From Neomesorhizobium albiziae (GTDB lineage: Bacteria; Pseudomonadota; Alphaproteobacteria; Rhizobiales; Rhizobiaceae), in NCBI RefSeq assembly GCF_900114255.1, contig NZ_FOSL01000011.1:62001-126000 (forward strand): a DNA stretch of 64,000 nucleotides, written 5' to 3'. Each line of letters begins with the position of its first letter. Position 1 is the stretch's first letter. The notes beneath the pieces were generated by a model. That model saw only the letters and a list, made by a program, of their open reading frames with translations. It had not been told where the DNA came from and did not search any database. Made by a program: the position numbers and the translations under genes. Positions 1 through 64,000 of the stretch are shown here, piece by piece.

Positions 1-969
1 CCCGGAAATCGACAGGATGTGGGCGAGGCCGGTGCGGCGCAGCGCCTCGTTCACCGGCTCCGGAATGCCCGCACGCACCCCAACGACGAGCGCGGCGGCG
101 ATCTCGCCCTCGACGCCGCCGATGCGCTCGCGGATATGCCTGGCAAGCGCTGCGCGTGTATTCTCAACGGCGGCGCGGAATCGCGCGGCAAATCCAGGGG
201 CGGCCGAAGCCTCCACCAGATCCGGCCCGCTCAGGAAAAACCCGTTGGCGCCGATGCCGTCGAAATAGCTTTCGAAGGAGAAATCGTAGCCGTCGGGCCG
301 AACCGGGCCGCTCGGTGGCCGCAAACGCGCGACGCCAACCACCTCTGATCCGGCAATCACGCCAGCCGGTATTTCGCGCGCCGAAACGCGCACTCTGTCC
401 GGCGCATGGCGCAGCACCGGACGCGCCGTTGCGATAACGTCCACGGTCAGCCTGACGCGGCCGTTGGCCTGATGTTCGATGAGAACGACGCGGCCGGTAA
501 GCCGGGTCGATATCTCCGAGCCGATTACCTTTGTCCCTGCGCGCCAGCTTTCGAACTTGGCAATCAGCACGCCAAGCATGACGATCAGGGCGGACAGAAG
601 TGCCAGTTGTATGAGCCTGTTGCCTCGCGACATCACCGTGAGCACGGCCAGTGTGACCGCGCTTGCCCACAGCGCATAGAAAGCCGGCTCGCCGGGCGCG
701 GTGTAATAGAGGATGGCGCCTGCCGCGAGCAGCACCGGCACGAACAGGAACAGCGTGCCTCGGTCGGCCTCTGTCGACAGCGCGGCTGCAAGCCCGCGCG
801 TAAGGCGGGTTCCAATGCGGACCAGCAGATTTTTCGCCGGCGGCGCGGCAAGCGGCGGTCGGATGCGTGAGGACGGAAGGGTCGGGAAAGATGCCGGATC
901 GGCGGTTGCCGGCAACACGTCACCCGGCGGCGCGCCCAAAAACGACCGCTCGCTGACATCTCGACGCAC
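1..969 (-). CDS. comEC: ComEC/Rec2 family DNA-uptake channel protein, N-terminal part
   Basis: Partial gene: the window edge removes the C-terminal part and about 323 residues remain. ComEC forms the inner-membrane channel for single-stranded DNA during natural transformation. The reverse-strand translation has a membrane stretch at about residues 71-90 (LFLFVPVLLAAGAILYY), a second one to about 137, a soluble DUF4131-like region, and at the window edge the competence-domain signature GLAHILSISG. The frame is open up to a TGA at 1113. I prefer the GTG at 969 because codons upstream look non-coding; an ATG at 1056 is possible. Divergent from gltX, an arrangement common in Rhizobiales. Family call is firm, the start is not. 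Confidence 0.85.
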   Translation of the reverse strand, partial: MRRDVSERSFLGAPPGDVLPATADPASFPTLPSSRIRPPLAAPPAKNLLVRIGTRLTRGLAAALSTEADRGTLFLFVPVLLAAGAILYYTAPGEPAFYALWASAVTLAVLTVMSRGNRLIQLALLSALIVMLGVLIAKFESWRAGTKVIGSEISTRLTGRVVLIEHQANGRVRLTVDVIATARPVLRHAPDRVRVSAREIPAGVIAGSEVVGVARLRPPSGPVRPDGYDFSFESYFDGIGANGFFLSGPDLVEASAAPGFAARFRAAVENTRAALARHIRERIGGVEGEIAAALVVGVRAGIPEPVNEALRRTGLAHILSISG

Positions 970-1114
970 GGTGTCGGCTGCCCCGCCGGCCACTTCGGTT
1001 CCCCGCCCCTTGCACCCCGGTCCGCCTATGCTACATGAACGCCACCGAAACACCATGTGCCCGCAGAGCTCGACCGGCCTGCCGCGCGAATAATTGAATC
1101 CTCCGGGAAATCAG

Positions 1115-2539
1115 ATGTCCGACACCGTCGTCACCCGCTTTGCCCCCTCGCCCACCGGTTACCTGCATATCGGCGGCGCACGCACGGCGCTCTTCAACTG
1201 GCTTTATGCCCGCCACACCGGCGGCACCATGCTGCTGCGCATCGAAGACACCGACCGCGAGCGCTCCACCGAGGCGGCGACGGCTGCGATCATCGATGGG
1301 CTGACCTGGCTCGGCCTGCATTGGGAAGGCGAGCCGACCTCGCAGTTCGAGCGTGCGCCGCGCCACCGCGAGGTTGCCGAGGAACTCGTGCGCATGGGCA
1401 AGGCCTATTATTGCTATGCGTCGCCCGAGGAACTCAACGAGATGCGCGAGAAGGCCCGCGCCGAAGGCCGGCCGCCGCGTTATGACGGCCGTTGGCGCGA
1501 CCGCGATCCGTCCGAGGCGCCTGCCGGCGTCAAAGGCGCGATCCGCATCAAGGCGCCGCGTGACGGCGAAACCATCGTGCGCGACCGCGTGCAGGGCGAT
1601 GTGCGTTTTCCCAACAAGGACCTCGATGATTTCATCATCCTGCGTTCCGACGGCAACCCGACCTACATGCATGCCGTTGTCGTCGACGATCATGACATGG
1701 GTGTCACCCATATCATCCGCGGCGACGACCACCTGACCAATGCGGCGCGGCAGACGGTGATCTACAACGCCATGGGCTGGGACGTACCGGTGATGGCGCA
1801 CATTCCGCTGATTCATGGTGCTGACGGCGCGAAACTGTCGAAGCGTCATGGCGCGCTGGGTGTCGATGCTTATCGCGCCATGGGCTATTTGCCGGCCGCG
1901 TTGCGAAACTATCTCGCCCGCCTCGGCTGGAGCCATGGCGACGACGAGGTGATGAGCCTCGACGACATGATCCGCTGGTTCGAGATCGAGGATGTCAACA
2001 AGGGCGCGGCGCGTTTCGACTTCCAGAAGCTGGAGGCGCTGAACGGCATCCATATGCGGCAGATGGACGACGCAGCGCTCACCGACACGTTTATCGCCAC
2101 CCTGCCCTATCTGGAGAACGGCAAGCCGATCGCCGACCGATTGGACCAACAGAAAAAGGCGCAGCTGCTGCAAGCCATGCCCGGCCTGAAGGAGCGTGCG
2201 AAAACGCTGGTCGAACTCGCAGAAGGGGCCGCATTCCTGTTTGCCGAGCGCCCGCTACCGCTCGACGAAAAGGCGGCCGGGGTGCTTGGCGAGCCAGCGC
2301 GCGGCATTCTGAAGGGCGCCAGAAAAGCGTTGGAGAAGGTGTCGGATGGATGGAATGCAGCCTCAGCCGAGGCTGCAATCCGTGAATTTGCCACCCAGAA
2401 CGAGCTGAAACTCGGCGCTGTCGCACAGCCGTTGCGTGCAGCGCTTACAGGAAGAAGTACTTCGCCGGGCGTCTTTGACGTGCTCGCCGTCCTCGGCCGC
2501 GAGGAGAGCCTGGCGCGCATCGGAGATCAAATCGATTAA
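1115..2539 (+). CDS. gltX: Glutamate--tRNA ligase
   Basis: Class I aminoacyl-tRNA synthetase charging tRNA-Glu in the cytoplasm. It has the N-terminal [16 protein letters not shown] segment with the HIGH-type motif and the KMSKS-type motif KLSKRHG near residue 245, followed by a helical anticodon-binding region. Length of 474 residues is normal for a bacterial GltX. I start at the ATG giving MSDTVVTRF; a TTG at 1094 would add seven residues with no homology expectation. It sits between divergent comEC and codirectional gltA, 179 bp apart from the latter. Confidence 0.97.
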
Positions 2540-2718
2540 CGCCTCGGAGTCTCTCTGAATTGTGCATTGAAATCCGCCTGTTGCGGTGCAACATTGTGCC
2601 CATGGGCTAATTTGGCAGGCATGGGCAAATGCGCTAGCACATCCGCGCATTGAAATGCATTTGCCTTGTTACAGCCGGGTTTTGCCTTCCTGGCACTGAT
2701 GAAACGAAGGAGTTTGCG

Positions 2719-4047
2719 ATGACCGAAGCTGCGACAAAACTGGAATTTGGCGGCAAAGCTCCTGAACCGACCGCCAAGCTGGAATTCGGCGGCAAGTCTC
2801 ACGAATTCACTGTACGCAAAGGCTCGGTCGGACCGGATGTCATCGACATCGCCTCGCTCTACAAGGACACCGGCGCCTTCACCTACGACCCGGGTTTCAC
2901 CTCGACCGCCTCCTGCGAATCCGAGATCACCTTCATCGATGGCGACGAAGGCATTCTGCTGCATCGCGGCTACCCGATCGACCAGCTTGCCGAACACGGC
3001 GATTTCCTCGAGGTCTGCTACCTGCTGCTCTATGGCGAACTGCCGACCAAGGCGCAGAAGGACGATTTCGACTACCGCGTCACCCGCCACACCATGGTGC
3101 ACGAGCAGATGACTCGGTTCTTCACCGGCTTCCGCCGCGACGCGCATCCGATGGCGGTCATGTGCGGCGTGGTCGGCGCGATGTCGGCCTTCTATCACGA
3201 CTCGACCGACATCTCGGACCCGCACCAGCGCATGGTCGCGTCGATCCGCATGATCGCGAAAATGCCGACGATTGCCGCGATGGCCTACAAGTACCATATC
3301 GGCCAGCCGTTCATTTACCCGAAGAACGAGTTGAACTTCGCCGCCAACTTCCTGCACATGTGCTTTGCGGTGCCGTGCGAGGACTACAAGGTCAACCCGG
3401 TGCTGGCGCGCGCCATGGAGCGCATCTTCATCCTGCACGCCGATCACGAGCAGAACGCCTCGACCTCCACGGTGCGGCTTGCCGGCTCGTCGGGCGCCAA
3501 TCCGTTTGCCTGCATCGCGGCCGGCATCGCCTGCCTCTGGGGCCCGGCGCATGGCGGCGCCAACGAGGCCGCACTCAACATGCTTTCCGAGATCGGCACC
3601 GTCGACCGCATTCCGGAATTCATCGCCCGCGCCAAGGACAAGAACGATCCGTTCCGGCTGATGGGCTTCGGCCACCGCGTCTACAAGAACTACGATCCGC
3701 GCGCCAAGATCATGCAGAAGACCACGCATGAGGTGCTGGGCGAACTCGGCATCAAGGACGATCCGATGCTCGACGTCGCCATGGAGCTCGAAAAGATCGC
3801 GCTCACCGACGACTATTTCATCGAGAAGAAGCTCTATCCGAACATCGACTTCTATTCCGGCATCACTTTGAAGGCGCTGGGCTTCCCCACCACCATGTTC
3901 ACCGTGCTGTTCGCGGTCGCCCGCACCGTCGGCTGGATCGCCCAGTGGAAGGAAATGATCGAGGATCCGCACCAGAAGATCGGCCGTCCGCGCCAGCTCT
4001 ACATCGGCGCTCCGGAACGCGACTACGTGCCGATCGCCAAGCGCTGA
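2719..4047 (+). CDS. gltA: Type II citrate synthase
   Basis: Condenses oxaloacetate and acetyl-CoA to citrate in the TCA cycle. The 442-residue protein has the long type II form with the conserved [14 protein letters not shown] segment and the [10 protein letters not shown] segment carrying the active-site histidine region. The start ATG follows a GAAGGAG ribosome site by about six bases, which rules out the upstream TTG-initiated extension. Odd: the N-terminus carries KLEFGGK twice (codons at 2737-2757 and 2776-2796), where citrate synthases normally have this strand once. A strong terminator follows immediately. Confidence 0.97.
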
Positions 4048-4066
4048 TCCCGGCGCAGAACACCAG

Positions 4067-4103
4067 CAACAAAAAAGGCGCCCGCAAGGCGCCTTTTTTG
4101 TTG
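4067..4103 (+). terminator. Rho-independent terminator of gltA
   Basis: A 16-bp perfect inverted repeat (CAACAAAAAAGGCGCC and its complement) around a five-base loop CGCAA, with an A-tract before and a T-tract after the GC stem. It starts 20 bases after the gltA stop and can work in both directions. Confidence 0.93.
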
Positions 4104-4121
4104 GCTAGGAACAAGCCCTAA

Positions 4122-4149
4122 AAAAAGCGGGGCCGTAGCCCCGCTTTTT
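4122..4149 (-). terminator. Rho-independent terminator of the IalB-family gene
   Basis: Perfect 12-bp stem (AAAAAGCGGGGC with its complement) and loop CGTA. Read on the minus strand it ends in a T-tract and lies 23 bases beyond the stop codon of the IalB-family gene. Together with the gltA hairpin it insulates the two convergent genes. Confidence 0.9.
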
Positions 4150-4172
4150 CGATGTCCAGCAATTGGCTGGGA

Positions 4173-4799
4173 TCAGTTGCCGGCCTTCGCCTTGTCCTGC
4201 TCTTCCTTGAGCTTCTTTGCGAAGTCCTCGTTGTTCTTGGTCACGAAGTCCTGCAGCTTCTTCTGGCGGTCTTCGATGTCCGACTGCTGCATCGGCGCGC
4301 CGTCATAGGCGCCGGTGAAGCCCTTCAGGGAAACCTTGATCGGGTTCGGCTGGTTCTGGAAGTTGACCGAGGTCAGCGTGATTTCCTGGCCCTTCTTGAA
4401 GCTCGCGACGAGCTGGTCGGAAAGTGCGGTCTCGGCAACGCAGCGGTCTGGGAAGCAGATGACGTAGTCGAGTTTCTGCGCCTTGCCGCCGTCGATCTGC
4501 AGGCCGATGCCGGGAGGTACCAGGCGGCCGCTCGGGACCGACACCTGGAAGACCTTGCGGTTCACCTTGCCCTTGAGCTCAATCATGCTGACGCCGGTGA
4601 CCATCTGGCCGGTGCTGGCCAGCGTGATATTCTGCACGTTGCAGATATCGACGTCTTCCTGCTTCGAACACGCCTTGAACCAGCCTTCCGGAACCTGCTG
4701 TTGCTGCTGGGCCACGGCCGGCGAAAGACCGGCGCCAAGAAGCCCGACCACGCCTGCAGCCATGACGGAAAGGGAAGCGTTGGGTTTCAGGCTCGCCAT
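4173..4799 (-). CDS. Invasion-associated locus B (IalB) family periplasmic protein
   Basis: Secreted protein of 208 residues with a signal peptide ending near LSPAVAQ (about residue 30) followed by a glutamine run. The body matches the IalB family pattern: W-F-K-A-C at the start of the mature domain, two cysteine pairs (CSKQEDVDIC and CFPDRC) probably forming disulfides, and a charged C-terminal helix rich in K and E. IalB was named for erythrocyte invasion in Bartonella, but members are widespread in free-living alphaproteobacteria and the role here is unknown. A GAGAGGA ribosome site precedes the ATG. Monocistronic, with its own terminator. Confidence 0.85.
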   Translation of the reverse strand: MASLKPNASLSVMAAGVVGLLGAGLSPAVAQQQQQVPEGWFKACSKQEDVDICNVQNITLASTGQMVTGVSMIELKGKVNRKVFQVSVPSGRLVPPGIGLQIDGGKAQKLDYVICFPDRCVAETALSDQLVASFKKGQEITLTSVNFQNQPNPIKVSLKGFTGAYDGAPMQQSDIEDRQKKLQDFVTKNNEDFAKKLKEEQDKAKAGN

Positions 4800-4856
4800 C
4801 GTTTAGAAATCCTCTCAACAATTCGGGTCCGGCCGGAGCCGGAAGGTTCCGCTAAG

Positions 4857-4877
4857 TGTTGCCCAAATAAGGCAACA
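4857..4877. promoter_or_regulatory. Inverted repeat TGTTGCC-N7-GGCAACA upstream of the IalB-family gene
   Basis: Perfect 7-bp arms separated by CAAATAA, 58 bases upstream of the IalB-family start and in the space shared with the divergent solute-binding protein gene. It could be an operator; no matching regulator is in the window. Confidence 0.3.
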
Positions 4878-5034
4878 GAATGACTCTCGCCGGCGTGTTA
4901 CACCGCATGGGGCTGCGAATCCAGCCGCAAAAGCGTGGATTATGCGCTTCGACCCGGTTCTGGCGGGTAAAGTGCCCCGGCATGGTAGGTTCAGCACCGA
5001 ATCAGGATTTTCAGCCGCGAATGGAGGTTTGACC

Positions 5035-6855
5035 ATGCGCCATCTGCTGTCAGCGCTGCTTTTGGCCGGCTTTTGCGCGATTACTCCCGTTTCCAACGCT
5101 ATCGCCGAGCCCAGGCACGCGATCGCCATGCAGGGCGAGCCGGGTTTGCCTGCCGATTTCGCGCATTTTCCCTACGCCAACCCCGATGCGCCGAAAGGCG
5201 GCTCCGTGAATTACTGCGTGGTCGGAAGCTTCGACAATCTGAACCCATTCATCATCAAGAGCCTCAGAACCACCGCGCGAGGCGTGATCGACACCATCTT
5301 CGGGAACCTCGTCTTCGAACCCCTCATGCAGCGCAGCGCCGACGAGGCATTTTCGCTTTATGGCCTGCTGGCCGAGTCGATCGACATTACGCCGGATCGA
5401 AAAATCGCGGAATTCAACCTCAATCCGAAGGCGAAATGGTCGGATGGCCGGCCGGTGAGGCCTGAAGATGTGATCTTTACGTACAAGGTTTTCACTGAAA
5501 AGGGCCGCCCGCCCTACAGCGACCGCATGAAGAAGATCGAAAAGATCGAAAAGACCGGTGAACACAAGGTCCGCTTCACGTTCAACGAAAACTCGGATCG
5601 CGAGTTTCCGCTGGTCGTGGCGCTGACGCCGATCCTTCCCGAGCATGCCTTCAATTTCGACACTTTCGACGAAACCACGCTGAAGCCAGTGATCGGCAGC
5701 GGCGCCTACAGGATCGTGCAAGTGGTTCCAGGACAGCGCATCGTGTTCGAACGCAATCCTGACTACTGGGCAAAGGACATCCCCGCCAAGCGTGGGGTCG
5801 ACAACTACGATCGCATCACCATCGATTACTTCCTCAACGCCAATTCGCAATTCGAGGCGTTCAAGAAAGGGCTGTGCTCGATTCAGACCGAGGCTGACCC
5901 GGTGAAGCGGGAGCGCGATTTCGATTTTCCCGCCGTCAAGAGCGGCCAGGTCGTGCTCGAAACCTTCGAAACGGGCCTTCCTCCGGTCGTGACCGGCTTT
6001 TTGTTCAACACACGCTTGCCGAAATTCGCCGACGTGCGCGTGCGCCGCGCCCTTGCCATGCTCTATGATTTCGAGTGGGCGAACAGGAATCTCTTCGCGG
6101 GACAGTACCAGCAGACGGTAAGCTATTGGCAGAACACCGAATTGTCGGCCATCGGCCAGCCGGCGAGCGATTTCGAACGAAAACTGCTTGCTCCATTCCC
6201 CGATGCGGTCCTGCCTGAACTCATGAACGGCACCTACCGCCCTCCCCGGGCCGATGGCTCGGGCGGTGACCGCAAGCTGCTGCGTGCGGCGCTCGATCTT
6301 TTGAAAGAGGCCGGCTTTTCATTCAAGGACAGAAAACTACTGCAACCTTCTGGCGAACCATTCGGCTTTGAAATCCTGATCGCGTCGCAGAGCGAGGAGC
6401 GGCTCGCAACGATCTATCAGCGCACGCTGCAGAAGATCGGCATTGACGTCACCATCCGCGCGCTCGAAGCGGATCAGATCCAGATGCGCAAGCAACGCTT
6501 TGATTTCGAGGCGCTGATCGGAACCACCGGTTTCCAGGGGACGCTCTCGCCCGGCATTGAACTGCTTTTCCGCTGGGGATCTGCATCGCGCGATGCCGAA
6601 GGTTCGTTCAATCTGGCTGGCGTCGCCGATCCTGCCATCGACGCTGTCATCGAAGCCATTCTCAACGCGGACAGCCGGGAAAATTATGTCGCGGCCGTGC
6701 GGTCGCTCGACCGGCTACTGATCTCGGGCGCCTATATCGTGCCAACGCAGCACAACACAGAGCAGTTCATGGCATACTGGAACTATCTCGAACATCCGGA
6801 CAAGACACCTATATTCGGATATCAACTGTTCACCTGGTGGCGCAAACCCGACTGA
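5035..6855 (+). CDS. ABC transporter substrate-binding protein, family 5 (YejA-like)
   Basis: Periplasmic peptide/oligosaccharide-type binding protein of 606 residues. Signal peptide at 1-25 (MRHLLSALLLAGFCAITPVS), then the family-5 pattern: DFAHFPYANPDAPKGG near the mature N-terminus and the paired segments KWSDGRPVRPEDVIFTYK and GSGAYRIVQVVPGQRIVFER. Opening and length resemble YejA-type proteins that bind microcin C-like peptides. The ATG at 5035 has a GGAGG site eight bases upstream. There is no permease or ATPase nearby, so it must serve a transporter encoded elsewhere. The next gene begins four bases after its stop, suggesting co-transcription. Confidence 0.9.
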   Translation: MRHLLSALLLAGFCAITPVSNAIAEPRHAIAMQGEPGLPADFAHFPYANPDAPKGGSVNYCVVGSFDNLNPFIIKSLRTTARGVIDTIFGNLVFEPLMQRSADEAFSLYGLLAESIDITPDRKIAEFNLNPKAKWSDGRPVRPEDVIFTYKVFTEKGRPPYSDRMKKIEKIEKTGEHKVRFTFNENSDREFPLVVALTPILPEHAFNFDTFDETTLKPVIGSGAYRIVQVVPGQRIVFERNPDYWAKDIPAKRGVDNYDRITIDYFLNANSQFEAFKKGLCSIQTEADPVKRERDFDFPAVKSGQVVLETFETGLPPVVTGFLFNTRLPKFADVRVRRALAMLYDFEWANRNLFAGQYQQTVSYWQNTELSAIGQPASDFERKLLAPFPDAVLPELMNGTYRPPRADGSGGDRKLLRAALDLLKEAGFSFKDRKLLQPSGEPFGFEILIASQSEERLATIYQRTLQKIGIDVTIRALEADQIQMRKQRFDFEALIGTTGFQGTLSPGIELLFRWGSASRDAEGSFNLAGVADPAIDAVIEAILNADSRENYVAAVRSLDRLLISGAYIVPTQHNTEQFMAYWNYLEHPDKTPIFGYQLFTWWRKPD

Positions 6856-6859
6856 TCGG

Positions 6860-7552
6860 ATGACAGCTATGATTGATGTCCCTTCCATCACCGTCGATGT
6901 CGTGTCCGACGTGGTCTGCCCGTGGTGTTTCATCGGCCAGAAACGCCTCGACAAGGCCATCGAGGCAGTGCCTGAAATCGCGGTCGAAGTCCACTGGCGC
7001 CCCTATCAGCTCGATCCGACGATCCCGCCGCAGGGCAAGGACCGCAAACAGTACATGCTGGACAAATTCGGCAGCGAGGAGCGCATCCGCCAGATTCACG
7101 AGCGGATCGAACCGCTGGGCGCGGCCGAAGGCATTGCCTTCGACTTCGGCGCCATCAAGGTGGCCCCCAACACACTCGACGCACACCGTGTGATCCGCTG
7201 GGCGGGAACTGCTGGAGACGGCGTTCAGAATCGCCTGGTGCGCCGGCTGTTCCAGCTCAATTTCGAGGAAGGCGCAAACATCGGCGATCACACCGTGCTT
7301 GTCGAAGCGGCGCGTGAGGCCGGCATGGACGCCGCGGTGGTCGAAACGCTGCTCCCGACAGACGCCGACCGCGATACCGTTATGGGCGAGATCGGCACCG
7401 CGGCACGCATGGGAATTACCGGCGTGCCGTGTTTCCTGCTCCAGGGCAAATATGCGGTCATGGGAGCGCAGGACACGGCCACACTCGCCGATGCTATTCG
7501 CCAGGTCGCGGCCGCCAAGGCGCGGGGCGAACTCGATCCGCAACCTGTCTAG
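6860..7552 (+). CDS. DsbA family thiol oxidoreductase, FrnE-like
   Basis: Cytoplasmic thioredoxin-fold protein of 230 residues without a signal peptide. It has the active-site CPWC at residues 20-23 and the cis-proline loop GVPCF (Pro190). FrnE-type members are 2-hydroxychromene-2-carboxylate isomerase/DsbA relatives acting as disulfide oxidoreductases or isomerases. Two in-frame ATGs (6860 and 6869) are possible starts; I keep the first. The stop codon TAG is formed at the edge of the repeat element that separates this gene from convergent mfd. Confidence 0.9.
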   Translation: MTAMIDVPSITVDVVSDVVCPWCFIGQKRLDKAIEAVPEIAVEVHWRPYQLDPTIPPQGKDRKQYMLDKFGSEERIRQIHERIEPLGAAEGIAFDFGAIKVAPNTLDAHRVIRWAGTAGDGVQNRLVRRLFQLNFEEGANIGDHTVLVEAAREAGMDAAVVETLLPTDADRDTVMGEIGTAARMGITGVPCFLLQGKYAVMGAQDTATLADAIRQVAAAKARGELDPQPV

Positions 7553-7694
7553 GGTGTGTGGAGATTTAGGTCAGGCCGAGCCGAAAGTGGTGGATTTCGA
7601 GAACCGGAGCGCAGCGTACATTTTGGTACGTGAGCACCGGAAGCGGAGAAAGCCGCCATTTGCAGGCCGGCCTCACCTGAATATCGACACACCC
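7552..7694. mobile_element. MITE-like palindromic element flanked by TA duplications
   Basis: 143-bp element beginning GGGTGTGT and ending ACACACCC, with TA on both sides (7550-7551 and 7695-7696). Terminal inverted repeats of about 29 bp including the flank match at 25 positions. A second, internal palindromic module (7595-7651) contains GAGAACCGGAGCGCAGCGTA and a near-complementary partner ending GCACCGGAAGC; the same module recurs at 34801-34855. No coding capacity. TA duplication is what IS630/Tc1/mariner transposases leave, so I infer a non-autonomous relic. The element sits exactly on the stop codons of frnE and mfd. Confidence 0.65.
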
Positions 7695-10600
7695 TAGGCC
7701 TCCACCTTTTCCGCCAGCCGCGCCAGTTGCGTCATCACCACGGCGGCGCCCGCCAGGCGTTTTTCCGGGTTCGGCCAGTCGCGGATGAACACAACGCTCT
7801 GGTCCGGACGGATTTTCGCCAGCGAGCCTTGTTCGGCGATGAAGCGCACCAGGCCCGTCGGGTCCGCGAATTCGCGTTTGCGAAAGTGGATGACGACGCC
7901 TTTCGGCCCGGCATCCAGCTTTTCGACATTGGCCTTGCGGCAGAGCGCCTTGATGTAGACGATCTTCAGGAGATGCTCGACCTCCTGCGGCAGCGAGCCG
8001 AAGCGGTCGATCATTTCGGCGCCGAACGCGTCGATTTCCTCCGGCGTCTCCAATTCGCCAAGGCGGCGATAGAGCGCCAGCCTGAGCTGCAGGTCGGGCA
8101 CATATCCTTCGGGGATCATCACGGCGGTGCCGATCGCGATCTGCGGCGACCAGCCGCTGTCGGCCACCTCGCCTGAATCCTTCACCTCGGCCACCGCCTC
8201 CTCCAGCATCTGCTGGTAGAGTTCGAAACCGACTTCCTTGATATGGCCGGACTGTTCTTCGCCCAAAAGGTTGCCGGCGCCGCGAATATCGAGGTCATGG
8301 CTGGCGAGCTGGAAGCCTGCTCCGAGCGTGTCGAGCGACTGCAGGACCTTCAGGCGGCGATCCGCGGTGTCTGTCAGCTTGCGGTTGGCCGGCAGCGTGA
8401 ACAGCGAATAGGCGCGCACCTTCGAACGGCCGACGCGACCGCGCAGCTGGTAGAGCTGCGCTAGGCCGAACATGTCGGCGTGGTGCACGATCAGCGTGTT
8501 GGCGGTCGGAATATCCAGTCCGGATTCGACGATGGTGGTCGACAACAGCACGTCGTACTGCCCGTCGTAGAAGGCATTCATGATGTCGTCGAGCTCGCCG
8601 GCCGCCATCTGGCCGTGCGCCACGCCCACCTTCAGTTCCGGCACCGATTCCTGCAGGAACTGAAGGATTTCGGCGAGATCCGAGATGCGGGGCACCACAT
8701 AGAACGAATGCCCGCCGCGATAACGTTCGCGCAGCAGCGTCTCGCGGATGACCAGCGGATCGAATGGCGAGATGAACGTACGCACCGCCATGCGGTCGAC
8801 CGGCGGCGTGGCGATCAACGACAGTTCGCGCACGCCGGTCAGCGCCAGTTGCAATGTGCGCGGGATCGGCGTCGCCGAAAGCGTCAGCACGTGCACGTCG
8901 CTTTTCAGGTCCTTGAGGCGTTCCTTGTGCTTGACGCCGAAATGCTGCTCTTCGTCGATAATCAGCAGGCCGAGATTCCTGAACGAGATCGAGGCGCCGA
9001 GCAGCGCGTGGGTGCCGACCACGATGTCGACCGTGCCGTCGGCGATGCCCTTCTTGGTCTCGGCCAGTTCCTTGGTGCCAACCAGCCGCGATGCCTGCCG
9101 CACCCTGATCGGCAAGCCGGCAAACCGCTGCGAAAACGTCTTGAAATGCTGGCGGGCGAGCAAGGTGGTAGGCACCACCACCGCCACCTGGAACCCTTCC
9201 ATCGCCGCGATAAAGGCCGCGCGCAGCGCTACCTCTGTTTTTCCAAAGCCGACATCGCCGCAGATTAGCCGGTCCATCGGCTTGCCCGCGCCGAGGTCAT
9301 CTACGACAGAGTCGATGGCGTTCTGCTGGTCGTCGGTCTCTTCATAGGGGAAGCGCGCCGCGAACTCGCCATAGAGCCCTTCGGCGGGGTTCATCGCAGG
9401 CGCCGCGCGCATCTGCCGTTCGGCGGCGATGCGGATCAGCTGCCCCGCCATTTCGAGCAGGCGGCGCTTCAGCCGCGCCTTGCGCGATTGCCAGGCGCCG
9501 CCGCCAAGCTTGTCGAGGGGGGCCTCTGCCGTATCCGAACCGTAGCGCGACAGAAGCTCGATATTTTCGACCGGCAGGAACAGCCTGTCGTCGCCGGCAT
9601 AGTGGATTTCGACGCAATCATGCGGCGCGCCCATGGCCTCGATGGTGCGCAGGCCGATGAAGCGCCCGATGCCATGATCGGCGTGCACGACGATGTCGCC
9701 GGCCGCCAGCGACGCCACTTCGGAAATGAAGTCGGCGGCGCGCTTGCGTTTCTTCGAGCGCCGAACCAGCCGATCGCCCAGAATGTCCTGTTCGGCCACG
9801 ACGATGAATTTCTGCGCGTCGAACCCGGTCTCCAGAGGCAGCACGGCAAGACCCGCCTGCCCCGGCTCGAGGGCCTCGACCTCTGCCAGCGTGGCGACGC
9901 GTTTCAGGTTGCCGAGATGGTGCTCCTCGAGAATCTGGGTCAGGCGGTCGAGCGAACCTTCCGTCCAGCCGGCGACCACGACGCGCTGCTTGCCGGTGCG
10001 CACGGCGGAAATATGCTTGACCACCGCGTCGAAAACGTTGGCGTTGGGATCGGCGCGCTCTTCCGCGAAGGTGTGGCCGTGCTTCGATCCGGCGTGGTAG
10101 ACGCGCGTTTCACTGGTTTCAGGCGTGTCGAATGGCGTCAGCTCGATTGCCGAGCGCTCGCCAAGCGATCCGGTCACATCGTCCGGCGAGAGGTAGAGCA
10201 ACGCCGGCGGCACCGGTTTGTATGGCACGGCATCCTTCAGCGCGCCCTCGGCGCCGCGCTTGCGCGCTTCGTAATAGTCGATGATCAGCGTGTGTCGTTC
10301 GGCGAGCGCTTCGCGGGCCAGATGATCGAACACCACAGGGGCGTTCGGCACGAAGTCGAAAACCGTATCGAGCTTTTCGTAGAAAAACGGCAGCCAGTGT
10401 TCCATGCCGGCGAAACGGCGGCCTTCGCTGACAGCGGCATAGAGCCCGTCATCGCGCGCCGGCGCTCCGAACGCCTCGATGTAGCTGCGGCGAAACCTGC
10501 TGATGGTTTCGGGCGTCAGCGCCACCTCGCTCATCGCCTGTAGCGTCAATGTCTTGCGCTGGCCGATGGTGCGCTGCGTCGCGACATCGAAGGCGCGAAT

Positions 10601-11194
10601 CGATTCCAGCGTGTCGCCGAAGAAGTCGAGCCGCAGCGGCTCCGGCGTGCCCGGCGCATAAAGATCGAGAATGCCGCCGCGCACCGCGAACTCGCCAACG
10701 TCGCGCACTGTCGCCACCCGCTCGAAGCCCGAATTTTCGAGCCGCGCGATCAACTGATTCATCTCCACCTGGCCACTGGCGCGGGCATGGAACGTCTGCG
10801 CTTCGATGACGCTCGCCGGCGGAATCCGTTGCAACACCGCATTGGCGGTGGTCAGGATAACGGCGCGATGCGGCTTCTGCTGCAACGCGATCATCGCCGC
10901 CAGTGCATCGAGGCGGCGCGCCGCGGCATCGGAACCCGGTGACACCCGGTCGTAAGGCAGGCAATCCCAGGCGGGGAATTCCAGCACCGGAAGCTCCGGC
11001 GCGGCAAACGCCAGCGCCTCGGCGATCGCCGGCAACCGCTGGCCGTCGCGGGCGACGAAGAGGATCGGCCCGTCGCTTGCGATTTCGCCGGCGAGCGCTG
11101 CAAGCGCGAACGCCTCGTAGCCATCGGCTACGCCGTCGACGATGGAGCGGCCGCCGCGCGCCTTGGAAAGGCCGATAGGATCGATAAGGCTCAT
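7694..11194 (-). CDS. mfd: Transcription-repair coupling factor
   Basis: ATP-dependent translocase that releases RNA polymerase stalled at DNA lesions and recruits UvrA. The 1166-residue protein has the UvrB-like N-terminal modules, the RNA-polymerase interaction domain (DIVVHADHGIGRFIGL), RecG-like helicase motifs (Walker A GDVGFGKT near residue 645, DEEQHFG, QLRGRVGRS) and the C-terminal TRCF domain. Its start lies one base after the sdhE stop, implying translational coupling. The TAG stop coincides with the end of the TA-flanked repeat. Confidence 0.98.
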   Translation of the reverse strand: MSLIDPIGLSKARGGRSIVDGVADGYEAFALAALAGEIASDGPILFVARDGQRLPAIAEALAFAAPELPVLEFPAWDCLPYDRVSPGSDAAARRLDALAAMIALQQKPHRAVILTTANAVLQRIPPASVIEAQTFHARASGQVEMNQLIARLENSGFERVATVRDVGEFAVRGGILDLYAPGTPEPLRLDFFGDTLESIRAFDVATQRTIGQRKTLTLQAMSEVALTPETISRFRRSYIEAFGAPARDDGLYAAVSEGRRFAGMEHWLPFFYEKLDTVFDFVPNAPVVFDHLAREALAERHTLIIDYYEARKRGAEGALKDAVPYKPVPPALLYLSPDDVTGSLGERSAIELTPFDTPETSETRVYHAGSKHGHTFAEERADPNANVFDAVVKHISAVRTGKQRVVVAGWTEGSLDRLTQILEEHHLGNLKRVATLAEVEALEPGQAGLAVLPLETGFDAQKFIVVAEQDILGDRLVRRSKKRKRAADFISEVASLAAGDIVVHADHGIGRFIGLRTIEAMGAPHDCVEIHYAGDDRLFLPVENIELLSRYGSDTAEAPLDKLGGGAWQSRKARLKRRLLEMAGQLIRIAAERQMRAAPAMNPAEGLYGEFAARFPYEETDDQQNAIDSVVDDLGAGKPMDRLICGDVGFGKTEVALRAAFIAAMEGFQVAVVVPTTLLARQHFKTFSQRFAGLPIRVRQASRLVGTKELAETKKGIADGTVDIVVGTHALLGASISFRNLGLLIIDEEQHFGVKHKERLKDLKSDVHVLTLSATPIPRTLQLALTGVRELSLIATPPVDRMAVRTFISPFDPLVIRETLLRERYRGGHSFYVVPRISDLAEILQFLQESVPELKVGVAHGQMAAGELDDIMNAFYDGQYDVLLSTTIVESGLDIPTANTLIVHHADMFGLAQLYQLRGRVGRSKVRAYSLFTLPANRKLTDTADRRLKVLQSLDTLGAGFQLASHDLDIRGAGNLLGEEQSGHIKEVGFELYQQMLEEAVAEVKDSGEVADSGWSPQIAIGTAVMIPEGYVPDLQLRLALYRRLGELETPEEIDAFGAEMIDRFGSLPQEVEHLLKIVYIKALCRKANVEKLDAGPKGVVIHFRKREFADPTGLVRFIAEQGSLAKIRPDQSVVFIRDWPNPEKRLAGAAVVMTQLARLAEKVEA

Positions 11195-11195
11195 G

Positions 11196-11489
11196 TCAGC
11201 TTCTGAAAGTCATGGCCCGGCGGAACGCCAGGATTTTTAACAGGATGTCGCTGCGGTCGGCTTCCGGGATCGCCCGTTCGCCGGTGACCCAGGGCAGCAA
11301 TTCGGTGTCGGGAATATCGAGAAGCTTCTCATATTGGTCGATTTCGGCCTCGTTCAAGGCGCCGATCTCGGCGTCCGCGAAGCTTCCGAGAATCAGGTCC
11401 ATCTCGCGCATGCCGCGATGCCAGGAGCGGAACAGAAGCTTGCGCCGCCGGGCATCCAGTCCTTCGCTCGATCGCGTCATGCCGGTCAT
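11196..11489 (-). CDS. sdhE: FAD assembly factor SdhE / succinate dehydrogenase assembly factor 2
   Basis: Small cytoplasmic chaperone (97 residues) that promotes covalent FAD attachment to SdhA. It has the family hallmark RSWHRGMREMD (the RGxxE-type motif) in the first third and a helical bundle with LPWVTGE near residue 66. The frame extends upstream but carries no family sequence there; ATG at 11489 gives MTGMTRSS, with a second ATG nine bases on. It immediately precedes mfd on the same strand and is divergent from recG with a 90-bp gap. Confidence 0.93.
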   Translation of the reverse strand: MTGMTRSSEGLDARRRKLLFRSWHRGMREMDLILGSFADAEIGALNEAEIDQYEKLLDIPDTELLPWVTGERAIPEADRSDILLKILAFRRAMTFRS

Positions 11490-11579
11490 TGTCGTTTTCC
11501 CGATGAGAGCGGCGCATATAGCGTGGATGGCGCGCCCTGTCAGCCTTGCATGCGCGGCAACCCTGCATAAGTTGGCGGC

Positions 11580-13688
11580 ATGCGCCCTTCCCTGCTCGAT
11601 CCGCTGTTTGCACCCATCACTTCGCTCGATGGCGTTGGCCCAAAAGTCGCGGACATGATCGAAAAGGTCGTGCCGGCCGACCTCACCGACCGGCATGCGC
11701 GCGCCGGCGACCTTCTGTTCACCTTGCCGCATTCGATCATCGATCGCCGCAACCGGCCGGGCATTGCCTTTTCGCCGGCCGGCGCCATCGTCACGCTCGA
11801 CCTGCGTGTCGACCGTCACCAGCCGCCTCCGCGCGGCAACCGCTCGGTGCCATACCGCGTCTATGCGTATGACGACACCGGCGAGATCGGCCTCACCTTT
11901 TTCCACGCGCATGCCGCCTATCTGGAGAAAGCCATGCCGGTCGGCGAAAACATCGTCGTCAGCGGCCGCATGGAATGGTTCAACGGCCGCCCCACCATGG
12001 TTCACCCCGACCACATCGCCTTGGCCGGCCAGGCCGACGGGCTGCCCCTGCTTGAACCGGTCTATCCATTGACTGCGGGCCTTTCCGCGAAAGTGCTGCG
12101 GCGCGCAATCGGGCAATCCCTGGCCAGGGTTCCCTTACTGCCGGAGTGGCTTGATGGCGAGGTGAAGCGCCGCCAGACCTTTCCGCTGTTTGGCGAAGCC
12201 TTGCAGCGCCTGCACAACCCCGCCGACCCGATCGACGTTTCGCCGGAAAATCCGGCGTGGCGGCGGCTTGCCTATGACGAGCTTCTCGCCGGGCAGATTT
12301 CGCTGGCGCTGGTGCGCGCACGTACAAAGCGACTCTCCGGTCGGCCGCTCACAGGCGATGGCCGCATCGTCGAACAGATCAGGGCAGCACTTCCCTATTC
12401 GCTGACCCGCTCGCAGGAACAGGCGCTGGCCGAAATCAACGACGATCTGGCGAGCCCCGACCGCATGCTGCGCCTGCTGCAGGGCGATGTCGGCTCCGGC
12501 AAGACCGTTGTGGCGCTGCTTGCCATGGCTCGTGCAGTCGAGGCCGGTGGCCAGGCGGCGCTGATGGCGCCGACCGAAATCCTGGCGCGGCAGCATTTCG
12601 CCACCATCGCACCTCTCGCGGCGCGCGCGGGGTTGACCACCGCCGTCCTTACCGGACGCGAAAAGGGCCGCGAACGCACCGAAATCCTGAACGGACTGCA
12701 AACCGGCTCAATCGATATCGTCATCGGCACGCACGCACTTTTCCAGGAGCCGGTCAACTATCACGATCTGGTGCTCGCGATCGTCGACGAGCAACACCGG
12801 TTCGGCGTCCACCAGCGCCTGGCGATCACCGCCAAGGGCGACGCGCCCGACATGCTGGTGATGACCGCGACGCCGATCCCGCGCACGCTGGTGCTGACCG
12901 CATTCGGTGACATGGATGTCTCGCGACTCACCGAAAAACCGGCAGGCCGGCAGCCGATCCGCACCGTCACCTTGCCGCTCGACCGCCTCGACGATCTCAT
13001 CGGCCGCATGCGCGACGCCATCGGCGACGGCCAGAAGGTCTACTGGATTTGCCCGCTGGTCGAAGAATCCGAAGAGATCAAGCTAATGTCGGCCGAGGAT
13101 CGCCATGCGATGCTCGAAGAGATTTTCGGCGATATCGTCGGCCTGGTGCATGGCCGCATGAAAGGCGCCGAGAAGGACGAGGCGATGCGTGCCTTCAAGG
13201 CCGGCGAAACGCGCGTCCTCGTCGCCACCACCGTCATTGAAGTCGGCGTCGACGTTCCGGACGCCACCATCATCGTAATCGAGCACGCCGAGCGTTTCGG
13301 CCTTGCGCAGCTGCACCAGTTGCGTGGCCGGGTCGGGCGCGGCGACAAACCGTCGTCCTGCGTGCTGCTCTACAAGGACCCTCTCGGCGAAACCGCCAGG
13401 CGGCGCCTTTCGGTGATGCGCGAAACCGAGGACGGGTTCCTGATCTCGGAAGAAGACCTGAAATTGCGCGGCGAAGGCGAAGTGTTGGGCACCCGGCAGT
13501 CCGGGACACCCGGCTTCCAGGTGGCGCGCATCGAGTTCCACGCCGACCTCCTGGAAATCGCCCGCGACGATGCGCGGCTCCTGCTTTCACAGGACCCCGA
13601 ACTCCAGTCCGGGCGCGGCGAAGCAATCCGGATCCTGCTTTATCTCTTCGGGCGTGACGAGGCGGTGCGACTGCTGCGCGCCGGCTGA
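11580..13688 (+). CDS. recG: ATP-dependent DNA helicase RecG
   Basis: Branch-migrating helicase that processes stalled replication forks and Holliday junctions. 702 residues with an N-terminal wedge/OB region, Walker A GDVGSGKT near residue 301, DEQH box near 403, and the C-terminal motifs TTVIEVGVDVPDA and QLRGRVGRG. Its last 49 bases overlap the 3' end of the convergent DUF502 gene, so the C-terminal residues of both are constrained by each other. Confidence 0.97.
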   Translation: MRPSLLDPLFAPITSLDGVGPKVADMIEKVVPADLTDRHARAGDLLFTLPHSIIDRRNRPGIAFSPAGAIVTLDLRVDRHQPPPRGNRSVPYRVYAYDDTGEIGLTFFHAHAAYLEKAMPVGENIVVSGRMEWFNGRPTMVHPDHIALAGQADGLPLLEPVYPLTAGLSAKVLRRAIGQSLARVPLLPEWLDGEVKRRQTFPLFGEALQRLHNPADPIDVSPENPAWRRLAYDELLAGQISLALVRARTKRLSGRPLTGDGRIVEQIRAALPYSLTRSQEQALAEINDDLASPDRMLRLLQGDVGSGKTVVALLAMARAVEAGGQAALMAPTEILARQHFATIAPLAARAGLTTAVLTGREKGRERTEILNGLQTGSIDIVIGTHALFQEPVNYHDLVLAIVDEQHRFGVHQRLAITAKGDAPDMLVMTATPIPRTLVLTAFGDMDVSRLTEKPAGRQPIRTVTLPLDRLDDLIGRMRDAIGDGQKVYWICPLVEESEEIKLMSAEDRHAMLEEIFGDIVGLVHGRMKGAEKDEAMRAFKAGETRVLVATTVIEVGVDVPDATIIVIEHAERFGLAQLHQLRGRVGRGDKPSSCVLLYKDPLGETARRRLSVMRETEDGFLISEEDLKLRGEGEVLGTRQSGTPGFQVARIEFHADLLEIARDDARLLLSQDPELQSGRGEAIRILLYLFGRDEAVRLLRAG

Positions 13689-14428
13689 TCCCCGGTTGTC
13701 GCGGGGTCGTTCGCCGCCTCGGTGACAGCTTGCGGAGCGGCTTTCTGTTTTGCCAGAGCTTCCTTTGCCAACGCCCTGGTTTTATTTCTGTATTCCGGGC
13801 CGACGAGTCCTGCTGAAATCAACAGCTTGGCGGCATCCTCGACGCTCATGTCGAGCGGAATGACGTCCTTTTCAGGCACATAAAGCAGGTACCCTGTCGT
13901 TACGTTCGGCGTGATCGGCCTAAATACCGCGATCGTCTTGCCTTCCCGCTCCTCCAGCGCGTCGCTGATTTCGCTGTCTTCCTGCGCCGCTATGAAGACG
14001 ATCGACCACGCGCCCTTGCGCGGATATTCGAACAGCCCGACCCTCGAGAACAGTTCCGTGCGATGCGCCAGCACCGTCTCGAATATCTGCTTCAGGCCGC
14101 TGTAGACATTGCGCACCAGCGGCATGCGGTTGAGAAGCTTCTCGCCGTAGTTGATGATCGAGCGGCCGATGATGTTGGCGGTGAGGAAGCCGATCAGCGT
14201 GATCAGCACCAGAGCCACGATCAGCCCGAACCCCGGAACCGCGAACGGCAGGTAGTTGTCCGGGTTGTAGCGTCCCGGAATGTAGGGTTTCACCCAGGAA
14301 TCGACCCAGTGGATCACCGTCCAGGACAAATACGCGGTAATCGCCAGCGGCGCGCATACGATTATGCCGGTCAGGAAATAGTTCCTGAGTCTGAGCATGC
14401 CGGAGACGGAGGTTACTGGCTTTGACAT
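13640..14428 (-). CDS. DUF502 family inner-membrane protein
   Basis: 262-residue membrane protein of the DUF502 family, unknown function. Two membrane segments are visible: about 14-37 (FLTGIIVCAPLAITAYLSW) and about 64-88 (VPGFGLIVALVLITLIGFLT), followed by the conserved NRMPLVRNVYSGLKQ segment and the RPITPNVTTGYLLYVP strand. The C-terminal 40 residues are A/K/S/R-rich and probably disordered, and are encoded in the overlap with recG. Confidence 0.87.
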   Translation of the reverse strand: MSKPVTSVSGMLRLRNYFLTGIIVCAPLAITAYLSWTVIHWVDSWVKPYIPGRYNPDNYLPFAVPGFGLIVALVLITLIGFLTANIIGRSIINYGEKLLNRMPLVRNVYSGLKQIFETVLAHRTELFSRVGLFEYPRKGAWSIVFIAAQEDSEISDALEEREGKTIAVFRPITPNVTTGYLLYVPEKDVIPLDMSVEDAAKLLISAGLVGPEYRNKTRALAKEALAKQKAAPQAVTEAANDPATTGDQPARSSRTASSRPKR

Positions 14429-14590
14429 TGGTCTTCACTAACATTGTGCGCCGCAACAAGGTAGCGTGTTGAAACAATGTTTGAATAGCCGAATGTGACG
14501 ACAGCGCGACAGTTTGCGCTGATCGAGCCAAATGGAACAAACTGGCCACCTCAGCGTCGTTCAGGCAGAAACCGCCCGATGGAGTGAACC

Positions 14591-15022
14591 ATGGAATATC
14601 GAACCGCGACCATCGCAGATCTCGCCACCATTTTCCGGGAATTGGCTCGCCGGATGGCCTCCGAATACGCGACCGCCGGTCTGAACATCGACGAGGTGAA
14701 GGACGAATTCGTGATGAGCCTCAAAGAAGGCCGGGCGCACACGCTGCTGGAGGATGGAAAACCGGTCGCTCTCATCGCCTGGCGCGAGAGCGATCACGCT
14801 GCCCAAACGGCCTTCGCAGCACATGAAAGCTTCTTCTCACGGTCCAGCGTCCGCTTTTGCAAAAAGCACATCAGGCGAATCCAGGCCCTCTGTGGCAACC
14901 TCCCGATCCATTCATACAGTTGGTTGGACCGTCCCGATGTCGCAAAATGGTTTCGCATTATCGGTTTCAACGAACGCGAGCGCAGCAACGGCTTTATCAT
15001 TTACGAACTCGCGCCTGCCTGA
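14591..15022 (+). CDS. GNAT-like acetyltransferase family protein
   Basis: 143-residue soluble protein beginning MEYRTATIADLATIFRELA, the usual first strand and helix of small GNAT-type proteins, with a later HSYSWLDRPDVAKWFRIIGF segment typical of the C-terminal fold half. A clear R/Q-x-x-G-x-G/A acetyl-CoA loop is not obvious, so activity is uncertain. GGAG lies six bases upstream of the ATG. A degraded repeat copy begins nine bases after the stop. Confidence 0.6.
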   Translation: MEYRTATIADLATIFRELARRMASEYATAGLNIDEVKDEFVMSLKEGRAHTLLEDGKPVALIAWRESDHAAQTAFAAHESFFSRSSVRFCKKHIRRIQALCGNLPIHSYSWLDRPDVAKWFRIIGFNERERSNGFIIYELAPA

Positions 15023-15030
15023 GCTCCACA

Positions 15031-15080
15031 GGTTGAGATTCAGGTCAGGCCGGCATCACCTGAATATCGACACGCCCTAT
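15031..15080. repeat. Short copy of the GGGTGTGT palindromic repeat at the glmS 3' end
   Basis: Hairpin with perfect 8-bp arms ATTCAGGT/ACCTGAAT (15038-15045 and 15058-15065) and a 12-base loop, ending CACGCCCTA. The internal module of the 7.6-kb copy is absent. Read on the minus strand, glmS ends GAA-TAG-GGCGTGTCGATAT, so the stop codon is the junction between gene and repeat. Confidence 0.75.
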
Positions 15081-16900
15081 TCGACGGTCACCGACTTCGC
15101 CAGGTTGCGCGGCTGGTCGACGTCGGTGCCCATGAACACCGCCGTGAAATAGGCCAGCATCTGGATCGGCAACGCATAGATCAGCGGCGCGATGATCTCC
15201 GGCACGTCCGGCAGCACGATGGTCTCCATCGTCTTGACGCTGGCAAGTGCTGCGCCCTTCTTGTCGGTGATCAGGATGATCTTGCCGCCGCGCGCCGCCA
15301 CTTCCTGCATGTTCGACACCGTCTTTTCGAAAATGCGGTCATGCGGCGCGATCACGATCACCGGCATATTCTCGTCGATCAGCGCGATCGGGCCGTGTTT
15401 CAGTTCGCCCGCCGCGTAGCCTTCGGCGTGGATATAGGAAATTTCCTTGAGCTTGAGCGCGCCTTCCATGGCAAGCGGGAAGTTGGTGTCGCGGCCGAGA
15501 TAGAGTACATGGTGGTAGCGTGAAAGATCGCGTGCCAACTTCTCGATCTGCTCCTCGAGCTTCAGCACCTGGGTGGCAAAGCGCGGCGCCTCGGAGAGCT
15601 GGTGCACCAGCGCCTTTTCCTGCTCGCGCGAAATGGTTCCGCGCGCCACGCCGGCCCGCACCGCCAGTGAAGCCAGAACCGAAAGCTGGCAGGTGAACGC
15701 CTTGGTCGAGGCGACGCCGATTTCCGGCCCGGCGAGCGTCGGCAGGACGACGTCGGACTCGCGCGCTATGGTCGATTCGCGCACGTTGACAATGGCGCCG
15801 ATCGGAACGCCGGCGCTGCGGCAATAGCGCAGCGAGGCAAGCGTGTCGGCGGTCTCGCCTGATTGCGAGATGAAGAATGCCGCGCTGTCCTTCGAAATCG
15901 GCATTTCGCGGTAGCGGAACTCGGAAGCGATATCGATATCGACCGGCAGCCGCGCCAGCCGCTCGAACCAGTACTTGCCGATCAGGCCACTCAGATAGGC
16001 CGTGCCGCAGGCCGAGATCGCGATGCGGTCGAGCTTGGCGAAATCGAATGGCAAATCCAGCGGCTTCGAGCTGTCGCTGGTGAAATCGAGATAGTGCGCC
16101 AGCGTGTGCGAGATTACTTCCGGCTGCTCATGGATTTCCTTTTCCATGAAATGCCGCCGGTTGCCCTTGTCGACCATGTAGCTGGTCGACAGCGACTGCT
16201 GGCGCTTGCGTTCCACGCGGGCGCCGTCCATGTCGAAAATTTCGGCTTTGTCGCGGCGGATGGTCGCCCAGTCGCCATCTTCCAGATAAGTCACGGAATT
16301 GGTGAAAGGAGCAAGCGCGATGGCGTCGGAGCCGAGGAACATCTCGCCTTCGCCGTGGCCGACGGCCAGCGGCGGGCCGTTGCGGGCTCCTACGATCAGA
16401 TCCTCGTCGCCCTGGAACATGATGGCCAGTGCAAAGGCGCCTTCCAGCTGCTTCAACGTGCCGTGCGCGGCGGCGACCGGATCGGCGCCGCGCTTCAGTT
16501 CGCGGGCGATCAGGTGGGCGACCACCTCGGTGTCGGTCTGCGAGGAAAAAACATAACCGTCGGCAATCAGTTCGTCGCGCAGGCTGGCGAAGTTCTCGAT
16601 GATGCCGTTGTGGACCACGGCGACGCCGTTGGAAAAATGCGGATGCGCGTTGGTTTCATTGGGCACGCCATGCGTGGCCCAGCGCGTGTGGCCGATACCG
16701 ATCTTGCCGTCGAGCGGCTCGGCGTTGAGCCGCTTCTCGAGATTGACGAGCTTGCCTTCCGCGCGCCGGCGGCCGAGAACGCCGGCCTCGATGGTCGCGA
16801 CGCCGGCCGAATCGTAACCGCGATACTCAAGCCGCTTCAGCGCATCGACGATAAGCGGCGCTACAGGCCCGCGGCCGACGATCCCAACAATTCCGCACAT
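15077..16900 (-). CDS. glmS: Glutamine--fructose-6-phosphate aminotransferase (isomerizing)
   Basis: Makes glucosamine-6-phosphate from fructose-6-phosphate and glutamine, the entry step to UDP-GlcNAc, peptidoglycan and lipid A. 607 residues: N-terminal glutaminase with nucleophile Cys2 (MCGIVGIVG) and GHTRWATHG, then two SIS domains (ISACGTAYLSG; SQSGETADT) and the C-terminal KSVTVE end. It lies downstream of glmU on the same strand with a 163-bp gap. No glmS-type ribozyme is expected or seen upstream. Confidence 0.98.
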   Translation of the reverse strand: MCGIVGIVGRGPVAPLIVDALKRLEYRGYDSAGVATIEAGVLGRRRAEGKLVNLEKRLNAEPLDGKIGIGHTRWATHGVPNETNAHPHFSNGVAVVHNGIIENFASLRDELIADGYVFSSQTDTEVVAHLIARELKRGADPVAAAHGTLKQLEGAFALAIMFQGDEDLIVGARNGPPLAVGHGEGEMFLGSDAIALAPFTNSVTYLEDGDWATIRRDKAEIFDMDGARVERKRQQSLSTSYMVDKGNRRHFMEKEIHEQPEVISHTLAHYLDFTSDSSKPLDLPFDFAKLDRIAISACGTAYLSGLIGKYWFERLARLPVDIDIASEFRYREMPISKDSAAFFISQSGETADTLASLRYCRSAGVPIGAIVNVRESTIARESDVVLPTLAGPEIGVASTKAFTCQLSVLASLAVRAGVARGTISREQEKALVHQLSEAPRFATQVLKLEEQIEKLARDLSRYHHVLYLGRDTNFPLAMEGALKLKEISYIHAEGYAAGELKHGPIALIDENMPVIVIAPHDRIFEKTVSNMQEVAARGGKIILITDKKGAALASVKTMETIVLPDVPEIIAPLIYALPIQMLAYFTAVFMGTDVDQPRNLAKSVTVE

Positions 16901-17063
16901 GCGTCCAAACCCCGTTTCAAAAGAGTGTCACCCTGGCTCCCCTCTAGAATGGAAGCAGGACGTGCAAAAATCACTTGTCGTGTCGTTTCTTGTCAGAAGA
17001 GCCGACCTCGGACGTCCCCTGTATTATGGAGCGGGAACTATTGCAAAGCGCTCGCGCAATTCG

Positions 17064-18407
17064 TTATTTCTTCGCTGACGCCCGCCGCTCGCGCAATTGC
17101 CTGGCGCGCTCCGGCAGGGTTTTCTGGCGCGCCCGGCCGAAGGCCAGGGCATCGTCCGGCACCTCTTCGGTGATCACGCTGCCCGATGCGATGTAGGCCC
17201 CGTTGCCGATCCTGATCGGCGCGACAAGTGCGGAATTGGAGCCGACGAAGGCTCCCTCGCCGATGTCGGTGAAGAACTTGCTGTAGCCATCGTAATTGCA
17301 GGTGATCGTACCCGCGCCGATATTCGCCTTCGCGCCCACCCTGGCATCGCCGATGTAGGAAAGGTGGTTGATCTTGGCGCCGGCCTCGATTTTGGCTTTC
17401 TTCACCTCGCAGAAATTGCCGACCTTCGATTTTTCGCCGAGATCGGCGCCCGGACGCAGCCGTGCAAACGGCCCGACCGACGCGCCGCTCGCTACCGTCG
17501 CGCCTTCGAGTTGCGAGAATGCGTGGATGGTGGCGTTGCCGGCGATCTTCACGCCCGTTGCGAAATAGACGTTCGGCTCAACCACGGTTTCGGCGCCGAT
17601 TTCGGTGTCGTGCGAGAAGAAAACCGTTTCCGGCGCAATCAGCGTTACGCCGGAAAGCATCATCTCGCGCCGCTTGCGCTTCTGCCAGATCGCCTCGGCT
17701 TCCGCGAGTTCGGCGCGGTTGTTGATGCCGAGCGCATTCTCGTAGCTCGCCTCGGTCGCGACGACCTTGAGGTCCCGCTCGTTGGCGATGCCGACGATGT
17801 CGGTCAGGTAATATTCGCCCTTGGCATTGTTGTTGCGGACAGCCTCAAGCAGCGACAGCGCCAGTTTTCCGTCGATCGCCATCAGCCCGCTGTTGCAGAA
17901 CGTGACCTTCCGTTCTTCCTCCGAGCAGTCCTTTTCCTCGCGGATGGCAAGCAATGCGCCATCCTTTTCCAGCAGCCGGCCATAGCCGGTGGGGTTGGGC
18001 GTGCGAAAACCGAGAACCGCCACCGCCGCGCCATTCGCCAGCTTATCGCGCGCCACGATCAGCGCCGCCGGATCGATCAGCGGCGTGTCTCCGAACATCA
18101 CCAGCACATCGTCGTAACCGCGCGCGATCGCCTCGCGGGCCGCGAGTGCCGCATGCGCGGTCCCCAGGCGTTCGGCCTGGACGAAACTTTCCGTGCCCCC
18201 GCCAGAGGACGTTGCTGCCCGCACCTCGTCGGCTCCGTGGCCGATAACAAGCGCAAGATCGCCGGCGCCGGCCGCCTGCGCCGCGCGCATGACGTGTATC
18301 ACCATCGGAAGGCCGGCGATCTCATGCAGCAACTTCGACTTGGCGCTCTTCATGCGCGTGCCTTCGCCCGCGGCAAGGATGATCGACAGGCAGGTTCTCG
18401 ATGTCAT
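17064..18407 (-). CDS. glmU: Bifunctional GlmU: glucosamine-1-phosphate N-acetyltransferase / UDP-GlcNAc pyrophosphorylase
   Basis: Catalyses the last two steps to UDP-GlcNAc. 447 residues: N-terminal uridylyltransferase with [20 protein letters not shown] (the usual Pro in the SxxPKxLH segment is Ser here), MFGDTPL, and a C-terminal left-handed beta-helix of hexapeptide repeats with the acetyltransferase motifs [10 protein letters not shown] and [11 protein letters not shown]. Upstream of glmS on the same strand, so both ends of the pathway are adjacent. Confidence 0.98.
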
Positions 18408-18516
18408 GGCAGCGTCCGCGAGGAAAAAGGGATGGATTCGGGGCGAATGTTTAGAGCATTTTGCAGCCCGGTGGAAATCACCTGGCGTCGCACAAATGCG
18501 GCTAAAACAAACCGAG

Positions 18517-18556
18517 AGAGCGGAATGTCAGGTTCGACTTGAATGCATTCCACTCT
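18517..18556. repeat. Imperfect inverted repeat upstream of glmU
   Basis: Arms AGAGCGGAATG and CATTCCACTCT match at 10 of 11 positions around an 18-base spacer. It lies in the 236-bp space between glmU and the MFS gene and looks like one of the small intergenic palindromes frequent in Rhizobiales genomes. The rest of that space shows no gene. Confidence 0.5.
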
Positions 18557-18643
18557 AGCATCGGAGCCGTTTCACTCCAATGCGGCAGGGTTTTGACGTT
18601 CGCCTCAGGGTGGGGTGAGAATTCTGCCAACTCTATCCAGATG

Positions 18644-19861
18644 TCATTCAATAACGGTCATCACTTGTCCGCGCCGTTCCGGGCTGAAGTAGATAAAGAC
18701 AATGATGCAGATAGCCACAACGCCGGCAAAGAGCGCTAGCGCATAGCCATAGCTGCTGCCCGAAGCCTCTGCGAGGCTGGCCTGGTAGGGGCCACTATAG
18801 GAAGCCGCGAGATTGCCGGCCTGATAGATGAAGCCTGGCAAGGTCGCACGGACTGCGCCCGGCGAAAGCTCGTTGAGATGCGCCGGAATGACACCCCACG
18901 CACCCTGTACCGAGATCTGCATCATGAAAGCGCCGACCGCCAGCATGGCGGGCGTACTGCTGTAGGCCCAAAGCGGCAGAGAAGGCAGTGCGATTAGGCA
19001 GGCGATGGTGATGGCGTTGACGCGGCCTATTCTCTCGGACAGGGACCCAAACAGCAGGCCGCCGGCGATCGCACCGAGATTAGCGACGATCGTGATCCAA
19101 CTCACCGTCTCAGCATCGAAGCCATGCTGTTTCTTCAGGAAGGTCGGATAGAGATCCTGAGTGCCGTGGCTGAACAGGTTGAAAAACATCATCAGCACCA
19201 CGGCATAGAGGGCGACGCTCCAGTGCCGCCGCAAGGTCTCTCCAAGATCAGGTCTCGCCTGCTCCCGGGCTTCAACGAAAGCAGGTGATTCGGGAACGTG
19301 CGACCGAATAAAGAGCACCATAAATGCTGGCAGGATGCTGAGCAGGAACATTGTACGCCAGCCGACCACATGGCCGGCGATATTCTGGCCATAGAACAGG
19401 CCGTAGACGACAGCCGCCAGAAGATAGCCCGTGGGATAGCCCGCCTGAAGGAGACCCGAGACCTTGCCGCGCGCAGATGGGGGAATGGATTCCATCACCA
19501 ACGAGCTTGCGAGGCCCCATTCGCCGCCCATAGCGACCCCGAAGATGGCACGCAGGATCAGGAACATAGTGAGATTTGGCGCGAAGGCAGCCAGCGCGCC
19601 GATCACCGAATAGCTGACGATGTTGAGCATCAGGATCGGCTTGCGTCCGAACCTGTCGGCCAGCCTGCCGAAAATAAGGGCGCCTATGAAACGGGTCGCC
19701 AGAGTGAGGAACAGGGCTTGCGAAACTGCGGGAAGGCCGACCTGGAATTCGTTTGCGATATCCGTCAGCAGAAAGGTCAAGAGGAAGAAGTCGAAGGCGT
19801 CGAGGGTCCAGCCCAGGAATGACGCAAGGACGGTTTTTCTCTGCTGTGCACTGAGGGGCAA
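18644..19861 (-). CDS. MFS transporter, sugar/carboxylate type
   Basis: Twelve-segment major facilitator protein of 405 residues, in the part of the superfamily that contains sialate/lactate:H+ symporters. Visible signatures: GRLADRFGRKP between segments 2 and 3, GGEWGLASSL in segment 4-5, and SERIGRV in the second half. The start is decided by the ribosome site: AAAGGAG lies six bases before a TTG at 19861 (MPLSAQQRKT), while the upstream ATG at 19921 has none and would add a low-complexity arginine-rich leader. Substrate cannot be read from sequence. No regulator is adjacent. Confidence 0.83.
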   Translation of the reverse strand: MPLSAQQRKTVLASFLGWTLDAFDFFLLTFLLTDIANEFQVGLPAVSQALFLTLATRFIGALIFGRLADRFGRKPILMLNIVSYSVIGALAAFAPNLTMFLILRAIFGVAMGGEWGLASSLVMESIPPSARGKVSGLLQAGYPTGYLLAAVVYGLFYGQNIAGHVVGWRTMFLLSILPAFMVLFIRSHVPESPAFVEAREQARPDLGETLRRHWSVALYAVVLMMFFNLFSHGTQDLYPTFLKKQHGFDAETVSWITIVANLGAIAGGLLFGSLSERIGRVNAITIACLIALPSLPLWAYSSTPAMLAVGAFMMQISVQGAWGVIPAHLNELSPGAVRATLPGFIYQAGNLAASYSGPYQASLAEASGSSYGYALALFAGVVAICIIVFIYFSPERRGQVMTVIE

Positions 19862-20103
19862 GGCGATCTCCTTTGGCCGCCGCAGGCAAAGGAGAATGCC
19901 TCTCCCGTTCCGGCGTCGCATCAGCTTGGATCGACCGTGTTAACTGTATCGAAATTGACGGAGGGCCACTGGTAGATACATATCATCCATGCGTGTATTT
20001 GACGCAGTCTGCCCGTTGGGCGGGAAAACTTTCCGTACCGATAAACACTTGAAGGCAGGCTGGAACGAAGAATCTTCCTGCCGCTTAGAACCCTTTTTAC
20101 GCC

Positions 20104-20847
20104 TCAGCCAAGCCGCCCCAGCGCCGGGAACGTCTCGAGCAGCCAGTAAGCTGTGGTTTGCACGCCGCCGGTGATGAAGAAGATACCGGCGAGCACCAGC
20201 ATTGCACCGATCACCTTTTCCACCCGCCCCAAATGCATGCGGAAGCGCGACAGGAACCGCATGAAGGCGCCGGAGAAAAGTGCAGCGGCCAGGAACGGGA
20301 TGCCGAGCCCGATCGAATAGGCCGCCAGCAACAAGGCGCCCTCGCCCACCGTTTCGCGGCCGCCGGCAAGCGTCAGGATCGGGCCGAGCACCGGGCCGAT
20401 GCAAGGCGTCCAGCCAAACGCGAAGGCCAGTCCCATGGCATAGGCAGCGGCAGTGCTGGCGGGCTTGCCCTCGGCCTGGAACCGCGCCTCGCGCGACAAA
20501 AGCGGAATGCGCAGTATGCCGAGGAAATTCAGCCCCATCAGGATGATCAGCACACCGGCCGCGATCGCCAGCGGTTCCTGCCAGACGCGCAACAGGCGGC
20601 CGATCGTCGACGCTCCGGCGCCAAGTGCCACGAAAACGGTTGAAAAGCCGAGCACGAAGGCGACCGAGGCGAGGATCAGCGCCTTTTTTGCCCCGGCATC
20701 GACATTCGCCCTTTCGGCCCGGAAATCCTCGACCGAAACGCCTGCCATGTAGCAGAGATAAGGCGGCACCAGCGGCAAGACACATGGCGACAGGAACGAC
20801 AAGGCTCCTGCCCCAACCGCGCTGAGATATCCGACGTCGATGGCCAT
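20104..20847 (-). CDS. ccdA: Cytochrome c biogenesis protein CcdA
   Basis: Inner-membrane thiol reductase that carries reducing equivalents from cytoplasmic thioredoxin to periplasmic proteins for cytochrome c maturation. 247 residues, about six membrane segments, and the two conserved cysteines in LSPCVLPLVPPYL (about residue 22) and GWTPCIGPVLGPIL (about residue 146). No cytochrome c maturation genes are adjacent. Confidence 0.94.
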   Translation of the reverse strand: MAIDVGYLSAVGAGALSFLSPCVLPLVPPYLCYMAGVSVEDFRAERANVDAGAKKALILASVAFVLGFSTVFVALGAGASTIGRLLRVWQEPLAIAAGVLIILMGLNFLGILRIPLLSREARFQAEGKPASTAAAYAMGLAFAFGWTPCIGPVLGPILTLAGGRETVGEGALLLAAYSIGLGIPFLAAALFSGAFMRFLSRFRMHLGRVEKVIGAMLVLAGIFFITGGVQTTAYWLLETFPALGRLG

Positions 20848-21325
20848 GATCTGGATTCGCTAAGCCCCGCAATTGTCGCGACTGCATATAGCCGCGTCGC
20901 GCTGGGCGCTCCAATCACCATTGCGTGGCAAGAAGTCGCTGGCAGGATTTGAGCCCAGCGAACGAAGGAAAGAAAGATTGCCGCCCCCCGGCACAACCTT
21001 TAGACGATACCCGGGAGGAATTGCCTGAATGGCGAGGGTAACCCCGCCTCCTTCCGAGCATCGATCGCGGAGCTACTCGATACAAACGCGATACACAACC
21101 CGTTACACGCGCGTAGTGAACAAATCCTTACCGGATTGCATCAAATCCCCAATTTTGTCATGAGCCTTCAAGGATTCGTCAATGCTTTCCGCTAGCATTG
21201 GCGGCTGGAGCGGAACCTGGCGCGCAGTCTGGTTTCATTGCAGTTTGCAATTGTTCGTGACTTGCTCGCACCACCCGCCCCATGAAGATGGGCTCAATGC
21301 CCGCCCATCGCGTCGAGGAGTATCA
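20848..21325. other. Intergenic space between ccdA and tamA
   Basis: 478 bases between divergent genes. I see no supported gene. It contains a close direct repeat CGATACAAA/CGATACACA around 21079-21097 and a GAGGAG ribosome site just before tamA. It probably holds both promoters, but no consensus pair is convincing. Confidence 0.5.
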
Positions 21326-23254
21326 GTGAAGGTATTGGCGTTGCGGCATTGTTCCCTGCTTATCGGCGTGATTTTCGCGGGCGCGACACTGGTTGCGCCG
21401 TCGCCTGCGACGGCGTTCGAACTGTTCGGCATCCATCTCTGGGGAGAGAAGAAGGCGGACGAAGCGGACGAAACGATCGGCGAGCCGCAGGACTACACCG
21501 TCGACTTCATCGTCACCGGCGAGGAAAGGAACGTCGAGAAGACGCTGAAAGGCGCGTCTGGCCTGTGGACGGACCGGAAAAAGCCGGCCTCCGGCGCCGC
21601 CGGGCTCCTGGCAAAGGCGCGCAGCGATTACAGGCGCCTGCTGGCCGCCCTCTATGGACAGGGCCGCTACGGCGGCACCATCAGCATCCTGGTCGACGGG
21701 CGCGAGGCAGCCGACCTGCCCCCAGACGCCACGGTGGCTGAAACCGCTTCCGTCTCGATCACGGTAAACCCCGGGCCCGTCTTCCTGTTCGACAAGGCCA
21801 GCATCATCAACCGCGCGCCGCCGCCTCAGCGTCGCGACGACAGGGTGCCGCTGCCGGAAGACGAAGGTTTCGCGATGGGCCAGCCGGCGCGTTCCGGCGT
21901 CATTCTGCAGGCGGAAAAGCTCTCCGTCGAAGCATGGCGCGAACAGGGCCACCCCAAGGCGAACATCGCCGACCGGCGGGTGACTGCCGCGCACGACAAC
22001 AACACGGTCGACGCCATCATCGAGGTCGATCCCGGTCGCAAGGCCTATTATGACGATGTCGCCGTTGAAGGCACCGAGCGCATGGACCCGGCGTTCGTCG
22101 CCTGGATGACCGGCCTCAAGCCCGGCCAGGAATACGATCCAGATGATATCGACCGCGCCAACAAGCGCCTGTCGCGGCTCGATGTCTTCCGGGCGTTGCG
22201 CATCCAGGAGGGGGACGTCATAGACCAGAACGGCCGCCTGCCGCTCACTGTCGTGGTGCAGGAACGCAAGCTGCGCCGTTTTGGCGTCGGCGGCAGCTAC
22301 TCCACCCTCGACGGTCTCGGCCTTGAAGCCTACTGGCTGCACCGCAACCTGTTCGGCCGCGCCGAACGTTTGCGCTTCGACGCCAAGGTGGCGAACATCG
22401 GTCAGACGTTCGAGCCCGACGAACTCACCTACCGGGTGGGCGCCACCTTCATCAAGCCTGGGGTCTACACGCCCGACACCGATTTCGAAGCCTCGCTGTT
22501 TGGCGACCGCGAGGTGCTCGATCCCTACACGCGCACCGCCGTCACCGGGCAGCTCGGCTTCAACCACATGTTTTCCGAAGAGCTTTCCGGAAAGCTTTTC
22601 CTCAAGGGCGGTTACGCCCAGTTCGAGGACGACACGTTCGGCACCCGCGACTTCGCCGATATCGGTTTTCTCGGCGGGCTCACCTTCGACAACCGCGACA
22701 ACAAGACCGATGCCACCCAAGGCTACTTCGTCGAGGCCATCGCCGAGCCGTTTTACGAATTCAACTACGGCAACGCGGTCGGCAAACTCACCGCCGAAGG
22801 CCGCACCTATTACGGCTTCGGCAAGGAAAACCCGGTCGTGCTGGCCGGCCGCGTCAAGCTCGGGACCCTGTTCGGCGCGCCGATCTCGGAGACCGCACCT
22901 GACAAGCTGTTCTTCGCCGGCGGTGGTGGGTCGGTGCGCGGTTACGCCTACCGCAACATCGGCGTGGTGACACCGGCTGGCGAAGTCATCGGCGGCCGGT
23001 CGCTGATCGAGGCTTCGGCGGAAATCCGTGCCCGCGTCACCGACGGCATCGGCCTCGTCGCTTTTGTCGACGCCGGTTATGTCGGCGAGGAATCCTTTCC
23101 GGACTTCGCCGAGGATCTGCGTGTCGGCGTCGGCGGCGGCCTGCGTTATTATACCGGCCTCGGTCCGATCAGGCTCGATCTCGCCGTACCGCTAGACCGG
23201 CAGCGCGACGACCCGAGCGTCGCTTTCTACGTTGGAATAGGACAAGCGTTTTGA
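21326..23254 (+). CDS. tamA: Autotransporter assembly complex protein TamA (Omp85 family)
   Basis: Outer-membrane barrel protein that with TamB helps insert and assemble outer-membrane proteins. 642 residues: signal peptide ending near SPATAFE, N-terminal POTRA-type repeats, and a C-terminal bacterial surface antigen barrel with GGGGSVRGYAYRNIG and RLDLAVPLDRQ, ending in the aromatic VGIGQAF. I start at the GTG at 21326 because GAGGAG lies five bases before it and the signal peptide begins there; the upstream ATG at 21182 gives an unusual leader. Its stop overlaps the tamB start by three bases. Confidence 0.93.
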   Translation: MKVLALRHCSLLIGVIFAGATLVAPSPATAFELFGIHLWGEKKADEADETIGEPQDYTVDFIVTGEERNVEKTLKGASGLWTDRKKPASGAAGLLAKARSDYRRLLAALYGQGRYGGTISILVDGREAADLPPDATVAETASVSITVNPGPVFLFDKASIINRAPPPQRRDDRVPLPEDEGFAMGQPARSGVILQAEKLSVEAWREQGHPKANIADRRVTAAHDNNTVDAIIEVDPGRKAYYDDVAVEGTERMDPAFVAWMTGLKPGQEYDPDDIDRANKRLSRLDVFRALRIQEGDVIDQNGRLPLTVVVQERKLRRFGVGGSYSTLDGLGLEAYWLHRNLFGRAERLRFDAKVANIGQTFEPDELTYRVGATFIKPGVYTPDTDFEASLFGDREVLDPYTRTAVTGQLGFNHMFSEELSGKLFLKGGYAQFEDDTFGTRDFADIGFLGGLTFDNRDNKTDATQGYFVEAIAEPFYEFNYGNAVGKLTAEGRTYYGFGKENPVVLAGRVKLGTLFGAPISETAPDKLFFAGGGGSVRGYAYRNIGVVTPAGEVIGGRSLIEASAEIRARVTDGIGLVAFVDAGYVGEESFPDFAEDLRVGVGGGLRYYTGLGPIRLDLAVPLDRQRDDPSVAFYVGIGQAF

Positions 23255-26200
23255 CCCGCATCCTCTTCGCCCTCGCTCTTTTCATTCTGGCGCTGCCCGC
23301 CCTCGCGCAGGAAACGGCCGACGAGGAGCGTTCCTATTTCGTTGGCTTCGTCGAAAACCAGCTGTCGACCCCGAACAGGCAGATCAGGATCTCCGGCATC
23401 CAGGGCGTGTTGTCATCCAACGCAACCATCGGCCTGATCACCATAGCCGACCGCGAAGGCATTTGGCTGCGCATCGCCAACGCCCGCATCGTCTGGACCC
23501 GTTCAGCGCTGCTGTTGGGGCGACTCGACATCGACACGCTTGCGGCCGACAGCATCGAGGTGCTGCGCAAGCCGCTGCCGGAAGAAGGCCTGCCCGCGCC
23601 GGAATCCGGCAGTTTCAAGCTTCCCGAACTGCCGCTTTCGATCACGCTGGGCAATCTGGAGGTGGCGCGCGTCACATTCGGCGAAGGCGTCTTCGGGCTG
23701 GCCTCCGAGATCGGCGTCACCGGCCGCCTGCGGCTGGCGGACGGCTCGCTTGATACCGCGCTGAATGTGACCCGTCTCGACGGTCCGGGCGGCCAGATGG
23801 GATTGACCGCCACTTACGCCAACGCCACCCAGAATCTCGACCTCGATTTCACCCTGTCCGAGCCTGCCGACGGTATCATCGCCAATCTGCTTGGCATCGA
23901 AGGCCGTCCGCCAGTGGCGCTGGCGCTGAAGGGGTCGGGCCCGCTTTCCAACCTCGACCTCGGCCTGACGCTCGATGCAAATGCGGAAAGGGTGCTGACC
24001 GGCACCACCCAGATACGCCGGCAGGGTGACGGATACGGGTTTTCGACCAATCTCGAAGGCCCGATCGCCAAAATCATCCCCGCGCAGTTCCGCGCCTTCT
24101 TCGGTGCTGAGACCACGCTGGTCGCGAACGGCCTGGTCCGCGACGCCGGCGGCTTCCTGCTCGACAACCTCGCCCTGAAGAGCGCAGCACTCACCATCGA
24201 TGCCGCTGCGGAGACAGCCACGGACGGTTTCCTGCAACGCCTCAAGCTCAATGCCGTGATCGACGACGCGACTGCGGAAACGGTGCTGCTGCCGGTGCCC
24301 GGCGGCGAAACGACCGTCGAGCGTGCCGCCCTCTCCCTCACCTTTGGCGAAACAGCCTCGGAGGAATGGAGCGGCGCCATCGATATCGACAAGCTGACGA
24401 CGGGCACATTCGGTTCCGACAAGGTCGCCATCGCGCTGGGCGGCCTTGCCCGCAATCTTTCTCAGCCGGCGAGCCGCCAGATCACGTTCAAGGCCGATGG
24501 CAGCGCATCCGGCATCGTCGCCGATCGGGCCGACGTTCAAAAGGCGCTTGGCGACCGCATCGCCCTCGACATCGAGGGCGCCTGGAACGCTGGCCAACCA
24601 GTCAAGCTCGCCAGGGCGCTGCTGGCCGGCAATGGGCTGAGCGTCTCGCTTGCCGGCGACATTGCCGCACTCGCCTTCAAGGGCGACATCGCGGTTGATG
24701 CGGCAAGCATCGCGCCATTCTCCGACCTCGCCGGACGCGAGCTCGCCGGCGCCATGAAACTCAAGGCAAATGGCGAGGTAAAGCCGGTCGGCGGCGCTTT
24801 CGACCTGACCCTGGACAGCACCGCGACCGAGCTCAGGATCGACAACAAGGCCGCCGACAATGTGCTGGAGGGCGAAACCCGTATCACCGGCCGCGTCGCC
24901 CGCGGCGAGATGGGCCTGGTCGCCGACAAACTACGCGTCTTCAACAACCAGGTCGACCTCACCGCCGATGGCACCTACGCCACCGGCGCCGCCGATTTCA
25001 ATCTGGACCTGGCGCTCGCCGACCTCGCGCTGCTGTCCGAGCAGGCCTCCGGCCGGCTGACCGCCAAGGGCCGTGCGTCGGGCGCCGACGGCCTGATCGG
25101 ATTGACCTTCGGCGCCGACATCGCCAGCGGCACGCTGGTCGGCAAGAACCTCAGCAATGCCGCCCTGGGCTTCGAAGGCACGCTGCAGAACAACGACCTC
25201 AACGGCCAGGTAACCGGCAGCGCGTTCCTCGAACGCGTCAAGGTCAGCCTCGCCTCGGCAATCGCTGTCACCGAAAACGAACGCCGGCTTGGCGATCTCG
25301 ATTTTTCGGCCGGCGCCACACGCATCACCGGCGATGTCACCCAGGCCAGGGAAGGCCAGCTGACCGGTCAGCTGCAGCTGAAATCAGCCGATATTTCCAC
25401 CGCCGCAGCCCTTGCCCTGGTCAATGCCAAGGGCGCGGTGGAGGCGACGATCGACCTTGCGGCAGATGGCCTGATCCAGAACGCCGACGTCACCGCCACG
25501 GTCACCGGCTTCGAAATGGATGCTGTCAGGCTCGGCAAGGCCGATTTGCAGGCAAAGATTTCCGACCTCTTCAAGGTGCCGGCCATCGATGGCTCGATGT
25601 CGGCGACCGATCTGTCGGCGGGCGGCATCGACATTGCGACAATGCAGGCAACCGCAGTGAAAAATGGCGACACCACCGGCTTCGTCGCCGACGCGTCGCT
25701 GAAGAACGGCACCAAAACCTCTGTGAAGGGCGCACTGAGCCCGGTCGAAGGCGGCTACCGCGTCGGTCTCGGAAATCTCGATGTGACGCAGGGCCAGCTT
25801 TCCGCCCGCCTGGTGCAGCCTGCAGCCATCACCATACGCGGCCAGAACCTGGCGATCGACAATCTCGCCATGGATGTCGGCGGCGGTCGCATCACCGCAT
25901 CCGGAAAGGTCGAGGATACGCTTGATCTCAATGTCGCGATAAAGGCGCTGCCCCTGGCGATCGCCAACACCATCAAGCCCGACCTCAGGTTGGGCGGCAC
26001 GCTGGACGGCTCCGCCAAAATAGGCGGTACACGCGCCAGGCCGGATATCAACTTCAACATTCAGGGAAGGCAGCTGGCCGCGGCGGCACTCAGCCAGTCG
26101 GGGTTGAGGTCGATTTCCGTCGACGCCAGGGGAACTTCCTCGACCAGCCGCCTCAACCTCGATGCAACCGTCACCAGCCCGGAGGGATTGCGCGCCAGGC

Positions 26201-27849
26201 TGTCGGGCGGCGTGCCCCTCGACGATGGCAATCTGGCGCTAGATGTCGCCCTCGAGGCGTTCCCACTCGCTGTTTTGAACGCAGTCGCTCCCGGCCAGAA
26301 CCTTGGCGGCAATCTTTCCGGCTCCGCCAAGGTCACCGGCAGGCTTGCCGATCCCGGCGCGTCGTTCCAGCTGCGCGCCGCAGGCGTCAGGGCGGCACCC
26401 CTAGAAGCCGCCGGCGTCGCACCGCTCGATGTCGCGGCCACCGGCCGCTACGGCGGCAGGGTGCTCGATCTTTCGTCGGCAACTGTCAACGGCCCGCAAG
26501 GCCTGACCGTCTCGGCGAGCGGCCGCGTGCCGCTTGCCGGCGACGGCATCGGCGTCACCATCAACGGCGAGGCCCCGCTGTCGCTTGCCAACCGTTTTCT
26601 GGCCGAGCGCGGCGCCCAGGTTTCGGGCACGTTGAAACTCAGCGCCAATGTTTCCGGCAACCTGAGGAAGCCGTCGATACGCGGCATGTTCTCAACGGTT
26701 GGTGCCGGCTTCGTCGATCCGGAGACCAACGTGCAGTTGCGCGACATCGCGGTGATGGCGAGCATCGACGGCGAAACCGTGACGCTCCGCAACGTCTCGG
26801 CAGCTCTCGCCTCCGGCGGCAGGATCGGGGCCTCCGGCACCATTTCGACAAACGCTGCAGCCGGTTTCCCCGCCAACATCCGCATCACCCTCGACAAGGC
26901 CAGATATGCGGACGGCAACATGGTCGTGGCCACGGTGGATGGCGCCCTTGCGATAACCGGCGCCCTCACCCGCGATCCGCTCCTCAGCGGCACGATCGAC
27001 GTGGACCGCGCCGAAATCCTGGTGCCCGACAGTCTTGGCGGGGCCGCCGCCGCCATCGACGTCAAGCATATCGACGCGCCGAGGGGCGTGGTGGCAACGC
27101 TGAAGCGCGCCAAGGCCAACGACGGCACGCCAACGCCGAGCGCGCGGCCGAGCGTCGTCAGGCTCGACGTCACGGTCAACGCGCCGCGCCGCATCTTCGT
27201 TCGCGGCCGCGGCCTCGACGCCGAACTTGGTGGCTCCGTGCGCCTTACCGGCCCTGTCACCGATATCCAGCCGGTCGGGGGCTTCCAGATGATCCGCGGG
27301 CGGCTCTCGATCCTCAGCCAACGCATCACCTTCGACGAAGGCACGGTTACGCTGGTCGGCGACCTCGACCCGTTCCTGAACTTCGTCGCCCGCTCGCCCG
27401 GCCAGGACATCACCGTTTTCATCACTGTCAGCGGCCGCGTCTCCGACCTCAAAGTGGAATTCTCCTCGCAACCCGAGTTGCCGCAGGACGAGGTGCTCGC
27501 CCGCCTGATCTTCAATCGCGGCATCAACGAACTGTCGCCCATCCAGATCGCCCAACTCGCCGCGGCCGCCGCCGAGCTTGCGGGCGGCGGCAACACGTCG
27601 CTGCTCGGCAACCTGCGCGCCGCAACGGGCCTCGACGATCTCGATGTCGTCACCGACAGCGAGGGCAACGCGGCTGTGCGCGCCGGGCGCTACATCAGCG
27701 ACAATGTCTATCTCGGCGTCGAGGCCGGCGCGGGCGGCTCGACCAAGGGCACCATCAACCTCGACGTCACCGACAATCTGAAGGCGCGCGGCTCGGTAGG
27801 CTCCGACGGCGATACTGGCCTCGGCATCTTTTACGAGAAAGATTACTGA
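23251..27849 (+). CDS. tamB: Translocation and assembly module protein TamB
   Basis: Very long (1532 residues) inner-membrane anchored periplasmic protein with an N-terminal signal anchor (ILFALALFILALPALA), extended beta-helical AsmA-like repeats throughout, and the C-terminal DUF490 domain (RLIFNRGINELSPIQIAQLA) ending GLGIFYEKDY. It bridges the periplasm, probably as a lipid-conducting groove, and partners with TamA. The TTG start overlaps the TGA of tamA, so translation is coupled. The 3'-terminal 30 bases recur in diverged form at 28922-28951. Confidence 0.95.
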   Translation: MTRILFALALFILALPALAQETADEERSYFVGFVENQLSTPNRQIRISGIQGVLSSNATIGLITIADREGIWLRIANARIVWTRSALLLGRLDIDTLAADSIEVLRKPLPEEGLPAPESGSFKLPELPLSITLGNLEVARVTFGEGVFGLASEIGVTGRLRLADGSLDTALNVTRLDGPGGQMGLTATYANATQNLDLDFTLSEPADGIIANLLGIEGRPPVALALKGSGPLSNLDLGLTLDANAERVLTGTTQIRRQGDGYGFSTNLEGPIAKIIPAQFRAFFGAETTLVANGLVRDAGGFLLDNLALKSAALTIDAAAETATDGFLQRLKLNAVIDDATAETVLLPVPGGETTVERAALSLTFGETASEEWSGAIDIDKLTTGTFGSDKVAIALGGLARNLSQPASRQITFKADGSASGIVADRADVQKALGDRIALDIEGAWNAGQPVKLARALLAGNGLSVSLAGDIAALAFKGDIAVDAASIAPFSDLAGRELAGAMKLKANGEVKPVGGAFDLTLDSTATELRIDNKAADNVLEGETRITGRVARGEMGLVADKLRVFNNQVDLTADGTYATGAADFNLDLALADLALLSEQASGRLTAKGRASGADGLIGLTFGADIASGTLVGKNLSNAALGFEGTLQNNDLNGQVTGSAFLERVKVSLASAIAVTENERRLGDLDFSAGATRITGDVTQAREGQLTGQLQLKSADISTAAALALVNAKGAVEATIDLAADGLIQNADVTATVTGFEMDAVRLGKADLQAKISDLFKVPAIDGSMSATDLSAGGIDIATMQATAVKNGDTTGFVADASLKNGTKTSVKGALSPVEGGYRVGLGNLDVTQGQLSARLVQPAAITIRGQNLAIDNLAMDVGGGRITASGKVEDTLDLNVAIKALPLAIANTIKPDLRLGGTLDGSAKIGGTRARPDINFNIQGRQLAAAALSQSGLRSISVDARGTSSTSRLNLDATVTSPEGLRARLSGGVPLDDGNLALDVALEAFPLAVLNAVAPGQNLGGNLSGSAKVTGRLADPGASFQLRAAGVRAAPLEAAGVAPLDVAATGRYGGRVLDLSSATVNGPQGLTVSASGRVPLAGDGIGVTINGEAPLSLANRFLAERGAQVSGTLKLSANVSGNLRKPSIRGMFSTVGAGFVDPETNVQLRDIAVMASIDGETVTLRNVSAALASGGRIGASGTISTNAAAGFPANIRITLDKARYADGNMVVATVDGALAITGALTRDPLLSGTIDVDRAEILVPDSLGGAAAAIDVKHIDAPRGVVATLKRAKANDGTPTPSARPSVVRLDVTVNAPRRIFVRGRGLDAELGGSVRLTGPVTDIQPVGGFQMIRGRLSILSQRITFDEGTVTLVGDLDPFLNFVARSPGQDITVFITVSGRVSDLKVEFSSQPELPQDEVLARLIFNRGINELSPIQIAQLAAAAAELAGGGNTSLLGNLRAATGLDDLDVVTDSEGNAAVRAGRYISDNVYLGVEAGAGGSTKGTINLDVTDNLKARGSVGSDGDTGLGIFYEKDY

Positions 27850-28212
27850 CGGCGCAAAAGCGGCGTCACCCAGCAGGGCTCGTTCCTGCGGCGCTTGATG
27901 TTTCCCGTCGACAATGATCGGCGTGTGCTAGGCGAACAAGACTTCCCATGGCAAATGCGCATAAGGCGCTCGGTAGAATCCTCCAGGAATTATGGGAGAT
28001 AACCTGATGTTCCTGCCTGCATCGGTATTCTAGCCTTTCGCTCGCGGTCGCGCCGGCGAGACCGCCGATGTCGGCCTCGACGCGGTCGTCGACGATTGTG
28101 ATCGTTGGGACAACGCGTGCAAAGGAGCCATCAACTGGATCAAATCAGCAAGAGGGTCGACGCCTGACAGTAAACGAACCGGCTCCCGTCCGGGGCCACG
28201 CAGGAGTCGGTC
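27850..28212. other. Intergenic segment after tamB
   Basis: 363 bases with no supported gene. It begins with the tamB 3' flank (GGCGC shared with the downstream partial copy) and then enters sequence unlike the backbone. An AGGAG site at its end belongs to the next gene. Confidence 0.5.
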
Positions 28213-28914
28213 ATGTCAAATCGAGGTAGAGGGGTCAGGACCATGCATGCGGCGTGCAAAAATAGGAAACCCAGACGGTCGAAGCTCGCAGTCTCCATAG
28301 CCATTCTGGTAGGCAGCTTGCCTCTGGGGCAGGCTGCTGCCGACGATCTCAGACTGACGGGTTTCCCCTCGCTTGTGTTGTCCGGTCTGGCGGCAGATGC
28401 GCAACAACTCCCGATGCGCGGGCCTTTTGACAACACGATAAAGGCGGACACGCTCGACATCGTTCTTGAGAAGACGACGCTCGACGAAGTCGTGGCCCAG
28501 TTTGGCGGAACCATCCACAACCGTGGAAACGACGCGGCCCCCGTCAGTTGGCTCTGCTACGAGGTCAAGATTGGCGATCGCTACAATCGCCAGTGGTTCA
28601 TTTCGGACGGTCGCGGCGCTGAGGGCAAGGGTGTCCTCACCACGATCGCCGGTGACGAAGGTGACGCGGCGCAGTCGGGATGCGAAGTCGGTCCCGAGAC
28701 ATTGTCCCACTGGACTTTGCCGGTGCCCAGTCTCGACGGCGGCGAAAAAGACCTCGTCGCCACGTTTGGAGCGGCGACATCGGATGGCATTATTCGCTAC
28801 ACGCACAACGTCCAGCCCGATGCGGACGGGAAAGGCAAGCTCCAATCTCTCGTTTACCGCCTTAAAGATGGACAGATCGACGGCGTGGCTCTCAGCCAAT
28901 ACACCCTGAGATAG
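28213..28914 (+). CDS. Secreted protein of unknown function
   Basis: 233 residues. The N-terminus has a basic region (KNRKPRRSK) and a hydrophobic core (LAVSIAILVGSLPLG) ending QAAADD, so export is likely. The mature part has two cysteines (WLCYEVK and SGCEVG), probably one disulfide, and no family I recognise; TLDEVVAQFGGTIHNRGND and the paired strands that follow suggest a small alpha/beta fold. AGGAG is seven bases before the ATG. It lies alone between tamB and a degenerate second tamB 3' end, which suggests later insertion of this segment. Confidence 0.6.
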   Translation: MSNRGRGVRTMHAACKNRKPRRSKLAVSIAILVGSLPLGQAAADDLRLTGFPSLVLSGLAADAQQLPMRGPFDNTIKADTLDIVLEKTTLDEVVAQFGGTIHNRGNDAAPVSWLCYEVKIGDRYNRQWFISDGRGAEGKGVLTTIAGDEGDAAQSGCEVGPETLSHWTLPVPSLDGGEKDLVATFGAATSDGIIRYTHNVQPDADGKGKLQSLVYRLKDGQIDGVALSQYTLR

Positions 28915-28921
28915 CCGCAAG

Positions 28922-28951
28922 CTCGGCGTCTTCTACAAGAAAAACTGCTGA
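28922..28951 (+). pseudogene. Diverged second copy of the tamB 3' end
   Basis: These 30 bases translate to LGVFYKKNC plus TGA and match the true tamB terminus at 27820-27849 (LGIFYEKDY plus TGA) at 24 of 30 positions; the following five bases CGGCG also agree. The remnant has no start and is cut off upstream by the unknown gene. Chance in-frame agreement including the stop is unlikely, but the stretch is short. Confidence 0.55.
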
Positions 28952-29037
28952 CGGCGCTGGAAGGGCATCACGGGCGCAATTCCGGAAATGCCACGACTGC
29001 GAAAACCTTGAATCTGTCGCGCCGTCCCGTATCGCCC

Positions 29038-29220
29038 TCAGTTGGGAGCGACCGTGGCGGTATCGCCCGGCGTGGCCGGCGCCTTGCACGGCGGCTCACC
29101 TTTGAATTCCCGTGCGAGGCAACCGTATTTGTCGAACAGTTTGCCGCTCTCCCGGGCCGCGCTGGCCGCGCCACAGCCGGCGACGGTCAAGCCGACAAGC
29201 ATGACCACGGCAGTTTTCAC
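29038..29220 (-). CDS. Small putative lipoprotein
   Basis: 60 residues starting at a GTG: MKTAVVMLVGLTVAGCG, a compact type II signal with lipobox VAGC (Cys16). The mature part has two more cysteines (KYGCLAREF, EPPCKAP) and a Pro/Thr-rich tail. I do not recognise the family. The ribosome site is weak (GGGGATC about ten bases upstream), and a longer frame from 29286 is open, so the gene is plausible rather than certain. Confidence 0.5.
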   Translation of the reverse strand: MKTAVVMLVGLTVAGCGAASAARESGKLFDKYGCLAREFKGEPPCKAPATPGDTATVAPN

Positions 29221-29504
29221 GATAACGGCTGATCCCCGCGCAAAATTGCGGCGATCACCGCGCCGCTCGTGAGGCGAATCCGACATATGTTGCCCCCACC
29301 ATGCCCTGGCGGCTTTCTCGAATCGTCAATTTGACGGTCCAGCTCGATTCGGTCTGACATCTTCGCAATTCCGTCGATTGCCGTATAGGTCGAGCGTCTC
29401 AGCCAGATATTCATAGTTCGCGCCAGACGCGCCTACGATGGGCTTTTACTCGACCATGCAAGAATGCATGACGCGCCTCGAAGCCCTTTCCTAGCCGGAA
29501 CCGC

Positions 29505-31901
29505 TTACTGCCCCACTTCCACGACTACCTCCTCCAAGGTCCCCTGGAAGTTGAACGGTGGGGTATAATCGTAAGTCACCGGAGTGCCCGTGTCAGAGCC
29601 GATATCCTGATTTTCGGACAGCGAGTATTTGAACGGGGTGGTCTTTTCGATCTTTCCAATGCCAAGCTGTTGGCCATCGGCGGAGAGTTTCACGGTGCCC
29701 CCCTTGCCCGTCTCCTTTCCACCCTCGTACGAGAACTCCATTTTGAGTTCGTGTTCGCCAGATGGCACGGGGCCGGTGCTTTCGACCGAATAGTGTTCCA
29801 CGTCGATGTAGTTGTGAGCGGCCACGAGCTTGCCCTCTTTCAGATAGAGTGCCCAGCCGCCGGTATTGCCGCCCTGAGTGAAAATCATCCCGCTGGCATT
29901 GTCGTCGATCCGGACTTTAGCAGAGATGGAAAACGACTTGTTCTTCAAGTCTGGCGCAGATGCTTCTGGAAGCCCGGCTAGCGCAACCGGGTAGACGAAC
30001 GTCGATCTCCCCGCAGCAAGGTTCGGCTTACCTGTTAACTCAGAGCTAAAACGCTCTGCTCCGCGCCAATCGAGCGGCAGCGCCTTGTTTGCCGAAGCCT
30101 GTGCCCACCAAAGGGTAGTCAGTTCGGCAAGTTTCGCAGGCTCCTTCTCAGCAAGATCATTTGCTTGCGTGAAATCTTCGTCGAGGTTGTAGAGTTCCCA
30201 CTTCGCAGTCAATGGATCAAATTCACCGCGTTCAGGCTGCCATGGCTCGAAAGAGAGTGACGCAGCCCACCAACCGTCCTTGTACATGCCACGGTTGACC
30301 AACATCTCGAAGTACTGACTGGTGCGGAACTCAGGTGCATCGGCCTTCTCGAGAGCCTGCAGGAAGCTGCGGCCTTGGATTGGCGTCTGTTCGGTTCCGT
30401 TCACACTTCGCGGCTCTTCGACGCCCGCCGCGGCGAGGATAGTCGGCGCTACGTCGATCACATGCGTGAACTGGCTGCGGACCTCGCCACCATGCTGGAA
30501 CCGGGCGGGCCATTTCACGATCATCGGGTTGCGGGTACCGCCGAGATGGCTCCCGACCTGTTTCGCCCATTTGAAAGGCGTATCCATGGCGTGCGCCCAT
30601 GCCGCTGGAAAATGGTTGAAGTGCTTCTCCGTCCCGATTTCGTCGATCCGGTCCAGCATCTCGTCCGTTTTCATGAGATACGCGTTGAAGAAGGCGTTCT
30701 CATTTAGCGTGCCATCGAATCCGCCCTCCGCTGACGACCCGTTGTCACCAACGATGTAGATGATCATGGTGTTTTCGGCATCGGGCATAGTTTTGACGAA
30801 ATCGAGAACCCGACCCACCTCGTGGTCCACTTGATTTCCGTAGGCCGCGAAGACTTCCATCATGCGGCTGTAGAGCCGTTTCTGATCCTCGGTGAGCGTG
30901 TTCCATGCGGGGAGACTCTGTGGGCGTTCTGTCAGCACCGAGTTCTGCGGGATGACACCCATCTTCTTCTGCCGCTCAAAAGTTTGCTCGCGATAGGCGT
31001 CCCAGCCCATGTCGAACTGACCTTTGAACTTGTCGATAAGTTCCTTCGGGGCTTGGTGCGGCGCATGCGTTGCTGCCGGAGCGTAGTAGATGAACCAAGG
31101 CTTCTCGGGCTGGATTGCCTCCGCCCCTTGGAGCCAGTTGATCGTTTGATCCGCTAGGTCGACGCTCAGATAGTAGTCTTGTGCAGTTGGCGTGCCGAGT
31201 GGCGTCTGGTTTTGGTAGAGATAGGGTCGTATCTGGCTGGTGTCGCCGGCCATGAATCCGTAGAAGAAGTCAAAGCCCAGGCCGTTCGGCCAGTGGTCAA
31301 ACGGCCCCATCGGACTGGTCTCATAGATAGGCGTATTGTGGTTTTTGCCGAACCAGGCAGTGACGTAGCCGTTCTGGTGCAGGATTTCTGCGACCGTCGC
31401 GGTGTCCTTGGGAATGATCCCCGTGTAGCCATCGAATCCAGTCGCAACTTCGGTAATGTTCCCGGTGCCAGCGACATGATGGTTGCGACCAGTGAGAAGC
31501 GCAGCACGCGAAGGCGAACACACCGCCGTTGTGTGGAAGCGGTTAAAGAGCAAACCTTCTTTGGCCAGTTCCTCCATCTTCGGCGCCGGCACACCACCGC
31601 CGGTCACCGAGAATTGGCCGAAGCCGACGTCGTCGAGGAGAATGAGCAAGACATTCGGTGCCCCTGCCGGAGCCTTTTGTGGGGCGGGAAACTCCGCCGG
31701 ATCGGAATCCAGATAGCTCGTCCCAACGTTCCCTCGATACTTTTGCTCTGCGTAGGGCAAAACCGCCTGACCACGTTGCGTAACCGCGGCGTCCTGGGCA
31801 ATTGCTGCACTACAACTTGTAGCAACTAAAATTGAAACACTGAGCGCTAGGGTTTTTCTAGCCGATCCAAAAACGCTGCTGCTGCCGGAGTGGAATCTCA
31901 T
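29505..31901 (-). CDS. Secreted arylsulfatase (Cys-type sulfatase)
   Basis: 798-residue hydrolase of sulfate esters. Signal peptide 1-36 (ALSVSILVATSCSAAIAQ) implies periplasmic export. The catalytic signature is VCSPSRAALLTGR with Cys128 in C-x-P-S-R, the residue converted to formylglycine; metal-site aspartates in LILLDDVGFG (90-91) and VGDNGSS are present. After the sulfatase domain comes a C-terminal beta-rich region (about 650-798), as in large alkaline-phosphatase-superfamily arylsulfatases. GAGGAG precedes the ATG at 31901. Base composition is visibly less GC-rich than the neighbours. No formylglycine-generating enzyme gene is in the window. Confidence 0.93.
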   Translation of the reverse strand: MRFHSGSSSVFGSARKTLALSVSILVATSCSAAIAQDAAVTQRGQAVLPYAEQKYRGNVGTSYLDSDPAEFPAPQKAPAGAPNVLLILLDDVGFGQFSVTGGGVPAPKMEELAKEGLLFNRFHTTAVCSPSRAALLTGRNHHVAGTGNITEVATGFDGYTGIIPKDTATVAEILHQNGYVTAWFGKNHNTPIYETSPMGPFDHWPNGLGFDFFYGFMAGDTSQIRPYLYQNQTPLGTPTAQDYYLSVDLADQTINWLQGAEAIQPEKPWFIYYAPAATHAPHQAPKELIDKFKGQFDMGWDAYREQTFERQKKMGVIPQNSVLTERPQSLPAWNTLTEDQKRLYSRMMEVFAAYGNQVDHEVGRVLDFVKTMPDAENTMIIYIVGDNGSSAEGGFDGTLNENAFFNAYLMKTDEMLDRIDEIGTEKHFNHFPAAWAHAMDTPFKWAKQVGSHLGGTRNPMIVKWPARFQHGGEVRSQFTHVIDVAPTILAAAGVEEPRSVNGTEQTPIQGRSFLQALEKADAPEFRTSQYFEMLVNRGMYKDGWWAASLSFEPWQPERGEFDPLTAKWELYNLDEDFTQANDLAEKEPAKLAELTTLWWAQASANKALPLDWRGAERFSSELTGKPNLAAGRSTFVYPVALAGLPEASAPDLKNKSFSISAKVRIDDNASGMIFTQGGNTGGWALYLKEGKLVAAHNYIDVEHYSVESTGPVPSGEHELKMEFSYEGGKETGKGGTVKLSADGQQLGIGKIEKTTPFKYSLSENQDIGSDTGTPVTYDYTPPFNFQGTLEEVVVEVGQ

Positions 31902-32203
31902 GCTTGGCTCCTCGCGGATTCTCTGCCGTTGCGTCCGCTGGGGAGTTGAACCAACGGCGATCCAATCATGCGATTTTGCTTCCTCGCAGATCATCGGGCG
32001 TTGCCCTATTTCGGGATGGGAAGATTCCCGATCCCTTCCGGGGTTTCTGCGCGCTTTTTTGGGTCATCAGCTTTGGCGTGGGATCACGCGCGTCAGTGGA
32101 CACTATCGGGACAAAAAAAAGCGGCTGTACCCGAAAATGTACCCGTTTTTACTTTTTGGCCATTAGGCCCTGTCACAATTGTCTTGTAAATTATTGATTT
32201 TGT
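31902..32203. other. Space between sulfatase and tRNA-Lys
   Basis: 302 bases, comparatively AT-rich, with no supported gene. Next to the tRNA 3' end are two GTACCCG repeats (TGTACCCG at 32127 and 32140 region) and T/A-runs; such sequence is often found beside integrase attachment sites at tRNA genes, but no integrase or duplicated tRNA end is present. It also carries the sulfatase leader. Confidence 0.4.
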
Positions 32204-32279
32204 TGGTGAGCGCGCAGGGATTCGAACCCTGGACCTACTGATTAAAAGTCAGTTGCTCTACCGGCTGAGCTACGCGCTC
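32204..32279 (-). tRNA. tRNA-Lys (anticodon TTT)
   Basis: 76 nt including an encoded CCA. Acceptor arms GAGCGCG/CGCGCTC pair perfectly, followed by discriminator A; D-arm GCTC...GAGC, anticodon arm CTGAC-TTTTAAT-CAG with anticodon TTT, and T-arm CAGGG-TTCGAAT-CCCTG are all intact. Confidence 0.97.
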
Positions 32280-32505
32280 CCGTGGGCCGGCAAAACCGCC
32301 CCGGAAATTGCGGCGGAACATAGGGAGACAGGCGGGGCCGGTCAACCCGAAAAACATCGTGCCCGCCGCTCTTTCCAAGCGGGCTCGCACGCTATGCCCG
32401 CCGGCTCGATCTGTCCCCTTCCCGGGGCGATGCCAGGCTCGCCTTTGGGAACCAAATATGCTTTCCATTCGTTGCGGGGAATACAACTTTAACGAGGATA
32501 CCAAG

Positions 32506-33006
32506 ATGAAGAAGCTGTTGTCGGGGCTATGCACGGCGGCGCTGGCGCTTTCACTCACCGCCACCAGCCTCCTACCGGTCAATGCAGCGCCAGTCATGGC
32601 GCCGCGCACGACGTCGGCGACAACCGATGTCTGGGATATCCAGTACCGACGGTATCCGCGTCGAGGCGAGTTTCGTCCCGCCTATCGTGGCGAATTCCGC
32701 CGTCCGGCCTATCGTGGCAATTGCTACGGGTGCTTCAACCGCCGCGGTAACATCTACTACTACAACGGCTATCGCGGCTATCGCGACTACCGTCCGGGCT
32801 ACCGCGTATACAACGGCTGGTGGTTCCCGGCGGGTGCCTTTGTCGCTGGCGCGATCATCGGCGGAGCGCTTGCCGCGCCTCCTGCCGTCAGCAGCGGCAA
32901 CGCGCATGTGCGCTGGTGCTACGACCGCTACCGGTCGTATCGGGCTTCCGACAACACCTATCAGCCTTACAACGGCCCGCGCCAGCAGTGCATTTCACCC
33001 TACTGA
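32506..33006 (+). CDS. BA14K family secreted protein
   Basis: 166 residues with signal peptide (ALALSLTATSLLPVNA), a middle rich in R, Y and G (repeated YRG and GYR units), one hydrophobic segment (PAGAFVAGAIIGGALAAP) and the C-terminal BA14K signature CYDRYRSYRASDNTYQPYNG followed by a final Cys. BA14K is a Brucella immunoreactive, lectin-like protein family found throughout Rhizobiales; its cellular role is unclear. The ATG at 32506 has an AGGA site; upstream frame extension overlaps the tRNA leader and is not expected. A terminator follows. Confidence 0.88.
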   Translation: MKKLLSGLCTAALALSLTATSLLPVNAAPVMAPRTTSATTDVWDIQYRRYPRRGEFRPAYRGEFRRPAYRGNCYGCFNRRGNIYYYNGYRGYRDYRPGYRVYNGWWFPAGAFVAGAIIGGALAAPPAVSSGNAHVRWCYDRYRSYRASDNTYQPYNGPRQQCISPY

Positions 33007-33030
33007 CGATCGCTTTGCGACAGTCAGAAG

Positions 33031-33058
33031 AAACCTGCGCTGAAAGGCGCGGGTTTTT
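33031..33058 (+). terminator. Rho-independent terminator of the BA14K gene
   Basis: Stem AAACCTGCGC/GCGCGGGTTT (one G-T pair) with loop TGAAAG and a short T-run, 24 bases after the stop codon. Confidence 0.8.
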
Positions 33059-33074
33059 CACGTCGCCGTTGGTC

Positions 33075-33123
33075 AGAGCATGATCCCGAAAATGGAAACC
33101 GATTTTCGGGTAAAATCATGCGC
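33075..33123. repeat. Intergenic palindrome AGAGCATGATCCCGAAAA type
   Basis: Long imperfect hairpin: AGCATGAT pairs with ATCATGCG and CCCGAAAAT pairs with ATTTTCGGG around GGAAACC. This is the style of abundant extragenic palindromes in Rhizobiales. It lies directly beside the TA-type repeat at the glpK 3' end. Confidence 0.7.
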
Positions 33124-33129
33124 TAGCGT

Positions 33130-33179
33130 GGTGTGTTGGGATTCAGGTCAGGCCAGCATCACCTGATCAACACACCCTA
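33130..33179. repeat. Short copy of the GGGTGTGT palindromic repeat at the glpK 3' end
   Basis: Perfect outer arms GGTGTGTTG/CAACACACC (33130-33138 and 33168-33176) and inner arms TCAGGT/ACCTGA. It ends CACACCCTA, and the CTA is the reverse complement of the glpK TAG stop. Confidence 0.75.
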
Positions 33180-34667
33180 TTTCGAAAGCGTTCGCCGAAC
33201 CGCATCCTGCCAGCCCTTCAGCTTGCGCGTCCGCATTGCAGGCTCCATGGCGGATTTGAACCGGCGGTCCAGCGCCCAGGCCTTGGAAAAATCCCTGGCC
33301 TTCGGCCACACGCCGGCTTTCGAGCCGGCAAGCCATGCGGCCCCGAGCGCGGTCGTCTCCAGGATGGTCGGCCGGTCGACCGGCGCGTCGAGAATGTCGG
33401 CCAGCCGCTGCATGGTCCAGTCGGAGGCTACCATGCCGCCATCGACCCGCAGCACGGTCTTTCCGTTGCCGCTCTTCCAGTCCTTCCGCATCGCATCCAG
33501 AAGATCGCGGGTCTGGAAGGCGACCGCTTCGAGGGCAGCGCGCGCGAACTCGGCCGGACCGGAATTGCGGGTCAGTCCGAAAATCGCGCCGCGCGCGTCG
33601 GCGTCCCAGTGCGGCGCGCCAAGGCCGACGAAGGCCGGCACCAGATAAACCTCCTGCGTGTCGTCGGCCTGCGCAGCGAGTTCGCCGCTGTGCTCGGCCT
33701 TGCCGATCATCTTGGCGCCGTCGCGCAGCCACTGAACGGCGGCGCCCGCAATGAAGATCGAACCTTCCAGCGCATAGGTTGTCTTGCCGTTCAGCCGGTA
33801 GGCGATCGTCGTCAGCAGCCGGTTCTTCGAGCGGACCAGGTCGCTGCCGGTGTTGAGGATGGCGAAGCAGCCGGTACCGTAGGTCGATTTCATCATGCCG
33901 GGCTCGAAGCAGGCCTGGCCGATGGTCGCCGCCTGCTGGTCGCCAGCGACGCCGAGAATTCTTATGCCCGCGCCGAACAGTTTTTCCTCAGTGATTCCAA
34001 AATCATCGGCGCAATCCTTCACCTCTGGCAGCAGCGTTGACGGAATGCGCAATATTTTCAGCAGCTCGGCATCCCAGGCATTCTCCTGGATGTTGTAGAC
34101 AAGCGTGCGCGACGCGTTGGTGGCGTCGGTAGCGTGAACCCGCCCCCCGGTCAGCCGCCATATCAGGAAACTGTCGATCGTGCCGGCCAGCAATTCGCCC
34201 TTCTCGGCGCGCTTCCTTGCGCCTTTCACATTGTCGAGCAGCCAGGCGATCTTGGTGCCCGAAAAATACGGGTCGAGCAGCAGCCCGGTTTTTCTCGTGA
34301 ATTTCGCTTCAAGCCCTTGCTTCTTCAGCTTTGCGCACAAGGCCGCGGTGCGGCGATCCTGCCAGACGATGGCGTTATGAATCGGCTTGCCCGTCGCCCT
34401 GTCCCAGATCACCACCGTCTCGCGCTGATTGGTGATGCCGATCGCTGAAATGTCGGCCGCGGTGACGTCCGCCTTCTTCAGGGCGGCCTTGCAGGTGACA
34501 AGCACGCTCTCCCAAATCTCCTCCGGGTCGTGTTCGACCCAGCCGGACGCCGGATAAAACTGCGTGAACTCCTTCTGCCCGGTCCCAACGGGCTTCATCG
34601 CGCCGTCGAACACGATGGCGCGCGAAGAGGTAGTTCCCTGGTCGATCGCCAGAACAAAGCCGGACAT
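33177..34667 (-). CDS. glpK: Glycerol kinase
   Basis: Phosphorylates glycerol to glycerol-3-phosphate. 496 residues of the FGGY kinase family with [14 protein letters not shown] at the N-terminus, [16 protein letters not shown], and the C-terminal [17 protein letters not shown] segment. It lies 233 bp downstream of glpV, separated by a repeat, on the same strand as the transporter and GlpD, so it completes the local route from glycerol to dihydroxyacetone phosphate. Confidence 0.97.
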
Positions 34668-34776
34668 GAAGCCTCCCTCGGCTGTGATATGAAGAAGGGA
34701 GCCGGTGTAACCCGCCTCCCCTCGATTTCAACAGGCAGAACGCCGAAAACGCTCCCGGGGCTGTTTTGATAACTCG

Positions 34777-34879
34777 CTGCGGTGAGTCAAATGCCGGTGG
34801 TTTCGAGAACCGGAGCGCAGCGTACTTTTAGTACGTGAGCACCGGAAGCGCAGAAAACGCCGTCAGTTGGCCACCGCAG
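34777..34879. repeat. Repeat with the GAACCGGAGC palindromic module between glpV and glpK
   Basis: Outer arms CTGCGGTG/CACCGCAG enclose the same internal module as the element at 7.6 kb (34801-34855), nearly identical base for base. Immediately beyond, the glpV gene ends AAG-TAA-GGGGCGTGTTTG, which resembles the TAGGGYGTGT junctions of the other copies. Confidence 0.65.
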
Positions 34880-34900
34880 TAGAGTTTGCAAACACGCCCC

Positions 34901-36625
34901 TTACTTTTGCCAGCTCTTCACCAGTTCGTCATAGTTGATGGTGATCGCCTTGTCCTTCTCCGGCTCGATCTTGAGCTGCGGTGCAAGGTTGCCCTTCGAG
35001 ACGGCATCCTTGTTCCAGTATTCGAGATCATGCTCTTCGGCCATCTTCGGGCCGATATCGCCCTGCACGCCGGCCCGCTCGAGACGCTCCATCACCTTTT
35101 CCTGCTCGGCGCAGAGCGAATCCATCGCCTCCTGCGCGGTCTTGGCGCCCGACGACGCGTCGCCGATCGCCTGCCACCAGAGCTGAGCAAGCTTCGGATA
35201 GTCCGGGATGTTCGTACCGGTCGGCGACCACTGCACACGGGCCGGCGAACGGTAGAACTCGATCAGGCCGCCGAGTTTCGGAGCGCGATCGGTGAAGCTC
35301 TTGTGGTCGATGGTCGACTGACGGATCAGCGTCAGGCCGACATGGCTCTTCTTCACGTCGACGGTCTTGGAGGTGACGAACTGCGCGTAGAGCCAGGCAG
35401 CCTTGGCCCGATCGTCGGGCGTCGACTTCATCAGCGTCCAAGAGCCCACGTCCTGGTAGCCGAGCTTCATGCCGTCCTTCCAGTAGACGCCGTGCGGGCT
35501 CGGAGCGAAGCGCCATTTCGGCGTACCGTCCTCGTTCACGACCGGCAGGCCTTCCTTCACGAAATCGGCGGTGAAGGCCGTATACGTGAACATCTGCTGG
35601 GCGATCTCGCCCTGCGACGGCACCGGCCCGGATTCAGAGAAGGTCATGCCCTGGGCCTGCTGCGGCGCATAGGCCTTTAGCCAGTCGAGATACTTCTGGA
35701 TGGCGTAGACGGAGGCCGGGCCGTTGGTGTCGCCGCCGCGCGCCACGCAGGAACCGACAGGACGCGAATTCTCGTCGACCTTGATGCCCCATTCGTCGAC
35801 GGGCAGACCGTTCGGGATGCCCTTGTCGCCATTGCCGGCCATCGACAGCCAGGCGTCGGTGAACCGCCAGCCGAGCGACGGGTCCTTCTTGCCGTAGTCC
35901 ATGTGGCCGTAGACCTTCTTGCCGTCGATCTCGCGGCCGGTGAAGAACTCGGCGATGTCCTCGTAGGCCGACCAGTTGACCGGCACGCCGAGATCGTAGC
36001 CGTACTTCGCCTTGAAGTCGGCCTTGTTCTTCTCGTCGTTGAACCAGTCGTAGCGGAACCAGTAGAGGTTCGCGAACTGCTGGTCGGGGAGCTGGTAGAG
36101 CTTCTTGTCCGGCGCGGTGGTGAACGACGTGCCGATGAAGTCGGCGAGATCGAGGTTCGGATTGGTGACATCCTTGCCCTCGTTGGCCATCCAGTCGGTC
36201 AGGTTGCGCACCTGCTGGTAGCGCCAGTGCGTGCCGATCAGGTCGGAATCGTTCACCCAGGCGTCATAGAGGTTTTCGCCCGTCTGCATCTGGGTCTGGA
36301 TCTTCTCCACCACGTCACCTTCCTGGATCAGGTCGTGGGTGAGCTTGATGCCGGTGATGGCCGAGAAGGCAGGCGCCAGCACTTCCGATTCGTAGGAGTG
36401 GGTGGTGATGGTTTCCGACACCACCTTGATTTCCATGCCGGCGAAAGGCTTCGCGGCATCGACGAACCACTGCATTTCGGCTTCCTGTGCGGCGCGGTCG
36501 AGCGTCGACATGTCGCCGATTTCCTTGTCAAGGAACGCCTTCGCCTCGTCCATCCCGGCATATGCCTGGCTGGAGCAAAGCATGAGTGCGAGAATGCTTG
36601 TTGATGTTAGTATTTGCCGTCGCAT
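34901..36625 (-). CDS. glpV: Glycerol ABC transporter substrate-binding protein GlpV
   Basis: Periplasmic binding protein of 574 residues, signal peptide ending SSQAYAG at about residue 24. Large family-1 type receptor with WFVDAAKPFAGMEIKVVSET near the mature start. Its position at the end of glpS-glpT-glpP-glpQ-glpU matches the rhizobial glycerol importer. GGAGG lies six bases before the ATG at 36625; the longer open frame upstream runs back over glpU and is rejected. A 74-bp gap to glpU may allow differential expression. Confidence 0.9.
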   Translation of the reverse strand: MRRQILTSTSILALMLCSSQAYAGMDEAKAFLDKEIGDMSTLDRAAQEAEMQWFVDAAKPFAGMEIKVVSETITTHSYESEVLAPAFSAITGIKLTHDLIQEGDVVEKIQTQMQTGENLYDAWVNDSDLIGTHWRYQQVRNLTDWMANEGKDVTNPNLDLADFIGTSFTTAPDKKLYQLPDQQFANLYWFRYDWFNDEKNKADFKAKYGYDLGVPVNWSAYEDIAEFFTGREIDGKKVYGHMDYGKKDPSLGWRFTDAWLSMAGNGDKGIPNGLPVDEWGIKVDENSRPVGSCVARGGDTNGPASVYAIQKYLDWLKAYAPQQAQGMTFSESGPVPSQGEIAQQMFTYTAFTADFVKEGLPVVNEDGTPKWRFAPSPHGVYWKDGMKLGYQDVGSWTLMKSTPDDRAKAAWLYAQFVTSKTVDVKKSHVGLTLIRQSTIDHKSFTDRAPKLGGLIEFYRSPARVQWSPTGTNIPDYPKLAQLWWQAIGDASSGAKTAQEAMDSLCAEQEKVMERLERAGVQGDIGPKMAEEHDLEYWNKDAVSKGNLAPQLKIEPEKDKAITINYDELVKSWQK

Positions 36626-36699
36626 GAGTTTCCTCCCAAAGGTTGCAAGTGCGATTTGGGGCGGCCGCCGGCACGCGGTCGTCCCAACAGTTTCCCCCT

Positions 36700-36981
36700 C
36701 TATACGTAGCGGAACACGCCGATGGCGTAGACCACGGAGAGAGCGAGAGCCCACCACAGGCTGGGTCCGACAAGACCCAGCCAAGCGAGATGGATGTAGG
36801 CGCTGCCAAGCAGCGAAACGAAGAGACGGTCGCCGCGCGTCGTTTCGAAGCGCAGGATGCCGACGCGGGGATTTCCGCCAGGCGAGACATATTCCCACAC
36901 TGCCATGCCAACGAGCAGCGCAAAGATCGTCGCGAAGAAGATCGCGGTCGGCAGCGTCCATGCCATCCAGGAAAGGTTCAT
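36700..36981 (-). CDS. glpU: DUF2160 small membrane protein GlpU
   Basis: 93 residues with two to three membrane segments: about 9-30 (LPTAIFFATIFALLVGMAVW), 55-75 and 74-91. DUF2160 proteins are a regular accessory part of the rhizobial glycerol transporter locus; the biochemical role is not known. It begins four bases after the preceding small gene, within the operon. Confidence 0.88.
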   Translation of the reverse strand: MNLSWMAWTLPTAIFFATIFALLVGMAVWEYVSPGGNPRVGILRFETTRGDRLFVSLLGSAYIHLAWLGLVGPSLWWALALSVVYAIGVFRYV

Positions 36982-36985
36982 GGCT

Positions 36986-37365
36986 TCAGCACCCGCATCC
37001 TTCCTTGTCGTCCTTCGGGTCCGGACAGGTCAGTTCCTGCCGGGGAAAGCCGATCGATGAATTTTCGAATTCAGCGCGGAAGCCGCCATTGGCCCAGCAC
37101 CATTTGCCTTTGCCCAGAACGTTGTGAAGCGCATCGCAAGTCTTGCCGAGATCGAGCGTTTCGATGCCCTCGACGACCTTCGAGTTGACGCCGGCCTCGA
37201 CAAAACGGGCGACCGGGTATTGCGACTTCAGCTGGTAACCCGAACTGTTGCAGACCAGCGACCATTTGTGGTTGTCGCCGACATATCGGAACTCCTCCGG
37301 CTCGGCATCGGCCAAGGCCGGCGCGGCGCCGAGCACAACGGTGAGCGTTGCCAGGACGTACCTCA

Positions 37366-37366
<1 letters not shown>
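36986..37366 (-). CDS. Cys-rich secreted protein inside the glycerol operon, unknown function
   Basis: 126 residues: signal peptide MRYVLATLTVVLGAAPALADA, then a mature domain of about 105 residues with six cysteines (LVCNSS, GKTCDAL, GKWCWANGG, ELTCPDP, GCGC). The spacing suggests three disulfides. The ATG overlaps the glpQ stop by one base (TGATG) and glpU follows four bases after its stop, so it is translated as part of the transporter operon. I do not recognise the family. A periplasmic helper or accessory binding component for glycerol uptake is an inference from position only. Confidence 0.8.
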
Positions 37367-38283
<917 letters not shown>

Positions 38284-38285
38284 GC

Positions 38286-39152
38286 TCAGCGCTCCGCGTC
38301 ATAGTTGGTCATGACGGTGTAGAACACCCACGACAGCAGCAGCACGATCAGGAAGTAGACGATCGACATCGCGGCCGCCGGTCCGAGGTCGAACTGACCA
38401 AGCGCGATCTTGACCAAATCGATCGACAGGAACGTCGTCGAATTGCCGGGGCCGCCGCCGGTCACCACGAAGGGCTCGGTGTAGATCATGAAGCTATCCA
38501 TGAAGCGCAACAGCACGGCGATCAGCAGCACCCGGTTCATCTTCGGCAGCTGGATGTAGCGAAACACCGCCCAGCGCGAGGCGCCGTCGATCTTGGCTGC
38601 CTGGTAATAGGCTTCGGGGATCGACACGAGCCCGGCGTAGCAGAGGAGCACGACAAGGCTCGTCCAGTGCCAGATATCCATGATGATGACCGTGACCCAG
38701 GCGTCGATCGGATCACGAACGTAGTTGTAGTCGATGCCGATCGCGTTGACGTAGTAGCCGAGCAGGCCGATGTCGCTGCGTCCGAACACCTGCCAGATGG
38801 TGCCGACGACATTCCACGGTATGAGCAGCGGCAGCGCCATCAGCACCAAGCAGACCGGCACGCCCCAGCCCGACCGCGGCATGTTTAGCGCCACGAAAAT
38901 GCCGAGCGGCACTTCGATAGCCAGGATGATGGCGGAGAAGATGAGGTTGCGGCCCATCGCTTGCCAGAAGCGGTCGGAATGCAGGATTTCCTCGAACCAT
39001 TCGGTGCCTGCCCAGAAGAACTGGTTGTTGCCGAAGGTGTCCTGCACCGAATAGTTCACCACCGTCATCAACGGGATGAGCGCCGAGAACGCCACCAGCA
39101 CCAGCACCGGCAGCACCATGAACCAGGCTTTGTTGTTCCAGGTTCTGTCCAT
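38286..39152 (-). CDS. glpP: Glycerol ABC transporter permease GlpP
   Basis: Inner-membrane permease of the MalF/UgpA type, 288 residues, six membrane segments and the coupling segment PEAYYQAAKIDGASRWAVF. Forms the translocation channel with GlpQ. Only two bases separate it from glpT upstream and glpQ downstream, so translation is coupled throughout. Confidence 0.92.
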   Translation of the reverse strand: MDRTWNNKAWFMVLPVLVLVAFSALIPLMTVVNYSVQDTFGNNQFFWAGTEWFEEILHSDRFWQAMGRNLIFSAIILAIEVPLGIFVALNMPRSGWGVPVCLVLMALPLLIPWNVVGTIWQVFGRSDIGLLGYYVNAIGIDYNYVRDPIDAWVTVIIMDIWHWTSLVVLLCYAGLVSIPEAYYQAAKIDGASRWAVFRYIQLPKMNRVLLIAVLLRFMDSFMIYTEPFVVTGGGPGNSTTFLSIDLVKIALGQFDLGPAAAMSIVYFLIVLLLSWVFYTVMTNYDAER

Positions 39153-39154
39153 GG

Positions 39155-40225
39155 TCAGGCTCCCATCTCAACACGCCAGGAGCCGGCATAGATGTTGATC
39201 CCCTTGGGATCGAACGAAACATGCGGGTCGGCGGGAATGTAGGCGTCTTCGCCAACGATCGCCGCGATCTCGCGGCCTTCGAGATTGGCGCGCACGATCT
39301 TCTGGCGGCCGATATCCTCGACCTTGCGGATCGACACCGGCATGCCGGCCTTGCCGAGCCGCACGAATTCGGGCCGGATGCCGAGTTCCATCGTTCCCTC
39401 GCCCGGGCTTTTCAACTTGCCGGGCAGGTCGATGGTCTGGCTGCCGACACGCGCGCTGCGGCCGTCGATCGCCACCGGCATGACGTTCATGCCGGGTGAG
39501 CCGATGAAATAGCCGACAAACGTATGGCTCGGCCTTTCGAACAATTCGTCCGGGGTGCCGATCTGCACGACCCCGCCTTCGTACATGACCACGACCTTTT
39601 CGGCGAAGGTCAGCGCCTCGGTCTGGTCGTGCGTGACATAGACCATGGTGTGGCCGAAGCGGCGGTGCAATTGCTTCAGCTGCGAGCGCAGCACCCATTT
39701 CATATGCGGGTCGATGACGGTGAGCGGCTCGTCGAACAGGATGGCGTTCACGTCCGAACGCACCAGGCCGCGGCCGAGTGAGATTTTCTGCTTCTGGTCA
39801 GCGGTCAGCCCGCGCGCCTTCTTCTTCGCCCAGCTTGCGAGGTCGATCATGTCGAGGATCTCGCGCACCTTGCGGTCGACATCGGCTTCGGCAATGCCGC
39901 GATTGCGCAGTGGAAACGCCAGATTGTCGTAAACGGTCATGGTGTCATAGATGACCGGGAACTGGAACACCTGCGCGATGTTGCGTTCCTGCGTCGACAG
40001 TTTGTTGACGTCGACGCCGTCGAACAGGAGCTGGCCGTGCGACGCGCGCAACAGGCCGGAAATGATGTTCAAAAGCGTGGTCTTGCCGCAGCCGGAAGGC
40101 CCCAGCAACGCATAGGCGCCGCCGTCGGCGAAGCTCGTATGCACTTCTTTCAGCGCATAGTCGGCTTCCGACTTCGGGTTCGCCACATAGGAGTGGCGGA
40201 TGTGATTGAGGTCGATCCGAGCCAT
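39155..40225 (-). CDS. glpT: Glycerol ABC transporter ATPase GlpT
   Basis: 356-residue CUT1-type ATPase with a C-terminal TOBE-like region. Walker A GPSGCGKT (42-49), Q-loop QVFQFP, Walker B DEP (165-167) and the H-loop VTHDQTEA with His199 are intact. The ABC signature is not: where LSGGQQQR is expected the protein has LTADQKQK (140-147). Paired with GlpS, which has a normal signature but no H-loop histidine, this predicts a heterodimer with one active and one degenerate ATP site. The name follows the rhizobial glycerol locus, not the E. coli G3P antiporter. Confidence 0.9.
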   Translation of the reverse strand: MARIDLNHIRHSYVANPKSEADYALKEVHTSFADGGAYALLGPSGCGKTTLLNIISGLLRASHGQLLFDGVDVNKLSTQERNIAQVFQFPVIYDTMTVYDNLAFPLRNRGIAEADVDRKVREILDMIDLASWAKKKARGLTADQKQKISLGRGLVRSDVNAILFDEPLTVIDPHMKWVLRSQLKQLHRRFGHTMVYVTHDQTEALTFAEKVVVMYEGGVVQIGTPDELFERPSHTFVGYFIGSPGMNVMPVAIDGRSARVGSQTIDLPGKLKSPGEGTMELGIRPEFVRLGKAGMPVSIRKVEDIGRQKIVRANLEGREIAAIVGEDAYIPADPHVSFDPKGINIYAGSWRVEMGA

Positions 40226-40236
40226 CTCGCGCCCTC

Positions 40237-41319
40237 CTAAGCCGCCAGTTTCCGTGAAGCGGCGGCCGAGCGGCCGTCGCTGTCGAACACCATCAGGTGC
40301 CGCGGGTCGATGAACACATCGATCATCTCGTCCGCTTCGAAATGGTGGATGCCGTGTTCCAGCATCACCCAGCGCACGTCGGCGAAATCGAGATGCACGA
40401 AGCTTTCCGAGCCGGTGATTTCGGTCGCGGTCACCTTGGCGCGCACCGGCACGGACTCCGCGTTCGGCCGGCCAAGCGAGAGATGGTGCGGCTGGAAGCC
40501 GATCGTGTAGGAGCCGTCGGCGATGTGCGAAAACTCCGCCGGGACCGGCAGGCTGACCCCGCCATCGAGTTGGAACCCCTTGCCCGATTTGCGCAGCACG
40601 ATGGTGTTGAGCGGCGGATCGGAGAAGGTTTTGGCGGTGATCAGGTCGTCCGGCATGCGGAACACCTCGATGGTCGGCCCGAACTGGGTGACGCGTCCTT
40701 CCGACAATGTCGCGGTGTTGCCGCCGAGCAGCAGCGCCTCGTGCGGCTCGGTCGTCGCATAGACGAAAATGGTGCCAGAGGCGGCGAAGATCTTCGGCAA
40801 TTCGGCGCGCAGTTCCTCGCGCAGCTTGTAGTCGAGGTTGGCGAGCGGTTCGTCGAGCAGCACCAGGCCGGCGTTCTTCACGATGGCGCGGGCCAATGCC
40901 GTGCGCTGTTGCTGGCCGCCTGACAGATGAAGCGGCGTGCGGTCGAGATATGGCGTCAGCCGAAGCAGTTCCGCGGCCCGCCGGACCTCGGAATCGATCT
41001 TGGATTGCTCTACGCCCGCCACCCTGAGCGGCGAAGCGATGTTCTCGTAGACCGTCATTGCCGGGTAGTTGATGAACTGCTGGTAGACCATGGCGATCTT
41101 GCGCTTCTGCACCGGCACGCCGGTAACGTCGACGCCGTCGAACCAGATCGAGCCCGATGTCGGCGCATCGAGCCCGGCCATCAGCCGCATCAGGCTGGTC
41201 TTGCCCGAAAGCGTCGGGCCGAGCAGCACGTTCAGCGAGCCGTGCTGCAGCGTCAGCGACACATCGCTGATGTGCGTCTGGCCGCTCACCACTTTCGAAA
41301 CGTTCCTGAGCTCGAGCAT
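40237..41319 (-). CDS. glpS: Glycerol ABC transporter ATPase GlpS
   Basis: 360-residue ATPase, partner of GlpT. ABC signature LSGGQQQR (132-139) and Walker B DEP (156-158) are standard. Walker A reads GPTLSGKT (34-41), and the H-loop reads ATTEPHEA, with Thr190 in place of the histidine of V-T-H-D. A C-terminal TOBE-like region follows. It lies 18 bases after glpD and 11 before glpT. Loss of the H-loop residue in this subunit matches loss of the signature in GlpT, because both map to the same composite site. Confidence 0.9.
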   Translation of the reverse strand: MLELRNVSKVVSGQTHISDVSLTLQHGSLNVLLGPTLSGKTSLMRLMAGLDAPTSGSIWFDGVDVTGVPVQKRKIAMVYQQFINYPAMTVYENIASPLRVAGVEQSKIDSEVRRAAELLRLTPYLDRTPLHLSGGQQQRTALARAIVKNAGLVLLDEPLANLDYKLREELRAELPKIFAASGTIFVYATTEPHEALLLGGNTATLSEGRVTQFGPTIEVFRMPDDLITAKTFSDPPLNTIVLRKSGKGFQLDGGVSLPVPAEFSHIADGSYTIGFQPHHLSLGRPNAESVPVRAKVTATEITGSESFVHLDFADVRWVMLEHGIHHFEADEMIDVFIDPRHLMVFDSDGRSAAASRKLAA

Positions 41320-41337
41320 CGGTTTTTCTCCTCCGCC

Positions 41338-42864
41338 CTACTCTGCAGCCGCAGTGTGCATGTTGGCCAGTCCGCGCATGAATTTATCGAGTTCGGCAGC
41401 CTGCTCCTTGCTAAGCCGCAGCCCCCTCTTGGTGCGCCGCCACAGCACGTCCTCGGCCGTGACCGCCCATTCGTTCTCGGCGAGGTAGCGGATTTCCGCT
41501 TCGTACAGATCGGCGCCGAAATTCCTTCCCAGGTCGGCGCTCGATTTTGCGAGGCCAAGGATCGTCTTGGCGCGTGTCCCGTAAAGGCGCGTCAACCGCC
41601 GCGCATGAGCAAAATCCAGGAAAGGATAGATATTCTTGAGCTTTTTGACCTCGGCATCAAATCCTTTTGCCGGGAAATCCCCGCCAGGCAATGCGGCATT
41701 CGCCGTCCACGGCTTGCCCTTCTTGCCGAGCAGATCCTCGATCTTTTCCAGCATGGCCTCCGAAAGCCGGCGGTATGTGGTGATCTTGCCGCCGAAAATG
41801 TTGACGATCGGGGCGGAGCCTTCGGGATGCTCGGCCTTCAGCACGTAGTCACGGGTTGCTTCCTGCGCCTTCGAGGCGCCGTCGTCGTAAAGCGGCCGCA
41901 CCGCCGAATATGTCCAGACGATATCGTCGCGCTTCACCGGCTGGCTGAAATATTCGCTGGCCGCATCGCAGAGATAGTCGATCTCGGCATCGGATATGGC
42001 AACCGATTTCGGATCGTCCTGATAGTCGCGGTCGGTGGTGCCGATGAGGGTGAAATCTTCCTCATAGGGAATGGCGAAGATGATGCGACTGTCCCGGTTC
42101 TGGAAGAAATAAGCCCTCGGATCGTCGAACTTCTTGCGAATGACGATATGGCTGCCCTGGACCAGGCGAACATTGTGGACGTCGTTCTGGCCGACCGCCG
42201 CCGACAGCACATGATCGACCCAGGGGCCGGCGGCGTTGACGATCAACCGCGCCTTGACCTCTTCGACCCGTCGGTCGCGCAGGTTTTCGACGCTGACGAT
42301 CCAGTGCTCGCCGTCACGGCGGGCGCCGACCACCTTCGCGCGGGTTCGGATGGTGGCGCCGCGATCGGCGGCGTCGCGGGCGTTCAGCACCACCATGCGG
42401 GCATCGTTAACCCAGCAGTCGGAATATTCGAACGCCTTTTTGAAAAGCTTTTTCAACGGCTTGCCGGCCGGATCGGCAGTCATGTCGAGCGTCTTCGTCG
42501 CCGGCAGTTCCTTGCGCCCGCCAATGTGGTCGTAGAGGAAAAGCCCAAGCCGGATCAGCCAGGCCGGCCGCAATCCTTCGGCATAAGGAAGCACGAAACG
42601 CATCGGCCAGATGATGTGCGGCGCGTTCCTCCAGAGCACTTCGCGCTCCATCAGGGACTCGCGGACGAGACGGAACTCGTAATGTTCGAGATAACGCAGG
42701 CCGCCATGGATCAGCTTGGTCGAGCCGGACGACGTCCCGCTCGCCAAGTCATTCATTTCACTGAGAAAAACGGTGTATCCGCGACCCACCGCGTCGCGTG
42801 CGATGCCGCATCCGTTGATGCCGCCGCCAATGACGAAAATGTCATGGATCGGATGTTCGTCCAC
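41338..42864 (-). CDS. glpD: Glycerol-3-phosphate dehydrogenase (FAD)
   Basis: Membrane-associated flavoenzyme oxidising glycerol-3-phosphate to dihydroxyacetone phosphate and feeding the quinone pool. 508 residues with the FAD-binding IFVIGGGINGCGIARDAVGR at the N-terminus, SGTSSGSTKLIHGGLRYLEH, and a C-terminal helical cap. The start is set by GGGAGGA just upstream of a GTG at 42864 (MDEHPIHD); the ATG at 42936 gives a leader without family sequence. First structural gene after glpR, 129 bp apart. Confidence 0.95.
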   Translation of the reverse strand: MDEHPIHDIFVIGGGINGCGIARDAVGRGYTVFLSEMNDLASGTSSGSTKLIHGGLRYLEHYEFRLVRESLMEREVLWRNAPHIIWPMRFVLPYAEGLRPAWLIRLGLFLYDHIGGRKELPATKTLDMTADPAGKPLKKLFKKAFEYSDCWVNDARMVVLNARDAADRGATIRTRAKVVGARRDGEHWIVSVENLRDRRVEEVKARLIVNAAGPWVDHVLSAAVGQNDVHNVRLVQGSHIVIRKKFDDPRAYFFQNRDSRIIFAIPYEEDFTLIGTTDRDYQDDPKSVAISDAEIDYLCDAASEYFSQPVKRDDIVWTYSAVRPLYDDGASKAQEATRDYVLKAEHPEGSAPIVNIFGGKITTYRRLSEAMLEKIEDLLGKKGKPWTANAALPGGDFPAKGFDAEVKKLKNIYPFLDFAHARRLTRLYGTRAKTILGLAKSSADLGRNFGADLYEAEIRYLAENEWAVTAEDVLWRRTKRGLRLSKEQAAELDKFMRGLANMHTAAAE

Positions 42865-42923
42865 AAGTCCTCCCTGCTTTCGCACTGCAGCATCCCGGCT
42901 GCTTACCGAAAGCATTTTGGAAT

Positions 42924-42957
42924 TATTTCGAAACACTAACGAATGTCAAACGAAATA
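42924..42957. promoter_or_regulatory. Candidate GlpR site upstream of glpD
   Basis: Perfect inverted repeat TATTTCG/CGAAATA with a 20-base spacer, in the only gap inside the glpR-glpD-glpSTPQ run. The TTTCG core is shared with the repeats in front of glpR. Assignment to GlpR is inferred from position. Confidence 0.4.
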
Positions 42958-42993
42958 TTAGGAGCGGAGAAGGTTCACCGAACCGGCATGCCT

Positions 42994-43758
42994 TCAACGC
43001 ATCGTCTCGATGAGCTCGACCTCGTTTTCCCCGCAGATCTTGCGCACCGCCTCGATGTCGCAACGGTCGGTGATGAAGGTGTCAACCTGGCTGAGATGGC
43101 CGATGCGGACGGGCGCGGTGCGCTCGAATTTGGTCGAGTCCGAAACCAGGATCACCTGCCGCGCGTTGGCGATGATCGCCTGCGCGACCTTCACCTCGCG
43201 GAAATCGAAATCGAGCAGCGCGCCGTCATGGTCTATCGCCGAGGCACCGATCACCGCATAGTCGACCTTGAACTGCTTGATGAAATCGACCGCCGCCTCA
43301 CCGACGATGCCGCCGTCGGCGCCGCGCACGACGCCGCCTGCAATCACGACCTCTATCTCAGGATAAACGCGCATCCTATTGGCAACATTGATGTTATTTG
43401 TGATGATCATCAGGCCGGTATGATCGAGAAGCGCTTTCGATACGGCTTCCGTGGTGGTGCCGATGTTGATGAACAGCGAGGCATTGTCGGGGATCAGCCG
43501 CGCCGCCGCTTTGCCGATCGCTTCCTTCTCGTCGGCGGCGATCTTGCGCCGCGCCTCGTACTCCATGTTTTCGATGCCGGACGGGAACAGCGCGCCGCCG
43601 TGAATGCGGGTCAGGAGGCGCTGGTCGCACAGATCGTTCAAATCCTTGCGGATGGTCTGCGGGGTCACCGAAAAATAGGTTGCAAGGTCATCGACCAGCA
43701 CCCGCCCGTTGTCCTTCGCCATCTGAATTATTTCCGAATGGCGCGGGGTGAGATACAT
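42994..43758 (-). CDS. glpR: DeoR-family transcriptional regulator GlpR
   Basis: 254 residues with an N-terminal DeoR helix-turn-helix (residues 5-57, VLVDDLATYFSVTPQTIRKD) and a C-terminal sugar-phosphate sensor domain (DNASLFINIGTTTEAVSKAL). DeoR-type GlpR repressors respond to glycerol-3-phosphate. Its position at the head of the locus supports control of glpD and the transporter. TTTCGTTTT/AAAACGAAA repeats lie just before its start and suggest autoregulation. Confidence 0.92.
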   Translation of the reverse strand: MYLTPRHSEIIQMAKDNGRVLVDDLATYFSVTPQTIRKDLNDLCDQRLLTRIHGGALFPSGIENMEYEARRKIAADEKEAIGKAAARLIPDNASLFINIGTTTEAVSKALLDHTGLMIITNNINVANRMRVYPEIEVVIAGGVVRGADGGIVGEAAVDFIKQFKVDYAVIGASAIDHDGALLDFDFREVKVAQAIIANARQVILVSDSTKFERTAPVRIGHLSQVDTFITDRCDIEAVRKICGENEVELIETMR

Positions 43759-43775
43759 GGCTCAGGTGCTCCCGT

Positions 43776-43808
43776 TTTCGTTTTTTATGAATGCATTCGA
43801 AAACGAAA
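43776..43808. promoter_or_regulatory. Candidate GlpR operator in front of glpR
   Basis: Perfect 9-bp inverted repeat TTTCGTTTT/AAAACGAAA with 15 bases between arms, 18 bases upstream of the glpR start; a third half-site AAACGAAAC follows at 43834-43842. The same TTTCG core occurs upstream of glpD. Confidence 0.45.
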
Positions 43809-44190
43809 GTGGTTCGGAGTCAATGCTTCGGCCAAACGAAACGCCTCGCCGGCAGCAGATTTTCGGCTGTTGCCGGTAAAACTCTCCGCTAAGTGACCCC
43901 GATTTTTGCAAATTCGCCTTCCGGCTTGATGAAATCGGAATCTTCGCACGACAACCCGCCAAAAATTGCCTGTCGAAGCGCCCGACAGACCCGTCGCTCT
44001 CCGTCACCTCTCCGCGCCGGGATGCAATTTTCACGCTTTGCCGGGTAACCCGCGCCCGGAGAGATTGAAAAATCGCGCCGGCAAAACTCGCGCCGCGAAA
44101 GAAATGCCCTTAACCGGCCCGGATAATTTTGAAATCCATTTGACTGAATAAATAGTCGGTGCTTAGTTTCCGTAACGCGAGGGATTTGGC
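43809..44190. other. Space between glpR and the ROK regulator gene
   Basis: About 380 bases between divergent genes with no supported coding region. Near the ROK gene, TTGACT (44140-44145) could be a -35 box, with an imperfect inverted repeat GACT-N8-AGTC overlapping it (44142-44157) as a possible ROK-protein operator. GAGGGA about eight bases before the GTG is the ribosome site. These are weak predictions. Confidence 0.35.
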
Positions 44191-45357
44191 GTGACGCTCC
44201 GGGGAACCAATCAGGGGTTCGGAAGGCCGTACAATCGGCGCATCGTGCTTGAGTCTGTGCGTCTGCATGGGCCGATCGCGAGAGGCGACATCGCCGAGCG
44301 CGTCGGCCTTACTGTCCAGACCGTTTCCACCATCGTGCGCGAACTCGAGGAGCAGGGATATATCCTCTCCACACGGGAGGAGCCTAAGGGGCGCGGACTG
44401 CCGCCGACAACGCTGACGATCAACCCGGACGGCGGTTATGCGGTTGGTGTCCACGTCACGCCGCTCGGCATCGAAGCGGCCCTGATCAACCTCGATGGTG
44501 ACGTCATCGCGAGCGTGCACCGCGAGGCCGCCCACGCGACGCCCGACCAGGGTTTCGAACTGATCGGCGCCCAGGTTTCCGAACTGATGCGGCTCAAACC
44601 CGGCGGTCGCATGCTCGGCGTCGGCATGGTGATGCCCGGCCCGTTCGGCGTGGATTCCATGAGCTTCGTCGGCCCGACCACGATGAATGGCTGGCAGGAT
44701 GTGGCGCTCAGGGAACGCCTCGCCGAGGTCACCGGCTTGCCGGCATTCTTGGGAACCGACGTGGCGGCGGCGGCCCTCGGCGAACAGCTTTACGGCCTCG
44801 GCGCCGGCTTCTCAGACTATTATTACCTCTATATCGGCGTCGGGCTCGGCGGAACCATGGTGCATGACGCAACCGTGCTTCGCGGCGCCTGGGGCAACGC
44901 CAGCGAGATCGGCCACGTCCCGCTCGTACCTGACGGCGAAGCCTGCCCGTGCGGCAACCGCGGCTGCCTCGAACGCTACCTGTCGCTGGAAGCCCTGGGG
45001 CGGTCGAAGCTCAGCGAAGCCGATTGGGTGGAGAACATCGCGCCGATCTTCCGCAACACCGTCGCAACAATCGAAAACCTGTTCGACCCGGAAACCATCG
45101 TCATTGGCGGGCTGGCGTCCGCCGCCCTGCTGGAACGGCTGGCCGGCACTGTCGAAACCCTTCCCAATTCGGTTTCGGCGCGACGCGACCGTACCGCCCC
45201 TCGCCTGCTGGTGGCGCGCGGCGGCCAGCACTCGGTGTTGCGCGGCGCCGCAGCCCTTGCGGTTTCCGGCGTGCTGTCGCCGCGTTTCGGCCAGATGTTC
45301 ACCGGGGAACGACAGGGTGTGCGTGCCCCTCTGCCAGGCAAGGGAATTGCGGCATGA
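44191..45357 (+). CDS. ROK family transcriptional regulator
   Basis: 388 residues: an N-terminal winged helix-turn-helix (about 15-70, IARGDIAERVGLTVQTVSTI) fused to a ROK sugar-kinase-like domain with the zinc motif CPCGNRGCLE near residue 252 and GTDVAAAALGEQLYG near 190. The HTH makes it a regulator of the NagC/XylR type rather than a kinase. GTG start after GAGGGA. Its stop overlaps the start of the ABC ATPase gene (ATGA), so it is the first gene of the sugar operon and probably senses the imported sugar. Confidence 0.92.
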   Translation: MTLRGTNQGFGRPYNRRIVLESVRLHGPIARGDIAERVGLTVQTVSTIVRELEEQGYILSTREEPKGRGLPPTTLTINPDGGYAVGVHVTPLGIEAALINLDGDVIASVHREAAHATPDQGFELIGAQVSELMRLKPGGRMLGVGMVMPGPFGVDSMSFVGPTTMNGWQDVALRERLAEVTGLPAFLGTDVAAAALGEQLYGLGAGFSDYYYLYIGVGLGGTMVHDATVLRGAWGNASEIGHVPLVPDGEACPCGNRGCLERYLSLEALGRSKLSEADWVENIAPIFRNTVATIENLFDPETIVIGGLASAALLERLAGTVETLPNSVSARRDRTAPRLLVARGGQHSVLRGAAALAVSGVLSPRFGQMFTGERQGVRAPLPGKGIAA

Positions 45358-46118
45358 GCGAAGCGCTGCTGGTGCTGGAAGACATCCGCAAGAATTTCGG
45401 CGCCATCGAAGCGCTGCGCGGCATCAGTTTTTCGATCGGCAAGGGCGAGGTCGTGGCGCTGCTGGGAGACAACGGCGCCGGCAAGTCGACGCTGGTCAAG
45501 ATCATTTCGGGCGGGCTCGAGCCGACTTCGGGAAAGATGCTGTTCGAAGGCAAGGAGTTCCTCGCCAAAACGCCCGCCGAGGCCAAGGCCGCCGGCATCG
45601 AGACGGTCTACCAGGACCTTTCGCTGTGCACCAATGTCGACGTGGTCGCCAACTTCTTCATGGGCCGCGAGATCACCCGAAAAGTTCTCGGCATCCCCGT
45701 CCTCGACGAGCGCGCCATGGAGACGGTGGTGGAGAAGGCGCTGGCAAGTGCGGGCACGCGCATTCCGTCGTTGCGGAGCAACGTGGAGCATCTTTCGGGT
45801 GGCCAGCGGCAGGCCATCGAACTCAACCGCTTCGTCCATTGGGGCGGCAAGCTGGTGCTTCTCGATGAACCGTTCGCAGCCCTTGGCGTCGACCAGACGC
45901 GGCGCGGGCTCGAAATGATCCGCAAGGTGGCAAGCCAGGGCATCGGCGTCGTCATCATCACCCACATCATGCAACAGGCCTTTCAGGTCGCCGACCGGAT
46001 CGTGGTGATCCGCCACGGCGTCGTGGCGGGCGATGTCGCGCGCGGCAAAACCAGTCCCGATGCGGTGATCAACATGATCACCGGGGAAACTCTCGCCGGT
46101 GCCGGACCGGCTGGCTGA
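45354..46118 (+). CDS. Sugar ABC transporter ATP-binding protein (CUT2, single domain)
   Basis: 254-residue ATPase with Walker A GDNGAGKS, Q-loop YQDLSLC, signature LSGGQRQA, Walker B LVLLDEP and H-loop ITHIM. CUT2 importers usually carry a fused tandem ATPase of about 500 residues; this single-domain form resembles the FrcA type and would act as a homodimer. It overlaps the regulator gene by four bases and precedes the binding protein. Confidence 0.92.
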   Translation: MSEALLVLEDIRKNFGAIEALRGISFSIGKGEVVALLGDNGAGKSTLVKIISGGLEPTSGKMLFEGKEFLAKTPAEAKAAGIETVYQDLSLCTNVDVVANFFMGREITRKVLGIPVLDERAMETVVEKALASAGTRIPSLRSNVEHLSGGQRQAIELNRFVHWGGKLVLLDEPFAALGVDQTRRGLEMIRKVASQGIGVVIITHIMQQAFQVADRIVVIRHGVVAGDVARGKTSPDAVINMITGETLAGAGPAG

Positions 46119-46160
46119 GGCAAAAAACAGGGAGTCCGGCGCAACAGGAGGAACTTGATC

Positions 46161-47201
46161 ATGAAGCGAATACTTCTAGCCTTGTTCAGCGTCGCAGCGC
46201 TCTGCCTCGCAACACTGATGCCGGCCTTCGCGCAGACGAAGGGCACGGTCTACTACCTGGTTCCCACCTTGCTCGACGAATTCCAGACCGGCTCGGTGAG
46301 CGCGCTGGAAATGTTTCTGAAGCAGGTCGGCTATGAAATGAAAACGCTGAACGCCGACAACAAGACTGACGGCCAGCAAAGCCAGATGAACGACGTCATC
46401 GCGCTGAAGCCCGCGGCAATCATCCTTGCCGCCGTCGATTTCAACGCCTTGAAGCCGTCCATCGAGGCGGCGCGCGCCGCCGGCATTCCGGTGGTCGAGT
46501 TCGACCGCCAGATCACCTCGACACCGTCCGACTTTACGTCTGTCGCGGGCACTGTCGAGATCGGCCATGTCGCGGCCGAGCAGGCCCAAAAGCTGCTCAC
46601 CGCGAAGAACGGCTCCGTGAAGGGAAAAATCCTGCAGGTGCTGGGTGACCCCGGCGATCCCTACACGCTCGATATCCAGAAGGGCTTCGAGGAGAAGATG
46701 AAGGCGTTTCCCGAGGTGACGATCATCTCGAACCCTGCCATGCAGTGGGAAGCCAGCAATGCCGGCACCATCGTTGCCGACCAGCTGCTTGCCAATCCCG
46801 ACATCGACCTGATCTTCAGCCATGCGGCGCATCTTTCCGTCGCGGCCGTCGCATCGCTGGAATCCGCCGGCAAGAAGCCCGGCGACGTCTTGATGATGAG
46901 CTCGAACGGCGCGCCGGTCGGTCTCGACCTGATCCGCAAGGGCTGGCTGAACGTCGAGGTCGAACAGCCGCTTTATGCGCAGGCGGCCGCGGTCGCCATG
47001 TTCATGGACAAGATCGTCGGCAAACAGGAAATCAAGCCTGGCGAATATGACGTGCTCGGCCTCAAGTCCACGGTGACCACGGAAGCCTGGGGGCCGAACA
47101 TCAAGATCCCGGGTGCCGCGATCAGCAAGGAAAACGTCGACAACCCCGCCTTCTGGGGCAATTTGAAGCCGCCGTCCGACACGGTGAAACCGGTGGAGTG
47201 A
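46161..47201 (+). CDS. Sugar ABC transporter substrate-binding protein (RbsB type)
   Basis: Periplasmic receptor of 346 residues with signal peptide ending LMPAFAQ (about residue 22) and the type I periplasmic-binding fold ([22 protein letters not shown] would be the usual early segment; VVEFDRQI and DLIFSHAAH follow). GGAGG lies nine bases before the ATG. A stable hairpin follows before the permease gene, which may help keep receptor mRNA more abundant than the downstream genes. Confidence 0.92.
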
Positions 47202-47221
47202 TTTTCACCTGCTGATGCATA

Positions 47222-47261
47222 TTCCCCCTCTCCGTCTCGCTTCGCGTCGTGGAGAGGGGAA
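47222..47261 (+). repeat. Stem-loop between binding-protein and permease genes
   Basis: Arms TTCCCCCTCTCC and GGAGAGGGGAA pair with one bulged C across a 17-base loop, 20 bases after the receptor stop codon. There is no T-run, so partial processing or stabilisation is more likely than termination. Confidence 0.6.
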
Positions 47262-47321
47262 TTCCACTTGGCGCAAGCCACGCGGCTTGATGCAAATACC
47301 GTTCACCACTGAGAAACCCGC

Positions 47322-48317
47322 ATGAACCCACGCACGCGCCGCGCCCTCGAATTCGTGCTCGACAACCTCGTCTGGTTCATGCTGATTTTCGTGCTGGCGA
47401 TCTTTTCGCTGTTCATTCCCAACTATTTCCAGCTCGGCATCTTCGCCAACATCATCGAGGCGTCGAGCGTGCTCGGCGTCATGTCGATCGGGCTGGCTCT
47501 GGTCATCATCGCCGGCCACATGGACCTTTCGGTGGAATCGGTGGCAGCCCTCGGCGCCATGGCGGTCGGCATCCTGTTCTGCTCTGCCGGCATCGGCATG
47601 GGCGTGCAGTTGCACCCCCAATGGCTGATGGTGCCGGTTTCGCTGCTGGTCGCGCTTTCCGTCGGCGCCCTTGTCGGTTCGCTGAACGGCTACCTCATCG
47701 TGCAAGCCAGGATGAATGCCTTCATCATCACGCTCGCCGCCTATATCTGGGTGCGCGGCCTGGTTCTCGCCGTTTCGGGCGGACGCTCCGCGCAGGACCT
47801 GGCGCCCGCCATCCGCTGGTTCGGCATCCAGCGCCTGCTCGGCCTGCCGCTGACAGCCTGGATCGCCATCCTTTGCTTCGTCGTTTTTTCGCTGATCATG
47901 GCCAAGACGCCGTTCGGCCGGCACCTGGTGATGATCGGCGGCAACGAGACCGCCACCTTCCGTGCCGGCATCCGGGTCAAGCGCAACCTGATCATCGCCT
48001 TCGTGCTGGCGGGCGCCATCGCCGGTCTTGCAGGCTGGCTGCTGGCGATCCGCACCTCCGGCGCCACCGCCAACCTGGGCGTCGGCCTTCTGTTCAACGC
48101 CTTCGCGGCCGTGGTGATCGGCGGCGTCAGCCTCAAGGGCGGCGTCGGCTCCCTCCCCGGCGTCTATGCCGGCGTCTTATTGCTGTCGTCGATCAACACG
48201 GCGATCAACCTGATGGGGCTGCCCGCCAATTTCACCCAGGTCATCCATGGGCTGCTGGTGCTGGCCGCCGTCATGCTCGACACGTTCAAACAAGGCATTC
48301 GCCAGAGGCTCGCATGA
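47322..48317 (+). CDS. Sugar ABC transporter permease (CUT2, RbsC type)
   Basis: 331 residues with eight to ten hydrophobic segments and the RbsC-family loop TPFGRHLVMIGGNETATFRAGI, followed by GGVSLKGGVGSLPG. It forms the membrane channel with the single-domain ATPase. Its stop overlaps the SDR start by four bases. Confidence 0.92.
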   Translation: MNPRTRRALEFVLDNLVWFMLIFVLAIFSLFIPNYFQLGIFANIIEASSVLGVMSIGLALVIIAGHMDLSVESVAALGAMAVGILFCSAGIGMGVQLHPQWLMVPVSLLVALSVGALVGSLNGYLIVQARMNAFIITLAAYIWVRGLVLAVSGGRSAQDLAPAIRWFGIQRLLGLPLTAWIAILCFVVFSLIMAKTPFGRHLVMIGGNETATFRAGIRVKRNLIIAFVLAGAIAGLAGWLLAIRTSGATANLGVGLLFNAFAAVVIGGVSLKGGVGSLPGVYAGVLLLSSINTAINLMGLPANFTQVIHGLLVLAAVMLDTFKQGIRQRLA

Positions 48318-49084
48318 CTGGAAGGCTGCAAGACAGGATCGCGCTGATCGTCGGGGCCGCCCGCGGCATCGGCAAGGGCATCGCGGAGCGTTTCGCCGAG
48401 GAAGGCGCAGGCCTCGTGCTTGCCGACGTCGAGGCCGACGCCGCGCGGCAGACCGCAAGCGAACTCGGCGCGATCTTCATCCACACGGATATTTCCAGAA
48501 TGGCCGACGCCGAGGCGGCGGTGGCGCTGGCGCTGGAACGGCACGGCCGGCTCGATATCGTCGTCCAGAACGCCGGCGTCTACCCCTGGCAACTGATCGA
48601 GCAGACCAGCTCCGACGACTGGGACCGTGTCATGGCGGTCAATCTGCGCGGCTCCTTCAATGCCGCCCGCGCCGCCCTGCCCCCGATGAAGGCGCAGCGT
48701 TCCGGCCGCATGCTGTTTACCTCGTCGATCACCGGGCCGCATGTGACCAGCCCCGGACATGGCCATTATTCGGCCAGCAAGGCCGGCATCAACGGCTTCA
48801 TTCGCGCAGCCGCGCTGGAGTTCGCCGGCTATGGCATCACCGTCAACGGCGTCGAGCCTGGCAATATCCTGACCGAGGGCATGCAGATGCACCGCGACGC
48901 GGCGTTCATCAAAAGCATGGAGGACGCCGTGCCGCTGGGGCGGCTCGGCAAGCCGCGCGACGTAGCCAACGCCTTCCTGTTCCTCGCCTCCGACGACGCC
49001 AGTTACATCACCGGCACGACCATCGTCGTCGATGGCGGCCAGTTGCTGCCCGAGGGCGCCGATTTCCGCATCCTGCCGTCATGA
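48314..49084 (+). CDS. SDR family NAD(P)-dependent oxidoreductase
   Basis: 256-residue short-chain dehydrogenase: cofactor loop GAARGIGKG (13-21), NAG at about 94, catalytic Ser in TSSITG, and YSASK. A C-terminal ITGTTIVVDGGQ completes the classical family pattern. Coupled to the sugar permease by ATGA overlap, it probably oxidises the imported sugar or polyol. An acidic residue after the glycine loop (LADVEAD) points to NAD preference. It overlaps the convergent decarboxylase gene by six bases. Confidence 0.92.
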   Translation: MTGRLQDRIALIVGAARGIGKGIAERFAEEGAGLVLADVEADAARQTASELGAIFIHTDISRMADAEAAVALALERHGRLDIVVQNAGVYPWQLIEQTSSDDWDRVMAVNLRGSFNAARAALPPMKAQRSGRMLFTSSITGPHVTSPGHGHYSASKAGINGFIRAAALEFAGYGITVNGVEPGNILTEGMQMHRDAAFIKSMEDAVPLGRLGKPRDVANAFLFLASDDASYITGTTIVVDGGQLLPEGADFRILPS

Positions 49085-50491
49085 GAATCCATTGGCCATC
49101 TCGACGATAGCCTCGAAGGCCGTGTCGATATCGGCTTCGGTCGTCTCGAACTGGCCGGCCTGGAAACGGATGGCGACGCGGCCGTCCACCCGGGTCTGGG
49201 TAAGATAGATGCGGCCATCGTCGTTGATGGCGTTGACGAGGTCGAGATTATGCCGGTCGGCATCCCCACCTGCCCGCGGCTGGTGGCGGAACGAGAACAG
49301 CGACAGCATCGGTTGCGAGACGATCTCGAAGCCGGGGGTTCGGGCCAGCCGCGCCGCGAGATTTTCGCTCCAGCGGACGTGATTGCGGATCATGGTACGC
49401 AGACCCTCCAGCCCGTGCGCACGAAGCAGGAACCACAGCTTCAGCGCGCGGAAACGCCGGCCGAGCGGCACCGACCATTCGGAATAGTTGACGATGCCAT
49501 CCTTGCCATGGGTTTTCAGATATTCCGGCTGGATCGCCAGGGTTTTCACCAGGCTCTCCGGCTCGCGGACGAACTGGATGGAGCAGTCGAACTGCGCGCC
49601 GAGCCATTTGTGCGGGTTGAAGACGATGGAATCGGCGCCCTCGACGCCGTTCCAGTAATGTCGGAACTCTTCGCAGATCATCGCCGAGCCGGCCCAGGCG
49701 GCGTCGACATGCAGGTAGAGACCGTGGCGGGCGGCGACTGCCGAGACGCCGGCAATATCGTCGGTGCCGCCGATGCTGGTGCCCCCGACGCAGGCGATGA
49801 TGCCGGCCGGCAGCAGCCCGGCCGCCTTGTCCGCGACGATTGCCGCCTCAAGCGCCGCAAGATCCATGCCGCGCAGCGGGCCGCCCGAGGCGACGCGCAC
49901 GAGATTTTGCTCGCCGATGCCCGACACCCAGATGGCGCGGTCGATCGAGGTATGGACCTGTCCGGAGCAGTAGATGCGCACTGGGGCTTGGCCGGACAGG
50001 CCGTGGCTGTTGCCCTCCCAGGAAAGCGCGCGCTCGCGCATCACCAACACTGCGGCGAGCGTGGCGGAAGAGGCCGAGTCCTGGATTACGCCGGAAAAGC
50101 CGCTGGGAAGGCCGAGCGCCTGGCGCATCCAGTCGACCATGCGCGTCTCGAGTTCGGTTGCGGCGGGCGACGTCTGCCACAGCATGCATTGCGCGGCCAT
50201 TGCCGAGACGAGGTATTCCGCGACCACCGACACCGGCGCTGCGTTGGCGGGGAAGTAGGCGAAGAAGCGCGGATGCTGCCAATGCGTCATGCCGGGAACG
50301 ATCTTCTCCTCGAAATCGGCGAAGATCTTCTCCATCGGCTCGGCCGTCTCCGGCGGCGACGCGGCAATCTGTGCAAAAATATCGCCGGGCTGCGTCTGCG
50401 CCCGCACCGGCCTCTCGCGCAGCGTCTCGCGATAGGCGACGCCCCATTCGGCAGCCTTTGTGGACCAGTCGCGGAATTCGTCGGGGTTCAT
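49079..50491 (-). CDS. PLP-dependent aromatic-L-amino-acid decarboxylase family protein
   Basis: 470 residues of the group II decarboxylase family: N-terminal MTHWQHPRFFAYFPANAAPV, the PLP-stacking region, HVDAAWAGSA, and NPHKWLGAQFDC carrying the Schiff-base lysine. Likely substrates are aromatic amino acids (Trp, Tyr, Phe, DOPA), but specificity cannot be read. AAGGAG is five bases before the ATG at 50491, so the longer frame back to 50809 is not used. Monocistronic. Confidence 0.92.
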   Translation of the reverse strand: MNPDEFRDWSTKAAEWGVAYRETLRERPVRAQTQPGDIFAQIAASPPETAEPMEKIFADFEEKIVPGMTHWQHPRFFAYFPANAAPVSVVAEYLVSAMAAQCMLWQTSPAATELETRMVDWMRQALGLPSGFSGVIQDSASSATLAAVLVMRERALSWEGNSHGLSGQAPVRIYCSGQVHTSIDRAIWVSGIGEQNLVRVASGGPLRGMDLAALEAAIVADKAAGLLPAGIIACVGGTSIGGTDDIAGVSAVAARHGLYLHVDAAWAGSAMICEEFRHYWNGVEGADSIVFNPHKWLGAQFDCSIQFVREPESLVKTLAIQPEYLKTHGKDGIVNYSEWSVPLGRRFRALKLWFLLRAHGLEGLRTMIRNHVRWSENLAARLARTPGFEIVSQPMLSLFSFRHQPRAGGDADRHNLDLVNAINDDGRIYLTQTRVDGRVAIRFQAGQFETTEADIDTAFEAIVEMANGFS

Positions 50492-50872
50492 GAAGGCTCC
50501 TTGGCGTTGTTTTTGCGTGATGCCGCAATCACTAGCAGAGATTCCGACGCAGGGCTTTTTCCGAGAAAAATGCCCAACGGTTTTCCGGTTTGGAACTGCG
50601 ATAAAACAATGACTTAGAGCGGTCGAACGATTTCGCGCGCCGCCGCATAAGTGGTATGCTTGGCAGTCTGGCCTAAAGGAAAGTCCCGATAAAAATTCTA
50701 GCAAAACACCTGATGGTGTAGAGCGTCCAAAAGTTCCATTGTCGGCTGGCCGCTCTTGACTCCGAACGGCAAACCCGGCGGGCGCGTGATCCCAAGCCCC
50801 CCCGCCCAAAGCGTGCTCGTCGGGTACTGACTTGTTCCATTCCGAAGAATTCGGAATGGAAGCTAGCGGCGG
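50492..50872. other. Space between decarboxylase and Anbu genes
   Basis: 381 bases without a supported gene. It holds the decarboxylase promoter and, near the Anbu 3' end, a perfect hairpin at 50835-50861. A stretch at 50615-50720 contains two AGAGCG(G/T) starts typical of small Rhizobiales palindromes but no clean pairing. Confidence 0.45.
50835..50861. repeat. Perfect hairpin 3' of the Anbu gene
   Basis: Arms TTCCATTCCGAA/TTCGGAATGGAA (12 bp, perfect) with loop GAA, 12 bases beyond the Anbu stop codon. No T-run follows on either strand, so it is a weak terminator candidate or an mRNA 3'-end stabiliser. Confidence 0.7.
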
Positions 50873-51607
50873 TCAGGTTTCAGGAAAATCCGGCAGGCTT
50901 TTGAAGGCGTTCTTCAGTGCGTTCGACCAGCCGTCGGAGACCGTTCGGTAATAGGGATCGTCGATGCCGATGCGCTTCTTGAAGCCGACCCTCATCGTGT
51001 CCTTCTCATAGAACATCAGGTCGAGTGGCAGGCCGACCGAAAGGTTGGATTTCAGCGTCGAATCGAACGATACGATCAGCAGCTTCGCGGTTTCGGCGAA
51101 ACTCATGGCGCGGTCATAGGCGCGTATGATGATCGGCTTGCCGTATTTGGTCTCGCCGATCTGGAAGAACGGTGTGTCCTCGCTGCATTCGATGAAGTTG
51201 CCTTCCGGATATATCTGGAAGAGCCGCGGCGGCGTGCCCTTGATCTGGCCGCCGAGGATGAAGGAGGCGTTGAAGTAGGAATCAGCCTTCTGGCCAGCGT
51301 CCGCGTGACTGGAAATGACCTCCTTGACCGTATTCCCGACCAGCCGGGCGGTCTGGTACATGGATGGCGTCTCCAGCAGCGTCGGCACCCGGTCGGCAAT
51401 CGACTTGGAGCGTTCATCGAGCAGGCTGACGACGGCCTGCGTCGTGGCCAGGTTCCCGGCGGTCAGAAGCACGATCACGCGTTCGCCGGGGTCCTCCCAG
51501 ACGTGCATCTTGCGGAAGGTCGAGATGGAATCGATTCCGGCGTTGGTGCGCGTGTCCGACATGAAGACGAGGCCGCTATCGATCCTGAGGCCGACGCAAT
51601 AGGTCAT
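50873..51607 (-). CDS. Anbu, bacterial proteasome-type peptidase homolog
   Basis: 244-residue member of the Ntn-hydrolase proteasome superfamily (Anbu). The N-terminus MTYCVGLRIDSGLVFMSDTR places the catalytic threonine right after the initiator Met, so removal of Met would expose Thr1 without a propeptide. SDTRTNAG and LLTAGNLATTQ are the proteasome-fold strands. Purified Anbu proteins from other bacteria form ring or spiral oligomers; the substrate is unsettled. It is the last gene of a four-gene run with transglutaminase-like, alpha-E and ATP-grasp genes, the known conserved context. Confidence 0.93.
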   Translation of the reverse strand: MTYCVGLRIDSGLVFMSDTRTNAGIDSISTFRKMHVWEDPGERVIVLLTAGNLATTQAVVSLLDERSKSIADRVPTLLETPSMYQTARLVGNTVKEVISSHADAGQKADSYFNASFILGGQIKGTPPRLFQIYPEGNFIECSEDTPFFQIGETKYGKPIIIRAYDRAMSFAETAKLLIVSFDSTLKSNLSVGLPLDLMFYEKDTMRVGFKKRIGIDDPYYRTVSDGWSNALKNAFKSLPDFPET

Positions 51608-51640
51608 GGAATCTCACTGATTGCCCACTGATTCAGGCGA

Positions 51641-52435
51641 TTACTGCTCCACAGTGATGTGGACTGCAAGCTGTTCTTGCGCTTGTCCAAGCCGAATGCC
51701 GGAGACCGGCATGGCTTCGCGGTAGTCGCGGCCGGTTGCGACGCGGACGTAGCGCGCGTCGGCGGAAATGCCGTTGGCGACATCGAAGGCGACCCAGCCG
51801 AGATTGGCGACATGGGCTTCCGCCCAGGCGTGGGTGGCAACCTGGTCGAGCCTGTCGTTCATCATCAGGTAGCCGCTGACATAACGCGCGGGGAAACCGA
51901 GCAGCCGGGCGGCGGATGTGAAAATATGGGTGTGGTCCTGGCACACCCCGGTGCCCTGGAGCAACGCCTCCTCGGCTGAAGTTCCGGAATCGGTGGCGCC
52001 GACCGTGTAGGCGACACGCTCGCGGATGTTCCCCATCAGCCGGTGCAACCGGTCGAGATCGGAGCCGCCGCCAACGCCTCCAGCCAGCGCTCGGATGCCG
52101 TCGCCTGCGGTGGTGAGGCGCGTTTCGCTGCCAAACAGCCACAGCGGCGCGAAGCCGCGATGTGCGCCCATGACGCCCGCCGTGTCGTGGGTCTCGACCT
52201 CGCCCGACGCTTCGACGCTGATGACATGCGGATCGCCCTCGACGCTCAGCAGCCGGGTGTCATTGCCGAAGTGATCGGTAAAGCGCACCTCCTCGCGCGC
52301 CCCGTCGATGGTGAGCGACCATGTTTTGATGGTCTGCGCCGGGCCGCCATAGGGCACCAGCCGCAGCCGCTGCAGCGCGTAAAGGAGCGGGGCATCGTAC
52401 CGGTATTCGGTGCGGTGGGAGATTTTCAGAAGCAT
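51641..52435 (-). CDS. Transglutaminase-like cysteine peptidase family protein (Anbu-associated)
   Basis: 264 residues with an N-terminal beta domain (MLLKISHRTEYRYDAPL) and a C-terminal transglutaminase core. The catalytic triad is visible: Cys165 in GVCQDHTHIF, His202 in THAWAEAHV and Asp218 in WVAFDVANG. No signal peptide, so it acts in the cytoplasm, probably as a peptidase or amidotransferase rather than a true cross-linker. It sits 33 bases before the Anbu start and 12 after alpha-E. Confidence 0.9.
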   Translation of the reverse strand: MLLKISHRTEYRYDAPLLYALQRLRLVPYGGPAQTIKTWSLTIDGAREEVRFTDHFGNDTRLLSVEGDPHVISVEASGEVETHDTAGVMGAHRGFAPLWLFGSETRLTTAGDGIRALAGGVGGGSDLDRLHRLMGNIRERVAYTVGATDSGTSAEEALLQGTGVCQDHTHIFTSAARLLGFPARYVSGYLMMNDRLDQVATHAWAEAHVANLGWVAFDVANGISADARYVRVATGRDYREAMPVSGIRLGQAQEQLAVHITVEQ

Positions 52436-52447
52436 GCGGTCTCGCCG

Positions 52448-53389
52448 TCAGTAGAAGCGGAAGTTCTGTGCGACCTCATCGCCCAGCCGGTTGTTGTCGC
52501 GGATGAAATCGATCAGGAACTCGTGCAGGCCGGCATCGAAAATGTCCTTGATCGAGTTCACCCTGAGCTTGGAGAGCGTCTGGTCGAGCGTGTCGTGGCA
52601 GCAGTGGCGCGTGCCGTAGTCCTTTTCCAGGTAGGACAGGCTTTCCGAGATGTTCAGGTAGCAGAAGGCGAGCGAGCGCGGCATGCGCCCGTTGAGAATG
52701 AGGTAGTCGGCTATGTTGGTCGGCCGGTAGTCGGCTTCATAGACCCAGCGGTAGGAGCGGTGCGCGGCGACCGAGCGCAGGATCGATTCCCACTGGTAGT
52801 TGTCGAGCGTCGAGCCGACCCACGCGATCGATGGCAACAGCACATAGTACTTAACGTCGAGAATGCGCGCGGTGTTGTCGGCACGTTCGATGAAGGTGCC
52901 GAGCTGGGCGAAGTCGAAATTCTCGTTGCGCAGCGCGGTGCCGTGCAGCGAACCGCGGATCAGCGCCGTCTCGCGCTTGATGGCGTCGAGCACGCTCGGC
53001 AGTTCGCGCTGGTCGACCGGGCTTGCCAGCATGCGCTTCAGCGCCATCCAGGCCTCGTTGATCGATTCCCAGGTTTCGCGCGTCAGCGCCGTTCGCACCA
53101 TGCGGGCATTGTTGCGCGCTGTCTCGATCGCCACCATGACGCTCGACGAATTGGCCGGGTCGCGGAGCAGGAAATCGGATACGGTTTCAGCCGTAACCTC
53201 TTGATGTTTCTGGTTGAAAGCATGCTCGGCGCCGGCGCTGAGCAGCACCGAATTCCACTCGTCCGAGGAACTGGCGGTGCGCGTCAGCGCCATGCGAAGG
53301 CCGGCGTCGAGCAGCCGCGCCATGTTCTCCGTGCGCTCGATATAGCGGCTCATCCAGTAGAGGCCATTGGCAGTGCGGCCGAGGAGCAT
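52448..53389 (-). CDS. Alpha-E domain-containing protein (Anbu-associated)
   Basis: 313-residue all-helical protein of the alpha-E family: starts MLLGRTANGLYWMSRYIERTENMARLLDAG and has the repeated ERTEN/ERADNTAR-type signatures (residues 18-21 and near 168). Proposed in comparative genomics to work with ATP-grasp ligases in peptide or amide synthesis; no reaction is established. The space before the start contains a long heptamer inverted repeat ending 21 bases upstream of the ATG. GGAG lies about nine bases before the ATG. Confidence 0.9.
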   Translation of the reverse strand: MLLGRTANGLYWMSRYIERTENMARLLDAGLRMALTRTASSSDEWNSVLLSAGAEHAFNQKHQEVTAETVSDFLLRDPANSSSVMVAIETARNNARMVRTALTRETWESINEAWMALKRMLASPVDQRELPSVLDAIKRETALIRGSLHGTALRNENFDFAQLGTFIERADNTARILDVKYYVLLPSIAWVGSTLDNYQWESILRSVAAHRSYRWVYEADYRPTNIADYLILNGRMPRSLAFCYLNISESLSYLEKDYGTRHCCHDTLDQTLSKLRVNSIKDIFDAGLHEFLIDFIRDNNRLGDEVAQNFRFY

Positions 53390-53409
53390 TAGCGTGCGGC
53401 TCCATAAAC

Positions 53410-53534
53410 GGTGAATGGTGAATGGTAAATGGTGAATGGAAAGCCAAACAAATGAACCGACGGCAGGTTCATCTCGCTGCAGCGCCTAATTCCAGCTGAT
53501 TGACCATTCACCATTTTACCATTCACCATTCACC
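53410..53534. repeat. Inverted repeat built from GGTGAAT heptamers inside the Anbu operon
   Basis: Left arm 53410-53439 reads GGTGAATGGTGAATGG then GTAAATGGTGAATGG-type units; right arm 53504-53534 is its reverse complement with one extra T. Thus 30-31 bp arms, one indel, and a 64-base spacer. Each arm is itself about four tandem heptamers. It fills the 147-bp gap between the ATP-grasp and alpha-E genes, and an RNA copy would fold into a long hairpin close to the alpha-E ribosome site. Confidence 0.9.
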
Positions 53535-53536
53535 AC

Positions 53537-54949
53537 CTAATCATCCAGCACCCACGTATCCTTCGTGCCGCCGCCCTGCGAGGAGTTGACCACCAGCGAT
53601 CCCTCTTTCAGCGCGACGCGGGTCAGGCCGCCGGGCACGATCTGGATGCGGTCCGAGACCAGGACGAACGGCCTCAGATCGACATGACGTGGCGCCAGCC
53701 CCTTTTCGGTGAGGATCGGGCAGGTCGACAGCGAAAGTGTCGGCTGGGCGATGTAGTTGGAAGGCCGCGCCATCAGCTTCTTGGCGAAATCCTCGCGCTC
53801 CTTCTTCGAGGCAGTCGGGCCTACCAGCATGCCGTAGCCGCCGGAGCCGTGCACCTCCTTCACCACAAGCTCGGCCAGGTGCTCCATCACATATTTCAGG
53901 CTGTCGGGTTCGGAGCAGCGCCAGGTTGGGATGTTGCCGAGTATCGCCTTGCGGCCGGTGTAGAACTCGACGATCTCGGGCATGTAGGAGTAGATCGCCT
54001 TGTCGTCGGCAATCCCGGTCCCCGGCGCGTTGGCGATGGTGATGTTGCCGGCCCGGTAGACGTCCATGATGCCTGGCACGCCCAGCGTGGAGTCCGGCTT
54101 GAAGGTCAGCGGGTCGAGATAGGCGTCGTCGACGCGGCGGTAGAGCACGTCGATCTGCTTGTAGCCTTCGGTGGTGCGCATGGCCACGTGGCCGTCGATC
54201 ACCCTGAGATCCTGGCCTTCGACCAGTTCGACGCCCATCTGGTCGGCAAGGAAGGCGTGTTCGAAATAGGCGGAGTTGTAGCTGCCCGGCGTCAGCACCG
54301 CGACACGCGGCGCGTCGTGCGCGTTGTCGGGTTTCACCGCCGACAGCGACTGGCGCAAGAGCTGCGGATAGTTCTCGACCGGCCGCACCTTCACCCGCTG
54401 GAACAGTTCGGGGAAGAGTTGCATCATCGTCTCGCGGTTCTCCAGCATGTAGGAGACCCCAGAGGGCGTGCGCGCATTGTCCTCGAGCACGTAGAATTCG
54501 TCCTCGCCAGTGCGCACGATGTCGACGCCGATGATGTGGGTGTAGACGCCTTTCGGCGGCCTCACGCCGATCATTTCCGGCAGGAAGGCCTCGTTTGAGG
54601 CGATCAGTTCCTTCGGCACGCGGCCGGCGCGCAGGATTTCCTGGCGGTGGTAGATGTCGTCGAGGAAGGCGTTGAGCGCCTGCACCCGCTGCTCGATGCC
54701 TTGCGTGAGCCGCCGCCATTCCGATCCGGAAATGATGCGCGGGACGATGTCGAAGGGGATCAGCCGCTCGGCCGCCTCTTCCTCGCCATAGACGGCGAAG
54801 GTAATGCCCGTCTTGCGGAAGACGCGCTCGGCGTCGCGCATTTTTTCGGTAAGCCTTGTGGGGTCCTGGGCCTGGAACCAGCGATCGTAAGCCGAATATG
54901 GTTTGCGCAACCCCGTATCTTGGGGGTGCATTTCATCGAATGCCGTCAC
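53537..54949 (-). CDS. Circularly permuted ATP-grasp protein (Anbu-associated)
   Basis: 470 residues of the circularly permuted ATP-grasp type 2 family. Visible conserved segments: YVLEDNARTPSGVSYMLENR, LTPGSYNSAYFEHAFLADQM, YRAGNITIANAPGTGIADDK and VVKEVHGSGGYGMLVGP, the last carrying the ATP-binding lysine and Gly-rich loop. Such enzymes ligate an acid to an amine using ATP; the substrate of this family is unknown. It is first in the run ATP-grasp, alpha-E, transglutaminase-like, Anbu. Preceded by a 319-bp space with small palindromes. Confidence 0.92.
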   Translation of the reverse strand: MTAFDEMHPQDTGLRKPYSAYDRWFQAQDPTRLTEKMRDAERVFRKTGITFAVYGEEEAAERLIPFDIVPRIISGSEWRRLTQGIEQRVQALNAFLDDIYHRQEILRAGRVPKELIASNEAFLPEMIGVRPPKGVYTHIIGVDIVRTGEDEFYVLEDNARTPSGVSYMLENRETMMQLFPELFQRVKVRPVENYPQLLRQSLSAVKPDNAHDAPRVAVLTPGSYNSAYFEHAFLADQMGVELVEGQDLRVIDGHVAMRTTEGYKQIDVLYRRVDDAYLDPLTFKPDSTLGVPGIMDVYRAGNITIANAPGTGIADDKAIYSYMPEIVEFYTGRKAILGNIPTWRCSEPDSLKYVMEHLAELVVKEVHGSGGYGMLVGPTASKKEREDFAKKLMARPSNYIAQPTLSLSTCPILTEKGLAPRHVDLRPFVLVSDRIQIVPGGLTRVALKEGSLVVNSSQGGGTKDTWVLDD

Positions 54950-55268
54950 GCAGTTCTCCCCTCTGAAGTTATTTCAGCGGCGTCGCAGCGGAAAAGCAAG
55001 CACAATCTTTGCGCTTGCGACGCAAGAGGAGCGACCGGAGCGCGCAAGACCGGTTCGATGGTATTTTGCCCGTGGCCTGCGGCGGTCCTGGACAACGGCG
55101 GAGCCCCTTCGACGGGGATGGGAGAAATCCACCCGGGATGAAACCCGGTCCATTGCTTCGCCGTATGTTATGATGGGCACGCGGGCGTGCCCGCACGGCA
55201 ATTCCAGGAAAAGTGGATACCGGTTTTCGCTTGGGAATTGCAAAAATCAAGGAGGACGGGAGACAGCG
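54950..55268. other. Space between ATP-grasp and DUF4864 genes
   Basis: 319 bases between divergent genes with no supported coding region. It contains a perfect hairpin GGGCACGC/GCGTGCCC with loop GG (55175-55192) next to the palindrome at 55198-55241, and AAGGAGGA before the DUF4864 start. Confidence 0.5.
55198..55241. repeat. Intergenic palindrome GCAATTCC...GGAATTGC
   Basis: Outer arms GCAATTCC/GGAATTGC are perfect; the inner part contains GGAAAAGTGG and ACCGGTTTTC, giving a long imperfect hairpin. This is the style of the short dispersed palindromes of Rhizobiales and shares the AAAA-GTGGA-ACCG-TTTTC core with the one at 33.1 kb. Confidence 0.7.
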
Positions 55269-55682
55269 ATGTGCCGAGCCCTTTTTGCCCTCGCTTTTTT
55301 CATGATGGCCTGCCCCGCCCTTGCCGGCGACGCCGAGGTGAAGTCCGCGCAGGGCGCGATCGAAGGCCAGCTCAAGGCGTTTCTCGCCGGCGACAATGAA
55401 GGCGCCTACAGCTACGCCGCGCCCAATGTGAAGCGGATTTTTCCGACGCTCGACACCTTCATGAGCATGGTCACCTCCGCCTACCAGCCGGTCTACAGGC
55501 CGCGCAACTATGCGTTCGGGAAAGTTCGGGAACTCAGCACGACCTCGATCATCCAGCAGGTGATGATCGTCGGCCCGGACGGCAAGGATTATGAAGCCGT
55601 CTACACGCTGGAACTGCAGCCCGACGGCAAGTTCCGCATCACCAGCGTCAGCCTGCGCGCCTCCAATTCGCTCAGCACCTGA
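55269..55682 (+). CDS. DUF4864 family secreted protein
   Basis: 137 residues with a signal peptide (ALFALAFFMMACPALAGD) and one small NTF2/DUF4864-like domain: AQGAIEGQLKAFLAGDNEGAYSYAAP is the usual first helix, followed by strands QQVMIVGPDGKDYEAVYTLE and GKFRITSV. Function unknown. A GGAGG site lies about fifteen bases upstream with GGGAGA closer. It is next to, but divergent from, the Anbu-associated genes. Confidence 0.82.
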   Translation: MCRALFALAFFMMACPALAGDAEVKSAQGAIEGQLKAFLAGDNEGAYSYAAPNVKRIFPTLDTFMSMVTSAYQPVYRPRNYAFGKVRELSTTSIIQQVMIVGPDGKDYEAVYTLELQPDGKFRITSVSLRASNSLST

Positions 55683-55727
55683 TTTTTGCCTCTGCTAGAC
55701 GGATGCATTCGCGGCTTGGCACGCTCA

Positions 55728-55751
55728 ACACTTAGCTATTGCGCTAAGTGT
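55728..55751. promoter_or_regulatory. Operator-like inverted repeat before the ArsR gene
   Basis: Perfect ACACTTAGC/GCTAAGTGT with a 6-base spacer; a further half-site ACTTAGC follows at about 55763. It lies 21 bases upstream of the ArsR start, where a repressor would block transcription. Binding by the adjacent ArsR protein is inferred. Confidence 0.65.
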
Positions 55752-55772
55752 CACCCCCTGATACTTAGCCTT

Positions 55773-56117
55773 ATGGAACAGTATCAAGAGCAGCTGAACG
55801 GCATCTTCCACGCGCTTGCCGACCCGACGCGCCGCGCGGTCATCGGTCGGCTGGGAAAAGGCCCGGCATCGATCAGCGACCTGGCGAAGCCATTCGACAT
55901 GGCTTTGCCGTCGTTCATGAAACACATCCATTTGCTGGAAGACAGCGGGCTGATCCGCACCGCCAAGCAGGGGCGCGTGCGCACCTGCGTCATCGAGAAG
56001 AAGCAGTTTGCCGCCGTCGAAACATGGCTCGATGCGCAGCGCGCCATCTGGGAAGGCCGCACCGACCGGCTCGAAAAATTCGTCACCGCCATTCAGGAAC
56101 AGGAAGACATCAAATGA
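55773..56117 (+). CDS. ArsR family transcriptional regulator
   Basis: 114 residues, winged helix: IFHALADPTRRAVIGRLGKG then the recognition region SISDLAKPFDMALPSFMKHI. No cysteine metal-binding motif is present in the helix that senses metals in ArsR/SmtB, so it is of the non-metal group usually paired with SRPBCC proteins. I start at ATG 55773; the operator-like repeat lies just upstream and the longer frame would run through it. Overlaps the SRPBCC gene by four bases. Confidence 0.92.
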   Translation: MEQYQEQLNGIFHALADPTRRAVIGRLGKGPASISDLAKPFDMALPSFMKHIHLLEDSGLIRTAKQGRVRTCVIEKKQFAAVETWLDAQRAIWEGRTDRLEKFVTAIQEQEDIK

Positions 56118-56590
56118 CCCAATCGACAAACCCCGAACTCGACCTGACCATATCGCGGGTGATCAGGGCGCCGCGCTCGGCCGTCTGGAACGCCTGGACC
56201 AACCCGGCGAGCTTCGAACAATGGTGGGTTCCCAAGCCCGCCAGATGCAAGGTCGTAAGCATGGACCTCAAGCCCGGCGGCGCGTTCGTGACCCATATCA
56301 GCGAAGATGGCGGCGATTTCGTTCCACATGTCGCCGCCTGTTTCCTGGCCGTCGACGAAGGCCAGAGGGTCGTGTTCACCGACGCCTTGCTGGGCGGATG
56401 GCGGCCAGCCGAGCAGCCGTTCATGACGGCGATAATCACGATGAAGGACCATCCCGACGGCACCGACTACGTCGCCCGCGCCATGCACCGGAGCAGCGCC
56501 GACCGCGACATGCATGAAAAGATGGGCTTTTACGACGGCTGGGGCACGGTCGCCGGACAGCTCGCAGAACTGGTGGAAAATCAGGCGTAA
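56114..56590 (+). CDS. SRPBCC (AHSA1-like) family protein
   Basis: 158 residues of the START/AHSA1 lipid-binding-like fold: LTISRVIRAPRSAVWNAWTNPASFEQWW at the N-terminus and the long C-terminal helix with GWGTVAGQLAELVEN. Ligand unknown. Coupled to the ArsR gene by an ATGA overlap, a very common pairing in which the regulator controls the SRPBCC gene. Confidence 0.92.
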   Translation: MTQSTNPELDLTISRVIRAPRSAVWNAWTNPASFEQWWVPKPARCKVVSMDLKPGGAFVTHISEDGGDFVPHVAACFLAVDEGQRVVFTDALLGGWRPAEQPFMTAIITMKDHPDGTDYVARAMHRSSADRDMHEKMGFYDGWGTVAGQLAELVENQA

Positions 56591-56601
56591 GGAGCGACGC
56601 A

Positions 56602-57219
56602 GTGCGCAAGATCGTTTTCCAGATGATGACGACGCTGAACGGCCGTCTCGACGATCCGATGGCCTGGCTCTCCAGCGTCAGCGACGACCAGTATCAGGCA
56701 ATCGACCGCCTCTACGCGAGATACGACACCGTACTGGTCGGCCGCACGACTTATGAAGAAATGGCGGCATACTGGCCGGGCGCACTGTCGGAAGGCACCG
56801 AAACCAACCGAAAGATGGCGCGGCGGATGCGCGACCTCAAAAAGCTGGTTTTCTCCAGATCCGGGCACCACGAACTGACCGCGTGGAGCAACACCGAGCG
56901 GGTGACCGTCACGAGCGACGACGAGCTGACGGAATATCTCACGCAACTGAAGGCCGAACCGGGCGCGGACATCCACCTGTCCGGCGGCGCGAGTTTCGCG
57001 CGATCCGTCATCGGCCTCGGCGTGGTCGACGCGTTCCATTTCTTCGTCTACCCCACGGTGTCGCCAGGGATATCCTGGTTCGCGGACCTGCCCGACAAGC
57101 GGGACATGCGACTTCTCGGGTCCAGTTCTTACGAGAACGGCGTTGTGGGCCTGCATTACGCGCCTGCAGGACTCGCGGAAAGGGCCCAGCCCAGCAGCTT
57201 TACCGATCTTCTTACCTGA
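56602..57219 (+). CDS. Dihydrofolate reductase family protein (RibD C-terminal-like)
   Basis: 205 residues with the fold of RibD C-terminal/DHFR proteins: MRKIVFQMMTTLNGRL, DTVLVGRTTYEEMAAYWP and the NADPH-region IHLSGGASFARSVIGLGVVD. Probably a reductase of unknown substrate, not the folate enzyme. GTG start with AAGGAGCG upstream, 11 bases after the SRPBCC stop, so third gene of the ArsR-led operon. Confidence 0.88.
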   Translation: MRKIVFQMMTTLNGRLDDPMAWLSSVSDDQYQAIDRLYARYDTVLVGRTTYEEMAAYWPGALSEGTETNRKMARRMRDLKKLVFSRSGHHELTAWSNTERVTVTSDDELTEYLTQLKAEPGADIHLSGGASFARSVIGLGVVDAFHFFVYPTVSPGISWFADLPDKRDMRLLGSSSYENGVVGLHYAPAGLAERAQPSSFTDLLT

Positions 57220-57314
57220 AGCCGACTACCGCAGTTCGCGTCGAATACGCGGACTGCTACGCTCGTCATGCAGACGCCTCGACCAGATAATCGAGCAGCC
57301 CCCCGCGGCTGACC

Positions 57315-58025
57315 CTAGAAGCCGACGATACGCTGGAACACGGTAAAGGCATTAAGGATATGGGTACGCATGGCATCCTCGGCGCCGCGTGCATCGCGCG
57401 CTACCAGCGCGGCAATGATCTCCCGATGATCATGCTGGTTCAGTTTCTGCTCCTCCGCGGTGGTTAAACCAGCAATGTGCCTATTGAAATAGAACTGCCC
57501 CACGCGAAAAATGTCATCCGCCAAGCGTGTATTGCGTGCCGCCGCAATGATCGCGTCATGAAAACGCCGGTTTGATTCAACGCGATAGGCAGGCGTCAGC
57601 TCGGTCATGCCATCGCGTTCGTCCTGGATCGAGGCAATCGCCGCGATCTCGTCGTCGGTAGCACGGGTTGCAGCCAGCCGCGCGGCATAGCCCTCAAGGG
57701 CAGCGCGGACCTCCGAACGCTCGCGTATCTCCTCCACAGAATATTCGCGAACCGCCCACCCTCGTTTGCGCGGCGTTACGAGTTGATCGGCAGCCAGTCG
57801 CTGAAGGCTCTCGCGAATAGGCGTGCGGGACACGTTCAGCATCTTCGCGAGGTCGGCCTCGATAAGCGGTTCATTGGGGCGTAGCTCGCCTTCGACAATC
57901 GCGCGCCGCAGGCGCTCATAAACCTCCAGGGCCGCGCCTTGATTGCGACGCTCGTTCTTCTGGAGTGCCGACAAACGCAAATCGACGTCGGGCAAAACAC
58001 CGGTGTTCTTCATGACTTGATCCAT
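57315..58025 (-). CDS. GntR family transcriptional regulator (FCD type)
   Basis: 236 residues: N-terminal winged helix (about 33-95, LIEADLAKMLNVSRTPIRESLQRL) and a C-terminal all-helical FCD ligand domain with the metal-binding histidine pattern (NRRFHDAI near 154, RHIAGL, HDHREIIAAL). FCD regulators respond to small organic acids. Divergent from an MFS transporter with a perfect palindrome between them. Confidence 0.93.
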   Translation of the reverse strand: MDQVMKNTGVLPDVDLRLSALQKNERRNQGAALEVYERLRRAIVEGELRPNEPLIEADLAKMLNVSRTPIRESLQRLAADQLVTPRKRGWAVREYSVEEIRERSEVRAALEGYAARLAATRATDDEIAAIASIQDERDGMTELTPAYRVESNRRFHDAIIAAARNTRLADDIFRVGQFYFNRHIAGLTTAEEQKLNQHDHREIIAALVARDARGAEDAMRTHILNAFTVFQRIVGF

Positions 58026-58078
58026 TGGTCATTCCTACCCCAAGTCACCGGTGATTAGAAGCCCCGGCACACTTGACC

Positions 58079-58108
58079 GTGTACGAGTTTGCATGCAAAC
58101 TCGTACAC
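58079..58108. promoter_or_regulatory. Perfect 30-bp palindrome between the GntR and MFS genes
   Basis: GTGTACGAGTTTGCA followed directly by its exact reverse complement TGCAAACTCGTACAC, with no spacer or mismatch. It lies 53 bases upstream of the GntR start and 110 upstream of the MFS start. Most likely the operator through which the GntR protein controls both genes. Confidence 0.85.
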
Positions 58109-58218
58109 CAACAATGCAGCCAAAGAGAGGGCCGCATCAGTTGGGTGCAAGGCAGCACCCAGATTGCCAAACATTTGGCTGTTCGACGCCTGAAGCCGAT
58201 TCAATGAGGGAGGATAAT

Positions 58219-59544
58219 GTGAATTCTGCAGTCGCATCGCGCATCAAGGTGATGCTCGCCGCCACGCTTGGCTCGACGCTGGAGTGGTATGACTTTTTCA
58301 TCTTCGCGGCGAGCACGGTCCTTGTTTTCAACAAGGTCTTCTTTCCTGCAAGCGACCCCTTCGCCGCGACACTGCTGGGCCTTGGGACCTTTGCTGTCGG
58401 CTTTTTGGCGCGCCCGTTCGGCGGTATCGTTTTCGGCATCATCGGCGACCGCATCGGCCGCAAGAATACGTTGATCGTCAGCCTTCTGATGATGGGCGCC
58501 GCGACCGTGATGATCGGGCTTCTGCCGAGCTACGAGACGATCGGCATTGCCGCGCCTCTCATTCTTTTGGTCATCCGCGTGATCCAGGGCATTGCCGTCG
58601 GCGGCGAGGCGACCGGTGCGTTGACCATCGTGGCAGAATCGATGCCTGCGGCGAATCGCGGCTTTTGGACAAGTTTCCCGATGGCCAGCGGACCAGCGGC
58701 AAACGTTCTGGCGCTCGGAGTGCTCGCGCTGGTGCAATGGCAGCTTGGCGAAGAGGCATTTCTGGCCTGGGGCTGGCGCATTCCCTTCCTGCTCTCCGTT
58801 GTCCTGATCATGCTCGGTTTCTGGGCGCGCCGTCAGGTCGATGAATCGCCGGCCTTTCTGGCGGCCAAGGCCGAAAATTCCGCTCCGCATGCGCCCCTGA
58901 AGGAAGCGCTGGAAACCCAGAAGGCATCCATGACCAAGGTGTTCTTCGTCAAGGCTGCGGAGAACACGCTGCTCTACCTGTTCTCGACCTTTGTCTTGCT
59001 GCTGGCGACTACAAAGCTCGGATTGACACAAGCACAGGCAATCGACGTTGTGTGGCTTGCCTCGCTGATATCGCTTCCCGTCATTCTTGGTTCCGGGTGG
59101 CTGAGCGATCGCATCGGCCGGCAACCGGTCATGATCACGGGTTTCGTGGTGGCGACGATCGCAGCCTTTGTACTCTTCACACTGCCTGAAGGTGCCGCCC
59201 CGAACGCGATCCGGTGGCGCGCCATCTTCGCGTTGTGCGCTCACGGAATTCTGCTCGGCGGTCTTGCCTCTTACGTCACCGAGATGTTCCCAACCCGTGT
59301 TCGCTACACGGCGCTGTCGGCCTCCTACCAGCTTGCTTCCGTGCTTGGCGGCTCGATTGCACCGCTCGTCGGTGCGCTGCTTGTGGAACGCACGGGCACG
59401 CCGGTCTCGGTCGCCATCTATGCCGCGTTGATGGTCGTCCCTGCGTTGATCGTCCTCGCGCTGCCTTCGGCGAAGCTGGATGATGAAGCGACGTCCATCA
59501 CCGTCAAACCGGCGCCAGATCGCCCCTCGCCCAGCCTTCGGTAA
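58219..59544 (+). CDS. MFS transporter, metabolite:H+ symporter type
   Basis: 441-residue twelve-segment protein of the metabolite:H+ symporter group (relatives carry alpha-ketoglutarate, shikimate, betaine or citrate): [17 protein letters not shown] in segment 1, [14 protein letters not shown] between 2 and 3, and [15 protein letters not shown] in segment 4. The start is a GTG at 58219, six bases after GGGAGG; the frame upstream runs into the operator region. Its last 41 bases overlap the 3' end of tgt. Controlled by the divergent GntR protein by inference; substrate probably an organic acid. Confidence 0.9.
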
Positions 59545-60634
59545 TTGCCGCGGCGCGCTCGGTGAACTGCCCCGCCTCGATGGCGTCGCGGATATCCTGC
59601 ATGAGCCGCTGGTAGTAGGAAAGGTTGTTCCACGTCAGCAGCATGGCCCCCAATGCTTCCTGCGATTTCACCAGGTGATGCAGGTAGGCGCGGGAATAGT
59701 CTCGCGCCGCCGGGCAATCGCTTTCCTCGTCGAGCGGACGCGGATCATCGGTATGGCGGGCGTTGCGCAGGTTGACTTTGCCGCGTCGGGTGTAGGCGAG
59801 GCCGTGGCGCCCTGCCCGAGTCGGCATCACGCAGTCGAACATGTCGATGCCGCGCGCCACCGATTTCAGGATGTCGTCCGGCGTGCCGACACCCATCAGG
59901 TAGCGCGGCTTTTCCGCTGGCAGTTCCGGACAGGTGATGTCGAGCATGTCGAGCATCACCGGCTGCGGCTCGCCGACGGCCAGACCGCCGACGGCGTAGC
60001 CCTTGAGGCCCATCGCCGAAAGTGCCGTGGCCGAGCGCACCCTGAGTTTTGCATTGTCGCCGCCCTGCACGATGCCGAACATCGCCTTGCCCGGCTGCTC
60101 GCCGAAAGCCGTCTTGCAGCGCTCGGCCCAGCGAAGCGACATCTCCATGGCGCGCTCGATGTCTTTTTCCTTGGCCGGCAGGGCAACGCACTCGTCGAGC
60201 TGCATCTGGATATCGGAATCGAGCAGGCCCTGGATTTCGATCGAGCGTTCCGGCGACATTTCGTAAGGTGCGCCGTCGATATGCGAACGGAAGGTGACAC
60301 CGTTTTCGTTGAGTTTGCGAAGCTGCGCCAGCGACATGACCTGGAAACCGCCGCTGTCGGTGAGAATCGGATGCGGCCAGCGGGCGAAATCGTGCAGGCC
60401 GCCAAGGCGTGCGACACGCTCAGCGCCCGGGCGCAGCATCAGGTGATAGGTGTTGCCCAGGATGATGTCGGCGCCGACATCGCGCACCTGGTCCATATAC
60501 ATGGCCTTGACGGTGCCGCCGGTGCCGACCGGCATGAAGGCCGGGGTGCGCACGGTGCCGCGCGGCATGGAAATCTCGCCGCGCCGCGCCTTGCCGTCGG
60601 TGGCAAGCAGTTTGAAGGTGAAGGTGTCAGCCAT
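59504..60634 (-). CDS. tgt: tRNA-guanine transglycosylase (queuine tRNA-ribosyltransferase)
   Basis: Exchanges guanine-34 for preQ1 in GUN-anticodon tRNAs. 376 residues with the catalytic [12 protein letters not shown] (Asp93) and [12 protein letters not shown] segments. Odd: the usual zinc site CxCxxC...H is degenerate. The protein reads [17 protein letters not shown], keeping only Cys307 (the others are Ser305 and Ala310), and TWNNLSYY where the histidine (TIHNLRYY in E. coli) should be. I start at the second of two adjacent ATGs, five bases after AAGGA. Follows queA and a small gene on the same strand. Confidence 0.95.
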
Positions 60635-60896
60635 CATATTCCTTGTCGTGGATCGGCGCGCCGGCCGCTTGGCGTTCGAGCGACTGCCGGTAGTGGATGC
60701 AGCCGCGCATGAATTTCGGCCACGGCGGCACCGCAACGGCGGGCTCCGTCCGCTCCGGCAGCAACGCCCACAGGTCGGGGTGATGCCAGCACAGGTCGTG
60801 CCCGGTGGAATCGCGGTGCTTGCGGATGCCGGCCCTCAGTCGCTGCGCCTCCGCGATCAGCGCCGCGCGGTCCATCGTCAGCAGGTCGTCGTCCAT
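60627..60896 (-). CDS. Small conserved hypothetical protein between queA and tgt
   Basis: 89 residues, soluble, with [29 protein letters not shown] in the middle and [12 protein letters not shown] near the end; two cysteines and a His-rich HDLCWHH segment could bind metal. No family I can name with function. The start is placed seven bases after GGAGG; an ATG overlapping the queA stop lies too close to that site. Its end overlaps the tgt start by eight bases, so it is translated with both queuosine genes. Confidence 0.8.
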
Positions 60897-60898
60897 CG

Positions 60899-61975
60899 TC
60901 ATTCCTCCGCTCGAAACAGCAGGCTCGCATCTCCATAGGAGTAGAATCTGTAGCGGTTTTCGATGGCGTGACGATAGGCGTCGCGCATGGTCTCCAGCCC
61001 GGCGAAGGCCGAGACCAGCATGAACAGCGTCGAACGCGGCAGGTGGAAATTGGTCATCAGCACGTCGACCGCCTTGAAGCGGTAGCCGGGCGTGATGAAG
61101 ATCGAAGTGGGGCCCGACCACGGCTCGATCGCGCCGTCGCCCTGCGCCGCGCTTTCGATCAGCCTGAGCGATGTGGTGCCGACCGCGACGATGCGGCGGC
61201 CCTGTGCTCGCGCGGCATTCAGCGCATCGGCGGTTTCCCGCGAAATATGGCCGATCTCGGCATGCATCTTGTGGTCGGCCGTGTCATCGGCCTTGACCGG
61301 CAAAAAAGTTCCGGCGCCGACATGCAGCGTCACGAAGCGGCGCTCGATGCCCCGGGCGTCGAGCGCCGAAAACAGGTCTTCCGTGAAATGCAGGCCGGCA
61401 GTGGGTGCTGCGACCGCGCCCTCGTCCTTTGCATAGACGGTCTGGTAGTCGGTGAGGTCGCGCGCATCGTCGGGGCGCTTCGAGGCGATGTAGGGCGGCA
61501 GCGGGATATGGCCGACCGCGTGCAGCGCCTCGTCGAGGAAGGCGCCGGACAGGTCGAAGCCGAGCAGCACCTCGCCGGCGTCACGTTTTTCCAGCACGGT
61601 TGCGTCGAGATTGCCGAGGAAGCAGGCATTGCCGTCATGGCCGAAACGGATGCGGTCGCCTTCGGCCAGGCGCTTGGCCGGCCGCATGAAAGCAAGCCAG
61701 CGGTCGGGCGCGACCCGCATGTGCAAGGTGGCGTCGACATTGGCCATCGCCTCGCCGCGCTGCCTGATGCCGGTCAGTTGCGCCGGAATGACCCTTGTGT
61801 CGTTGAAGACCAGCACGTCGCCGGGCTCCAACAGGCCCGGCAGGTCGCCGACGGTACGGTCGGCGAGTGGTTGGCGGGGCTTTACGACAAGCAGCCTTGC
61901 GGCGTCGCGCGGCTCGGCCGGGCGGAGCGCGATGCGATCTTCGGGAAGTTCGAAATCGAAAAGGTCGACGCGCAT
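60899..61975 (-). CDS. queA: S-adenosylmethionine:tRNA ribosyltransferase-isomerase
   Basis: Adds the cyclopentane precursor ring to preQ1 in tRNA, the step after Tgt. 358 residues with the family segments [41 protein letters not shown] and [15 protein letters not shown]. Its ATG overlaps the upstream stop by one base (TGATG). The queA-small gene-tgt run makes a compact queuosine unit. Confidence 0.97.
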
Positions 61976-62424
61976 CAGTAGATACGGATCATCAGCGCCC
62001 CGGCGAGCAGCAGAAGAGCGCCGACGATCCTGCCCATGGAGATTTCACGAACGGCCACGCCCAGAAAGCCGACGCGGTCGATCAGCATGCCGGCGATGAG
62101 TTGGCCGGTGACCAGGAAGGCCATCAGCGACGCAGCACCCAGGCGCGGCGTCAGGATGACCGCGCTGGTGACGTAGCCCGCACCCAGGAAGCCGCCGGCG
62201 GCGAACAGCCACAGCGCCGGCGCCCGCCAGTCGATCGACACCTCCTGCGCCCGCGTCATCACCAGTGAGACGATGCCGAGCACGACGGCGCCGGAGAGAA
62301 ACGAAAATGCCGCCGCAGCCACCGGCAGGCCGAGCCCACGCGCCAGTTGCGCGTTGATGGGCGCCTGCACGGCAATGAAGGCGCCCGCCAGAACGCCGAG
62401 CAGCGACCAGAGAACGCCCATCAT
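61975..62424 (-). CDS. DMT-type small membrane protein (DUF606/YdcZ-like)
   Basis: 149 residues with five membrane segments ([96 protein letters not shown]). The [10 protein letters not shown] motif after segment 1 is typical of the YdcZ group of small drug/metabolite-type proteins. Transport role inferred from family. Two adjacent ATGs are possible starts. Coupled to queA by a one-base overlap. Confidence 0.85.
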
Positions 62425-62438
62425 CTGCGTTGCCCCGT

Positions 62439-62957
62439 TCAGGCAGCCTTGACGTCGGCTGCGACCTTCATCGAGACGATCTTGTCGGGATCCTGCACCG
62501 GCTCGCCGCGCTTGATCTTGTCGACATTGTCCATGCCTTCGATGACCTGGCCCCATACCGTGTACTGGCGGTTGAGGAAGCCGGCGTCCTCGAAGCAGAT
62601 GAAGAACTGCGAATTCGCCGAATTCGGGTTCTGCGCGCGCGCCATCGAGCACGTGCCGCGGGCGTGGTTCATGTTGGAGAACTCGGCCTTGAGGTCCGGC
62701 TTGTCGGAGCCGCCCATGCCCGCGCGCGACGGGTTGAACGAAGGACCGTCGGACTTGCCGAACTTGACGTCGCCGGTCTGGGCCATGAAGCCGTCGATGA
62801 CGCGGTGGAAGACGACGCCGTCATAGGCGCCCTCGCGGGTCAGTTCCTTGATCCGGCCGACATGGCCTGGAGCCAGGTCCGGAAGCAGTTGGATAACGAC
62901 TTTCCCTTTGGTGGTTTCCATGAGGAGCGTGTTTTCCGGATCCTTGATTTCGGCCAT
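62439..62957 (-). CDS. Cytoplasmic peptidyl-prolyl cis-trans isomerase (cyclophilin)
   Basis: 172 residues without a signal peptide, starting MAEIKDPENTLLMETTKGKV. Cyclophilin core intact: VVFHRVIDGFMAQTGD with the catalytic arginine, SMARAQNPNSANSQFFICF and the C-terminal GEPVQDPDKI. Paralog of the next gene, which has an export signal, so the pair serves cytoplasm and periplasm. Order coaD-ppi-ppi is conserved in Rhizobiales. Confidence 0.95.
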   Translation of the reverse strand: MAEIKDPENTLLMETTKGKVVIQLLPDLAPGHVGRIKELTREGAYDGVVFHRVIDGFMAQTGDVKFGKSDGPSFNPSRAGMGGSDKPDLKAEFSNMNHARGTCSMARAQNPNSANSQFFICFEDAGFLNRQYTVWGQVIEGMDNVDKIKRGEPVQDPDKIVSMKVAADVKAA

Positions 62958-63094
62958 GAGCCAGTTCCTTTCTGTCTACAGATGCGTCCGCGGCTATGCG
63001 GCGCGTTTTGTTGTTGGCGATGTTCGCGCCAGTTTGACCGCCGTAAGCGATGCTCGGTCTGTTACCGTCGGCGGGGATGCAGAACTACCAGTTG

Positions 63095-63139
63095 CCCGCA
63101 GCGATGCGGGACCTGTTACTTGTCCGCGGCGATGCGGAC
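63095..63139. repeat. Tandem small hairpins at the 3' end of the periplasmic cyclophilin gene
   Basis: CCCGCA-GCGA-TGCGGG (63095-63110) and GTCCGC-N6-GCGGAC (63122-63139). The first, outside the gene, is a near copy of the second, which lies inside the last codons; a short tandem duplication of the gene end is likely. Confidence 0.55.
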
Positions 63140-63700
63140 CTTGATCATGCGGTCGGGGTCGCTGACAACCCCATTCTGCGCCGGATCGCCCTTTTTGATC
63201 TTGTCGACGAGTTCCATGCCACTCTCGACATTGCCGACGACCGTGTACTGGTTTTCCAGCGGCGGCGCCGGCGCGAACATGATGAAGAACTGCGAATTCG
63301 CCGAGTCGGGGCTCTGGGCGCGCGCCATGCCGACGGTGCCCCGCACATAATGCTCAGGCGTGAACTCGGCCGGCAGGTCCGGCTTGTCGGAACCGCCGGT
63401 GCCGGCGCGGTCGGCGTCGTAGCCTTCGTTCATGTCGCCGAACTGCACGTCGCCGGTCTGCGCCATGAAGCCGTCGATGACCCGGTGGAAGGCCACATTG
63501 TCGTAGGCGCCTTCGCGCACCAGCGCCTTGATCTGCGCGACATGCTTGGGCGCCAGGTCGGGCCGCAGGGCAATCGTCACGTCGCCATCCTTCAGCGTGA
63601 TGATCATGGTGTTCTCGGGGTCGGCCGCGAACGCCGCATTGCCCCCGGCGACCAGGCCGGCAAGGACAATGAATGTTGAGGCGAGCTTTTTCAGCTGCAT
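63116..63700 (-). CDS. Periplasmic peptidyl-prolyl cis-trans isomerase (cyclophilin)
   Basis: 194 residues with a signal peptide (LASTFIVLAGLVAGGNAAFAAD) and the same cyclophilin core as its neighbour: VAFHRVIDGFMAQTGD and SMARAQ-like GMARAQSPDSANSQFFIMF. Acts on proline bonds of exported proteins. The two cyclophilin genes are separated by 158 bp with no gene between them. Confidence 0.95.
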   Translation of the reverse strand: MQLKKLASTFIVLAGLVAGGNAAFAADPENTMIITLKDGDVTIALRPDLAPKHVAQIKALVREGAYDNVAFHRVIDGFMAQTGDVQFGDMNEGYDADRAGTGGSDKPDLPAEFTPEHYVRGTVGMARAQSPDSANSQFFIMFAPAPPLENQYTVVGNVESGMELVDKIKKGDPAQNGVVSDPDRMIKVRIAADK

Positions 63701-63724
63701 GGGGGTTTGTCTCCTCGAACCAGT

Positions 63725-64000
63725 TTATTTGGCGAATTTTTTCTTCAGGGCTTTGGCCACAGCTTCGGGCACGAAGGGGCGGATGTCGCCGCCCATCGAG
63801 GCTATCTGGCGGACAAGTGTGGCGGTAATGGTGCGGACCGAGGGGCTCGCCGGCAGGAAAACCGTCTGCAATTCCGGCGCCATGGTCTCGTTCATGCCGG
63901 CCATCTGCATCTCGTAGTCGAGATCGGTGCCGTCGCGCAGGCCGCGGATCATGATCGAAGCGCCGTGCTTGCGCGCCGCATCGATGACCAGGCCCTGGAA
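63725..64000 (-). CDS. coaD: Phosphopantetheine adenylyltransferase, C-terminal part
   Basis: Partial: the 5' part lies beyond the window. The visible 91 residues include [25 protein letters not shown], the conserved RGLR..DxxYE region of CoaD that contacts ATP, and end in KALKKKFAK. CoaD makes dephospho-CoA from 4'-phosphopantetheine. It lies 24 bases upstream of the periplasmic cyclophilin gene on the same strand. Confidence 0.93.

Follow-up and report, generated by a model that had tools for sequence, protein, structure and literature searches.

What kind of sequence separates the ATP-grasp and alpha-E genes of a proteasome-like operon, and how did it come to stand there? The window (the whole 64,000-nucleotide stretch of Neomesorhizobium albiziae DNA analysed) raises this question with a pair of inverted GGTGAAT arrays placed between two genes that are read in the same direction. 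The features concerned, in operon order, are the following.

53537..54949, minus strand, circularly permuted ATP-grasp gene, the upstream neighbour (ORF; Pfam PF14403/PF04174)
53504..53534, minus strand, first arm of GGTGAAT-type units, 31 nt, starting 2 nt past the ATP-grasp stop
53440..53503, minus strand, spacer (loop) of 64 nt, differing by eye from the spacers of the genome's other hairpins
53450..53474, minus strand, inner hairpin within the spacer with a broken T-run, a weak terminator-like match that appears in both RNA and DNA folds
53410..53439, minus strand, second arm, with ATTCACC-type units on the operon strand, 30 nt, ending 20 nt before the alpha-E ATG
53400..53403, minus strand, GGAG, the likely alpha-E ribosome-binding site judging from the sequence, free between hairpin and start codon
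52448..53389, minus strand, alpha-E gene, the downstream neighbour (ORF; Pfam PF04168)
51641..52435, minus strand, transglutaminase-like gene of the same gene run (ORF; Pfam PF01841/PF08379)
50873..51607, minus strand, proteasome-like gene, called Anbu in the first-pass annotation (ORF; Pfam PF00227)

Anatomy and folding of the window hairpin

The two arms are reverse complements save for one extra base, which leaves a one-base bulge, and the arms, single-base indel and 64-base spacer described in the first-pass annotation were all confirmed. TRF resolved both arms as period-7 arrays, with 4.3 copies at 53410-53439 and 5.1 copies at 53499-53535, and both contain an odd unit, GGTAAAT, at mirrored positions. 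The gap that they fill is, as had been said, the sizeable one of the operon: by ORF coordinates it measures 147 nt, against 12 nt between alpha-E and transglutaminase and 33 nt between transglutaminase and Anbu. The RNA fold of this gap had an energy of -67.3 kcal/mol (z -7.1) and its DNA fold a z of -8.4, and in either case none of 200 shuffles was as good. The window repeat is a genuine RNA hairpin by fold, with chance excluded by the shuffles, and the strong hairpin ending 20 nt from the alpha-E ATG that had been proposed was borne out.

The operon strand contained one terminator-like match, the inner hairpin of the spacer, where 0.2 were expected. The arms themselves were rejected as an intrinsic terminator, the loop being 64 nt long and a T-run being absent behind them. 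Positions 53200-53700 gave no match to known RNA families in Rfam. Two other short tandem repeats occur in the window, at 32674-32722 (27-base unit) and 44547-44593 (24-base unit), each with about two copies.

GGTGAAT hairpins across the genome

A search of the window's own genome (G000) for further arrays, as the first-pass annotation had suggested, was productive: GGTGAATGGTGAATGG, with up to two mismatches, matched 50 times and the same pattern read backwards once. The 50 matches fall into 13 places, of which L020, a lone match with no partner, was left out, giving 12 hairpins. In every one of the 12, the left arm is built of GGTGAAT-type and the right arm of ATTCACC-type units (the right arm of L017 is short), and the spacers look unrelated when judged by eye. 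A pattern of two fixed 16-mers 20-50 nt apart had no match, the own genome included. Host genes were named by reading translations, with an annotation match also backing nuoC; so read, the gaps that hold hairpins include nuoC-nuoD, rpoA-rplQ, atpD-atpC, sucD-sucA, add-upp, an RNase J/epimerase pair and others. At L016, L018 and L019 the gene-less hairpin is embedded in a core operon (rpoA-rplQ, atpD-atpC and sucD-sucA, as read).

A hairpin special to the Anbu operon, as initially envisaged, is not what the genome contains, since like hairpins stand in unrelated operons. Random intergenic scatter, which the first-pass annotation had named as the outcome that would count against its proposal, was found in part: the hairpins are scattered, but 11 of the 12 lie in gaps between co-directional genes and only L014 between convergent ones (by codon-usage ORF call).

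One of these hairpins, that of nuoC-nuoD (L010), encloses a 129-codon frame for a 23S rRNA intervening sequence protein (IVP), running in the same direction as those genes.

L010:1147-1587 (G000 C1:48147-48586), sense with nuoC-nuoD, the genome's own IVP gene (PF05635)

This frame is the sole PF05635 match in the genome (E 8e-36). Its product matches TIGR02436, 'four helix bundle protein', and has 2gsc (XCC0516) and 2rld as relatives in the PDB. A weak resemblance to the DGR protein Avd was seen (E 1e-4 to 1e-3 in NCBIfam, below cut-off, and 0.007 in Pfam), and the profile and structure libraries searched gave no known catalytic domain.

Inverted arrays around IVP genes

PF05635 was present in 115 of 394 genomes of Rhizobiaceae (in the GTDB sense). 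From these we took 131 IVP loci (L021-L051, L082-L181) and eight more reached via alpha-E (L055 repeats L046), together 139 rows, of which one was too short and 138 were scored with an inverted score of at least 12 as the arm cut-off; the last ten PF05635 matches, mostly fragments, were left out, one of those genes being included through L079. Inverted arms flanked the IVP gene in 133 of the 138 rows and in 2 of 138 with letter-shuffled flanks. Because many loci share repeat units, 43 of 138 also passed this cut-off when flanks were paired randomly between loci. The rows without clear arms were L043, L047, L107, L112 and L171.

The association extends well beyond the family. A phylum-wide search detected PF05635 in 62 of 398 genomes, and 21 of 24 sampled loci had arms (shuffled, 0 of 24; L194, L197 and L198 lacked clear arms), six of the 24 being from Rhizobiaceae and five of those already in the family set. 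Among named genomes, arms were found at 78 of the best 80 of 563 IVP relatives (shuffled, 0 of 80), in about ten phyla; at the two misses, L250 and L275, the frame ends early and the right flank is misplaced as a result. Judged by title, these best 80 of 563 include loci from Cyanobacteria, Planctomycetes, Acidobacteria, Chloroflexus, Bacteroidetes, Fibrobacteres, Gemmatimonadetes, Cloacimonetes, SAR324 and a Clostridia MAG. Twenty of the 80, all outside Rhizobiaceae, were searched against Rfam and gave no match, hence no rRNA.

Family and named sets together comprise 219 rows, 201 of them distinct. Arrays with a tandem score of at least 11 always had a period of 7 or 8 (150 and 60, respectively, in the family; 99 and 23 in the named loci), whereas weaker arrays include other periods. 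The median element length was 462 nt and the median arm 31 nt, with arms of at least 20 nt in 124 of 131. In our search of the open-licence literature, no paper was found that connects IVP genes with tandem heptamer arms other than in rRNA.

Placement between stop codon and ribosome-binding site

Placement was analysed at 132 armed Rhizobiaceae loci, the upstream gene being taken as the best-scoring ORF that ends between -200 and +45 nt of the arm start. The upstream gene was co-directional with the IVP in 131 of 132 loci and the downstream gene in 123 of the 129 called. The stop-to-arm distance had a median of 1 nt (quartiles -3 and 5) and was within 15 nt in 119 of 131; from arm to next start the median was 17 nt (quartiles 13 and 24), with 110 of 123 values between -10 and 30. 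The distances at the window hairpin, 2 and 20 nt, agree with this rule, and the spacing of about 20 nt before the alpha-E start, noted earlier as a feature of this site, is therefore not peculiar to it. At many loci the first repeat unit contains the host stop codon (stop-to-arm distance below zero), and units such as GTGAATG and AATAGCG carry TGA or TAG.

In Flavobacterium columnare, a 'four helix bundle protein' gene stands 36 and 34 nt from guanylate kinase and nadD and is tabulated among phage elements (PMC5524665). Gene-less copies were sampled at 40 GGTGAAT loci. Twenty-six were hairpins without a gene, 19 between co-directional, four between convergent and one between divergent genes, with two uncalled; the hairpin finder was crude, and the 14 of 40 that it left partnerless include L317 and L330, whose two arms are visible. 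In each of the four convergent pairs (L291, L295, L300 and L306), the two genes have their stop codons at or close to the gene-less hairpin.

The ATP-grasp/alpha-E gap in relatives

Thirty Rhizobiaceae genomes have an IVP gene inside the same ATP-grasp/alpha-E gap, although the contig of L145 stops before alpha-E and at least two of the genes are broken (L079, L061). An alpha-E match was obtained in 125 of 150 genomes, and the best 30 alpha-E loci were read: eight have an IVP gene with arms, three have gene-less arms (the window, L056 and L076) and 19 have neither. The congener (G001) has a bare gap of 62 nt, which shows no readable likeness to that of the window and on which the comparison for a target duplication rests.

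The IVP tree was built with FastTree from 135 rows and 124 columns, and its deep support is weak. On it the 29 alpha-E-site IVP proteins cluster, with 2 changes against a shuffled mean of 26.6, and for this reason these genes seem to have been mostly inherited in place. Arm match scores at the gap had a median of 23.5 within loci and 10 between loci, and the left arm had its best partner in its own right arm at just 9 of 31 alpha-E-gap loci and 23 of 60 random loci.

The window spacer, compared with IVP-gene leaders, reached a best score of 12 where the shuffled maximum was also 12, so no IVP remnant was seen. The corresponding values for L076 (13, shuffled 11) and L056 (14, shuffled 13) are both weak, the shuffles having been run against leaders alone and both spacers containing part of an arm. 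None of the alpha-E-site IVP rows has tandem GGTGAAT, and L054 has two single units. Simple deletion of an alpha-E-site IVP element was rejected as the source of the window hairpin, there being no spacer remnant and the repeat unit differing from that of the relatives.

Repeat unit and IVP lineage

The type of repeat unit tracks the IVP clade across differing sites, 8-mers included. The GGTGAAT clade comprises 14 IVP rows with 99% support, the own nuoC-nuoD IVP among them; at least two GGTGAAT units flank 13 of these 14, while 2 of the 125 other rows have two scattered units. This clade is separate from the alpha-E-site type, and on that basis the window hairpin was assigned to the GGTGAAT lineage: it most likely belongs to that lineage and stands in a gap held elsewhere by another.

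The same link is visible across whole genomes. GGTGAATGGTGAATGG occurred in 47 of the 394 Rhizobiaceae genomes, and its backward control in none. Counting own arms, it was present in 13 of the 14 genomes with a GGTGAAT-clade IVP against 34 of 380 others; away from the own IVP arms, it was present in 7 of 8 judged clade genomes against 34 of 380 (Fisher 7e-7; among the matches listed). The octamer behaved likewise: GGGGAGTAGGGGAGTA was found in 37 of 394 genomes, and away from own arms the octamer GGGGAGTA occurred in 6 of the 10 genomes judged and in 24 of the 380 others (p 2e-5, among the matches listed). When own arms are included the octamer count becomes 13 of 14 against 24 of 380, a comparison that is partly circular because those genomes were chosen by their arms. 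Co-inheritance of unit and gene as one element accounts for the association, and binding of the unit by the IVP is possible. The highest count among the 394 genomes, 97 copies of GGTGAATGGTGAATGG, was in an 8.4-Mb genome (G064).

Change in the arms between species

Flanking homology identified arrays common to G000 and G001 at four places (L009/L327, L016/L330, L017/L340 and L018/L317). At rpoA-rplQ and atpD-atpC the two arms can be seen in each species, the spacers have diverged and units have changed. In G001, one arm of the shared atpD-atpC hairpin lacks two units (14 nt) that remain in the other arm, in line with the length variation that the first-pass annotation expected of tandem heptamers. 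Strict conservation of pairing between the two genomes was rejected on the same observation. The earlier view that such exact arms are recent or under selection needs a third option, that one arm is corrected by the other, and slippage with correction may be a means of keeping existing arms matched.

Arm mismatches read on the sense strand at 184 distinct loci comprised 242 G-U and 174 A-C (p 0.001), or 74 against 49 by locus (p 0.03). This excess gives mild support to pairing in the sense RNA, although strand-biased deamination could yield the same excess.

Interpretation of the window repeat

The window repeat probably belongs, as a copy without a gene, to a family of elements of the intervening-sequence (IVS) type, and it would be cut by RNase III in operon mRNA. 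The full element, of about 460 nt, consists of an IVP gene (four-helix-bundle, PF05635) between inverted arrays of 7- or 8-nt units and lies in the sense orientation, after a stop codon and ahead of the ribosome-binding site that serves the following gene. In polycistronic mRNA the arms would pair to a helix of about 30 bp, a length sufficient for RNase III, and by analogy with the excision of 23S rRNA IVS the enzyme would be expected to cut the operon hairpin. We infer cutting in mRNA from the fact that the Coxiella IVS and the operon elements have the same parts. Such a cut would part the upstream from the downstream message and leave a short leader, ribosome-binding site included, on the downstream gene, and uncoupling of the genes, as the first-pass annotation proposed, is plausible by this route. 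The IVP would presumably be expressed by read-through from the host operon, the elements may be mobile, and the window copy may have lost its gene or been moved in trans. Several findings weigh against this reading: G001 has no PF05635 match, yet it keeps gene-less arrays and hairpins, with 34 near matches; 34 genomes hold GGTGAAT arrays without an IVP of the GGTGAAT clade; the window spacer has no visible IVP remnant and its unit is not that of the IVP elements in this gap; and the unequal arms at atpD-atpC, the arm-like scores of flanks from different loci, the small share of loci whose own arms pair best and the rows lacking clear arms count on the same side.

A conventional DNA mobile element, whose arrays are recognised by a transposase-like activity and whose gene-less copies are MITE-like, is a possible reading that we hold to be somewhat doubtful. 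Placement would then be what selection has left, because other sites break genes or leave the IVP unexpressed. Copies with and without a gene, alike in their arms, are indeed scattered in the genome, IVP elements occur in many phyla, and the repeat of a given IVP type recurs elsewhere in the genomes that carry it (the GGTGAAT and GGGGAGTA counts given above, among the matches listed). Against this stand the 12 spacers, which look unrelated, unlike those of MITEs; the lack of a readable target duplication, the empty G001 gap not aligning with that of the window; and an IVP without a known catalytic domain in the libraries searched.

That the window hairpin is instead a decayed copy of the alpha-E-site IVP element found in related genera, with arms since converted to the resident IVP's GGTGAAT unit, appears unlikely. 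The 30 relatives with an IVP gene in this gap and the gene-less arms of L056 and L076 there fit such a history; the lack of tandem GGTGAAT in alpha-E-site IVP rows and of an IVP remnant in the window spacer do not, and G064 retains old-type gene-less arms at this place despite having a GGTGAAT-type IVP elsewhere. A hairpin selected as a terminator or decoupler, which would part the expression of alpha-E, transglutaminase and Anbu from that of ATP-grasp, is rather less probable still. The strong fold suits it, as does the operon-strand inner hairpin with its weak likeness to a terminator, and in Xanthomonas transcripts start or stop in G4-forming heptamers more than in control repeats (PMC4692102); set against these, the hairpin is absent from the 62-nt gap of G001, arms and IVP are both missing at 19 of 30 alpha-E loci, and similar hairpins stand in unrelated operons. 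Least credible is a slippage-born heptamer array whose inverted partner was perfected by template switching (quasi-palindrome correction), with neither element nor function, which accords with the differences in copy number and units between G000 and G001 at orthologous places and the mirrored GGTAAAT but leaves unexplained the IVP genes between arms in both sets, the placement at stop codons and the link of unit to clade.

Comparison with known systems

REP/REPIN and MITE are dispersed short palindromic elements with gene-less copies. The window family differs from both in that its spacers are unlike between copies, its arms are tandem 7-8-mers and its linked gene is an IVP; the common internal sequence of a MITE is missing, the 12 spacers differing by eye.

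Other tandem heptamers have been described as TAACTGA in Beggiatoaceae (PMC4679880), GGGACCG in Geobacter (PMC2700814) and GATAGRA in Chloroflexus (PMC6749651). Most TAACTGA sets are direct repeats that precede start codons (PMC4679880), and the portions of the three accounts available name no IVP gene. In the G-rich heptamers of Xanthomonas (GGGAATC) and Nostoc four units are preferred, and they are mostly intergenic, near or overlapping stop codons, with 70 and 75 inverted pairs in two Xanthomonas genomes and few in Nostoc (PMC4692102). The window arms show the same pattern, with 4.3 and 5.1 units in an intergenic gap, 2 nt from the ATP-grasp stop. In that study the repeats are treated as G-quadruplex repeats, and in its main text the terms 'intervening', '23S', 'helix bundle' and 'XCC0516' are all absent (PMC4692102).

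A much wider reading is conceivable, and we think it unlikely: IVP elements would be a widespread selfish class that colonises mRNA in sense between stop codon and ribosome-binding site, possibly via an RNA intermediate, and is excised by RNase III; the IVP, a distant relative of Avd, would recognise the arms and co-evolve with the 7-8-nt unit, and the heptamers of Xanthomonas, Nostoc and other bacteria would be arms or remains of such elements. Bacterial heptamer repeats have been the subject of several reports, with no common explanation so far. If IVP genes lie between arrays in the operons of many phyla, the puzzles of the rRNA IVS and of the heptamers would merge, and the question would become testable in ordinary culturable bacteria. 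It would also account for an operon that carries a 130-nt intergenic hairpin in one of two related species and lacks it in the other.

The closest known counterpart is the 23S IVS of Coxiella burnetii. It is 428 nt long with a 28-bp terminal stem and an S23p ORF, preceded by tandem heptamers whose number varies between strains; RNase III cuts it in vitro, the excised RNA is degraded and S23p was inferred not to be produced (PMC4990558). The same source calls the origin and role of the rRNA IVS and of the S23/IVP protein unclear. The operon elements resemble it in their S23p/IVP ORF, in length (428 against a median of 462 nt) and in their terminal repeats (28 bp against arms of about 31 nt). 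In the window copy the stem is comparable (about 28 bp in the IVS; arms of 30 and 31 nt and a z of -7.1 here) and the tandem units have a period of 7. This copy lacks an ORF in its 64-nt spacer, which its sister copy at L010 has, and it lies between protein genes and not in 23S rRNA. For these two differences we call it an IVS-like relative and not a 23S IVS: a known kind of element, in a setting undescribed in openly searchable papers.
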